Shown: one piece after another, positions 1 to 35,653 of the stretch
How the letters are laid out: every line of letters begins with the position of its first letter
Position numbering within the stretch: the stretch's first letter is position 1
From: a virus
Direction: 5' to 3' (one strand)
Virus record (IMG/VR): IMGVR_UViG_3300042934_001320
Span: 1-35,653 of that record
Length of the DNA stretch: 35,653 nucleotides
Program-made: the position numbers and the translations under genes
Notes under the pieces: model-generated
Database searches by the model: none
What the model was told of the DNA's origin: nothing
Seen by the model: the letters and a program-made list of their open reading frames with translations, nothing else

Positions 1-145
1 GAGAAGCTCCTTGCCTTTAGGTTTCGGGTGACGACGCGATTCAGACGGCCTGAACGAAGAGCCTTCGATCTCGATCCGGCGTTTGCCTCAGTCTGCGGGT
101 GATCCTGCGTAACGCTGCCAACCGGATCGTCAGCCTGTAATCCTG

Positions 146-304
146 CTATTCTTTGACTCTGGCGCTATGGCGCTGAAGATCAGCTGAGCGAATGCGGGAT
201 GCACGTCGGCGTGCGTTGTTCTGGCGAGCATACCATATGACGGCCGTGATGCCCGCTGCCATGACGGCCATCAGGATGTAAGCGATGGTGGTGCGTTGAT
301 CCAC
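146..304 (-). CDS. small single-pass membrane protein, unassigned
   Basis: About 52 residues if read from a GTG at 304, which has AAGG eight bases upstream. An upstream TTG at 358 would add 18 residues but has no better ribosome site. A hydrophobic stretch covers roughly residues 8-25 (IAYILMAVMAAGITAVIWYA) and is followed by a strongly basic tail rich in arginine, the usual pattern for an N-out/C-in single membrane anchor. It lies at the left edge and is divergent from the plus-strand gene at 403. I do not recognise a family. It could be an accessory phage gene or the first host gene beyond the prophage. Reality of the gene is inferred from the hydrophobic segment and basic tail. Confidence 0.45.
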   Translation of the reverse strand: MDQRTTIAYILMAVMAAGITAVIWYARQNNARRRASRIRSADLQRHSARVKE

Positions 305-402
305 GGGAAATACCTTGCTGTTTGAATGCAAACGTCCGCCCGACCAGATCGGCACCAATGAGGCCCTCGACTCCGCTTCATGATCGGTAGAGGATAGAAA
401 AG

Positions 403-540
403 ATGGACGCCGACATACTCGCCAGCCTCACCGACGAAGAGCTTGAAGCCGCCTATCTCCGCACGACCATGCAGCCCGGCGATCCCGAGGCCGACGCGAT
501 CGTTGCCGAGGCGGAGCGCCGCAGCATGATGCTGCATTGA
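403..540 (+). CDS. small acidic conserved phage protein (45 aa)
   Basis: ATG start with AGAGGA eight bases upstream. It encodes a short acidic, helix-prone protein beginning MDADILASLTDEELEAAYL and ending in RRSMMLH. The pattern 'LASLTDEELEA ... PGDPEADAIVAEAERR' is of a type I associate with tiny hypothetical proteins of alphaproteobacterial phages, but I know no function. It is one of very few plus-strand genes left of 31 kb and sits upstream of an intrinsic terminator at 720-762 on the same strand, suggesting an independently transcribed accessory (moron-like) unit. No convincing -35/-10 pair was found upstream. Confidence 0.6.
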   Translation: MDADILASLTDEELEAAYLRTTMQPGDPEADAIVAEAERRSMMLH

Positions 541-577
541 GGATCTCGACCGCCGCTTCCTGATCGGGTTCTTAGGG

Positions 578-640
578 ATGCTGGTGGCATTGGCTGTCGC
601 GGTGTGGGTTATGGGCGAGCGCTCCCAAGGGCCTACGTAG
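578..640 (+). CDS. possible tiny membrane peptide
   Basis: From ATG 578 the frame encodes only 20 residues, starting MLVALAVAVWVMGERS, i.e. a hydrophobic segment and a short polar tail. The same open frame extends back to about 530, so a non-ATG start near 536, coupled to the stop of the 45-residue gene, would give about 34 residues with DLDRRF before the hydrophobic part. No good ribosome site is visible for either start. It lies between the 45-residue gene and the terminator at 720-762, so it would be on the same transcript. Low confidence; it may be noncoding. Confidence 0.25.
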   Translation: MLVALAVAVWVMGERSQGPT

Positions 641-719
641 TTCTCCTCAGGTGCGCCAAGCTGGCAGGTCTGTGATCTCAGATGCAGCTCCCTCCCCCTG
701 GGGGCGAGCGCGAAGAGAC

Positions 720-762
720 TGCCCGGCGAGCTTCTAGCTGAATGCCGCCGGGCATTTTTTTT
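720..762 (+). terminator. Rho-independent terminator, plus strand
   Basis: Perfect 8-bp stem TGCCCGGC (720-727) with GCCGGGCA (747-754), a 19-base loop, then eight consecutive T (755-762). The T-run is on the right side only, so it terminates plus-strand transcription, i.e. the small genes at 403-640. There is no A-run on the left, so it should not stop the long minus-strand operon. Confidence 0.85.
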
Positions 763-866
763 ACCAACCGCCGCGCTTCCTACATGCCACGCTCCGCATA
801 CGTTACCCTCTCACAGGGAGCACGACATGGAAGAAAGCTGGGACGACGGCATCTGCCGCTGGCGCT

Positions 867-1391
867 TCACCTGTTGCTGCCGCCCTCGTTCTCCCAGCCG
901 TCCAGTGCGGAGCTTGAGCGCTGCCGAGGGTCGCGCGGATCTGCTCGGACACCGGGGAATGCCCCCTCTTCAAGCGCTCGGCCATACGCCAGCGCCAGGG
1001 CTCCATGGGCGTGCCTCGCTGACGCGGACTTCGCGTGCAGAGCATTGAATTTCGACAGCTCTTCTCGTCCCAGAATGTACCTTTCCTCGCCCGCCCAATC
1101 CGCGCGGCTCTCATCCCCGACACTAATGTATGGGCTGGAGGAATTGGGGGGCTCATCAGCGGGACGTGCGAGGATCTGACGGGAAAAAAGGAGCGCGATC
1201 CCCTTGCTGAACAACCTCACGGCCGCCGTTCGGGCAGTCTCTTTGGAGACCGACACCGCGATCTTTGCCTGATCCTCATAGTCATGTTGAAGGTCGCGAT
1301 GAGCCATCAGCTGAGCGGGATCGTTCGACGTCGAGCTCGCCAGAGCGCTCGCCTCGGCATCGCGCTGAAACGAAGAGATGATGGTAGGCAT
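867..1391 (-). CDS. hypothetical protein, left arm
   Basis: Open frame of 174 codons from ATG 1391, preceded by GAGAGAGACCGATC, which supplies a purine-rich ribosome site. The N-terminal half (from MPTIISSFQRDAEASALAS to about residue 75) looks helical, with an amphipathic hydrophobic patch around AVRLFSKGIALLFSRQI. The C-terminal half is rich in Arg, Ser and Pro and looks low in structure, so either the frame is decaying or the real gene is shorter. It is on the same strand as the lysis genes and downstream of them, in the late-operon tail. No family recognised. Competing frames on both strands are all open in this GC-rich stretch, hence the moderate confidence. Confidence 0.4.
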   Translation of the reverse strand: MPTIISSFQRDAEASALASSTSNDPAQLMAHRDLQHDYEDQAKIAVSVSKETARTAAVRLFSKGIALLFSRQILARPADEPPNSSSPYISVGDESRADWAGEERYILGREELSKFNALHAKSASARHAHGALALAYGRALEEGAFPGVRADPRDPRQRSSSALDGWENEGGSNR

Positions 1392-1544
1392 GATCGGTCT
1401 CTCTCGGGTCGAGAGAAGTGCTGGCTATCCGGTGGGCCCGGACAAGACGAATAGCGTGCATGGGAGATGGGGTCCCGCTTGTCGAATACCAGTCTGCCAG
1501 CGTCGATTGGACTGCTGCGGCTACTATCTTCATGACCTAGCGGG

Positions 1545-1691
1545 TCACGCCGCGGCGAGCACGAACGGGGGACGGCTCGAGGCGCGCGACTGCCGGCTAG
1601 ACGTAGATCTGCGTTTGAGCCTCAGGTGTTCTTCGCGGGTCACGATGTGGGCAAAATGCGCCCCATCAAAATAGACGAGTTCAGGATACAT
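1545..1691 (-). CDS. small hypothetical protein (48 aa)
   Basis: ATG 1691 to TGA 1545 encodes a 48-residue protein starting MYPELVYFDGAHFAHIVTRE, followed by a basic Arg/Ser-rich tail. The first 25 residues have a mixed, protein-like composition, unlike the neighbouring frames. The ribosome site is weak (only GAAG nearby). It lies just downstream of the spanin genes on the late-operon strand. No function can be offered. Confidence 0.4.
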   Translation of the reverse strand: MYPELVYFDGAHFAHIVTREEHLRLKRRSTSSRQSRASSRPPFVLAAA

Positions 1692-1855
1692 TGATTACGC
1701 TTCAACACTAAGCGCGTGCACAATGCGGGGCAGGCTGGTGGGTTCCCTCACACCTACCGACGCACCGCCTCACCTCATCCTGAACCAGGGCAGCCGGGCA
1801 CGATATCGGCTCGTTGCGCCAAAGACTCGGCGTGACCCAAACGAGCTCGCAAAAA

Positions 1856-2122
1856 CTACTGCTTTCCTACGCGAGCGGCCCAATCGCGCAACCACCGAAC
1901 GGCCGATCGGCAGTCCGCCCCCGCGCCAGCCAGCGACACGATATAATCGGCAGTACTCCGATCGCTGATCACTGGCGGCACTGCCGGTTCTGGCGCGCAC
2001 GTCAGCCGCTCAGCGGGCGGCACCATCACGACGACCCGCGGCTTGTTGCTGGCGCATGCGCTCAAGCACGCTGGCAGTAGCAGGGCCGACACCAGAGCCA
2101 TTGTCCGCTTCGCGAGCCGCAT
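1856..2122 (-). CDS. outer-membrane spanin (Rz1-like lipoprotein)
   Basis: 88 residues. The N-terminus has basic residues (MRLAKR), a hydrophobic stretch (MALVSALLLPACL) and a lipobox ending LSAC at about residues 20-23, so it should be lipidated at the cysteine and anchored in the outer membrane. ATG 2122 is preceded by GAGGA eight bases away. It starts inside the upstream spanin frame and overlaps it by 113 bases in another reading frame, as Rz1 does with Rz in lambda. Known role of the family: it joins the inner-membrane spanin across the periplasm to disrupt the outer membrane at lysis. The C-terminal half is not proline-rich to the extent of lambda Rz1. The assignment rests on lipobox, size and position. 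Confidence 0.8.
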   Translation of the reverse strand: MRLAKRTMALVSALLLPACLSACASNKPRVVVMVPPAERLTCAPEPAVPPVISDRSTADYIVSLAGAGADCRSAVRWLRDWAARVGKQ

Positions 2123-2366
2123 CGATCAGTTCCTCTTGGCTGTTCCGGAACGCGTGATCGTGCTCCAGCTGATTGGCAGTGGCCGCGCGCTCGGCGATCA
2201 TGCCGCGGTTGAATCCGACGGCAGCGGCCTCGGACCGATCGAGATCGACGGCTTGCGCGGCCTGCTGCTTAGGTGAGGGGGCGGCGCAGCGGCTCACCGC
2301 AAGGCCGGCCAGAAGCAGCAGAACGACAGCGGCGGTAAGGATCGCCCAGCGTGGCAGCGGCCTCAC
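2010..2366 (-). CDS. inner-membrane spanin (Rz-like)
   Basis: 118 residues from GTG 2366, which overlaps the endolysin stop (GTGA). Residues about 7-26 form one hydrophobic N-terminal anchor (WAILTAAVVLLLLAGLAV). The rest is polar, charged and helix-prone (about 35-115) with many Ala/Glu/Arg/Gln, as expected for the periplasmic coiled-coil of an i-spanin. Its 3' part is overlapped by the Rz1-like gene. It acts in the periplasm after holin and endolysin have opened the peptidoglycan. There is no sequence-level signature, so the call depends on topology and on the endolysin-spanin-spanin order. Confidence 0.78.
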   Translation of the reverse strand: MRPLPRWAILTAAVVLLLLAGLAVSRCAAPSPKQQAAQAVDLDRSEAAAVGFNRGMIAERAATANQLEHDHAFRNSQEELIDAAREADNGSGVGPATASVLERMRQQQAAGRRDGAAR

Positions 2367-2872
2367 CGCTCGTTCCTCGACAGAGGAATGCCGGCGGTCG
2401 CCGTCATAGCTTTGGGTCCGCCAAGCACGGGCCGACCCGCTGGCCAGCGCCGGGCAATGCAGCGGGCCTTCTCGATCCGCATGATCGAGACGCGATCGCC
2501 CTGGTTGCCGCCCAGCACGTGATAAGCGGCTTGATCCTCGCCGACGTAGAAGCCGACGTGCCCGCCGCCGGGCCGCTCGAACACCAGCACAGCGCCCGGC
2601 GCGACCCGTTCAGGCCGAATGTTCTGGCCCCACGTAGCCCATGCCTTTGCGCGCACCGCGATCGGGGCAGCCTCGATCCCGTCTTCTGCCAGGCAGGCGG
2701 CGACGAACACACCGCACCAGGGCACGCTATCGGCGTTGTACGCGACGCCCAGCACCTTCGTGCCGAGCCGCTTCGCCCATCCCATGATCGTCGGATTGTT
2801 GGCGTTGCCCGGCGCTTCGCGCGTGCCGAGCTTAGCCCGCGCGGCAAGCAGCCACGCCGGTTCGGATGCCAT
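2363..2872 (-). CDS. endolysin, TIGR02594-type Cys/His peptidase
   Basis: 169 residues from ATG 2872 (AAGGA about ten bases upstream); a longer frame to 2977 has a low-complexity N-terminus and is not preferred. The sequence follows the TIGR02594/CHAP-like pattern: an opening helix with 'ARAKLGTREAPG', then PWCGVF with the probable catalytic Cys53, GGGHVGFYVG with the probable catalytic His105, and the family hallmark LGGNQGDRV at about 120-128. It would cleave peptide bonds in peptidoglycan at lysis. There is no signal peptide, so export would depend on a holin. It sits between the membrane-protein genes and the spanins in a compact lysis cassette. Confidence 0.85.
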   Translation of the reverse strand: MASEPAWLLAARAKLGTREAPGNANNPTIMGWAKRLGTKVLGVAYNADSVPWCGVFVAACLAEDGIEAAPIAVRAKAWATWGQNIRPERVAPGAVLVFERPGGGHVGFYVGEDQAAYHVLGGNQGDRVSIMRIEKARCIARRWPAGRPVLGGPKAMTATAGIPLSRNER

Positions 2873-3000
2873 GATCGTTCTTTCCTTGTGTTGGGTGTCA
2901 GGATGGCGGAGGGCGTGGGTGTGCGGCCGCGGGCTTCGTCCCGTCGGCCGCCGCGGCGCCTTGCCCACCTGTGTCACTACGGCGGGGTAAGGCGCCGTCC

Positions 3001-3459
3001 TCAGCCGGAGTGTTTCTCGGGATCGGGGATGCGGTGGAGCTGATCCATCGCCCGGGCGATGCCGGCTTCGTGATCGTCGTCACCCACGCCGCCAGGCAAC
3101 AGCGCGTCGATCAGCTTCCGGCCGCGCACCTCCGCGATCTTGATGATCGAGGCGCCCAGTGCGGCGACGGTGATGCCCAGCACCAGCGCCGTCAGCAGCG
3201 AGGGTCGCGTCGCAACGACGAGGAAGAACGTCACGCCGCCCGATAGAACGTCGATCGGCACGCGAACCCGCCAGCGGGACACCTTGTCGGACTGGCCGAC
3301 GATGACCCGCGTCACGATGCAGCCGAACATTGCGGCGATGGCGGTGGCGATCTCAAAGGGCATTCCGAAGAAGCTCGCCGTTGCCGGCTGAGCTGCGGTT
3401 GCTGCGCCCACGGCGAGCAAACCAGTTGCGGCCGCACCGGCCCCGCGCTCGATGATCAT
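3001..3459 (-). CDS. multi-pass membrane protein, holin candidate
   Basis: 152 residues. Hydrophobic segments are visible at about 8-25, 32-54, 68-84 and 88-108, followed by a polar, charged C-terminal tail of about 40 residues (ending in DPEKHSG). It starts at ATG 3459, overlapping the stop of the preceding membrane-protein gene (ATGA). Small size, several membrane spans, charged C-tail and position directly before the endolysin make it the best holin candidate. Holins are too variable to assign by sequence, so the role is an inference. The neighbour at 3456-3992 is the alternative holin or an antiholin partner. Confidence 0.6.
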   Translation of the reverse strand: MIIERGAGAAATGLLAVGAATAAQPATASFFGMPFEIATAIAAMFGCIVTRVIVGQSDKVSRWRVRVPIDVLSGGVTFFLVVATRPSLLTALVLGITVAALGASIIKIAEVRGRKLIDALLPGGVGDDDHEAGIARAMDQLHRIPDPEKHSG

Positions 3460-3992
3460 CGCGTGCTAACCACTCCAACGGCAGCGACGAAGCAAAGCGC
3501 CACGACGATCGCGGGGCGCTTGAGCTGCTCCAGGCTGGCCCACATGTTGATCGGAAAGGGCTGCTTGCGCAGCTGGTCGATGATGCCGCGCTCGGCGAGC
3601 ACGAACAGGCCGAACCCAAGCCAGGCGAGCCCCGCTGCGAACGGATCGAGCAGGCGCTTCGCCAGCGTCGCCGCTGCCGTCGCAGAAGGATCGGCAGGGT
3701 TCCAGCCCCACAGTGCGGCAGCCTCACCGCCGAAGCGCAGAACGCCAGCAAACGCGAAGGCCAGCACGGTCAGACGCAATATGGTCACCGGCTCGCGAAG
3801 CTTATCCCGATACCGGTTGCGCCTCATGTCCCGGACGATCTTGCCCGCGAGCATGACGGTAAGGCAGAAGCCAGCCGTCATCGCAAAGAGGTTCAGCGCG
3901 ACGAGCCAGCCTTGCCCGTCAAAGCTGGGCGGAGCCCTCGTAGCGGTCACCATGTTGGCGAACGCCCGTTCGGCGATTGTTGGATCGCTCAT
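3456..3992 (-). CDS. four-span membrane protein of the lysis region
   Basis: 178 residues from ATG 3992, chosen because GGAG lies six bases upstream; the ATG at 3998 directly abuts that GGAG. Hydrophobic segments occur at about 28-49, 69-90, 115-134 and 152-170, joined by basic loops (RDMRRNRYRDK). It lies between the tail fibre gene and the holin candidate and overlaps the latter by four bases, so the two are translationally coupled. Possible roles are holin partner, antiholin or superinfection-related membrane protein. No family recognised. Confidence 0.55.
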   Translation of the reverse strand: MSDPTIAERAFANMVTATRAPPSFDGQGWLVALNLFAMTAGFCLTVMLAGKIVRDMRRNRYRDKLREPVTILRLTVLAFAFAGVLRFGGEAAALWGWNPADPSATAAATLAKRLLDPFAAGLAWLGFGLFVLAERGIIDQLRKQPFPINMWASLEQLKRPAIVVALCFVAAVGVVSTR

Positions 3993-4018
3993 CGGCATCT
4001 CCGAAGAAGGGGTGTCGA

Positions 4019-5542
4019 TCAGCCGTGCTGCACGTCGATCCAGGCGCGGCCGTCGCGGATCGCCCAGACCTTGCCGATCCGGCGCATGTATTGCGGCAGC
4101 GTGATCGCGTCTGGTTTCACCGCGATCGCCTTGATCCCGGCGCCGTTCGCCGCGGCGATGATGTAGTCACCGGCGTCGAACTCGCCGGTGACGTTGCAGG
4201 GCACCTGGCCGCAGAACGCGATGCGATCAACGCACTGACGCGCGGTCTCGAGTTCATCCTGCCATGCGGCGAGATCCGCCGCATACGCATCCACGGCCTG
4301 CTGCCAGGCGGCATGCTCTGACTGATAGGATGCGAGGAGCGCAGGATAAGCCGCTTGCGCTGCAACCCACGCAGCAACCGATGCCTCGTCCGCCTCGCCG
4401 GTCGGCGCGGCCGGGAAGGCCGGCGCTTGCGGCTCGGCGCCGGGTTGCTCGGGCTTCGGCCGCAGGTGCGCGGCCCAAGTGTCGCCGCCGACCAGCGACG
4501 GATCCGTGCTCTTGATCACGAAGCTGACCGCGTCCGCCCAGGTCTTCGTCAGTCGGCCGACGCGATCAACGCCGCAAACGTCGCCCTTGGCGATAATACC
4601 GCAGCCTGCAGCCTTCGGCATGTATTCGGCATAATCGGCGCCAACCGCATTGATCGTGCCGCCGGCATTCATGGTGCGGCCGGTGGACGTGTTGACCCCG
4701 GCGAACAGGCCAGCGCCCATCGACGAGTAATTCGCCTGGTTAACTGACTGGACCGCCAGGGCTGCGACGCCCTGTGCTTCGTCCCGAATTTGCAGGATCG
4801 GATTGCCGAGGCCCACCGACTTGCTGATCCGGTGACACGTGCCACTGAGTACGCCAACCAGCAGGTTGCCCATGCCGTCGATCCGCATCCTCTCCCCCGT
4901 AGAGGTGTAGAAGCGGATCGGGTTCGTGAAGTAGGCGTAGATTGTCGGTCCATTGTCCGGCGCACCTTCACCTTGGACCAAGCCCTGCCCGCCGAAGATG
5001 AAGGCGTTCTGACCGTTCTCGCTTCCCACCAGGCCGATTGGGGGCCGAGCACCTGAACCGCCGGAGACGATATAGCTGGAGTAAAAGGTGGTTTGAGCAT
5101 CTGACGATAGCTCGAGCCGCACCTGGCCACCGGTGACCAAAGCGAGGCGATTTGCGGAAGTGCGAACCAGCCCGGTGTCCTGATCCGCCGCAAAGCGCAG
5201 GCCCGGAGCAGCAGGCGAACCATCAGCAATGAGGCCCTGCCCAATCCCGTCGCGGACCGCGCCGAACGTATTGAGCAGCTGCGCCGCTCCGATCGCCAGG
5301 TCGCGCATCTGGCTTTGCGTCGGCAGCATGCTGAAGCCTTGGCCACCGGCCGTGGCGCCCTGATAGGCCGTGGCAAGTTGGAGTTGCGTGGCCGAGATGA
5401 CCTGCGCGACCTCATAGACGCCGCGATCCGGCGCGACGAAACCCTCGCCGATGCTGACATTGCCGACGAAGTCGGTGCCAGCGCCGGTGACGATCGCGGA
5501 GCCATTCGTGACCGTGACGGTCCCGGTGCGATACCAAGGCAT
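4019..5542 (-). CDS. tail fibre / receptor-binding protein
   Basis: 507 residues, last structural gene of the operon. ATG 5542 has AAGGA eight bases upstream. Residues 1-75 form a beta-rich module (GTVTVTNGSAIVTGAGTDF; QLQLATAYQG) seen at the N-terminus of many phage fibre or baseplate proteins, probably the virion attachment part. The middle (about 110-300) is a glycine/serine-rich beta shaft. GADYAEYM at 301-308 followed by a GDVCGVDRVG stretch resembles fibre C-terminal chaperone/autocleavage regions such as Peptidase_G2, though I cannot confirm catalysis. An Ala/Trp-rich helix (about 383-435) interrupts this end. It presumably binds the host surface. Confidence 0.75.
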   Translation of the reverse strand: MPWYRTGTVTVTNGSAIVTGAGTDFVGNVSIGEGFVAPDRGVYEVAQVISATQLQLATAYQGATAGGQGFSMLPTQSQMRDLAIGAAQLLNTFGAVRDGIGQGLIADGSPAAPGLRFAADQDTGLVRTSANRLALVTGGQVRLELSSDAQTTFYSSYIVSGGSGARPPIGLVGSENGQNAFIFGGQGLVQGEGAPDNGPTIYAYFTNPIRFYTSTGERMRIDGMGNLLVGVLSGTCHRISKSVGLGNPILQIRDEAQGVAALAVQSVNQANYSSMGAGLFAGVNTSTGRTMNAGGTINAVGADYAEYMPKAAGCGIIAKGDVCGVDRVGRLTKTWADAVSFVIKSTDPSLVGGDTWAAHLRPKPEQPGAEPQAPAFPAAPTGEADEASVAAWVAAQAAYPALLASYQSEHAAWQQAVDAYAADLAAWQDELETARQCVDRIAFCGQVPCNVTGEFDAGDYIIAAANGAGIKAIAVKPDAITLPQYMRRIGKVWAIRDGRAWIDVQHG

Positions 5543-5553
5543 AAGCGAGATCC

Positions 5554-8500
5554 TTATTGTTCGACGGAGACGAGCGAGAGGCTCTGGATCGGCTCACCGG
5601 CCGGCCCGTCGTTGGGGGACGTGAAGTTGAAGGTGGCAAGCGTCCGCGACACGAGCGTCAGGCGGTAGGAGAAGTCCTGCGCACCCTCCGAATTGTCCGT
5701 GATGGTGATCGCGCCCGACATCGTCTGTGTGCCGAGGCCAGGCGTGACACCTTCCGGTGCGGCGTAGCTGGTCTCTCCGGTGATCGTGCCGGTCTGCAGC
5801 TCGACCCAAGGTCCGTCGGCACCGCGGCGCCGCTCCAGCTTCAGCGTGGCGCTCGGCGTGCCGGTGATCGTGCCGCCTGGCGCGTTGACCCGCCGGCGCA
5901 GGCTGTAGCTGTAGCTGGCGACGATGCTCTTCGGCTTGCCGGTGGTGCCGAACGGGCCAAGCTCGAGCGAAGCGTTGGCGGTGGTCAGCGACGAGGTGAC
6001 CGCGTTCTTCAGCACGCCGGCCGACAAGGAACCGCCGAAATAGGCGCTGTTGTCCATCCCCTCGTAGCTGGTGGCGTTGGCCTTCGTGCACTCGGAAATC
6101 GCCATGGTGGGGCCGAACCAGCTGACCAAGTCGCCGTACTTACCGAAGCCAATACCCTCCACCCGCATCACCGTGCCGGTGTTCATGATCACTCGGCCGG
6201 TGCCCATTCGAAGATCGGTGTTGATCAGGTTCAAGGAACCGGGGCCGCTGGTGGAGCCGATCAGCTCGATGCCGTTGAGGCTGCCGTCGCTGTCGATCGC
6301 GAGAGTGTACTTACCTTCGATCAGCCCCAGCCGGTTCACGACAGCGGTGAAAGCCTGCTGCAAGCCAACGCTGCCGACGCCATCGATAACCGCCTGGATC
6401 TGCTGAACTAGCCGGCCGATCGCCTCGTCGCGCGTGGCACTGGCCTCGTCGACCGCAGCAACAACCGCGCGCGTCGCTGGCAAGCCAGTCGCCGGGTCGT
6501 TCACCTGTGCCGACACCTGTTGGATGTCGCGCGCGTTGGCATCGTCGCGCGTGACGCTGGCCTGACGATCCTGCGCCACGGTGGCGTGGATCGCCACCAG
6601 TCCGGTCTCCGGATCCTCGATCGACCCTTCGATCAGGTCGAGGCGCCGGCCAAAGGCGGCATCGCGCTCCGCCGTCGCTTCTTCCAGCGCGTTGATGCGC
6701 GCCCTGGTGGCTGGCAGTCCGCTCGCCGCATCGTTGAACACCACTTCGAGCGCGTTAACCCGCTCCGCCGTTGCCGCGTTCGCATCAGCGGCTACCTTCG
6801 CCGTAGTGACGATCGCCGCATCGGCCGCGTTCATCCGTGCGAGCAGCGACTGGCGCGCGACCGCTGCCGCCCTCTCGTTTTCGACCAGCGTGGTCGTAAA
6901 CTCGGTCTGGATTTGCACCGCCTGCCCGATGCGGGCGCGGCCGGCCTGGTCGCCGGCGACCAGCGCGCGCAGCAGCGCCTCGTCACTGCTGTCCGATGCG
7001 CTGATCTGCTGCCGGATCGTCATCTGCGCTGAGGCAATGCCACCAGCATTGTCTAGCGATACGCGATCAAGCCGCCCGATCGCCGCCGCCTGGTTGTCCA
7101 GCGCGCCGCCCTGAGCATCGACACGCTGGGTCAACAGGCTGTCGCGCGTGACGCTGGCCTGCGCCTCCGACAGCACCGATGCGCGGATCTGCCCGATCTG
7201 GACGGTTAGCGCGGTGCGCGCGATCGCCTCGGCGCTGAAGCCGTCGACCAGCTTGGTGGTCAGCTCCTGCCGCGCCTCGGCGATCTGCGACAGCTGGTAC
7301 CGGCTCGCCACGTCGCCGGCGAGCATGCCGCGCAGCGCCGCCTCGGCCGCATCGTCCGCCGCGACGCGCGCCTGGCGCACGGTGACTGAATAGCCCGACA
7401 CATCCGGCAGCGCGGACAGCATCTGTTCGGCTGAGCCGAGCCGGATGCCGAGCTGATCGACGATTGTCGTGCTCGCCTTGCTCGACATCTCGCCGGCGAG
7501 CGCGTCGAGCGTCTGCTCAACGTCCGACGTGCGGCCACCGATCGCGGTCACCTCGACCAGCGACGCCTTCAGCGCGACCGCGGCGTTCAGGCCGTCGATC
7601 TCGCTCTCGGCCGACGTCAGCCGGGCGATGATCGGCTCCAGCTCGGCAACCTGCGACGGATCGAGCACCGCCTGAGCGATCAGCTCCTGCACCTGGTTGA
7701 CCGATGCCTTGGTCGACACGACACCCTTGACCGCATCGATGGCGATCTCGGCCGTCGAGGTGCGATCGCGCAGCTGGTCGATCGCGTAGATCCGGACCTG
7801 TCCGGTCGCAGGGTCCACGACGATGCCGGCATCACGCAGCACGTCGCGCGTACGAGCGCTTTCCATCAGCGCGCGCAGCACCGCCTCATCGATGCGACCG
7901 ACGTCGCGCGTGATCTGCCGCTGCGCGGCGCCCTGGTCGGCGGTGACGTCGGCCAGCTGCGCCAGCGCGTCGTCATGCTCCAGCCGCACATCCTTCAGCG
8001 CGCTGATGTCCGACTTGATCGGCCCGAACTGCGCCTCGATCGGCTCGATGCGGTCGAGCTGGGCAATCACCTCCGTCGCCGGCATCCCGCCGACGGCTTC
8101 AGTATCCTTCGCGGTGTTCTCGCCGGTGACGTCAGCATTGTTCGCCGGCTTGGTACCGGTGGGATCGGCGATGTCTTCCCAATTCACGCCGGCGCCGAGC
8201 GGCTTCGGTTTGGTCGCCTTGCTCAGACCCTCGATCGACAGCGACAGCTTGCTGAGGCTGTCGCCCACCTCGATCGAGAAGTCCTTGAAGAAGCCGAACA
8301 GCGTCAGGCTGTCCATGCCGGTCTGTCCGATCCAAAGCGCCGGTCGCGCGCGAACGGCTGCAATCCGGTTGGCGACCACGTCGACCGCATCGGATCGGAT
8401 CAGCGCGCGAGCCGCCATCTTCTTCGCCCAGGCGCGCTGAACGATCGTCACTTCGCCAAAATCGTCGACCTCCTTGCGGCTGAAGTCGGTGATCCCGGCA

Positions 8501-9423
8501 GAGGGCGCGGCCTCGGTGATGCCAAGGCCAACAATCTGGCCGACCAGGAGCGTGCCGACAGCGACATTGCCGGCGCCGGCGATCGTCACCGTGATCGTGC
8601 CGGCGAGGCCCGGCAGATCGAGGAAGGTGATCGCGCCGGCGCCGACCTGCTGCGTGCGGTCATAGCCTGGCGCCTGCACCCGCACCGTTGCACCGCGCAC
8701 GTCGAGGAGCGCGAGACCGGTCGCAGCCCCGGCATCTAGCTGCACGACGATCACGCCGGCCGCGCTCGTCTCGGTACCGAGCGCGTCGTCGAACATCGCC
8801 CAGCGATTGGTCGGGCCGATGTCGAGCCAAGCCGGGCCGTTCGCGGCCGGATCGTTACCCTTGTTGTCGGCGATCAGGCTCTCGTGGCGGCGGTGCGCCC
8901 GCGCAACGATTGCGCCGGCGGGATAGGTCGTGTCGGCCGACCACGCCGGCGCCGGATCCTCGGGCACGCTGCTGCTGACCAGGACGGCATCGGTGATGCC
9001 GGTCGGCTGAAGGAGCTGGAAGGTCGATGCCTCTCCTTCCGGCGCCGGATCTCCGCCGGGATCCGCCACGACTTCAGTCTCGGCCAGGCCTTCCACCGTT
9101 AGCGTGCAATAGCTGATCGGCGGGACGGCGAGATCCAGCTCGAAATCCTTGTAATAGCCGTCGGCGCTCAGCCAGCTGAAGCGGTCGTCAGCCACCCAGC
9201 GCACCCGCGCTGCCCTCAGATCGGCAAGCCGGCGCTGCAGCGCGTCGACGTCGCCGAACGGCAACGCCATGCGCACCGACAACCGGCGCGAGAAGCCGCG
9301 CTCGACCACCGTCGTCACGCCGAAGTCGTCGGTGACCCGCTTGCTATAATCGACGATCCCGATGCGCGGCGTCGTCTCGGTGGTGCCCAGCTCAATGGGG
9401 CCGGTGTCGGTGACGATCTTCAT
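5554..9423 (-). CDS. tail tip / host-specificity protein with duplicated module
   Basis: 1289 residues, overlapping the tape-measure stop by four bases. Residues about 22-115 and 310-402 are homologous copies of one module: GIVDYSKRVTDDFG versus GITDFSRKEVDDFG, YKDFELDL versus FKDFSIEV, TLTVEGLAE versus SLSIEGLSK. Between them, about 155-215 resembles a CBM5/12-like carbohydrate-binding motif (TYPAGAIV, then WLDIGPTNRWAMFD). From about 430 to 1000 runs a long Ala/Asp/Arg-rich helical stalk with repeated 'ATRDEAIGRL'-like units. The C-terminal third, starting near GSVGLQQAFTAVVNRLG, resembles the DUF1983-type region of J-like proteins and ends in a beta-rich domain. Probable role: tail tip hub plus central fibre that contacts the cell. 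Confidence 0.75.
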   Translation of the reverse strand: MKIVTDTGPIELGTTETTPRIGIVDYSKRVTDDFGVTTVVERGFSRRLSVRMALPFGDVDALQRRLADLRAARVRWVADDRFSWLSADGYYKDFELDLAVPPISYCTLTVEGLAETEVVADPGGDPAPEGEASTFQLLQPTGITDAVLVSSSVPEDPAPAWSADTTYPAGAIVARAHRRHESLIADNKGNDPAANGPAWLDIGPTNRWAMFDDALGTETSAAGVIVVQLDAGAATGLALLDVRGATVRVQAPGYDRTQQVGAGAITFLDLPGLAGTITVTIAGAGNVAVGTLLVGQIVGLGITEAAPSAGITDFSRKEVDDFGEVTIVQRAWAKKMAARALIRSDAVDVVANRIAAVRARPALWIGQTGMDSLTLFGFFKDFSIEVGDSLSKLSLSIEGLSKATKPKPLGAGVNWEDIADPTGTKPANNADVTGENTAKDTEAVGGMPATEVIAQLDRIEPIEAQFGPIKSDISALKDVRLEHDDALAQLADVTADQGAAQRQITRDVGRIDEAVLRALMESARTRDVLRDAGIVVDPATGQVRIYAIDQLRDRTSTAEIAIDAVKGVVSTKASVNQVQELIAQAVLDPSQVAELEPIIARLTSAESEIDGLNAAVALKASLVEVTAIGGRTSDVEQTLDALAGEMSSKASTTIVDQLGIRLGSAEQMLSALPDVSGYSVTVRQARVAADDAAEAALRGMLAGDVASRYQLSQIAEARQELTTKLVDGFSAEAIARTALTVQIGQIRASVLSEAQASVTRDSLLTQRVDAQGGALDNQAAAIGRLDRVSLDNAGGIASAQMTIRQQISASDSSDEALLRALVAGDQAGRARIGQAVQIQTEFTTTLVENERAAAVARQSLLARMNAADAAIVTTAKVAADANAATAERVNALEVVFNDAASGLPATRARINALEEATAERDAAFGRRLDLIEGSIEDPETGLVAIHATVAQDRQASVTRDDANARDIQQVSAQVNDPATGLPATRAVVAAVDEASATRDEAIGRLVQQIQAVIDGVGSVGLQQAFTAVVNRLGLIEGKYTLAIDSDGSLNGIELIGSTSGPGSLNLINTDLRMGTGRVIMNTGTVMRVEGIGFGKYGDLVSWFGPTMAISECTKANATSYEGMDNSAYFGGSLSAGVLKNAVTSSLTTANASLELGPFGTTGKPKSIVASYSYSLRRRVNAPGGTITGTPSATLKLERRRGADGPWVELQTGTITGETSYAAPEGVTPGLGTQTMSGAITITDNSEGAQDFSYRLTLVSRTLATFNFTSPNDGPAGEPIQSLSLVSVEQ

Positions 9424-12400
9424 GCCGCCTCCACCGAGATTGCGTCACCGCCGCTGCTGGCGGTCACATTGTCGAGATGCTTGGCGATGCGGCCGGTGTT
9501 GGCGGCGATCGCCGCGGTGCCGGCGGTCATGTCGGCGCGCAGCTGGGCGATCTCGCCACGCAAGGCGCTCTGCTCGGCCGCACGATCGTCGTTGGCTGCC
9601 GAGCTTGGCGCCATGGCGCGGCCGTCGACGGCGGAGGCAATCTGATCAGCCTTGCTCTCCGGCTTGTTGGTCGCGAGCGCGCCGACGACACCATAGGTCG
9701 CCTCGAGCGCCGCGGCGGTCTGCGCCTGGACACGCGCCAGCTCCTGCCGGCTGGTCGCAGCATCGGCTGCGGCGCTGAGCAGCGCCTGGCTGAGCTGCGG
9801 CAGGCTCTTGGCGGCATCCATGTCGCCGGCGCGTGCCTTGGCATTGGCGGCGTTGAACTGGCCCATCAGTGAGGCGAAGCTGTTGCCGCCGCCGGCATCG
9901 GCCAGGCCGCGGATCCGCCGCACCTCGTCCATGATGCTGTCGCCGACCGACGACCACGCCTTGCGCAGCTCGTCGGCCGCCCGGGCGGCTTCCTGCGCGT
10001 CCTGCAGATCATAGATCTGCTGCTGCAGCGCGCGGTTGCTGGCATCGAGCTTCGCGAGCTCGAGTGCGCGGAGCGCTGCGGTGTCGCCGCGCAGCTCGAG
10101 CAGCCGCCGCTCGAGATCCGCGCGCTCGGCCGCCACGTCGGCCGCGGATTTGGCGCCGGCGAGCTTCTCCTGCAGCTCGGCAAACGCCGGCGCCAGCTGG
10201 ATCAGGGTGGCATAGGCCGCCTGACCGGCGCTGGTGTTGAGATCCTGCGCCTCGACCAGCTCGCGATAGGCGGCAAGCGATGCCGGCATCGTCAGGCCGA
10301 GATCGCGGAAGACGCGGGCCAGCTGCTCGGTCCTGGCCGCGGTCTGCTCGGCCGGCGAATAGAAGGCTTCGAAATAGCTCCCGATCGCGCCGGTCAGATC
10401 GCCGATGCTGTCGAACTGGTCGGCCAGCGCGAGCTTGGCGTCGATCGACATGGCACGCGCGGCGCCGCCCATCTGGCCGAGCGCGTTGGTGACTGCCTCG
10501 GCCGTCGACGCCACGCGCACCAGCGTCTCGAAAGCGCCTTCGCCGACCTTCTGGAACCGCTCGATTCCCGGGAAGGCAGCGCTGGCCATGCTGTCGGCCG
10601 CCGCGCCGAATACTGCCTCTAGCTTCTCCTGGATCTCGGCGCCGGTCAGCCCCTTCAGGTCGATCTTGCCGATGTTGACGACGAAGCCCTTCAGGCGTGC
10701 CTCGATCGCGCCGGTCGATTGGCCGAGCGGCTCGGCCGCGCCGGCGATCGCGTCGGCAAAGGAGCGCAGCACCAGGGTGAATTGCTGCTCGAGCGCCGCG
10801 TCGGCCTGGCCGAACTGCGTCGAGTAGGACGTGCCGGTGGTGATCCCGAGAAACTTCTTCTTCTTTTCCACGTCGCTGTAGGTCGAAGCGTCGAAGCCGC
10901 CGGCGAGGATCTGGTCGAGCGACTGCGCGCGGCCATAGATGCCGCTGGCGATGACCGACGTCTTGCTGCCGAACAGCGACGACAGCACGCCACCGATCAA
11001 CGGAATGGCGCCCAGCACCGAGCCGATCGCGTTGGGCTTGAACCCCTCGGCAACCTTGCTGTCGGCGTTGACGTTGCCGCCGCGCACCAAGACGGCCGCC
11101 AGGCCACCGATTTGGCCGTCGATCGAGCGTAGCGATCCAGCCATCTGGCGCGCGAAGGTGTTGGTCAGCGTGTCGACCTCGCGCAGCTGGTCGATCGAGC
11201 GCTTCAGGCTCTCCGACTGCGCCTTGCCGTCGCCCAGCACCGTGCCGGTGCCGGTATTGGCCGGCTCGAGATCCTTCTTGCTGCCGCCACCAAAGGCGCC
11301 GCCGATCGCGATTCCGATCGACGCCAGCACAGCCGCGGTCGCGGCGCCGGCTGCGATGTTGAGCGGGAACGGCAGCGACGAGATTGCCTTCGCGACTGCC
11401 TCGGCCCCATGCGCCGCGGCGCGAACGCCGCTCTTCGCGATCGAGCTGGCCGTCTCGATCGCGTCCTGCGCCATGGCGCGCACCGACAGGGCGAACTCGA
11501 TCGCGCGGAACGCCTTCTCGGCAGCGGCCATGGCTTTGTAGCCGTCGCTCCCTTCCTTGAAGAAGCCCTTGGCGGCGGAACTCAGGTCGCCGAACAAGCC
11601 GACCTGAGCGGTTGCGGAGGCGATCGCGAACTTGGTGTTGGCGCGAGCCTGGGCAGCCTCGTCGTTGCCGGCCTTTTCCACTTCCGCACGATGCTGGGCA
11701 TCGAGGCGGGCGCGGTTCGCCTGGAAGCCCGCATAGATGGAGGCGACATCGCCGATCGAGCGGCCGACCTCGCCGAACGCATCCGCCATCCCGCCAGCCG
11801 CATTCTGCACGTTGCGGGCGATCAGATCCCATTTGTCGGCAGTGAAGGTCAGCGAAGCGTTGAAGGAATCCTGCGCCTGCGCGAGTTGGAACTGCGTCTC
11901 GGCGATCTTGACCTGCTGCTTGACGTAATCGGCGCCCTTCTGCCCGGTCCAGCCATTCGCGGCCGCTTCCTGCGTGGCGCGCAACGTGGCGAGCGCGCGC
12001 ACCCGTACCTCCTCGGTCGCGCCGACGAGGCGCAGCTCTTCCTGCAGCTCGGCGAGGCGATCGGCGCCCGACGACATGGCGCTGAGGCGCTGCTGTTCGC
12101 GCTGGACCTCGGCAAGCCGCTCGCGGGTGGCGCGCTGCGCATCAAGCGCTTCCGACGCGGCCTTGATGCCCTGCACATCCTTCACCGTGCGCGCGGCCTC
12201 GAGAGCGGCGAGCAGCGGCAAATCCTCCAGGCGATCGCGGACCAGGTCTGCTGCCAGCTGTGCCGGCACGTTGCCGGCCGCGACCTCGGCGTTGATCTTC
12301 TCGATCATCGCCACCTCCTCGCGCATTGCGGCGGTCGATTTGGCGGCGTCGGCGACCCGCTGCGCGACAACCAAGCGCACTTGGCGCGCGACGCGCTCCT

Positions 12401-14336
12401 CGATGTCGGCGCGCTTCTTGATCGCTTCGCTTTCGGCCTTCACGCGCGCCTCGGCGATCAGCGCCTCGGCACCGGACACGCCATAGGCATCGGCCAGCGC
12501 GTAGAGGTTGCGGATCTGCGCCTCGATCGCGCGGCCTTCGCGCTCGAGCTGCTCGCCGTGCCGGTCCTTTTTCGGGGTCCGGTCTTCCTTGAGCGCGTCG
12601 GCCTGCTTCTTCAGGTCGGCGAGCTTGTTGGAGGCGATCTGCTTGGTGACGTCCTCGCCGAAACGAACCATCGCGCCGTTCGCCTCGTCGAAGGCGCCGG
12701 TATAGGCATCGCCGACGTCGGCCAGGATCTCGCCGATCCCCTTACCGTCGAACACGCCCTTCACGATCGCGGCAATGCCGCGGAAGGTGCCCATGAAGCT
12801 GGCGTAAAGTGCCGCCAGCGTGACGCGGCCGGCCTTTGTCATCCAGTCGAGCGCGTCGCCGAAGAACTTGGTCATATCGCCCAGGTGGAAGCCGACCCGC
12901 GCAGCCATGACCTGGAACGTCGCCTTGATGACATCGCCGCTGCTGACCGACGTGTTCTTCAGCTTCTCGATCTCGTCCTTGGTAAGACCCAGGCCATCGA
13001 TCATCGCCTTGGTGTCGACGCCCTTGGACACGGCACGATCGAACAGCAGGAAGCCGGCGGTACCGGCCGCCATCACGCCGATCAGCGGCGAGAAGCGCAG
13101 CAGGAAGCCGCCGATCTCGCCGGCCAGGCCCTTCACGCCGCCCTCGGCCTGCTGCGCCACCTGAATGATCTGGCCGATCTGGGTCGCGAAGATCTGGAAC
13201 GGCGGGGATCCCGCCATTGCCATCGTGGCAACGTCGTTCAGCTGGAACGACAGCTGGGTGAGCGAGCCGGTGCCGCGCTTGGCGGCGGACTGCATGATGT
13301 CATGCGCCTGGCTGGCTTCGTGGAGGCGCTGCGTCAACACCATCTGCTGGCGGGCATATTCCGCCGGCCCCGTGGCACCAGCGTAATAGAGCCGGGTGCT
13401 TTCTGCGATCTCGGCGTTGATGCGTGCGGTCGCTGCATACAACGGATCGGTGCTCATGCGCAGCCGCTCGGCCGCGGCCGCGTCGGCTTCCATCGCCAGC
13501 TGCGATCCGCGCACCTGGTCAGCAAGCCGGGCATGCTCGTCAGCCAGCTGCTTGGCCGATGCCGCGGCGATCGCGGTCGCGCGTGCCTCGTCCTCGGCCG
13601 CCTTTGCAGCAAGCGCGCTGAAGGTCGCGCCGGCGTCGGTCGCGCGGCCACGATCCGATCCATCGATGCGGGCGATCGCCGCCTGGATCCGCTCGCGCTC
13701 GCGCAGCTCGGCAATCAGCTGCGCCTCGGCTGCGGCACGCTCGCGCGCGGCGCCGGCCTCGGCCGCCAGCTGGATGGCGAGCTTCGTTTCCGCCAGCGAT
13801 TCGCGCGCGGCATCAAGCTGGCGCATGCTGGCCAGCAGCCGGTCGGCCGCTTCGGTGTTGCCCTGCGTTACGGCGGTCAGGGCGAGCTGCTCCGCACGAA
13901 GGGCGCGCTGCTCGTCGCGCGTCTTGCCGACCGAGGCGGCCTCGCGATCGAGCGTGCGGATCAGCTTCTCGATCTCGCTCTCGGTCTTGTTGACCTCGCG
14001 CGCGGTCGCCTGCAGCTCGCGCGTCGCGGCCGGGCCACCGGTGCTGAAGTTCAGCGGGCGGCCGAAGATCCGCTCGAGGCCGGCGCGCGACTGGCTGGCA
14101 GCGGCGACGACTGATTGAACCTCGCGCGCGGCGGTATCGGCGAACGCCTTGATCCCCGCGGTCGCGGCCGTCGTGTCGACCATGTTGCTGGTGGCGCGCT
14201 CGATGCGCTGCGCCTCCGCCAGCACCTTCACCTCGGTCGATTCCATGACCGAGGCCAGGCGGATCAGCTCGTCAGCCGAATTGCCGGTGTCGATCAGAAA
14301 ATCGGCGTGGAGACCGGGAGCATCGTCGTCGAGCAT
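9420..14336 (-). CDS. tape measure protein
   Basis: 1638 residues, the longest gene of the window, from ATG 14336 with GGAGG seven bases upstream. It is almost wholly helical and Ala/Glu/Gln/Arg-rich with long coiled-coil runs, broken by hydrophobic segments (around PLIGVMAAGTAGFLLF, and a Gly/Ala-rich stretch near SLPFPLNIAAGAATAAVLAS). That is typical of siphovirus tape measures, which fill the tail tube and set its length and may help DNA enter. Using the known relation of about 0.15 nm per residue, the tail would be near 240 nm; this is an extrapolation. Position directly after the frameshifted chaperone pair and before the tip protein fits. Antisense open frames in this gene are GC-bias shadows. 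Confidence 0.95.
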   Translation of the reverse strand: MLDDDAPGLHADFLIDTGNSADELIRLASVMESTEVKVLAEAQRIERATSNMVDTTAATAGIKAFADTAAREVQSVVAAASQSRAGLERIFGRPLNFSTGGPAATRELQATAREVNKTESEIEKLIRTLDREAASVGKTRDEQRALRAEQLALTAVTQGNTEAADRLLASMRQLDAARESLAETKLAIQLAAEAGAARERAAAEAQLIAELRERERIQAAIARIDGSDRGRATDAGATFSALAAKAAEDEARATAIAAASAKQLADEHARLADQVRGSQLAMEADAAAAERLRMSTDPLYAATARINAEIAESTRLYYAGATGPAEYARQQMVLTQRLHEASQAHDIMQSAAKRGTGSLTQLSFQLNDVATMAMAGSPPFQIFATQIGQIIQVAQQAEGGVKGLAGEIGGFLLRFSPLIGVMAAGTAGFLLFDRAVSKGVDTKAMIDGLGLTKDEIEKLKNTSVSSGDVIKATFQVMAARVGFHLGDMTKFFGDALDWMTKAGRVTLAALYASFMGTFRGIAAIVKGVFDGKGIGEILADVGDAYTGAFDEANGAMVRFGEDVTKQIASNKLADLKKQADALKEDRTPKKDRHGEQLEREGRAIEAQIRNLYALADAYGVSGAEALIAEARVKAESEAIKKRADIEERVARQVRLVVAQRVADAAKSTAAMREEVAMIEKINAEVAAGNVPAQLAADLVRDRLEDLPLLAALEAARTVKDVQGIKAASEALDAQRATRERLAEVQREQQRLSAMSSGADRLAELQEELRLVGATEEVRVRALATLRATQEAAANGWTGQKGADYVKQQVKIAETQFQLAQAQDSFNASLTFTADKWDLIARNVQNAAGGMADAFGEVGRSIGDVASIYAGFQANRARLDAQHRAEVEKAGNDEAAQARANTKFAIASATAQVGLFGDLSSAAKGFFKEGSDGYKAMAAAEKAFRAIEFALSVRAMAQDAIETASSIAKSGVRAAAHGAEAVAKAISSLPFPLNIAAGAATAAVLASIGIAIGGAFGGGSKKDLEPANTGTGTVLGDGKAQSESLKRSIDQLREVDTLTNTFARQMAGSLRSIDGQIGGLAAVLVRGGNVNADSKVAEGFKPNAIGSVLGAIPLIGGVLSSLFGSKTSVIASGIYGRAQSLDQILAGGFDASTYSDVEKKKKFLGITTGTSYSTQFGQADAALEQQFTLVLRSFADAIAGAAEPLGQSTGAIEARLKGFVVNIGKIDLKGLTGAEIQEKLEAVFGAAADSMASAAFPGIERFQKVGEGAFETLVRVASTAEAVTNALGQMGGAARAMSIDAKLALADQFDSIGDLTGAIGSYFEAFYSPAEQTAARTEQLARVFRDLGLTMPASLAAYRELVEAQDLNTSAGQAAYATLIQLAPAFAELQEKLAGAKSAADVAAERADLERRLLELRGDTAALRALELAKLDASNRALQQQIYDLQDAQEAARAADELRKAWSSVGDSIMDEVRRIRGLADAGGGNSFASLMGQFNAANAKARAGDMDAAKSLPQLSQALLSAAADAATSRQELARVQAQTAAALEATYGVVGALATNKPESKADQIASAVDGRAMAPSSAANDDRAAEQSALRGEIAQLRADMTAGTAAIAANTGRIAKHLDNVTASSGGDAISVEAA

Positions 14337-14377
14337 CGGCGTTCCTCCCGGTCATCGGTGAGCGAACGCGGGATCGA

Positions 14378-15243
14378 TCAGCCGAGCAGCCTTTGCAGCT
14401 CGGCCAGTTCGATCTCGCGTTCGCGGGCGGTGGGTTGCGTCCGCCAGGGCGGCGGACAAAGCTCGCTTTCGGCCCGGCGGGTCTCGGCGAGGTAGGCGGC
14501 GGAAAGGCGGCGCAGCAGCCGCATCTCCCATGGCTCGATCGTCAGGCCGACGCTCTCGCGCCACGCCTTGATCTCGCGCCAGCTGAGCGGCACCGCGCCC
14601 ATCCCGGCCGCCTCGGTCAGACCGATCTCGATCAGGCGGTCGGTGATGTGCGGCGCGGCGTTGGGCGGCATCTGCGGATCGATCTTGCGCCGCTTCAGCT
14701 GCTCGATGCGGGTGGGCAGCGCGACCGGCGCGTCACCCTTTCCCCGTTTGCTCCGGGGATCCGGCTTCGGCGCGGTATGATACCACGCCAGCTGCCGGAC
14801 CCAGAGGGTCAGGCCGCCTTCGAGGCGTCGCTGAAGTTTCCCCAGTCACCGAAGAACTTTGCGACCTGCTTGGTCACGAAGCCGAGCTTCGGATCGGCAT
14901 AGACGGCGCGGTAGAGATCCTCGCCGGTCAGCTCACCCTCGCCATAGGTGAAGTTTTCGAACCGGGCGGTGAGCGTCGCGAGATCCGCGGCGGTCTCGGT
15001 GAGACGCTCTTCCGGCGACGCGGCGGTCATCTTGCCGTCGTTCTCCTGAAAGCGCTTCAGCGCACGCGCCGACTGGCGGCTCTCGACCACGCCGGCGATG
15101 TCGCTGCCGGGGCCGTGGAGGTGGATGCGGATCGGCAGCTTGCGGGCTTCATCGGCATAGGCCGGCTGACCGCTCGCGTCCTTGACGTGGATGACGGCGG
15201 TCGATGCGACAGCGAGGGCGGCGATGTTGAACAGCTTGGTCAT
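14378..15243 (-). CDS. tail assembly chaperone, G-T frameshift fusion
   Basis: This entry covers the fusion made by -1 slippage at 14836-14842. Ribosomes reading the upstream chaperone frame slip on GGGAAAC and continue past its stop (14809-14811) in the T frame, through LEGGLTLWVRQLAWYHTAP and on to LAELQRLLG ending at 14378. The T part is about 155 residues. An ATG at 14671 exists inside the T frame, but the frame is open all the way back to the slip site and the codons there are protein-like, so independent initiation is not needed. Known role of the family (lambda gpG/gpGT): the T domain recruits tail tube protein while G coats the tape measure. It lies just before the tape measure gene, as expected. 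Confidence 0.85.
14809..15243 (-). CDS. tail assembly chaperone (G-like)
   Basis: 144 residues from ATG 15243 with AAGGA seven bases upstream. It starts MTKLFNIAALAVASTAVIHV and has a central polar region (RLTETAADLATLTARFENF) and a C-terminus FGDWGNFSDASKAA. It sits between the tail tube and tape measure genes, where siphoviruses place the chaperone that holds the tape measure before tube polymerisation. It is the main product; a minority of ribosomes shift -1 near its end to make the longer fusion. Sequence similarity to characterised chaperones is low, so the call comes from order, size and the slippery site. Confidence 0.85.
   Translation of the reverse strand: MTKLFNIAALAVASTAVIHVKDASGQPAYADEARKLPIRIHLHGPGSDIAGVVESRQSARALKRFQENDGKMTAASPEERLTETAADLATLTARFENFTYGEGELTGEDLYRAVYADPKLGFVTKQVAKFFGDWGNFSDASKAA
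14836..14842 (-). promoter_or_regulatory. -1 ribosomal frameshift slippery heptamer GGGAAAC
   Basis: On the minus strand the G-frame codons TGG-GGA-AAC contain G GGA AAC, a canonical X XXY YYZ heptamer in the correct phase, ten codons before the stop of the G-like chaperone. A -1 shift opens a reading frame that runs to 14378 without a stop. Lambda uses the near-identical GGGAAAG at the same place. I did not identify a clear stimulatory pseudoknot downstream. Confidence 0.88.
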
Positions 15244-15356
15244 GGATAATCCTTCGCGGGAGGATGGCGCACCGACCCGCCCCGCAAACCCGCGACGAGC
15301 GGGGCGAGCCAGTGCAGGAAGAACCGGCGTCGCGGGCGCCGGGAACGGGAGGGAAA

Positions 15357-15809
15357 TCAGCCGGCCGGGTTGATCTTGATCGGCTTCGAGCAGATCTCGA
15401 TTGCCGGGGCGGCCATCAGCATCGTGTCGGCGCCATCGACCGTTTCGGGCGAGCCGAAGACGCGGCCCATGAAGCAGCGCTTATGGCCCGTCGGATAGGT
15501 GACGACGATCGGATAGAGCTTCTGCGTCTCGTCGTCGGCCGCCGTTTCCATCAGCGCCTGGCCGGCGTCCTCGGCGTCGATCGCGTAGGTCGGCTGCAGG
15601 GCGCCATAGTCGACCGACCCCTTATACTTCTGCTTCGGCCCCTTGAGCGGCTGAAACTCGACCTTGGCGAAGCTGGCGCCGAGCGAGCCGATCTTGTCGA
15701 CGCCGCCGACTTCGGTCAGCGTGAGCGCCGTAAAGCCTGCTTCGTCATAGGTAGCCGGTGCGGTCGCGCCGATGGCGATCGACGAACCTGCTGCGGTGGA
15801 ACCACTCAT
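15357..15809 (-). CDS. major tail tube protein
   Basis: 150 residues from ATG 15809, with AGGAG about eight bases upstream; the open frame runs further to 15977 but has no ribosome site there. It contains a Ser/Thr/Gly-rich N-terminus, then a beta-rich body (LTLTEVGGVDKIGSLGASF; YPTGHKRCFMGRVFGSPE) as expected for a siphovirus tail tube subunit. It lies between the tail terminator/connector genes and the tail chaperones, the standard position. Subunits stack as rings around the tape measure. No single motif proves it; order, size and fold-like composition support it. Confidence 0.75.
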   Translation of the reverse strand: MSGSTAAGSSIAIGATAPATYDEAGFTALTLTEVGGVDKIGSLGASFAKVEFQPLKGPKQKYKGSVDYGALQPTYAIDAEDAGQALMETAADDETQKLYPIVVTYPTGHKRCFMGRVFGSPETVDGADTMLMAAPAIEICSKPIKINPAG

Positions 15810-15876
15810 CGGGTGTTCTCCTGTTGATGGGCCGGCAGCGCCGGCGAATTCGCCCGCCGGACGGCGGACGAGCGGG

Positions 15877-16080
15877 TTAGTCGCGGGGGCGCGGTGCGCG
15901 AGCTGCACCGCCAGCCGGCGCTGCGTCCTCCGACGCTGCCTCGACCAGGCCTGCCGCACGGTAGTTGTCGAACACACCGACCTCGAGCGGGACGGTCTTG
16001 CCCTTGGTGAAGCGGCTTTCGGAGCCGGCGTCGTTGAAGTCGCGCAGCACCTTTGCGCTGATGGTTTTGGTAGCTGACAT
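15877..16080 (-). CDS. small phage protein between tail terminator and tail tube
   Basis: 67 residues from ATG 16080 with AGGAG seven to eight bases upstream. Starts MSATKTISAKVLRDFNDAGS, has a short hydrophilic core with FTKGKTVPLEVGVFDNYRAAGLV, and an Ala/Pro-rich tail. 'GLV ... A' after a short beta-rich part recalls the small 'gpFI-like' or head-tail junction proteins found near here in other phages, but I cannot assign a family. Its own strong ribosome site and its place in the morphogenesis operon suggest a real virion or assembly factor. Confidence 0.6.
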   Translation of the reverse strand: MSATKTISAKVLRDFNDAGSESRFTKGKTVPLEVGVFDNYRAAGLVEAASEDAAPAGGAARAPRPRD

Positions 16081-16091
16081 GGCTTTTCTCC

Positions 16092-16511
16092 TCAGAAAGC
16101 GGGTTCGTCGAAACTGACCTTGAAGTCCTGCGCCTGTTCGAAGCTGTCGGCGGGTCCATCGACCTCCGGGCCCTTGCCCGCCGTAAGCACCGAGACGCGC
16201 TCGGCGCCGGCAATCCTGCCGGTGCGGTCAGCGCAGGCGAGGCGGATGAGCCGGATCGCAAACTTACGGTCGCGGTGGCTCTCGGCTCGGACCGTCACCG
16301 AGATGCGATCGGTACGTCGCACCATGCGGCCACGCTTGAGGGTTTGCCGATCGACGCTGCTGATCATGGTAATAACCAGCGCGGGCAGGGGGGCTGTGCC
16401 CAAACGACCAGCCTTGATCCGGTCGGAAGGCACGAAGCGGGTCAGCGGTTCATACCCACGCAGCAGCGCACCGATGATATCGCTGCCGGTAACAACATCG
16501 GCGCCGCTCAT
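16092..16511 (-). CDS. tail terminator / tail completion protein (DUF3168-like)
   Basis: 139 residues, starting ATG 16511 and overlapping the stop of the gp10-like gene by four bases. Pattern: a short helix (DIIGALLRGYEPLTRFV), a beta-strand with 'LPALVITMISS', a central RISVTVRAESHRD strand, a helix with FAIRLIRLACAD and a C-terminal DFKVSFDEPAF strand. This fits the small alpha/beta tail-terminator fold (DUF3168-type) that caps the tail tube and joins it to the head. Position after the HK97 gp10-like gene and before tail tube supports it. Confidence 0.7.
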   Translation of the reverse strand: MSGADVVTGSDIIGALLRGYEPLTRFVPSDRIKAGRLGTAPLPALVITMISSVDRQTLKRGRMVRRTDRISVTVRAESHRDRKFAIRLIRLACADRTGRIAGAERVSVLTAGKGPEVDGPADSFEQAQDFKVSFDEPAF

Positions 16512-17086
16512 GCGTCATCCTCTTCAGCTGCGGGGCCTGCCAGAAGGCCGGCGCGAGTGGCGCGGGCGTTGATGTAAGTCTGCGCCGCGGCAAGCGCCTC
16601 GCGCTCCAGCGTATCCACGGCCGGCCGCAGGAACGGCACCTTGCGAGCACCGGGGTGGTAAACCGTCGCGCCGACGGGCTTGCCGTTGATGACCAGGCTG
16701 GTCTTCAGGCTTTCGTTGCCATCAGCGATCGACTTGTTGATCCGCCGGGCGGTCTTGCCGTTGCGGTATTGCGGGTCGACGCTGATGAAGTGCGGGTCGG
16801 TGCCATACTCAAGCCAGCGGCCGACATAGGCGCCGGGGCCGTTCAGCAACACGCGGCCACGCACCACCTCGCCCTTCAGCCTGACACGCACCTTCACGGA
16901 ATCGGCAATCAGCACCTTCCCACCGCCAGGCCCATCGGCGCTACGGCCGCCTAGCCGCTCCTTCGCACCGTCAGCGATGACAGTTGCTCCACGCCGCGCA
17001 GCCCCGCGCAACACGCGCTCGCGGAACAGCTCTGGCAGCTGCTGCATGTAGCGTCGCGTCGCGGCGCCTCCACGTACGCGAGCCAT
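16508..17086 (-). CDS. HK97 gp10-like head-tail / tail component
   Basis: 192 residues from ATG 17086, overlapping the preceding stop. It has an N-terminal helix (ATRRYMQQLPELFRERVLR), a long basic helix, a beta segment including VGRWLEYGTDPHFISV, and KVPFLRPAVDTLEREAL near the end. The 'E-Y-G-T' and 'PFLRPA' patterns are typical of the HK97-gp10 putative tail-component family. Known role in this family: a neck or tail-assembly protein between connectors and terminator. An internal insertion (about 110-150, with basic residues) makes it slightly longer than the usual 130-160 residues. Confidence 0.78.
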   Translation of the reverse strand: MARVRGGAATRRYMQQLPELFRERVLRGAARRGATVIADGAKERLGGRSADGPGGGKVLIADSVKVRVRLKGEVVRGRVLLNGPGAYVGRWLEYGTDPHFISVDPQYRNGKTARRINKSIADGNESLKTSLVINGKPVGATVYHPGARKVPFLRPAVDTLEREALAAAQTYINARATRAGLLAGPAAEEDDA

Positions 17087-17454
17087 CAGGCGTGGTTGCC
17101 AGCGGTCGAGTAATCCTCGACCATAAACTCGCTGCCATCGCGCCTGCCGATGTCCGCTGGACCAGCGACGATCTGCATCACCCGACCGTCGACGCCGTCG
17201 GTGATATCGACGAAGCGCATGTCACCGGTGAGGTGCGGACGATAATCCATGCGGACGCGAGCGGGGCGTGTGGCGATCGTGATACCATCAGCAAGCCGCT
17301 CGGCGCGGCTTGGCAGTACATCCTTGATGCCTGCCCAGACGTTATCCTCAACCAGTACCCACGTGCCGGAACCGGCGCCGTCGAAGCTCTCGTCCGCGAT
17401 CGGCCGCTCAATCCTGATCAGGCGATCCAGTTCGCCGCGCGCCAGCCCGCTCAC
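17086..17454 (-). CDS. head-tail adaptor (head closure protein)
   Basis: 122 residues from GTG 17454, overlapping the upstream stop as GTGA. Beginning MSGLARGELDRLIRIERP, it follows the phage head-tail joining family pattern: 'R-I-x-I-E-R' near the start, W..VEDNVWAGIKDV, a central basic strand and 'VDGRVMQIVAGPADIGRRD'. These proteins form a ring below the connector that closes the head after packaging. Order connector, adaptor, gp10-like, terminator is exactly that of HK97-type siphoviruses. Confidence 0.8.
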   Translation of the reverse strand: MSGLARGELDRLIRIERPIADESFDGAGSGTWVLVEDNVWAGIKDVLPSRAERLADGITIATRPARVRMDYRPHLTGDMRFVDITDGVDGRVMQIVAGPADIGRRDGSEFMVEDYSTAGNHA

Positions 17455-18020
17455 AAGGTGTAAACTCGGAAGGGATTGAGCAGCGCCTCGACGTTCGTCG
17501 ACATCGGCACCTTGCTCATCGCGACTGCTGCGGTCGTTTCACGGTTCCGATAGAGATCGCCAACCATCAGGAGGATTGCCACTCGGATCGGCGCCGGCAG
17601 GGTCTCGTAGCCCGCGCGGTACGTGATGCGCCCTGCATCGGGCCGGAGCGATGCGCCCTCCCATGGCCAGGTGGAACCGGCTGGCGACACCGCGTCGCCA
17701 TAAAGGTCGAAGTCGGCGGGATCAGCCGAGCGCTCAGCATCGCTGCGGTCGAGGTACCGAACGGTCAGCAGCTCCACCACGGGCGGATAGGGAAGCCGCA
17801 GCGACGGGCGGTCGAACAGGAGGCTGAACCGCGCCTCCAGCGTCTGCACGCCCACCGCGCGGCCCAGCCATCCTTCGGGGCCGTCGATTGTTTGCGTCGC
17901 CGCAGCCACCATCCCTTCGATCAGCGCGTCTTCCGCGGAATGGCTGACCTTCAGGTGTTGCTTTGCTTCCGCCAGGCTAACCACCGGAGCGGGCGCAGTC
18001 GCCACGACGACGCTGAACAT
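17451..18020 (-). CDS. head-tail connector (HK97 gp6-like)
   Basis: 189 residues from ATG 18020. The start region PVVSLAEAKQHLKVSHSAEDALIEG is a clear gp6-like connector signature ('sLaeaK.hLr......dd..i..li.aA'), followed by a beta-rich middle and a terminal helix region with APIRVAILLMVGDLYRNRE. The family forms a 12-mer ring on the portal and starts head completion. It follows the capsid gene and a small coiled-coil gene and overlaps the adaptor gene. Confidence 0.85.
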   Translation of the reverse strand: MFSVVVATAPAPVVSLAEAKQHLKVSHSAEDALIEGMVAAATQTIDGPEGWLGRAVGVQTLEARFSLLFDRPSLRLPYPPVVELLTVRYLDRSDAERSADPADFDLYGDAVSPAGSTWPWEGASLRPDAGRITYRAGYETLPAPIRVAILLMVGDLYRNRETTAAVAMSKVPMSTNVEALLNPFRVYTL

Positions 18021-18022
18021 GA

Positions 18023-18499
18023 TTAGGAGCGCTGCTTAGCCGGCTTAGCCGCTGCAGGCTCGGCCGGACCATCTTCGCCCTTGAGGTTGTCGGTCAGATC
18101 CTTGACCTGCTGCTCCAGCTGATCGCGCTCGGCCCGAAGAGTGTTTAGATCACCGGTCGCGGCGATCAGTTCGTTGCGCGCAGCTTCCAGCTTGGCCGCG
18201 ATGTTCTTGCCCGCCTCCGCGAGATCATCGTTCGCGGCGGTCAGCTGACCGACACGCTCATTCAAGCCGATGATCGTGTCGTTGGCGCGGGCAAGCTGGT
18301 CGCGAAGATCCACAACCACCGCGTCCGCGTGATCGGTGCCGGGAAGAAGCGGCGCGCCATCCGGAATGAAGTCGAGGCAACCGGCCTTGATGAGGCGTTC
18401 GGCCTGTGCCGTGTCCGGTTCGGGCAGGAACTCGTCGCCGGCTGCAAACTCTTTGCCAGTGCGCGCGTCGACGCACGGCGAGATCACGAGATATCGCAT
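18023..18499 (-). CDS. coiled-coil protein downstream of capsid gene
   Basis: 158 residues. Residues 1-55 make a small folded part (MRYLVISPCVDARTGKEF; AERLIKAGCLDFIPDG). Residues about 65-140 form a long heptad-like coiled coil (LRDQLARANDTIIGLNERV; ELIAATGDLNTLRAERDQL). The tail is Ala/Pro/Lys-rich. It sits between the major capsid and connector genes. Such a place is often used by head decoration, scaffold-like or connector-assisting proteins, but I do not recognise a family. Real gene likely, function unknown. Confidence 0.65.
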   Translation of the reverse strand: MRYLVISPCVDARTGKEFAAGDEFLPEPDTAQAERLIKAGCLDFIPDGAPLLPGTDHADAVVVDLRDQLARANDTIIGLNERVGQLTAANDDLAEAGKNIAAKLEAARNELIAATGDLNTLRAERDQLEQQVKDLTDNLKGEDGPAEPAAAKPAKQRS

Positions 18500-18550
18500 C
18501 GATCACCTATCGATTGGAGGGGCGTCCCGGCTGCTGCCGGGGCGCGTTGG

Positions 18551-19975
18551 TCAGGCGGGAACGGTCAGGCCGACGAACGGCGACACCTGCCAGCCGTTCT
18601 CCTCCCGGATCGGCGCGGTCAGCCAGGGCTTGCCGTCGACGTTCCAGAAGATCTTGATCACCGTCTTGTTCTGCCGGAACAGCACGTGTTCCGACGCCGC
18701 CACGAACGGGCCGGAGCCATCCTTGATCAGATACTGCGACCAGTCGACGAGGGTGATGTCGCCCTTGGTGCCGAGTACCGGCGCGCGGTTGTTCCAGCGA
18801 ACCGGATAGCCCAGCAGCGTGCCGGCGAAGCCATCGCGCGCGTCCGGCTTCCAGATGTAGCGGCCTTCCGGATCCTGAAGCGTGGCGATCTGAACCAGAG
18901 CACCCTGCGGCATGGACCACACCGGTGCCGTGCCGCCACGCATCAGCAGGTGCGACACCATGTCGAGTAGATCCAGATAGGTGACCTGACCGGCAGTGCG
19001 GCGATTGACCAGGAACATCGCCGGCGAGTTGATGGCGCCGAGCGGCTTGCCTACACCATCGCCGCGGAGGAACGCATAATCCTCAGCCTGCGTCACTGCA
19101 CCCCGCAGAAGATTTTCGAGGAAGGAACTGGCGGCCTGCCAGTTGCGCAGCATCTTGTCAGTGACGACGATCGTGCCGGCGACTTCCTTCGGCTCCAGCG
19201 TGATCGAGCGCAGGTTTACGTCAGTTTCCGGCTTGTCGCCGCCTTCCTCGATCCACTGGACCTGCACACCGCCGAAGATGTTGTTCGGACCGGCACCGGA
19301 TTGATCGAGTGCGGGGATCGTGAGCGCCGCATCGGGCGGCGAGCCGGCCGGGATGACATTGGCGCGCGGACGCACCAGCGCATCCTGCTCCTGCACCCGC
19401 ATGATCTCCTGACGGAATTGCGTGGGCACCAGGAACCCGCCGCCCGTCTGGTGATCATCCATGCGCAGCTCGGCGCCGATCTCGGTGCCATCCTCGCCCT
19501 GCGAGCCGACGCCTTCGACGAAGTTGAGGCGCTGGTCGTTCGGGTTGAACCGGACAGCTGCCATGAACTCGCCAAGGCTCTCGAACTCGCGGCGACCATG
19601 CGGGCCGGGCGGGGGAGTGATGCCCTGCCGACGCGAAACGGCCTGAGTGACCGCGGCACCAGCCGCCTCTGCCGTCTCGATGCCGACAAGGCGGCCGATG
19701 CGCGTCGTCAGAGATGCGAGCACCGCCTGGTGCTCGTCATAGGCGGCCGTTTCCTCGGCCGTGAAGTCGCGGTTCTCCGTCTCGGCCGCGTTGATCATGC
19801 CGCGCATGGTGGCGACAAGGGTGTTGCGCTGCGCCCGCAGGGCAGCAAGGCCGGTCAAGGGGGCGCTGTGCCCGTCACCGTCGCGCATATAGCGCCCGTG
19901 ACGACGCTCGTTCGCCGACATGGGGCCGATGGCCGCGACCATGGACGCGGCCGCGAGAAGCATGGTCTTCCGCAT
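18551..19975 (-). CDS. major capsid protein, HK97 fold
   Basis: 474 residues from ATG 19975, with GGGAG seven bases upstream. Residues about 43-95 are a charged coiled-coil delta-like domain (ALRAQRNTLVATMRGMINA; FTAEETAAYDEHQAVLAS), the internal scaffold removed by the prohead protease in HK97-type phages. The mature part starts near 140-170 and holds typical capsid patterns such as GGGFLVPTQFRQEIM, VAGTIVVTDKMLRN and the ending WQVSPFVGLTVPA. Odd: the first 18 residues (MRKTMLLAAASMVAAIGP) look like a secretion signal, which capsid proteins do not need. No good ribosome site is visible for the alternative start at MSANERR. Confidence 0.92.
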   Translation of the reverse strand: MRKTMLLAAASMVAAIGPMSANERRHGRYMRDGDGHSAPLTGLAALRAQRNTLVATMRGMINAAETENRDFTAEETAAYDEHQAVLASLTTRIGRLVGIETAEAAGAAVTQAVSRRQGITPPPGPHGRREFESLGEFMAAVRFNPNDQRLNFVEGVGSQGEDGTEIGAELRMDDHQTGGGFLVPTQFRQEIMRVQEQDALVRPRANVIPAGSPPDAALTIPALDQSGAGPNNIFGGVQVQWIEEGGDKPETDVNLRSITLEPKEVAGTIVVTDKMLRNWQAASSFLENLLRGAVTQAEDYAFLRGDGVGKPLGAINSPAMFLVNRRTAGQVTYLDLLDMVSHLLMRGGTAPVWSMPQGALVQIATLQDPEGRYIWKPDARDGFAGTLLGYPVRWNNRAPVLGTKGDITLVDWSQYLIKDGSGPFVAASEHVLFRQNKTVIKIFWNVDGKPWLTAPIREENGWQVSPFVGLTVPA

Positions 19976-20083
19976 TGAGGATCTCCCGGCCCGCAGGCCA
20001 TGTTGTTGAGGTTGTCGGACACGCGCCCGGAACCGCTCGCTCCGACAGCGAACGGGGGCGATCCCTTTCCGAAGGGCAGGATT

Positions 20084-20980
20084 TCAGATGAGCGCGAGCG
20101 CTCGCTTTTCCCGTTCCGGCGCGAAGCGCCGCGGGGCGGGGCCACCAGCGCCAAAGCGCGCAAGCGTTTCCTTCATGGTGGCAATGCGATCCGCCATCTT
20201 CTCACGCACGGCCGCCTTGGCGCCGAGCATGCGGCCCTGGCCGAAGCCATCCCGCACTGCGGAGGTCGCCACATCGCGGCCGGCAGCGACGCGGTCGACG
20301 AACATGCCGTAATATTCGTCAATTCGTCCCTGCATGTAGGTACGGGTGTCGTCGGAGAGGGGGCCGAGCAGTCCCTCGCCCTTGAACTTGCCGGCCGCGA
20401 TGATCTCGCGCGACACACCCGACTTGGCGAGCGCCTCAGTCACGTCGTCATATGCGGTGCGAACACCGATCGCTCCCGCGGCCGAGCTGGGCGACATAAC
20501 GATCTCACTGGCCGAGCAGCCGATCCAATAGCCGGCGCTGGCAAGGTTTCCGGTCACCTGAACGATCACGGGCTTGCGCTCTTTCGCCGCAGCGACTGCA
20601 GCGGAGGCTTCGTCGACGCCCAGCACGTTACCGCCAGGCGTATCAGCATCGACAATGATGGCCTTCACGGCGTCATCATCGGCCATGCGGTCGATCGTCG
20701 AGGCGAAGCCTTCCGCGGTCGCCCCGCCGCCCGTCGAGCTGTTCTCGACCACGCTGACGCGCGGCGAGATGATGCCACGAAGCGGCACGACAGCGACGGC
20801 GCCGTCTTTGCGGGCCACGGCAGAGGCGGTCGCTGGTGAAATCCGCGCCTCGATCTCCTGTGCCGTGAACTTGTGGCCTTCCGCCTGCATGGCGAGGAAA
20901 TCGACGATGGCGAGCAGCTTGGTCTCTTCCATCGCCCAGAACTCGGACGCAAAGGCTGCGAGCAGGTAGGGATACTTCAT
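20084..20980 (-). CDS. prohead protease, S49 (SppA/SohB-like) peptidase
   Basis: 298 residues overlapping the portal stop. The ClpP/crotonase-like fold is marked by AVVPLRGII, VKAIIVDADTPGGNV and NLASAGYWIG. Ser148 in that last motif is the likely nucleophile, and Lys198 or Lys200 in AAGKFKGEG the likely general base. In phages this family (lambda gpC type) matures the head by cutting scaffold or delta domains. Position between portal and capsid genes is standard. No separate scaffold gene is visible, consistent with a capsid-fused delta domain. Confidence 0.9.
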   Translation of the reverse strand: MKYPYLLAAFASEFWAMEETKLLAIVDFLAMQAEGHKFTAQEIEARISPATASAVARKDGAVAVVPLRGIISPRVSVVENSSTGGGATAEGFASTIDRMADDDAVKAIIVDADTPGGNVLGVDEASAAVAAAKERKPVIVQVTGNLASAGYWIGCSASEIVMSPSSAAGAIGVRTAYDDVTEALAKSGVSREIIAAGKFKGEGLLGPLSDDTRTYMQGRIDEYYGMFVDRVAAGRDVATSAVRDGFGQGRMLGAKAAVREKMADRIATMKETLARFGAGGPAPRRFAPEREKRALALI

Positions 20981-22338
20981 TCGCTGTCCTCTCGTTCGCC
21001 CGCCCGAATGCGCGAGATCGGGATCGGCTGGCCGACCTTCGCACGTTCAAGTGTCTGGACGTTGTTCGACACGAAGTTGATGTCGCCGTCCGGCCCGATG
21101 CCGTTCATGTCCTCCAGTGCGAGGATCTGGTTCATGGTCATGCCCAGCTCGAACATCGTCTTGTAGAAGGCAGAGCGGGCTTCCATGTCGCCGCGCAGCA
21201 GCGCGTTCATGTTGAACTTGACCCGCAGGCCGCGCGCGCGCTCGGCCTCGGTGAACAGCTTCCACGACAGCTCCTGCTCGGTCGCCTGTACCCAAGGCGC
21301 GACGGTTTGCATGATGAAGCCGAGCATCAGCTGCTCGATCCCGGATCCCCAGCTGGTCGACTTCTCGTGGCTCTGCAGCAGCACGAGGGGCACGTCGTAC
21401 ATGCGCGCGATCTCGGCGATCTGGAACTCGCGCGTGGCGAGGAACTGGCCATCTTCAGGTGGGATCGTCGTCTGGACGAACTTCATTCCCTCTTCGAGCA
21501 CCTTCACACGGTGCGCGTTTTCCAGCCCGCCCTGCTTCTCGACCACCGACGCAGGATTTTCCGCCGCGGCTTTCTGCTCCCCGTTCGGCCCGTTCACGTT
21601 GCCGCGAGCACGCGGGCTGAGCTTGCCAGGGTGCATCAGGAAGCCGCCCGACTTCATGTCGTTGGCGAAGAACTTGCCGCCAAACGTCTCAAGCGCCTTG
21701 ACCATGCCCATCGCTTCGCGTGCCAACGCCACCTGCGACAGCCCGACATAGCCATCGTGGCTGAGGTCCATGATGTGCGCGACGTTCTGCTGGTCGAGCT
21801 GGTACGTCGTGCCATCGATGTTGGTGCGGAACACCAGGTGGTCGCCCACGCGGTGCGGCCGCGTCCTGTCCGGCAGGAGCGGCCAGAGCCCTACCGCTTC
21901 GCCGCGGCCGTTTCGCTCGATCTCCTGATAACCGTTGCCCCAAAGGAGCGCGTGCCCCTGCGTCGTCTTGCGCAACGTGCGCGACGACATGAAATCGTTA
22001 GGTCGCAGCCCGAGGCGCTGCGACATGGGATGCTCGTTGACGCGCGTGAACCCGCCTCGGCCGTCCGGCTCGACGATCGACACCGGAAAGTTGGCGATCG
22101 GGTTGGCGATCCGGTTCACGCAAGCGAACACAACGGGCGAATAGAGGGCGTTGCCTTCCGACACGAAGGTGCCAGCCTTGGTGGGCCCACCGCCAAGCAC
22201 CTTCAGGAACCAGCCGTCATTGGCACCGACGCTGCTGGACTGTCCGTAATGCGGGCCGGCGCCGATCTCCGGCGACGCGACCAGCGACTGCTTTGGCGGC
22301 GAGGTGAACGCCCTGAGGGCGTTGGCCAGACGTCCCAT
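20977..22338 (-). CDS. portal protein, HK97 family
   Basis: 453 residues from ATG 22338, overlapping the terminase stop. Diagnostic stretches are AVFACVNRIANPIANFPVSI-like (written VVFACVNRIANPIA), LLWGNGYQEIERNGRG, the 'HGYVGLSQVALAREAMG' motif and FQIAEIARMYDVPLVLL. The portal is the dodecameric ring at one capsid vertex that passes DNA during packaging and ejection and docks the terminase. A polar insertion after SGGFLMHPGKLSP (about residues 245-275) differs from short family members but is not unusual. Confidence 0.93.
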   Translation of the reverse strand: MGRLANALRAFTSPPKQSLVASPEIGAGPHYGQSSSVGANDGWFLKVLGGGPTKAGTFVSEGNALYSPVVFACVNRIANPIANFPVSIVEPDGRGGFTRVNEHPMSQRLGLRPNDFMSSRTLRKTTQGHALLWGNGYQEIERNGRGEAVGLWPLLPDRTRPHRVGDHLVFRTNIDGTTYQLDQQNVAHIMDLSHDGYVGLSQVALAREAMGMVKALETFGGKFFANDMKSGGFLMHPGKLSPRARGNVNGPNGEQKAAAENPASVVEKQGGLENAHRVKVLEEGMKFVQTTIPPEDGQFLATREFQIAEIARMYDVPLVLLQSHEKSTSWGSGIEQLMLGFIMQTVAPWVQATEQELSWKLFTEAERARGLRVKFNMNALLRGDMEARSAFYKTMFELGMTMNQILALEDMNGIGPDGDINFVSNNVQTLERAKVGQPIPISRIRAGEREDSE

Positions 22339-24062
22339 CAGAGATAATCCACTTCGATTTCGAGGATGCCGCGGTCCTCGTAAACCGAGGGACCGCCCGA
22401 TGCTTCGGGGCTACGGCTCATAAGCATGAACGCGTTGAACAACGCGATCAGCGGGTCGATCTTGGCCTTGCCGGCTGCTTGCTTCGTAATCAGCACCGCG
22501 TTGCCGCGCTGCTCGGCCTTCGCGTTGCTGACGCACCAGTCCATCAAGGCCTGCGGGGCGTGAACGAACGTGCCGTCTTTCAGCTTGCGCTCCAGCCCCC
22601 ACGTGGCCGGGGAGAGGCGGAAGCCCTGCGTGACGAAGGTGATCTGTTCCTCAGCGAAGCCGCGGGTCAGCAGCTCGTCCATGATTGCCGACACGCCCGC
22701 GGGGTCGAAGCCAACCGCGTGCGTTTCGGGGAACAGCCCCGCTTCCAGAACCCGTTCGAGCACATCGGCGACACCGATCATATCCTCGGTCGCGTCGCCG
22801 CATTTGATCAGATCGCCTGCTTCCACGAAGTCGTTCAGGCGTGGCGCGATCTCCAGCCTGGTGCGGAACACGTCATCTTGCGCCCACGCTCGACACCAGC
22901 CGAGCCAGCGGCGCGTGCCGGTCTCCCGTCCGATGAGAGCCAAGCCCGCAAGATCGTCCAGTCCACCGCCGTCGAAACCGCCCGTGATCACTTCGGACCG
23001 CTCGATCAGCTCGTCGAGGCCGAGCAGCGTGAAGTCGGTCGCTTTCGCCCAATAGTCGACGCCGCGCCAGCGGTCGGTGTGCAGCGCGAGCCCGATCTGG
23101 ATGTTGAGGTGCTGCGACGCCCAGCGCCGCTCTTCCTCCTCACCCTTGTCACGCGCGGTGCGATACTCGGCGACCAGTCGGTCGATCGTGATGGATCGGC
23201 CAAGGTTCGGCAGCACCATGTGCCACAGTTTCGGATCGCGCCACGGCTTGTCGTCTGCCGTCTGCATCCCTTCCGGGAACTCGTAGAGCATCGGCAGCAT
23301 GCGCGGCTCTTCGATCCGGCCGTCGCGAACGGCGCGGGCGTAATCCAGTTCAGACTTGAACACACCGGCCGGCGCTTCGTCCGACTGCGTGGTGATGATG
23401 ATCAGGAACGATTCCGGATTGGCGATCATGCCGCCGGTCAGCTGCCCGATCACTCGGGCGGCATAGGAGATGTTCCCCATCAGGTGCAGCTCGTCGATCA
23501 GAACACCGACCGGCTTGGATCCGGTCGCGACCTTCATGTCGAACGTCTTCACCTTCAGCCGCGCCTTGTTGACGCGGTCGGTGATCGTCTTCGTGTGCTC
23601 GGCCACGTGGAACCGGCGCTTCAGGAACGCGTCGGCCTCGATCATGCCCACCGCCTGCTGGAAGGCGGTGTCGGCAATCTCCTGCGTGGGGCCGATCAGC
23701 TGATACTCGGCCCGAGGCCGTTTGTTGATCAGCATGGCGGTCATCATGATGGCCGCGCCATTCGTCGTCTTGGCGTTCTTCTTCGGCACCATGGCGAAGA
23801 TGCCCGGCACCTGGCGGATGCCCGCAGCGGAGAGCGAGCCGAATAGCGCTCGCACGATGTCGCGGCCCCACTCGCCGCCAGCATCCTCAAGCCGGGGCTG
23901 CCCAGGCACGTCCGGCAGGCGCAGCTCGTTGAAGATCCCGACCGCGCGCTCGGCCTCATCCTCGTCGAGCGGCAGATCCGGAAGGAGCGAACGCCCCTCC
24001 CGCAGCCGCTCAACCCAATCAGGGCAGGCGAACTGCCAGCCTAGTTGAGCAGTGAGCCCCAA
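22338..24062 (-). CDS. terL: terminase large subunit
   Basis: 574 residues from a TTG at 24062, preceded by GAGGG, overlapping the small terminase stop by 22 bases. The N-terminal ATPase has a Walker-A-like VPKKNAKTT (92-100) and a Walker B VGVLIDELHL (185-194, Asp190-Glu191). A later GGFDGGGLDDLAGLAL begins the RNase-H-like nuclease. It belongs to the HK97-type (Terminase_1) group. It pumps DNA into the prohead and cuts concatemers. Family-typical opening 'ACPDW...' close to the N-terminus supports the start region, though a TTG start is uncommon. Confidence 0.93.
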   Translation of the reverse strand: MGLTAQLGWQFACPDWVERLREGRSLLPDLPLDEDEAERAVGIFNELRLPDVPGQPRLEDAGGEWGRDIVRALFGSLSAAGIRQVPGIFAMVPKKNAKTTNGAAIMMTAMLINKRPRAEYQLIGPTQEIADTAFQQAVGMIEADAFLKRRFHVAEHTKTITDRVNKARLKVKTFDMKVATGSKPVGVLIDELHLMGNISYAARVIGQLTGGMIANPESFLIIITTQSDEAPAGVFKSELDYARAVRDGRIEEPRMLPMLYEFPEGMQTADDKPWRDPKLWHMVLPNLGRSITIDRLVAEYRTARDKGEEEERRWASQHLNIQIGLALHTDRWRGVDYWAKATDFTLLGLDELIERSEVITGGFDGGGLDDLAGLALIGRETGTRRWLGWCRAWAQDDVFRTRLEIAPRLNDFVEAGDLIKCGDATEDMIGVADVLERVLEAGLFPETHAVGFDPAGVSAIMDELLTRGFAEEQITFVTQGFRLSPATWGLERKLKDGTFVHAPQALMDWCVSNAKAEQRGNAVLITKQAAGKAKIDPLIALFNAFMLMSRSPEASGGPSVYEDRGILEIEVDYL

Positions 24063-24496
24063 CGGCCCTCACCCGAATTGTCGTGCGCGTCGATCTCGGC
24101 CTGCGCCTTCTTGCCGAGCGGCTTAGCCTTGGCAGGCTTCGTTGCCGTAGGCGGCTGGATGCCCCGCGCCAGGTCGTGGCGATCGAGCCGTTTGAACACC
24201 TTGTCGATCGCCGAGACGTTACCGGCGTCGACCTCCTTCATGAGCGCGCCGAGCAGCTTGCCCTCGACCCGCTGGCGGGCTTCCAGCTTGGCGGCCAGCT
24301 CACGAAAATAATGCTTCTTCAGCGTCGGCACGCTGATGCTCAATGCGGCCGCGATCTGGGCTTCGTTCTTATCGAACGCCATTAAAGCTATGATTTTGCG
24401 CCGGTTTTCGTCGGTCGGCAGGTGCGGCGGGCGCCCACGCTTCCCCAGACCCGCCGGGATGGGATCGCCCAACAGGTCAAAATCCCACTCAGCCAC
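24041..24496 (-). CDS. terS: terminase small subunit-like DNA-binding protein
   Basis: 151 residues from GTG 24496, chosen because GGAG lies eight bases upstream; the frame extends to 24673 but there it only shadows the HNH gene. A helix-turn-helix is visible at about 38-65 (DKNEAQIAAALSISVPTLKKH), followed by a long helical segment and a basic tail. It sits immediately upstream of the large terminase. The role would be to recognise the packaging site and load the large subunit. Sequence identity to characterised TerS is not claimed; order and HTH support the call. Confidence 0.72.
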   Translation of the reverse strand: MAEWDFDLLGDPIPAGLGKRGRPPHLPTDENRRKIIALMAFDKNEAQIAAALSISVPTLKKHYFRELAAKLEARQRVEGKLLGALMKEVDAGNVSAIDKVFKRLDRHDLARGIQPPTATKPAKAKPLGKKAQAEIDAHDNSGEGRWGSLLN

Positions 24497-24575
24497 AAAA
24501 AAATCTCCACGTGAGACGGTATGCGGTCTAGGGGGCCGCGCCCCTGTCGACTTTGACCCACCCCCCCCCGGGTCA
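24497..24575. other. candidate cos / packaging site
   Basis: This 76-base gap between HNH and small terminase holds two unusual structures: a tract of nine C (24561-24569) flanked by inverted repeats TGACCC (24554-24559) and GGGTCA (24570-24575), and a GC dyad AGGGG-GCCGCG-CCCCT (24530-24545). In HK97, the HNH protein gp74 and the small terminase gene flank cos, so the same gap here is the natural place. The site itself is an inference; no cut positions can be read from sequence. Confidence 0.35.
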
Positions 24576-24932
24576 GCGGTGCCCGCGGTTCTCCGCGCGC
24601 TGCTTCCTGCTGTCGTGGCAGGGCTTGCAGAGGCACTGCAGGTTGTCCGGATCCCAGAACATCGCTTCGTCACCGCGATGCGGCCGGCGATGGTCAGCGA
24701 CCAGCTTCGACGTGTCCGCCTCGATCCTGCCGCAGCCCGGCCACTGGCAGGTGAACAGGTCGCGCACCAACACCGACATGCGCAGCCGTTGCCAGCGCGC
24801 CGTCTTGTACCACTTGCGCCATTCGCGCTGGTCGCGGTCGCGATCCCGATCCTGCCGTGTCACCGGCAGCGCGCTCCCGAACCGAGGCGGCAGCGATCGG
24901 AAGCGCGGCGCCAAGGCACGGAACTTCGTCAT
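24573..24932 (-). CDS. HNH endonuclease, packaging-associated
   Basis: 119 residues from ATG 24932. A basic N-terminus is followed by the HNH core: VLVRDLFTCQWPGCGR with a first cysteine pair, LVADHRRPHRGD with the catalytic His of the DH motif, then NLQCLCKPCHDSRKQ with the asparagine, second cysteine pair and final histidine. This is the HK97 gp74 type found beside terminases of cos phages, where it is known to help terminase nick the packaging site. Direct adjacency to the terminase genes supports that role. The ribosome site is weak. Confidence 0.9.
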   Translation of the reverse strand: MTKFRALAPRFRSLPPRFGSALPVTRQDRDRDRDQREWRKWYKTARWQRLRMSVLVRDLFTCQWPGCGRIEADTSKLVADHRRPHRGDEAMFWDPDNLQCLCKPCHDSRKQRAENRGHR

Positions 24933-25102
24933 GCATCATCACCAAAACGCCGACGGGCGCCGCACCAATGGTGAGACGCCCGTCGCGAGGTTCGGAAAGG
25001 GAGAGCTGCCCGGCCGCAGCACGAAGCGTTGCCCGAGCATGACGTGAAATATGGCCAGAGAGGCCTAGAGCCCGAATTGTTTATTTGCATGCCACCCGCT
25101 CT

Positions 25103-25654
25103 CTAGGGCTTGACGGCCTCTAGGTGCGCATTTCTGCGGGTTTCAGCCTTGTCGATATACACGCAGATGGCCGTCAGGGCGCGCCCGTAGCGCTTGGCGA
25201 GGGTGTCTGGATGCCCACCCCAGCCGATTGCCTTGGCCGCTGACACCCACGCGGGCCGCGCGTTGTCGCGGCTCAGCTGGCCCAGCACGACGCCGAGCAG
25301 CTTGCGATCGCGCGGCTCGACCACCGCATCGATCCAACCGAGCGCCTCCCACATGCGGTCAACCTCATGTGAGCGCAGGCCGGGAAGGGTGGGGCGCTGG
25401 TCGCGATCATAGTCATCGCTGTCGACCTTGTACTGCGCCCACAGCTCCTGCCGGCTCAGCTGGCCCCGCTGGTAGATCCCGCTCGCGCCCGGCTCGCGGA
25501 TCCAGCCCGCCTCACGGTCCGGCATCCGGCGCAGGAAGCCCCAGGCTTCGACCAGCCGCTCCTGCACCGCCTCATACTCGGTGAGCCCCGCAGCGACCGC
25601 CAGAGCCAACCAACGGGGGCGAACAGGCATCCTTCCGGCGCTGGAACCTTCCAT
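25103..25654 (-). CDS. DUF6362-like phage protein, probable DNA-binding
   Basis: 183 residues from ATG 25654, selected because GGAAGG lies six bases upstream; further in-frame starts exist at 25690 (ATG) and 25714 (TTG). The N-terminal third (TEYEAVQERLVEAWGFLRRM) and the C-terminal helix pair (AKAIGWGGHPDTLAKRYGRAL) resemble DUF6362-type proteins of alphaproteobacterial phages, whose C-terminus looks like a helix-turn-helix. Function is unknown; such genes often lie between replication and packaging modules. Unusually, the first codons overlap the CCTTCC repeat cluster, so the repeats also supply its ribosome site. Confidence 0.65.
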   Translation of the reverse strand: MEGSSAGRMPVRPRWLALAVAAGLTEYEAVQERLVEAWGFLRRMPDREAGWIREPGASGIYQRGQLSRQELWAQYKVDSDDYDRDQRPTLPGLRSHEVDRMWEALGWIDAVVEPRDRKLLGVVLGQLSRDNARPAWVSAAKAIGWGGHPDTLAKRYGRALTAICVYIDKAETRRNAHLEAVKP

Positions 25655-25894
25655 TGCCATCCTTCCACAGCGATGACCTTCATAACTCATTGGAGAAACG
25701 CCCTTTATTCTCAACTATGGAAGGATCGGAAGGATCGGAAGGATATGTATATGTGATCTATCGTGCGCCTGCGCATGCGCGCACACAGATACGAAGAAAC
25801 ATCACGACAACCCTTCCGAACCTTCCGAACCCGCGGAAATCCTCGCCTTTTCCCTTCCGGTATCCTTCCGGCACCCTTCCAAACCGGAAGGATC
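25629..25894. repeat. CCTTCC/GGAAGG iteron cluster, candidate replication origin
   Basis: Twelve copies of CCTTCC or its complement occur in 266 bases. Clear units: ATCCTTCCGG at 25629, CCTTCC at 25647, ATCCTTCC at 25659; three head-to-tail GGAAGGATC at 25719, 25728 and 25737 (9-base period); CCTTCCGAA twice at 25812 and 25821; CCTTCCGG at 25853; and a perfect 10-bp inverted repeat ATCCTTCCGG (25862-25871) / CCGGAAGGAT (25884-25893). An AT-rich stretch (about 25681-25765) and a palindrome GCGCATGCGC (25771-25780) lie in the middle. It borders the primase-helicase gene, so iterons plus an unwinding region of an origin is the natural reading. That role is an inference. Confidence 0.6.
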
Positions 25895-25911
25895 AGTCAT
25901 GCAGGCCAGCG

Positions 25912-28900
25912 TCAGGGCGGCAGTTCGTCCTCGCCGAAGGGCGGCGCATTGTCCGGAGGATCCGCGAACTCGCCGTCGAGCGTGCGCGGCTTGCCGTTCT
26001 CGTCGACGAAATCGCCGACCTCACGCACCAGGCGGATGCCGAGCCACTGCATCCCGTCGGACGCCTTTTTCTGATATCCCTTCTCGACCATCGCGTTCGA
26101 GAAGCCCTTGTTCGACCAGTCGCGTTCGCCGGCCGCCTTGCTCCACGCGACGAACACCTCGTGCAGCTTCGACGATTGGACGCGCGAATCCGGATCGCTG
26201 ACGACGCACAGCCGCAGGAAGCGGGCGAGCGGGTCGCTGGCGTCACGGTAGGCGCTGGTGGCTTCGGTGACGCTCTTCGGCTCCACTAGCCCGTGCGACA
26301 TATAGTCGAGCAGGCCGGCAACCAGCCGGTTGAGCACGCCCGACGCCTCCTGCGTCTTGATCTTGGAGGCGAGGTTCGGATCTTTCTCCGGCCAGTTCGC
26401 GACGCCAGGCTCGGGCTTCTCGATGTTCCGCAGCCAGGGGATCAGCTTCATGCGTCCCCAGATCCCGTCGTCGGTATCGGGGATGTCGAACTTGGTGTTG
26501 CCTTGGATGATCAACTTGAAGATCGGATCGAGGTCGAAGAACCCGCGGTGCAGCATGCGAACCGGGATCGGCTCGCCGCCCGTCACCAGCTTGATCAGGC
26601 CGCTATCCAGCTTCTCGTTACGGCCCGGCTCCGACGATCGCAGCATGCGGACGCCGGCAAGCTTCGCGAGATCCGGCGACGCCTGGTCGCCACGTTTCTT
26701 GATGCCTTGATCAAGGAACGAGCCGATCGGAATCGTGCCGCTGTAGTCGCCGGCGACGTGCGCCCAGCTCTCCATCGTCACGCCCTTGCCGTTGCGGCCG
26801 CGGCCGTACCAGAACCACAGCTTCTGCTCGCCAGCGTCGCCGGTCAGCGCATAGCCGCCCACCTGGTGCAGATACCGGCGCATCGTTGCGTCCGGCTGCG
26901 CCCACTCGATCATGGAGTCATACCGCGGCGCCGTGGCGGCAGGATCATATTCGACCGGCGATAGCTTGGTCTGCATGTCGCTCCGATCGTGGGGCGACAA
27001 TTCGACCACGCCGCGCCGGCTGCCGTCGGGCAGATCCTCGGTGCGGAAGCGCAGCGTGCCGTTCAGGACATTGACCGCATATTTGTCGTGATCGAACGCC
27101 TCGATCGGCACCGTGAGCCAGCGCCGCGCCAGCATCGCGACAGCAACGGGCTTGCCGGTCGTTTCCGACTGGCGGCCGAACACCGCGATCTTGGTCGACA
27201 GCAGCTCGAAACTCTTGCCCTTCGGGATCCACCGATCGAGCCCGTGCGGGTTGCCTTCGTCCTCCAGATCAAGCCGGGCATCCTTGCCCTCGCCCACGAG
27301 CGTCCACTTGACCCCAGTGTCCGCGACGAAGCGGGCTTCATCCTGAATGGCACGAACCGTCTCGAACACCGCAGCGACCACTTCGGCAGGCGGCGTCTTT
27401 TCGTCCTGGTCCAACACCTTCCAGCGCCGGCCGTCCCAGCCGAGCCAGCCTTTAGCCGTCGTGAACCGGAAATCCTCGCCGAACCGATCGCGAAACCGTT
27501 CGGCAATCCCGAAGTCGGTCAGCGGGTGGGCGAGGCAGCGCATGGTGACGAGCAGCGGGCCCAGATCGAACCCACGCGCGAACCCGTCATCGATCGCGCT
27601 CACGATATCGTCGCGGCTCACATCGGCAACGTCGGCCCACACCGCCGCCAGCTGGTCCAGCGCGGCCGGCTCGTCGAGCAGCCCGGCCGCGAGGCGCCGG
27701 CCGACACCATAGGCAAGCCGCAGGATCGCGTCCCGTTCGGCCTCGACATGCTCCACCCGCCGGGCGAGCCAGCCGGCCGCAACCTTGCGAAGGCGCTCCC
27801 GCTCCCCCTCCGACAGCACTTGCAAGCCATCCATCCTTCCAGACCGGAAGGATGCGGATTTTTCCTCGCGCGCGGCAGCGGCGCGGGCGGGCGGGCGCGA
27901 GCGGTCAGTGCGCTCCCTGCGGGAGCGCGATGCAGCCGCGATCTCTCCGAGATCGCGAGGGCTGTTGAGCCCGGCTGTCCATCCGCTGTCGATCGTCGCG
28001 GCGAGCTGCCCCGCATCATCGCGGCCGGGATTGTCACGCGCAGCGGCCTCCACGCTCGCCCGCGCAACGCCGGCATCGAGCGCGCCGGCCGCGACGAGAG
28101 TTGCCACCTTGAACGCGGCTTCATTGAGCGTGGCGTTGCGCTGGCCGGATCCAGCTTCGCGGATCGATCGGCATTCGCCGTCGAGCGCCGACAGCGCATA
28201 TCTCCGCACGTCTGCGTCGACGTCGACGGCCGCGCGCCCGTTCGAGTGCGGCCGCGGCTGTGCGGCCGGCCGAGGGGACGCGCTGTTCGCCGGCCGTTGC
28301 TTCGGCGCGCGAAGGATCTCGATCAGGGCAGGCGGCGCCTCGGCAAAGGCATCATCGTCGCGCCAGTCGCCGCGATCGAGCCAGCGATAGCGGGCGCCGG
28401 TGTCGACCATCACTGACGGGGGCGCGATCACGTAACCGCCCTGGCCGCGCACGTCGACGTGACGGGGCAGGTTGCCACGGTTGCGGATCGGCTCGCCGTC
28501 TTTCGGTTGCTTCAGCCACACATGGACGCCGTCGGATTGCGTCAGCGCCGTCACCGATCGCGGCAGCGCGCAGCCCATCTGCTCTTCAAGATCCGCCTTC
28601 AGGCGATCGAGCGTGTAGGCTTCGCCCGTATCGGGATCGATCTCCGGATCGAAGTCCAGCACAAAGAAGCCGTTCTCGCCGAGCGGCAGGCCGATCAGCG
28701 CGTCCGGATGCTCCCGCCACCAGGCGAGGATCGTCGGCTCATGCGTCGTGGCATCCTTCAGCCCCTTGCCGGTGTACGGCGCCTTGGCTTGGAAGGTGCG
28801 CTCTTCGCCCCGCACGAACGCCGTCGTTTCCCGCTCCCGACACGGAAACACGGTCCAGCCCCGGCGCGCATATTGGATTGCCGCCTGCCCCATCGGCGAC

Positions 28901-28920
28901 GGCAGCTTGGATACTGACAC
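25912..28920 (-). CDS. primase-polymerase / SF3 helicase replication protein
   Basis: 1002 residues from GTG 28920 with GGAAGG seven bases upstream. The N-terminal prim-pol (about 10-190) shows FFVLDFDPE with Asp89 and Asp91, the SDGVHVW motif with His133, and HVDVRGQGGYVIAPP with Asp156. A middle linker follows. The C-terminal D5/P4-type helicase has Walker A YGRGRNGKGV (705-714), the RSSEPGRNEKLDSGLIKLVTGG-like region (kept as SSEPGRNEK), and IIQGNTKFDIP with sensor Asn808, then GIWGRMKLIPW. Such fused proteins open the origin, unwind DNA and lay primers. The adjacent repeat cluster is the likely target. Confidence 0.93.
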   Translation of the reverse strand: MSVSKLPSPMGQAAIQYARRGWTVFPCRERETTAFVRGEERTFQAKAPYTGKGLKDATTHEPTILAWWREHPDALIGLPLGENGFFVLDFDPEIDPDTGEAYTLDRLKADLEEQMGCALPRSVTALTQSDGVHVWLKQPKDGEPIRNRGNLPRHVDVRGQGGYVIAPPSVMVDTGARYRWLDRGDWRDDDAFAEAPPALIEILRAPKQRPANSASPRPAAQPRPHSNGRAAVDVDADVRRYALSALDGECRSIREAGSGQRNATLNEAAFKVATLVAAGALDAGVARASVEAAARDNPGRDDAGQLAATIDSGWTAGLNSPRDLGEIAAASRSRRERTDRSRPPARAAAAREEKSASFRSGRMDGLQVLSEGERERLRKVAAGWLARRVEHVEAERDAILRLAYGVGRRLAAGLLDEPAALDQLAAVWADVADVSRDDIVSAIDDGFARGFDLGPLLVTMRCLAHPLTDFGIAERFRDRFGEDFRFTTAKGWLGWDGRRWKVLDQDEKTPPAEVVAAVFETVRAIQDEARFVADTGVKWTLVGEGKDARLDLEDEGNPHGLDRWIPKGKSFELLSTKIAVFGRQSETTGKPVAVAMLARRWLTVPIEAFDHDKYAVNVLNGTLRFRTEDLPDGSRRGVVELSPHDRSDMQTKLSPVEYDPAATAPRYDSMIEWAQPDATMRRYLHQVGGYALTGDAGEQKLWFWYGRGRNGKGVTMESWAHVAGDYSGTIPIGSFLDQGIKKRGDQASPDLAKLAGVRMLRSSEPGRNEKLDSGLIKLVTGGEPIPVRMLHRGFFDLDPIFKLIIQGNTKFDIPDTDDGIWGRMKLIPWLRNIEKPEPGVANWPEKDPNLASKIKTQEASGVLNRLVAGLLDYMSHGLVEPKSVTEATSAYRDASDPLARFLRLCVVSDPDSRVQSSKLHEVFVAWSKAAGERDWSNKGFSNAMVEKGYQKKASDGMQWLGIRLVREVGDFVDENGKPRTLDGEFADPPDNAPPFGEDELPP
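27833..27853. repeat. iteron-type inverted repeat inside the replication gene
   Basis: ATCCTTCC (27833-27840), five-base spacer AGACC, GGAAGGAT (27846-27853): a perfect 8-bp dyad of the same unit that is clustered at 25629-25894. It lies in the linker-coding part of the primase-helicase gene. It may be an outlying binding site of the same protein or chance from Arg/Ser-coding sequence. Confidence 0.4.
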
Positions 28921-28948
28921 GATGAAACCTTCCCCCGCTGCCGGCCGA

Positions 28949-29509
28949 TCAGGCCGACAGAGCCGCGCTCACCTGCGCCAACTTCGCCTTCGCCGCTTCC
29001 AGCTCAGCCCCGAGCGCCGCGTTCTCCCGCTTCAGCGCGTCCAGCTCGCCCGACTGGTCGATCCGCTCGCCGAGGTGGGCGAGCAGCACATCGGCACCGA
29101 TGGCAAACAGATCGAGGGTGACAACCTCGCGCGCCGCTGGTTCGGCGGGTTCGCCACGCTCGATCAGCTGTGCGGCCGCGAGGCCGAGCGAGATGTCGTT
29201 GTCGCGCGCATGCCGCTCCAGCAGCCCGATCGCGGCCGTTGCCGTGCCCGGCAGCATCACAGACTTTCCATTGGCCATTGTCGGTTCCTCTTGCGTGAGG
29301 GGCCGGGCAACCGGGGGCTCCCATCCCGGAGGCGGCGTGCGCCCGTCGCGGCAGAAGCCGCATTGTCCGTTGACGATGCGCGGCATGTATTCGCCGCAAT
29401 CCTCGCACTCGCCCGGCTGACCCGCCGCGATCGGCACCCGCGCGCGGGCGATGCCCAAGGCGACGTGCTCGTCGGTGATCTCGGCCGCGTAATCGGCGAT
29501 ATCGCTCAT
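28949..29509 (-). CDS. four-cysteine zinc-finger protein (DksA/TraR-like) with coiled-coil tail
   Basis: 186 residues from ATG 29509, overlapping the previous stop. Residues 35-53 hold C35-x2-C38-x11-C50-x2-C53, with CEDCGEYMPRIVNGQCGFC resembling the C-terminal zinc finger of DksA/TraR regulators but with a shorter spacing. After a Pro-rich linker, residue 78 is a Met with its own strong ribosome site (GAGGA, seven bases), followed by about 75 residues of helical domain and a C-terminal coiled coil (LKRENAALGAELEAAKAKL). It may bind RNA polymerase or DNA. It sits upstream of the primase-helicase gene in the early leftward operon. Confidence 0.65.
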   Translation of the reverse strand: MSDIADYAAEITDEHVALGIARARVPIAAGQPGECEDCGEYMPRIVNGQCGFCRDGRTPPPGWEPPVARPLTQEEPTMANGKSVMLPGTATAAIGLLERHARDNDISLGLAAAQLIERGEPAEPAAREVVTLDLFAIGADVLLAHLGERIDQSGELDALKRENAALGAELEAAKAKLAQVSAALSA

Positions 29510-29739
29510 TCGACAGCTCCCCGGCCGGCAGAGGTGAGGGGGTGCTCGCGCAGCCAGGTCATTGCGTCCGACACTGCGCGCGCTGACAGGTGCGCCGCCT
29601 TAGCGTCCCGCGCGGCGCGCATGCGTTGGCGGATATCGCGCGGGATCCGGTCGAAGCAGGTGCGGCAGAAATCCATCGCGCTGGTCGGGCGCTGACGCCC
29701 GCAGCCCGATCGGCAGGGGTGAGCGGCCGAGCGCATCAT
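29506..29739 (-). CDS. small cysteine-rich early protein
   Basis: 77 residues beginning MMRSAAHPCRSGCGRQRPTS, with Cys9/Cys13 and a later DFCRTCFDRIPRD pair (Cys24/Cys27), a likely small zinc-binding site. Then comes a basic helix (RQRMRAARDAKAAHLSARA). Stop and start overlap both neighbours by four bases, so it belongs to a tightly coupled run of early genes. The pattern is common in small phage hypothetical proteins. Function unknown; nucleic-acid or protein binding is plausible. Confidence 0.65.
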   Translation of the reverse strand: MMRSAAHPCRSGCGRQRPTSAMDFCRTCFDRIPRDIRQRMRAARDAKAAHLSARAVSDAMTWLREHPLTSAGRGAVE

Positions 29740-29927
29740 GATGCCGCACCTGCCTCAAGCGCCGTGAATGCGCGCTCCAGCCGCGTCCGCGCCTTTGCCG
29801 CCCGCGACCAAGCAGCATCCCGAACCATCGGACGCTCGTCGGGATCGCGCGCGATCTCGATGTTCGCGCGGTAGCTCGCGAAGGCGCTGCGCAGGTTGCG
29901 AGCGGTCAAGGCGGGCGCTTGCTTCAA
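29736..29927 (-). CDS. small helical early protein
   Basis: 63 residues from a TTG at 29927 that overlaps the upstream stop. It is basic and helical (LRSAFASYRANIEIARDPDE; AKARTRLERAFTALEAG). A second TTG seven codons in is an alternative start; neither has a strong ribosome site, so translation would rely on coupling. It lies in the run of overlapping early genes. No family recognised. Confidence 0.55.
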   Translation of the reverse strand: MKQAPALTARNLRSAFASYRANIEIARDPDERPMVRDAAWSRAAKARTRLERAFTALEAGAAS

Positions 29928-30535
29928 GCGCCCCGGCGGGTTTGCTTGCCAGTGCCGACAATCGTCGCGATGCGCGGCTTGCCCGGCCCCTGATCTTCGA
30001 TCCGCAGCTGCCCCGATTGCACCAGGCAGCGAATCCGATAGCTGGCGGCTGCGGCATCCTTCAGCCCGCAGGTGGTCGCCAGCGAGGCGTTCGTCGGGCA
30101 GGGGAGGCGAAGGTTCGCCGCACGCCGGATCGCGCGCAGCACCAGCTCCGTCGGATCGTCCTCATTGACCTCGACTGGGGGAGCCGGGGTCGGCTGCGCG
30201 ATCGGCGCCGCAACGCGAACCGCATAATAGCAGAACGCGCGCTTGTTCTCCGGGTCGCGGCCGCTTGTCAGCGTGATCACCTCGTCCTCGGCCAGCTCGC
30301 GCGCATGCGACCAGGCCGGGGCGTGCCGCGGGATCTGCTCACCGCGCGCGTACAGCATGCGCTCGCCCGGCGCGGCACCCGCGACCCAGCGATCGAACGC
30401 GGGCACGTCGACGGCCCAGCTTTCCGGGGAGGAGGAAGAGCGGGGGGCTTTCCCTCCTCCTCCCCGGCACGCGCCACCCGGCGGGGGGGAGGCAGGCTGC
30501 GCGTGATCCGTGATGATGTTGGCCGGCCGCATCAT
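29924..30535 (-). CDS. winged-helix early phage protein
   Basis: 203 residues from ATG 30535, overlapping the preceding stop. After a Pro/Gly/Ser-rich N-terminus (1-40), a first module runs about 45-110 (FDRWVAGAAPGERMLYARGE; YYAVRVAAP). A second runs about 125-195 and reads like a winged helix (LPCPTNASLATTCGL; AASYRIRCLVQSGQLRIED; PRIATIVGTGKQTRR). Proteins with this pair of modules are familiar as hypothetical early genes in alphaproteobacterial prophages. It probably binds DNA as a regulator or replication accessory; no specific target can be named. Confidence 0.65.
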   Translation of the reverse strand: MMRPANIITDHAQPASPPPGGACRGGGGKAPRSSSSPESWAVDVPAFDRWVAGAAPGERMLYARGEQIPRHAPAWSHARELAEDEVITLTSGRDPENKRAFCYYAVRVAAPIAQPTPAPPVEVNEDDPTELVLRAIRRAANLRLPCPTNASLATTCGLKDAAAASYRIRCLVQSGQLRIEDQGPGKPRIATIVGTGKQTRRGA

Positions 30536-30822
30536 GCAGCCTTCCGATAGGTGCGGGGGGCAGGGCGATCGAACCAGCCGCCCTCAGGGGGCGACCGCCA
30601 ATCCGACGTGACTACTGCATGCTGGGTGAAGAGCGAGATCGCATAAGAGACCTCCGCGCCCGGCTCGATGCCTCCCGAGATCCAGCGCTCGACCGTGGTG
30701 GGCTCGACAGGCAGGGTGTCGGCCAGTCGTTTCATGGCATCGCGTGGCTGTTCACAGAGCCACCAAGCCAACCGGCGCGCGCCTTCATTCGGCACCCGAA
30801 CGGGCAGACGCAGTCGGTTCAT
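30532..30822 (-). CDS. small HTH DNA-binding protein
   Basis: 96 residues from ATG 30822, coupled to the upstream gene by an ATGA overlap. Residues about 25-55 (DAMKRLADTLPVEPTTVERW) form a helix-turn-helix of the Cro/YdaS kind, with PTTVERWISGG as the recognition helix and turn. The C-terminus is short and basic. It is the third small regulator in a row after the Cro-like and CII-position genes and likely acts on early or replication promoters. Confidence 0.65.
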   Translation of the reverse strand: MNRLRLPVRVPNEGARRLAWWLCEQPRDAMKRLADTLPVEPTTVERWISGGIEPGAEVSYAISLFTQHAVVTSDWRSPPEGGWFDRPAPRTYRKAA

Positions 30823-31313
30823 CGTGTCTCTCCAGCTTCGATGGCTTCAAGTTCGGCGATCATCGCGAGCAGCACGTCGAGCAGCTCGTGCGCTTCGCTC
30901 AGGGCAGCGCGCGCATCAGCCGCGGAGAACTTTCCGTCTGCCAGTCCGCCGACGATCGCGGTGGTCACGTCGCTCGCCTCCCGCGCCTTGCGGGCGAGCA
31001 GAGCCAACAGATCCTGCTGGGTCGCCATCATCTGCGGGATGCGGACCAGGCGCAGCCCCAGCTGCCGCAGGACAGGATTGGCGAACCGGCCGTCCCATTC
31101 CTTGCAGCCGAACAGGAACGACACGGCCCCCATGTCGCCGGCTCCGGCGCGATAGGTCGCGACGCTGTCAGAATGTTTGCCAAGCACGCGGCCCAGATCC
31201 GCATCGATCAGGCCATCTTCGCCTTTGATATCGCGCAGGCTGTCGCCGATCGTTTCGAGCAGAAAACTACCCGAAATAGTCCGATCAGACCGGTGGATTT
31301 TCCGGCCGCTCAT
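30819..31313 (-). CDS. putative regulator in CII position
   Basis: 164 residues, ATG 31313 overlapping the Cro-like stop. The N-terminal half has an HTH-like stretch (DADLGRVLGKHSDSVATYR), followed by MGAVSFLFGCKEWDGRFANP, a pattern I associate with phage regulatory proteins of the CII/CP76 kind. The C-terminal half is a long helix pair (ARAALSEAHELLDVLLAMIA) fit for oligomerisation. Being the second gene of the leftward early operon matches the lambda cII location, but I cannot claim homology or a function in lysogeny establishment. Confidence 0.55.
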   Translation of the reverse strand: MSGRKIHRSDRTISGSFLLETIGDSLRDIKGEDGLIDADLGRVLGKHSDSVATYRAGAGDMGAVSFLFGCKEWDGRFANPVLRQLGLRLVRIPQMMATQQDLLALLARKAREASDVTTAIVGGLADGKFSAADARAALSEAHELLDVLLAMIAELEAIEAGETR

Positions 31314-31576
31314 GCTGCATCAACCCGTTGATGCTGCTGCTCGCCCACCTCGGAACGCCGCGCCAAGGGCGGGAGATCGATGCCATGCTGAACGGCTACT
31401 TCGGCAACCCGATGGGCCAGCCCCTCCATGACAGCGATCCGGCGGAGGTGGTTCAGCCGCGAACCAGTGAGCCGGCGTCGCATGTTATGCACGGTCGACA
31501 TTGGGGCGTCGCACAGCTCCGCGACCTGCGCGGTGCCCCCCAAAGCGTTGATCAGATCAGAAGCGAACGTGTCCAT
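31310..31576 (-). CDS. Cro-like repressor / antirepressor
   Basis: 88 residues from ATG 31576, divergent from the repressor gene with three operators in between. Residues about 12-45 (LGGTAQVAELCDAPMSTVHN, then MRRRLTGSRLNHLRRIA) form a Cro/C1-type helix-turn-helix. It is the first gene of the long leftward lytic operon, so by analogy it would be made on induction and block repressor synthesis. The last 25 residues are polar and probably unstructured. Confidence 0.7.
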   Translation of the reverse strand: MDTFASDLINALGGTAQVAELCDAPMSTVHNMRRRLTGSRLNHLRRIAVMEGLAHRVAEVAVQHGIDLPPLARRSEVGEQQHQRVDAA

Positions 31577-31587
31577 GCCGATGAAAA

Positions 31588-31649
31588 TGCCAAAATGGCA
31601 TGTTCAAAGCAAGGGGTAAAATGCCATAACGGCAGTTGCCATTATGGCA
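31588..31649. promoter_or_regulatory. right-type operator array: three TGCC-N5-GGCA sites
   Basis: Three 13-bp dyads lie between the divergent Cro-like and repressor genes: TGCCAAAATGGCA (31588-31600), TGCCATAACGGCA (31622-31634) and TGCCATTATGGCA (31637-31649). The last two have centres 15 bp apart; the first two, 34 bp. A possible repressor-gene -10, TAAAAT (31617-31622), overlaps the edge of the middle site. The first site is just upstream of the Cro-like start. The layout mirrors a lambda OR region. Confidence 0.8.
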
Positions 31650-31666
31650 GTGTTGGCTGCCTAACC

Positions 31667-32248
31667 ATGGGCATGGAAAATGAGACTATTCGGCGCTTGA
31701 TGAAGGAGCGCGGGTACAACCAGGCGGACCTTGCCGAGTTGCTCGGGATAGATCCAACCGCCGTGTCCAAGCGGCTCACGGGCAAGCGGCCGTTCAAACA
31801 TAACGAGATCATCAAAATTGAGTCGTGGCTCGGCGCTGCGCCGACGCCCAGCGCGCTCGCCGCGTCGGCGGTCCGCACGGTCCCGATCATCGGTCGCGTT
31901 GCCGCTGGCGCATACAAGGAAGCCATTCAGCAGCCGCTAGGGCATCTTCCTGTACCGGCCGATGCGCCCAAGAATGCCATTGCGTTGCGCGTAGATGGCG
32001 ACTCCATGGATTTGGAGATCGACGATGGGGGTACAGTAGTGGTCGACCTGGACGATCGCGCTCTCTTCCCAGGCAAGCTCTATGTTATCATCAACGAAGA
32101 CGGCGAAACCACCTTCAAGCAATTCGAGGCAGATCCGGCGCGGTTAGAACCGCGTTCGACCAACCCTGCGCACAAGCCGATTGTGATGGGGGACGGGCAA
32201 GCGTTCACGGTGTTCGGCCGAGTGACGGCGCTTTACCGACTGCGCTAA
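31667..32248 (+). CDS. CI-type prophage repressor, HTH + S24 peptidase
   Basis: 193 residues from ATG 31667 (a second ATG lies at 31673); the open frame reaches back to 31328 but would run through all three operators. Residues 15-42 form the HTH (GYNQADLAELLGIDPTAVSK). The C-terminal LexA/S24 domain has a probable self-cleavage bond Ala80-Gly81 in GRVAAGAYK, catalytic Ser113 in GDSMD and Lys151 in TTFKQF, the usual spacing. It would hold lysogeny by binding the TGCC-N5-GGCA sites, and be cleaved with RecA help after DNA damage. Its last 105 bases are overlapped in antisense by a leftward gene. Confidence 0.93.
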   Translation: MGMENETIRRLMKERGYNQADLAELLGIDPTAVSKRLTGKRPFKHNEIIKIESWLGAAPTPSALAASAVRTVPIIGRVAAGAYKEAIQQPLGHLPVPADAPKNAIALRVDGDSMDLEIDDGGTVVVDLDDRALFPGKLYVIINEDGETTFKQFEADPARLEPRSTNPAHKPIVMGDGQAFTVFGRVTALYRLR

Positions 32249-32500
32249 CTCTTCCTCTTCCTCGAGCGTCATCCATTCGCTGCGGCTCTCCAGGCCACCG
32301 GGCACGGTGATGAAGAACGTGCCTTCCTCATCGTACGAGCCGAGATCCTGAGCGATCAGATCGCGGCACGCCGCCTGCGCACCGAACCTCCAAGGCCCGC
32401 ACGGCTTACCGAAACAAAGCGCTCGATACCACTTCACGACAACCGGCAACGACTCGACTCCCCTTTCGCCTTCTGGAACAGACAAAGAACATACGTGCAA
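32144..32500 (-). CDS. conserved small phage protein antisense to repressor 3' end
   Basis: 118 residues from a TTG at 32500 with AGGA five bases upstream. The middle (VVKWYRALCFGKPCGPWRFG, then DEEGTFFITVPGG and SEWMTLEEEEEL) is strongly protein-like and resembles small hypothetical proteins I associate with alphaproteobacterial phages. The C-terminal 35 residues (SVKRRHSAEHRERLP onward) lie opposite the repressor's last codons and look less constrained. It reads leftward from the operator pair at 32517-32562, so it is likely repressed in the lysogen. Function unknown. Confidence 0.62.
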   Translation of the reverse strand: MHVCSLSVPEGERGVESLPVVVKWYRALCFGKPCGPWRFGAQAACRDLIAQDLGSYDEEGTFFITVPGGLESRSEWMTLEEEEELAQSVKRRHSAEHRERLPVPHHNRLVRRVGRTRF

Positions 32501-32516
32501 GCCGATCCTGTGAAAA

Positions 32517-32562
32517 TGCCATAACGGAAATTTCTAGGTTGATCGCAAATGCCATTTTGGCA
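32517..32562. promoter_or_regulatory. left-type operator pair: two repressor sites
   Basis: TGCCATAACGGAA (32517-32529, one mismatch in the right half-site) and TGCCATTTTGGCA (32550-32562, perfect and the exact complement of the site at 31588). They sit between the leftward gene starting at 32500 and the rightward operon starting at 32589, so the repressor could control both directions. Centres are 33 bp apart, close to the 34 bp seen between the first two sites of the other array. Confidence 0.78.
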
Positions 32563-32567
32563 TTAAT
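32539..32567 (+). promoter_or_regulatory. candidate promoter of the rightward operon
   Basis: -35 TTGATC (32539-32544), 17-base spacer, -10 ATTAAT (32562-32567). The perfect operator 32550-32562 fills the spacer, so bound repressor would block polymerase. The -10 is an imperfect match. It is placed right for transcription of the gene at 32589 with a short leader containing the 32568-32584 hairpin. Confidence 0.5.
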
Positions 32568-32584
32568 GGCTCCCGAAAGGAGCC
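32568..32584 (+). promoter_or_regulatory. hairpin covering the ribosome site of the first early gene
   Basis: GGCTCC (32568-32573), loop CGAAA, GGAGCC (32579-32584): a perfect 6-bp GC-rich stem. The GGAG in its right arm is the Shine-Dalgarno sequence of the gene at 32589 (six bases from the ATG), so folding would hide it. No T-run follows, so it is not a terminator. Confidence 0.55.
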
Positions 32585-32588
32585 GCAC

Positions 32589-32864
32589 ATGCTGCTTGCC
32601 ACTTCACACACTGCCGAGCTGGAGCGTCTCGCTGCACCCAAGTGGGTGTCGGCGATCTGGAATGACCGCGCACCCACCGCGGAGTTGCCGCACCTGAGAG
32701 TGACGGCGCCTGAACCGCCGCGGTTCGTGAGTTTCTACGTCGAAGACGAACAGCCGAGCATCGATGAGCTTTGGACCGGCCGGTTCAGCCTCGCCGTAGT
32801 CCTGATCATGGCGCTCTACGTTGCCGGCCACTTCCTCGTCGCCCTCGCGATGGGGAGGCTCTGA
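32589..32864 (+). CDS. small membrane protein, first gene of rightward operon
   Basis: 91 residues from ATG 32589 with AAGGAG six bases upstream. Residues 1-65 are polar (AELERLAAPKWVSAIWNDR; FYVEDEQPSIDELW), then a single hydrophobic segment at about 68-87 (LAVVLIMALYVAGHFLVALA) ends in MGRL. So it is a C-tail-anchored protein with an N-terminal cytoplasmic domain. It is under the repressor-covered promoter and precedes the recombinase genes. A role in exclusion or membrane targeting is conceivable but unsupported. Confidence 0.65.
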   Translation: MLLATSHTAELERLAAPKWVSAIWNDRAPTAELPHLRVTAPEPPRFVSFYVEDEQPSIDELWTGRFSLAVVLIMALYVAGHFLVALAMGRL

Positions 32865-33031
32865 TGGCAGGTCTCAGCATCGAACAGCGCGCGGCCGCGA
32901 TCGCGGACCGCTTGGTGCCAAACAAGCATGCGCGGGCCGAAAGCCCGACGCTTGCCGGTATGATCGCCCGCCAATGGCAGGCGGCATTCGAAGGCGCCCG
33001 CGCCGCATTCCGCGAAGCAGGTGCCGCATGA
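32864..33031 (+). CDS. tiny helical early protein (55 aa)
   Basis: Starts at ATG 32864, overlapping the previous TGA by one base, with GGGGAGG five bases upstream. The 55 residues are helical and Ala/Arg-rich (MAGLSIEQRAAAIADRLV; MIARQWQAAFEGARAAF). It belongs to the overlapping run leading to the recombinase. Function unknown. Confidence 0.6.
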   Translation: MAGLSIEQRAAAIADRLVPNKHARAESPTLAGMIARQWQAAFEGARAAFREAGAA

Positions 33032-33261
33032 GCATCCTGCGTCATTTGATCCCGCGAGTAGAAGCGGGCGGCTGGACCGGCGCGGCGCTCACGCGTCGTC
33101 CAGGTGGTGGTGCCGAGATCCCGGCGGGACCCGAGCGCGCTTGGCGGATCGCCACAGGCCGTCCGACCACAACCCCTGTCCGTGAGGGCGTCAACGGCGC
33201 GATCATCTGCATCCAGTGGCTCGGCCTGATGGTCGAGCTCGGCGTCGGGAGGGTTCGATGA
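33028..33261 (+). CDS. small early protein (77 aa)
   Basis: ATG 33028 overlaps the preceding stop by four bases (ATGA). The protein starts MSILRHLIPRVEAGGWTGAA, has an Arg/Pro/Gly-rich middle and a short hydrophobic end (NGAIICIQWLGLMVELGVG). The hydrophobic end could be a membrane or packing helix. No family recognised. Coupled translation and one-strand order support a real gene. Confidence 0.55.
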   Translation: MSILRHLIPRVEAGGWTGAALTRRPGGGAEIPAGPERAWRIATGRPTTTPVREGVNGAIICIQWLGLMVELGVGRVR

Positions 33262-33479
33262 GCAGCTCTGCGCTGTGCGTGGTGCTCTGGTCGCATGGCC
33301 CTGCGCCGACGATGATCCTGACTCTAAAGTTTGCGCCGCCCAGGTTGCGTACCCGAAGGGCGCCAGTAAGCCTTCGTGTGCCCACACTTTCGCTCGGCTT
33401 GGGTGAAATCCCCTCCGCGCTACGGATGGTGCTGGCTGACGGGGATGGGTCCGCTGCGCCATCGGATGGCAGCGCATGA
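33258..33479 (+). CDS. small early protein (73 aa), unassigned
   Basis: ATG 33258 overlaps the preceding stop and has GGGAGG six bases upstream, a strong site. It encodes a basic, Pro/Leu-rich protein starting MSSSALCVVLWSHGPAPTM. Its stop (33477-33479) overlaps the next start. The amino-acid composition is less typical than its neighbours, so despite the good translation signals I keep confidence moderate. Confidence 0.45.
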   Translation: MSSSALCVVLWSHGPAPTMILTLKFAPPRLRTRRAPVSLRVPTLSLGLGEIPSALRMVLADGDGSAAPSDGSA

Positions 33480-33943
33480 TGCGACCGCCACTTACCGGCT
33501 ACGAGCATCGCGAGCTGCTCGCCTCGGCCGCGGTCCGCCTGCTCACCGATCGCGAGCGCAGCTATCCGCCGCTGGTCGAGCGCGGAAGGCTGGAGGCCAG
33601 CGCGGCCGAGGCCGGCCTGCGGTGCGGCCGCGCGCTGGTGGCGCAATGGAGGTGGATCATTGATCGCGCGAACCCGCTGCTTCCGGCGATGGATGACGCG
33701 ACAGGCGGGCACTTTGGCGCGCCTGCAAGCGAGATCGCAGCGGATCTGGCACGCGCGACCGCCCGCGCGCGGGATCTCGCCGCCCGGCGCGACGACGACA
33801 GGCAGCTTATGCTCCTGGCGGATTGCTATGCGGCGCTCACCTGGCTGCAGCAGGGCAACTGGATCGTCGAAATGATCAGCGGTGCCCGCATCATCACTGC
33901 GCAGCTGCGCGCATCAGCAGGGAAGGGGAGGCAGCCGGCGTGA
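33476..33943 (+). CDS. helical early phage protein (155 aa)
   Basis: 155 residues from ATG 33476 (or 33479), overlapping both neighbours. It is helix-rich throughout (YEHRELLASAAVRLLTDRER; DLARATARARDLAARRDDD), with a C-terminal stretch LMLLADCYAALTWLQQGNW. There are no catalytic motifs. It is the largest of the small genes ahead of the recombinase. An accessory role in integration/excision or regulation is possible; no evidence beyond position. Confidence 0.6.
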   Translation: MMRPPLTGYEHRELLASAAVRLLTDRERSYPPLVERGRLEASAAEAGLRCGRALVAQWRWIIDRANPLLPAMDDATGGHFGAPASEIAADLARATARARDLAARRDDDRQLMLLADCYAALTWLQQGNWIVEMISGARIITAQLRASAGKGRQPA

Positions 33944-34080
33944 AGCACGATCCTGCTCTGATCGATGTCGTTAAAGCGCTTGCGCGCGCTGCTGCCGCGC
34001 GGGACATTGCAGCCCGTGGAAAGGAACGAGGACGTGCGAACGGTAATCTACGCTCGGTTTTCCAGCCAGCTTCAAAATAG
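33940..34080 (+). CDS. 46-aa protein overlapping the recombinase start
   Basis: GTG 33940 overlaps the previous TGA, with GGGGAGG eight bases upstream. It encodes KHDPALIDVVKALARAAAA followed by a basic segment (RDIAARGKERGRANGN). The final 47 bases overlap the recombinase 5' end in another frame. The 'DP..I..VKALARAAA.RD' pattern recalls tiny proteins I have seen ahead of serine recombinases in alphaproteobacterial prophages. It might be a recombination directionality factor or a translation-coupling leader, which is an inference from position. Confidence 0.55.
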   Translation: MKHDPALIDVVKALARAAAARDIAARGKERGRANGNLRSVFQPASK

Positions 34081-35653
34081 CCGTTCGATCGACGATCAGA
34101 TCGCGGTCTGCCGCGAGCGAGCCGAGCGCGAGGGTTGGCAGATCGTCGACATATTCACCGACTATGCGATCAGTGGCGCGGCCGGGATCAGCGAAGCCCA
34201 GCGGCCAGGACTTGCGGCGTTGCTCGCGCGGGTCGAAGCCGGAGGCATCGAACAAGTGCTCGCCGAGGCGACCGATCGTATTGCCCGCCATCAGGGCGAC
34301 AGCTTTGCCATACGCGAGCGCCTTAGCTTCGCCGGCGCCCGCCTGTTCACTCTATCGGACGGCGAGGTCACCGACATTAGTGGCACCTTCAAGGGCCTCA
34401 TGGACGCCCAGTTCCGCAAAGAGCTTGGCGCCAAGATCAAGCGCGGCCAGCGCGGTACCGTTGCGGCTGGTCGATCACCTGCCGGGCTGGCCTACGGCTA
34501 TCGCACCGCCAATCGGATCGACGAGCAAGGACGACCGGTTCGCGGACTTCGCGTTGTCCACGATGAGCAGGCTGCGATCGTCAGGCGCATTTTTGAGGAG
34601 TATGCGAGCGGTCTGAGCCCGGTGAAGATCGCTGAGCGCCTGAACGCGGACGGGATCACTGGCCCGCGCGGCGATCGATGGCGCGCTACGACGATCCGCC
34701 CGGACAGAACGCGTGGCAACGGCTTGCTGCAGAACCAGCTCTACATCGGACGTTTGATCCACAATCGTACCTCCAAGGTCGTGGAGCCAATTTCACGCAA
34801 GACACGCATCAGGCCCAATCCTCCCGACGCATGGGTGATCGAGGAGGTGCCGCACCTCCGCATTGTCGAGCAGGCGCTCTGGCAACGAGTGCAGGAAGGG
34901 CTGCGGCGCCATTCGGGCATTCCCCCAGCGAAGGCCCGGCGTGCACGCCACATGTTCTCTGGCCTGGGTGTCTGCGGCAGCTGCGGAGGACCGTGGAACA
35001 TCAAGACAGCGAAATTCTGGGGCTGTGGTTCGCGCCAGGAGGGCAGCGGCTGCACCAACAATCGTCTGGTCTCAACCGATAGCTACGAGGCGAGGGTGCT
35101 GGAAGGGCTGCGTGAGCGCATGCTGGATCCCGAGCTCGTGAGTATCTTCGTGAAAGAGTACCACGAGGAGTTCGCGCGCCGCGCCGCTCAAACACGGCGC
35201 GACAGTACACAGCTGCAGCGCCGTCACGCAGAAGCATCTCGGAAGCTCGAGCGATTGGTTGAGGCGATCGCGTCCGGCGCCGGTGAGTTTGACGAATTCA
35301 AGGGCGCGCTGGCGAAAGCCCGCGCCGAACGCGACCAAGCGGCCGAGCAACTAGCAGAGGTCGAGGCGCTGCCCGTGGTCGCACTCCACCCAACAATCGC
35401 CGCGGAATACCGACGTCAGGTGGAGGAGCTGCACGTCGCACTGGCTGATCCGGAGGCGCGCATCCAGGCGGTGCCTGCAGTCAGAAACCTCATCGACCGA
35501 ATAGTGCTGACGCCCAATCCCGAGGGGCGCGGGGTGCTGATCCAGGTGGAAGGGAGGCTGGCTGCTATCGTGGCGCTAGCCACCGGCAGGGAGGCTCCGC
35601 CGCCACTTACTGCAAAGCTGGAGCGGGTGAAGGGAATCGAACCCTCGTCGTAA
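34034..35653 (+). CDS. large serine recombinase (phage integrase)
   Basis: 539 residues from GTG 34034, which has GGAACGAGGA just upstream and gives the family-typical opening MRTVIYARFSSQLQ; an ATG-less extension to 33965 is less likely. The resolvase catalytic domain (1-140) has Arg8 and nucleophile Ser10, with DRIARHQGD at 81-89. The recombinase domain spans about 150-290 (GLAYGYRT; AIVRRIFEEYASGLSPVKIA). A zinc ribbon follows (C314, C317, C331, C340), then a coiled coil (about 380-445). It would integrate and excise the prophage. Its last 11 codons are tRNA-Gly antisense sequence, so the C-terminus depends on the attachment site. Confidence 0.94.
   Translation: MRTVIYARFSSQLQNSRSIDDQIAVCRERAEREGWQIVDIFTDYAISGAAGISEAQRPGLAALLARVEAGGIEQVLAEATDRIARHQGDSFAIRERLSFAGARLFTLSDGEVTDISGTFKGLMDAQFRKELGAKIKRGQRGTVAAGRSPAGLAYGYRTANRIDEQGRPVRGLRVVHDEQAAIVRRIFEEYASGLSPVKIAERLNADGITGPRGDRWRATTIRPDRTRGNGLLQNQLYIGRLIHNRTSKVVEPISRKTRIRPNPPDAWVIEEVPHLRIVEQALWQRVQEGLRRHSGIPPAKARRARHMFSGLGVCGSCGGPWNIKTAKFWGCGSRQEGSGCTNNRLVSTDSYEARVLEGLRERMLDPELVSIFVKEYHEEFARRAAQTRRDSTQLQRRHAEASRKLERLVEAIASGAGEFDEFKGALAKARAERDQAAEQLAEVEALPVVALHPTIAAEYRRQVEELHVALADPEARIQAVPAVRNLIDRIVLTPNPEGRGVLIQVEGRLAAIVALATGREAPPPLTAKLERVKGIEPSS
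35619..35653 (-). tRNA. 3' part of tRNA-Gly; probable attachment site
   Basis: On the minus strand, 35653 to 35619 reads TT-ACGAC (variable loop), GAGGG-TTCGATT-CCCTT (T arm), CACCCGC (acceptor 3' strand), discriminator T and encoded CCA. An acceptor partner GCGGGTG with U73 is characteristic of tRNA-Gly. The anticodon half would lie beyond the window, so the isoacceptor is not visible. It may be the intact host gene or only the duplicated core. The recombinase stop codon TAA is inside it. Confidence 0.8.

Follow-up and report, generated by a model that had tools for sequence, protein, structure and literature searches.

A large serine recombinase gene that contains its phage attachment site and exchanges its C-terminal codons at a tRNA gene

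Introduction

The last gene of the window, by which we mean the whole 35,653-nucleotide stretch of viral DNA analysed here (G000:C36:53954-89606, minus strand), encodes a recombinase whose final codons are the antisense of a tRNA gene. This locus raises the question of whether the phage recombines within the coding sequence of the very enzyme that integrates it and, if so, whether the free and the integrated phage encode different versions of that enzyme. Known large serine integrases, such as those of phiC31, Bxb1, TP901-1 and A118/LI, have attP beside the integrase gene, and their attB sites reside mostly in protein-coding genes. In the text of a survey of 6,207 large serine recombinases, tRNA is not mentioned (PMC10083194).

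Results

The gene (34034-35653, plus strand) starts with GTG, ends with TAA and encodes 539 amino acids with the C-terminus LERVKGIEPSS, which represents the prophage form of the protein. Its domain order, catalytic serine and zinc-binding cysteines identify it as a large serine recombinase (integrase), while catalysis itself is inferred. Pfam matches include Resolvase (PF00239, 5e-19), Recombinase (PF07508, 9e-23) and Zn_ribbon_recom (PF13408, 2e-6), the catalytic serine and zinc-binding cysteines are kept (S10, C314, C317, C331 and C340 are invariant in comparison with 15 relatives), and the best PDB sequence match is the TP901-1 integrase. In the AlphaFold model, the domains close with a beta-hairpin and a helix, up to residue 517, and the C-terminal tail comes after the final beta-hairpin of the zinc domain. 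Disorder is predicted for this tail (pLDDT <50 for residues 524-539). A functional effect of the tail is not obvious from the model and, since it is a disordered extension, any role must lie in contacts, turnover or regulation.

Once the sequence was extended to the right of the window, ARAGORN located a complete tRNA-Gly(CCC) at C36:53915-53988. The 3' part of this tRNA gene, including the CCA, acceptor, T arm and beyond, occupies positions 35619-35653 of the window on the minus strand, and the gene continues past the window end. The TAA stop codon of the recombinase sits inside the tRNA gene in antisense and is host DNA. The original prediction, made from sequence alone, that the recombinase C-terminus and stop codon are antisense to the 3' part of a tRNA-Gly thus held at the same positions. 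The final 18 bp of the tRNA (TTCCCTTCACCCGCTCCA), corresponding to the attachment core TGGAGCGGGTGAAGGGAA at 35619-35636 on the plus strand, are repeated in the same orientation outside the window, at C36:95153-95170, and near the element this is the only further copy. The two copies are attL and attR; they lie 41 kb apart, with the distal copy 5.5 kb beyond the window, and the element as a whole is approximately 41.2 kb long and extends 5.5 kb past the window start. Around the distal att site, a consensus search found neither a promoter nor a terminator. The prediction had assigned the last 11 codons to the tRNA; since the duplicated core is 18 bp long (35619-35636), purely host sequence is restricted to the last five codons and the stop (IEPSS and TAA, 35636-35653, plus strand).

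For reconstruction, attP was obtained by joining the phage-side flanks and attB by joining the host-side flanks. The reconstructed attP lies within the open reading frame, which passes through the core and into TRQERNWLKAEA followed by a stop codon, giving a protein of 546 aa ending ERVKG-TRQERNWLKAEA in the circular phage versus 539 aa ending ERVKG-IEPSS in the prophage. Upon integration only the residues after 534 change, and all domains remain in the prophage reading frame. For the element in the window, attP is reconstructed and not sequenced.

A sequenced pair shows the same exchange independently of attP reconstruction. The free phage RR1-A encodes an integrase of 543 aa ending in GGRVVAGERFEQSPQIILGRFVA (tail VVAGERFEQSPQIILGRFVA), while prophage L252, which is 88% identical to RR1-A and its sister on the tree, encodes one of 537 aa ending in GGRMVAGEGLEPPTRGL (tail MVAGEGLEPPTRGL). 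The two proteins differ exactly as predicted. With regard to the unoccupied locus, neither flank of the window genome's own site was syntenic in 100 genus relatives and its empty site was not found. The empty-site test was run on G470 instead, whose reconstructed 550-bp attB matched uninterrupted DNA of G908 (full length, 90%) and of G881 (79%).

Homologues were gathered from viral contigs, genomes and phages. Most of them end within a tRNA gene, with the termini GIEPSS, GIEPS or GIEPL at tRNA-Gly and GLEPPTxGL or GFEPxTFRL at tRNA-Met. Among related recombinases, the overlapped gene is tRNA-Gly(CCC), tRNA-Gly(TCC) or tRNA-Met(CAT), with offset and reading frame unchanged, and the overlap is therefore not due to chance. 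Approximately 20 elements from Alphaproteobacteria share the arrangement, at tRNA-Gly or tRNA-Met. Besides the window element, both core copies were located in 18 prophages, plus G969, and the shared core always begins at the CCA end and has a length of 12 to 21 bp. In 16 elements whose reconstructed attP gives a short tail, the reading frame across attP yields a different C-terminus; together with the RR1-A/L252 pair, these bear out the claim that integrated and circular phage encode different tails. That tRNA 3' ends are less usual targets for serine integrases is a fair statement, but they are the rule within this recombinase family.

Since exceptions exist, the tail swap is common but not universal. 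In G278 the stop codon lies 7 nt before the tRNA, which places attP outside the reading frame, and in L083/L104, which are one and the same gene, the frame reads through the entire tRNA in another phase. L066/G495 has its core in the opposite orientation to int, and int resides at the end far from the tRNA. Long attP-side readings are found in G302, G289 and G969, and a sub-clade near phage JY29 is without tRNA overlap.

Palindromy was scored in 21 attP sequences, two of which are sequenced phage records (RR1-A and JY30). The maximum falls at positions 11/12 of the tRNA 3' end, counted on the antisense strand, with a mean of 13.35 matches out of 23 versus 5.93 (sd 1.07) when averaged over all centres. 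The attP arms pair with their own partner and not with the arms of other elements, and re-pairing between elements abolishes the palindrome (p=2e-4). The reconstructed attB sites are far less palindromic than attP (7.1 vs 14.3). The LI integrase structure has contacts to a 25-bp attP half-site (PMC3783163), and the attP palindromes fit the half-sites of this length that are expected of a large serine recombinase. This fit is shown for the family and is weak for the window element alone (9/23); the individual palindromes of RIT328, A2-49 and G101 are likewise weak. The int-side half of attP, or P arm, at 35604-35629 (plus strand) falls within the coding sequence, with the left half-site in the gene body and the right half-site within the native tail codons. 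The shortest core, that of G470, is 12 bp long and finishes exactly at position 12. Based on the palindrome centre and this shortest shared core, we infer the crossover dinucleotide to be GA at 35629-35630 (plus strand). The claim that crossover happens within the recombinase coding sequence therefore held, with the exact dinucleotide remaining an inference.

The tail encoded by the free phage is conserved as a protein feature. Among the 18 attP-form tails that end promptly, 14 have their stop exactly 42 nt beyond the crossover, three at 48 nt and one at 24 nt, and TAA, TAG and TGA all serve as stops. For the tails of the tRNA-Gly(CCC) group (TRQERNWLKAEA, TRRKRTFLKANV, TRHKRKFLMATV, IGRKRTFLKAQV and TRHKRTFLKAQV), the minimum numbers of changes at codon positions 1, 2 and 3 are 5, 6 and 19, and pN/pS is 0.26-0.31 with synonymous sites near saturation. 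Their amino-acid identity exceeds that of codon-shuffled columns both for the whole tail (p=6e-4) and for the last six codons (p=2e-4), and the column-shuffle result is equal in a tRNA-Met group. Conservation of the DNA site alone is insufficient for the last codons because these lie outside the 25-bp half-site. The final residue is A, V, L or I in all 18 short attP tails against a background of 33%, the lineages not being independent, and the mean net charge of the exchanged part in 12 elements is +3.3 in the phage form versus -0.8 in the tRNA-encoded prophage form. Thus, the native tail is basic, of fixed length and closed by A, V, L or I. That selection acts on the isoform with this tail is supported by conservation only, and no measurement stands behind any difference in activity between the isoforms.

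Discussion

The mechanism we propose is, taken as a whole, very likely. The entire attP would occupy the last ~90 bp of the recombinase gene as two ~25-bp half-sites that flank a crossover placed at antisense positions 11/12 of the tRNA. As long as the phage is circular, the conserved basic C-terminal tail native to the enzyme, with its fixed length and its A, V, L or I ending, would be encoded by the codons past the crossover. On integration at the tRNA-Gly(CCC) 3' end, phage-borne sequence would rebuild the tRNA, and the native tail codons would be shifted to the far prophage end, 41 kb away. The recombinase would receive in their place a short tail and a stop codon that come from the antisense strand of the tRNA, and its last dozen amino acids would be replaced. 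The C-terminus would then differ between the enzyme produced upon infection, which carries out attP x attB, and that produced by the prophage, which excises by attL x attR, and excision would return the gene to its native form. The genetic arrangement is very well supported, and it is very likely that the free and integrated phage encode two enzyme versions, their expression being inferred. With no expression or activity data, any effect of the swap on activity, directionality or stability is likewise an inference, as is the expression of both forms, and a functional switch is plausible but unproven. A read-through form, which had been considered possible, did not hold up, as the tail is replaced instead. 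The proposed link between enzyme properties and integration state held in part, namely only for the existence of two isoforms and for selection on one of them; data on a difference in activity are lacking.

The principle is already known; what appears new is to find it in serine integrases, together with a native tail under selection. No report of an attP inside a serine integrase gene with a changed C-terminus was found in the open-access text searched, and absence there is no proof. In the Myxococcus phage Mx8, attP lies inside the coding sequence of the tyrosine-family integrase IntP and integration creates a new int 3' end (PMC6070905, a review citing Tojo 1996 and Magrini 1999, on which our account of Mx8 rests). 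Both systems have attP inside int and gain a new C-terminus upon integration, but the present enzyme belongs to the large serine recombinases, its attP is a palindromic site of the serine type, and the family is spread over many Alphaproteobacteria at tRNA-Gly or tRNA-Met. In BPs-type mycobacteriophages, attP is inside the repressor and integration removes a degradation tag (PMC4557955), and in the M. abscessus prophages MabB and MabK, attB overlaps a tRNA 3' end, MabB gaining seven host-encoded residues (PMC8092301). These share with our element an attP within a reading frame and a C-terminus swapped or truncated upon integration; however, they involve a split repressor and a tyrosine integrase, whereas here the recombinase gene itself holds attP, without evidence for a role in immunity. 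The archaeal suicidal tyrosine integrases of SSV1, pTN3 and pT26-2 also carry the attachment site in their own gene, in many cases at a tRNA gene, but those genes are cut in two and inactivated (PMC8371274), while here the change is confined to a short tail and leaves every catalytic and DNA-binding domain complete. In domain order, catalytic serine, zinc ribbon and a ~50-bp attP of two half-sites, the recombinase resembles those of phiC31, Bxb1, TP901-1 and A118/LI (PMC10083194).

The most basic objection is that another enzyme uses the tRNA for integration and that the recombinase only happens to lie next to it. Tyrosine integrases are indeed usual for phage elements in tRNA 3' ends, but a Pfam search gave no Phage_integrase (PF00589) match within the prophage or elsewhere on C36, the same recombinase-tRNA overlap recurs in many unrelated prophages and the attP palindromes suit a serine recombinase, so that such a coincidence is all but excluded. 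The absence of a PF00589 match in the element rules out a tyrosine integrase as the true enzyme, and a chance overlap of reading frames is ruled out by the recurrent tRNA overlap, the fixed tail length and the codon-level conservation. A more serious alternative is that the swap is neutral, attP being placed at the int 3' end for compactness and both tails being tolerated as disordered extensions. In its favour, disorder is predicted for the tail, tails differ among distant members, the swap is absent from some elements, and the tail partly overlaps the P' half-site, which means that constraint at the DNA level contributes. Against it, the native tails of the CCC group keep their amino acids at near-saturated synonymous sites (pN/pS as above), and the conservation includes the last codons outside the half-site, the fixed length and the hydrophobic end. 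On balance we lean slightly away from neutrality.

Two functional roles for the exchanged tail remain possible, each on its own rather unlikely. By analogy with the repressor and integrase of mycobacteriophage BPs, the basic tail could be a protease tag that limits Int during infection, with the tRNA-encoded tail giving a stable prophage form. The A, V, L or I ending of every short attP tail speaks for such a stability switch, but AA-like end motifs occur in only some tails, tags are poorly recognised from sequence alone so that degradation is inferred, and a basic tail could equally contact DNA. Alternatively, the native tail may aid attP x attB synapsis or oppose excision, its loss helping the prophage Int to excise together with a directionality factor. 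Each form is encoded exactly in the state where the opposite reaction occurs, the tail comes after the final beta-hairpin of the zinc domain, and integration of Mx8 alters its integrase without abolishing it, the prophage enzyme being reported as still active with changed specificity (PMC6070905). However, no directionality factor was identified for this element, and to our knowledge no role of the tail in directionality has been described, the studied serine integrases using a coiled coil and a directionality factor.

A bolder reading of the proposed mechanism is that a widespread group of large serine recombinases recombines its own gene to produce two isoforms, one with a conserved basic native tail in the free phage and one with a host-tRNA-antisense tail in the prophage, which would set the reaction direction or the enzyme lifetime. 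We see the arguments for and against this reading as nearly balanced, with a slight tilt against it. If true, it would represent a genetically encoded control of directionality or stability beside the directionality factor. The arrangement ties integration state to recombinase structure via the att site itself, and provides many natural matched pairs of free-phage and prophage forms for probing the effect of the tail on directionality or turnover. Further, the annotated prophage recombinase sequence differs from the sequence that performs integration and, as a result, assays of genome-mined recombinases with an att site in their own gene may be using the wrong form. Prophage calls based on gene boundaries also cut these elements short.

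Additional observations

The 5.5 kb of the prophage beyond the window start (C36:89607-95153; L005:3608-9153) contains a DUF892 gene and an AAA ATPase that hits PDC-S59, a candidate defence model of PADLOC, at 1e-22. PDC-M32A is matched weakly, and three genes have no family match; these are possibly defence cargo.

In the L083/L104 gene (Sandaracinobacteroides hominis), the antisense frame spans the whole tRNA-Gly and ~70 nt beyond, and several dozen C-terminal residues are therefore host-encoded. In L066 and L157/L163 (IMGVR_UViG_3300031413_000016), a related prophage whose core has the opposite orientation to int, the tRNA is rebuilt far from int, yet the int frame crosses the core. L250 (G968) and L256 (G969), in which a tRNA-like stretch continues through the stop codon, were considered as counter-examples and were not taken as phages carrying the whole tail. 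The int-adjacent tRNA-Met sequence of both stops just past the anticodon, near which they diverge into other DNA, and the distal core of G969 is 13 bp; this pattern suggests a further rearrangement inside the tRNA, or a second element, at the anticodon loop.

Convergent pairs of related serine recombinases ~93 bp apart were observed in G394:C1:2014342-2017605 and G822:C43:8150-11410, and may share or face one attachment site. Repeated VKMVAG(T/A) units occur in the int C-termini or attP-side readings of L126, L123 and L128, which could reflect an in-frame build-up of several tRNA-Met core copies. On the attP side of G381 (L172/L173), a terminator-like GC hairpin was identified by eye immediately after the stop codon of native int; by analogy with retroregulation, integration would part this hairpin from int.
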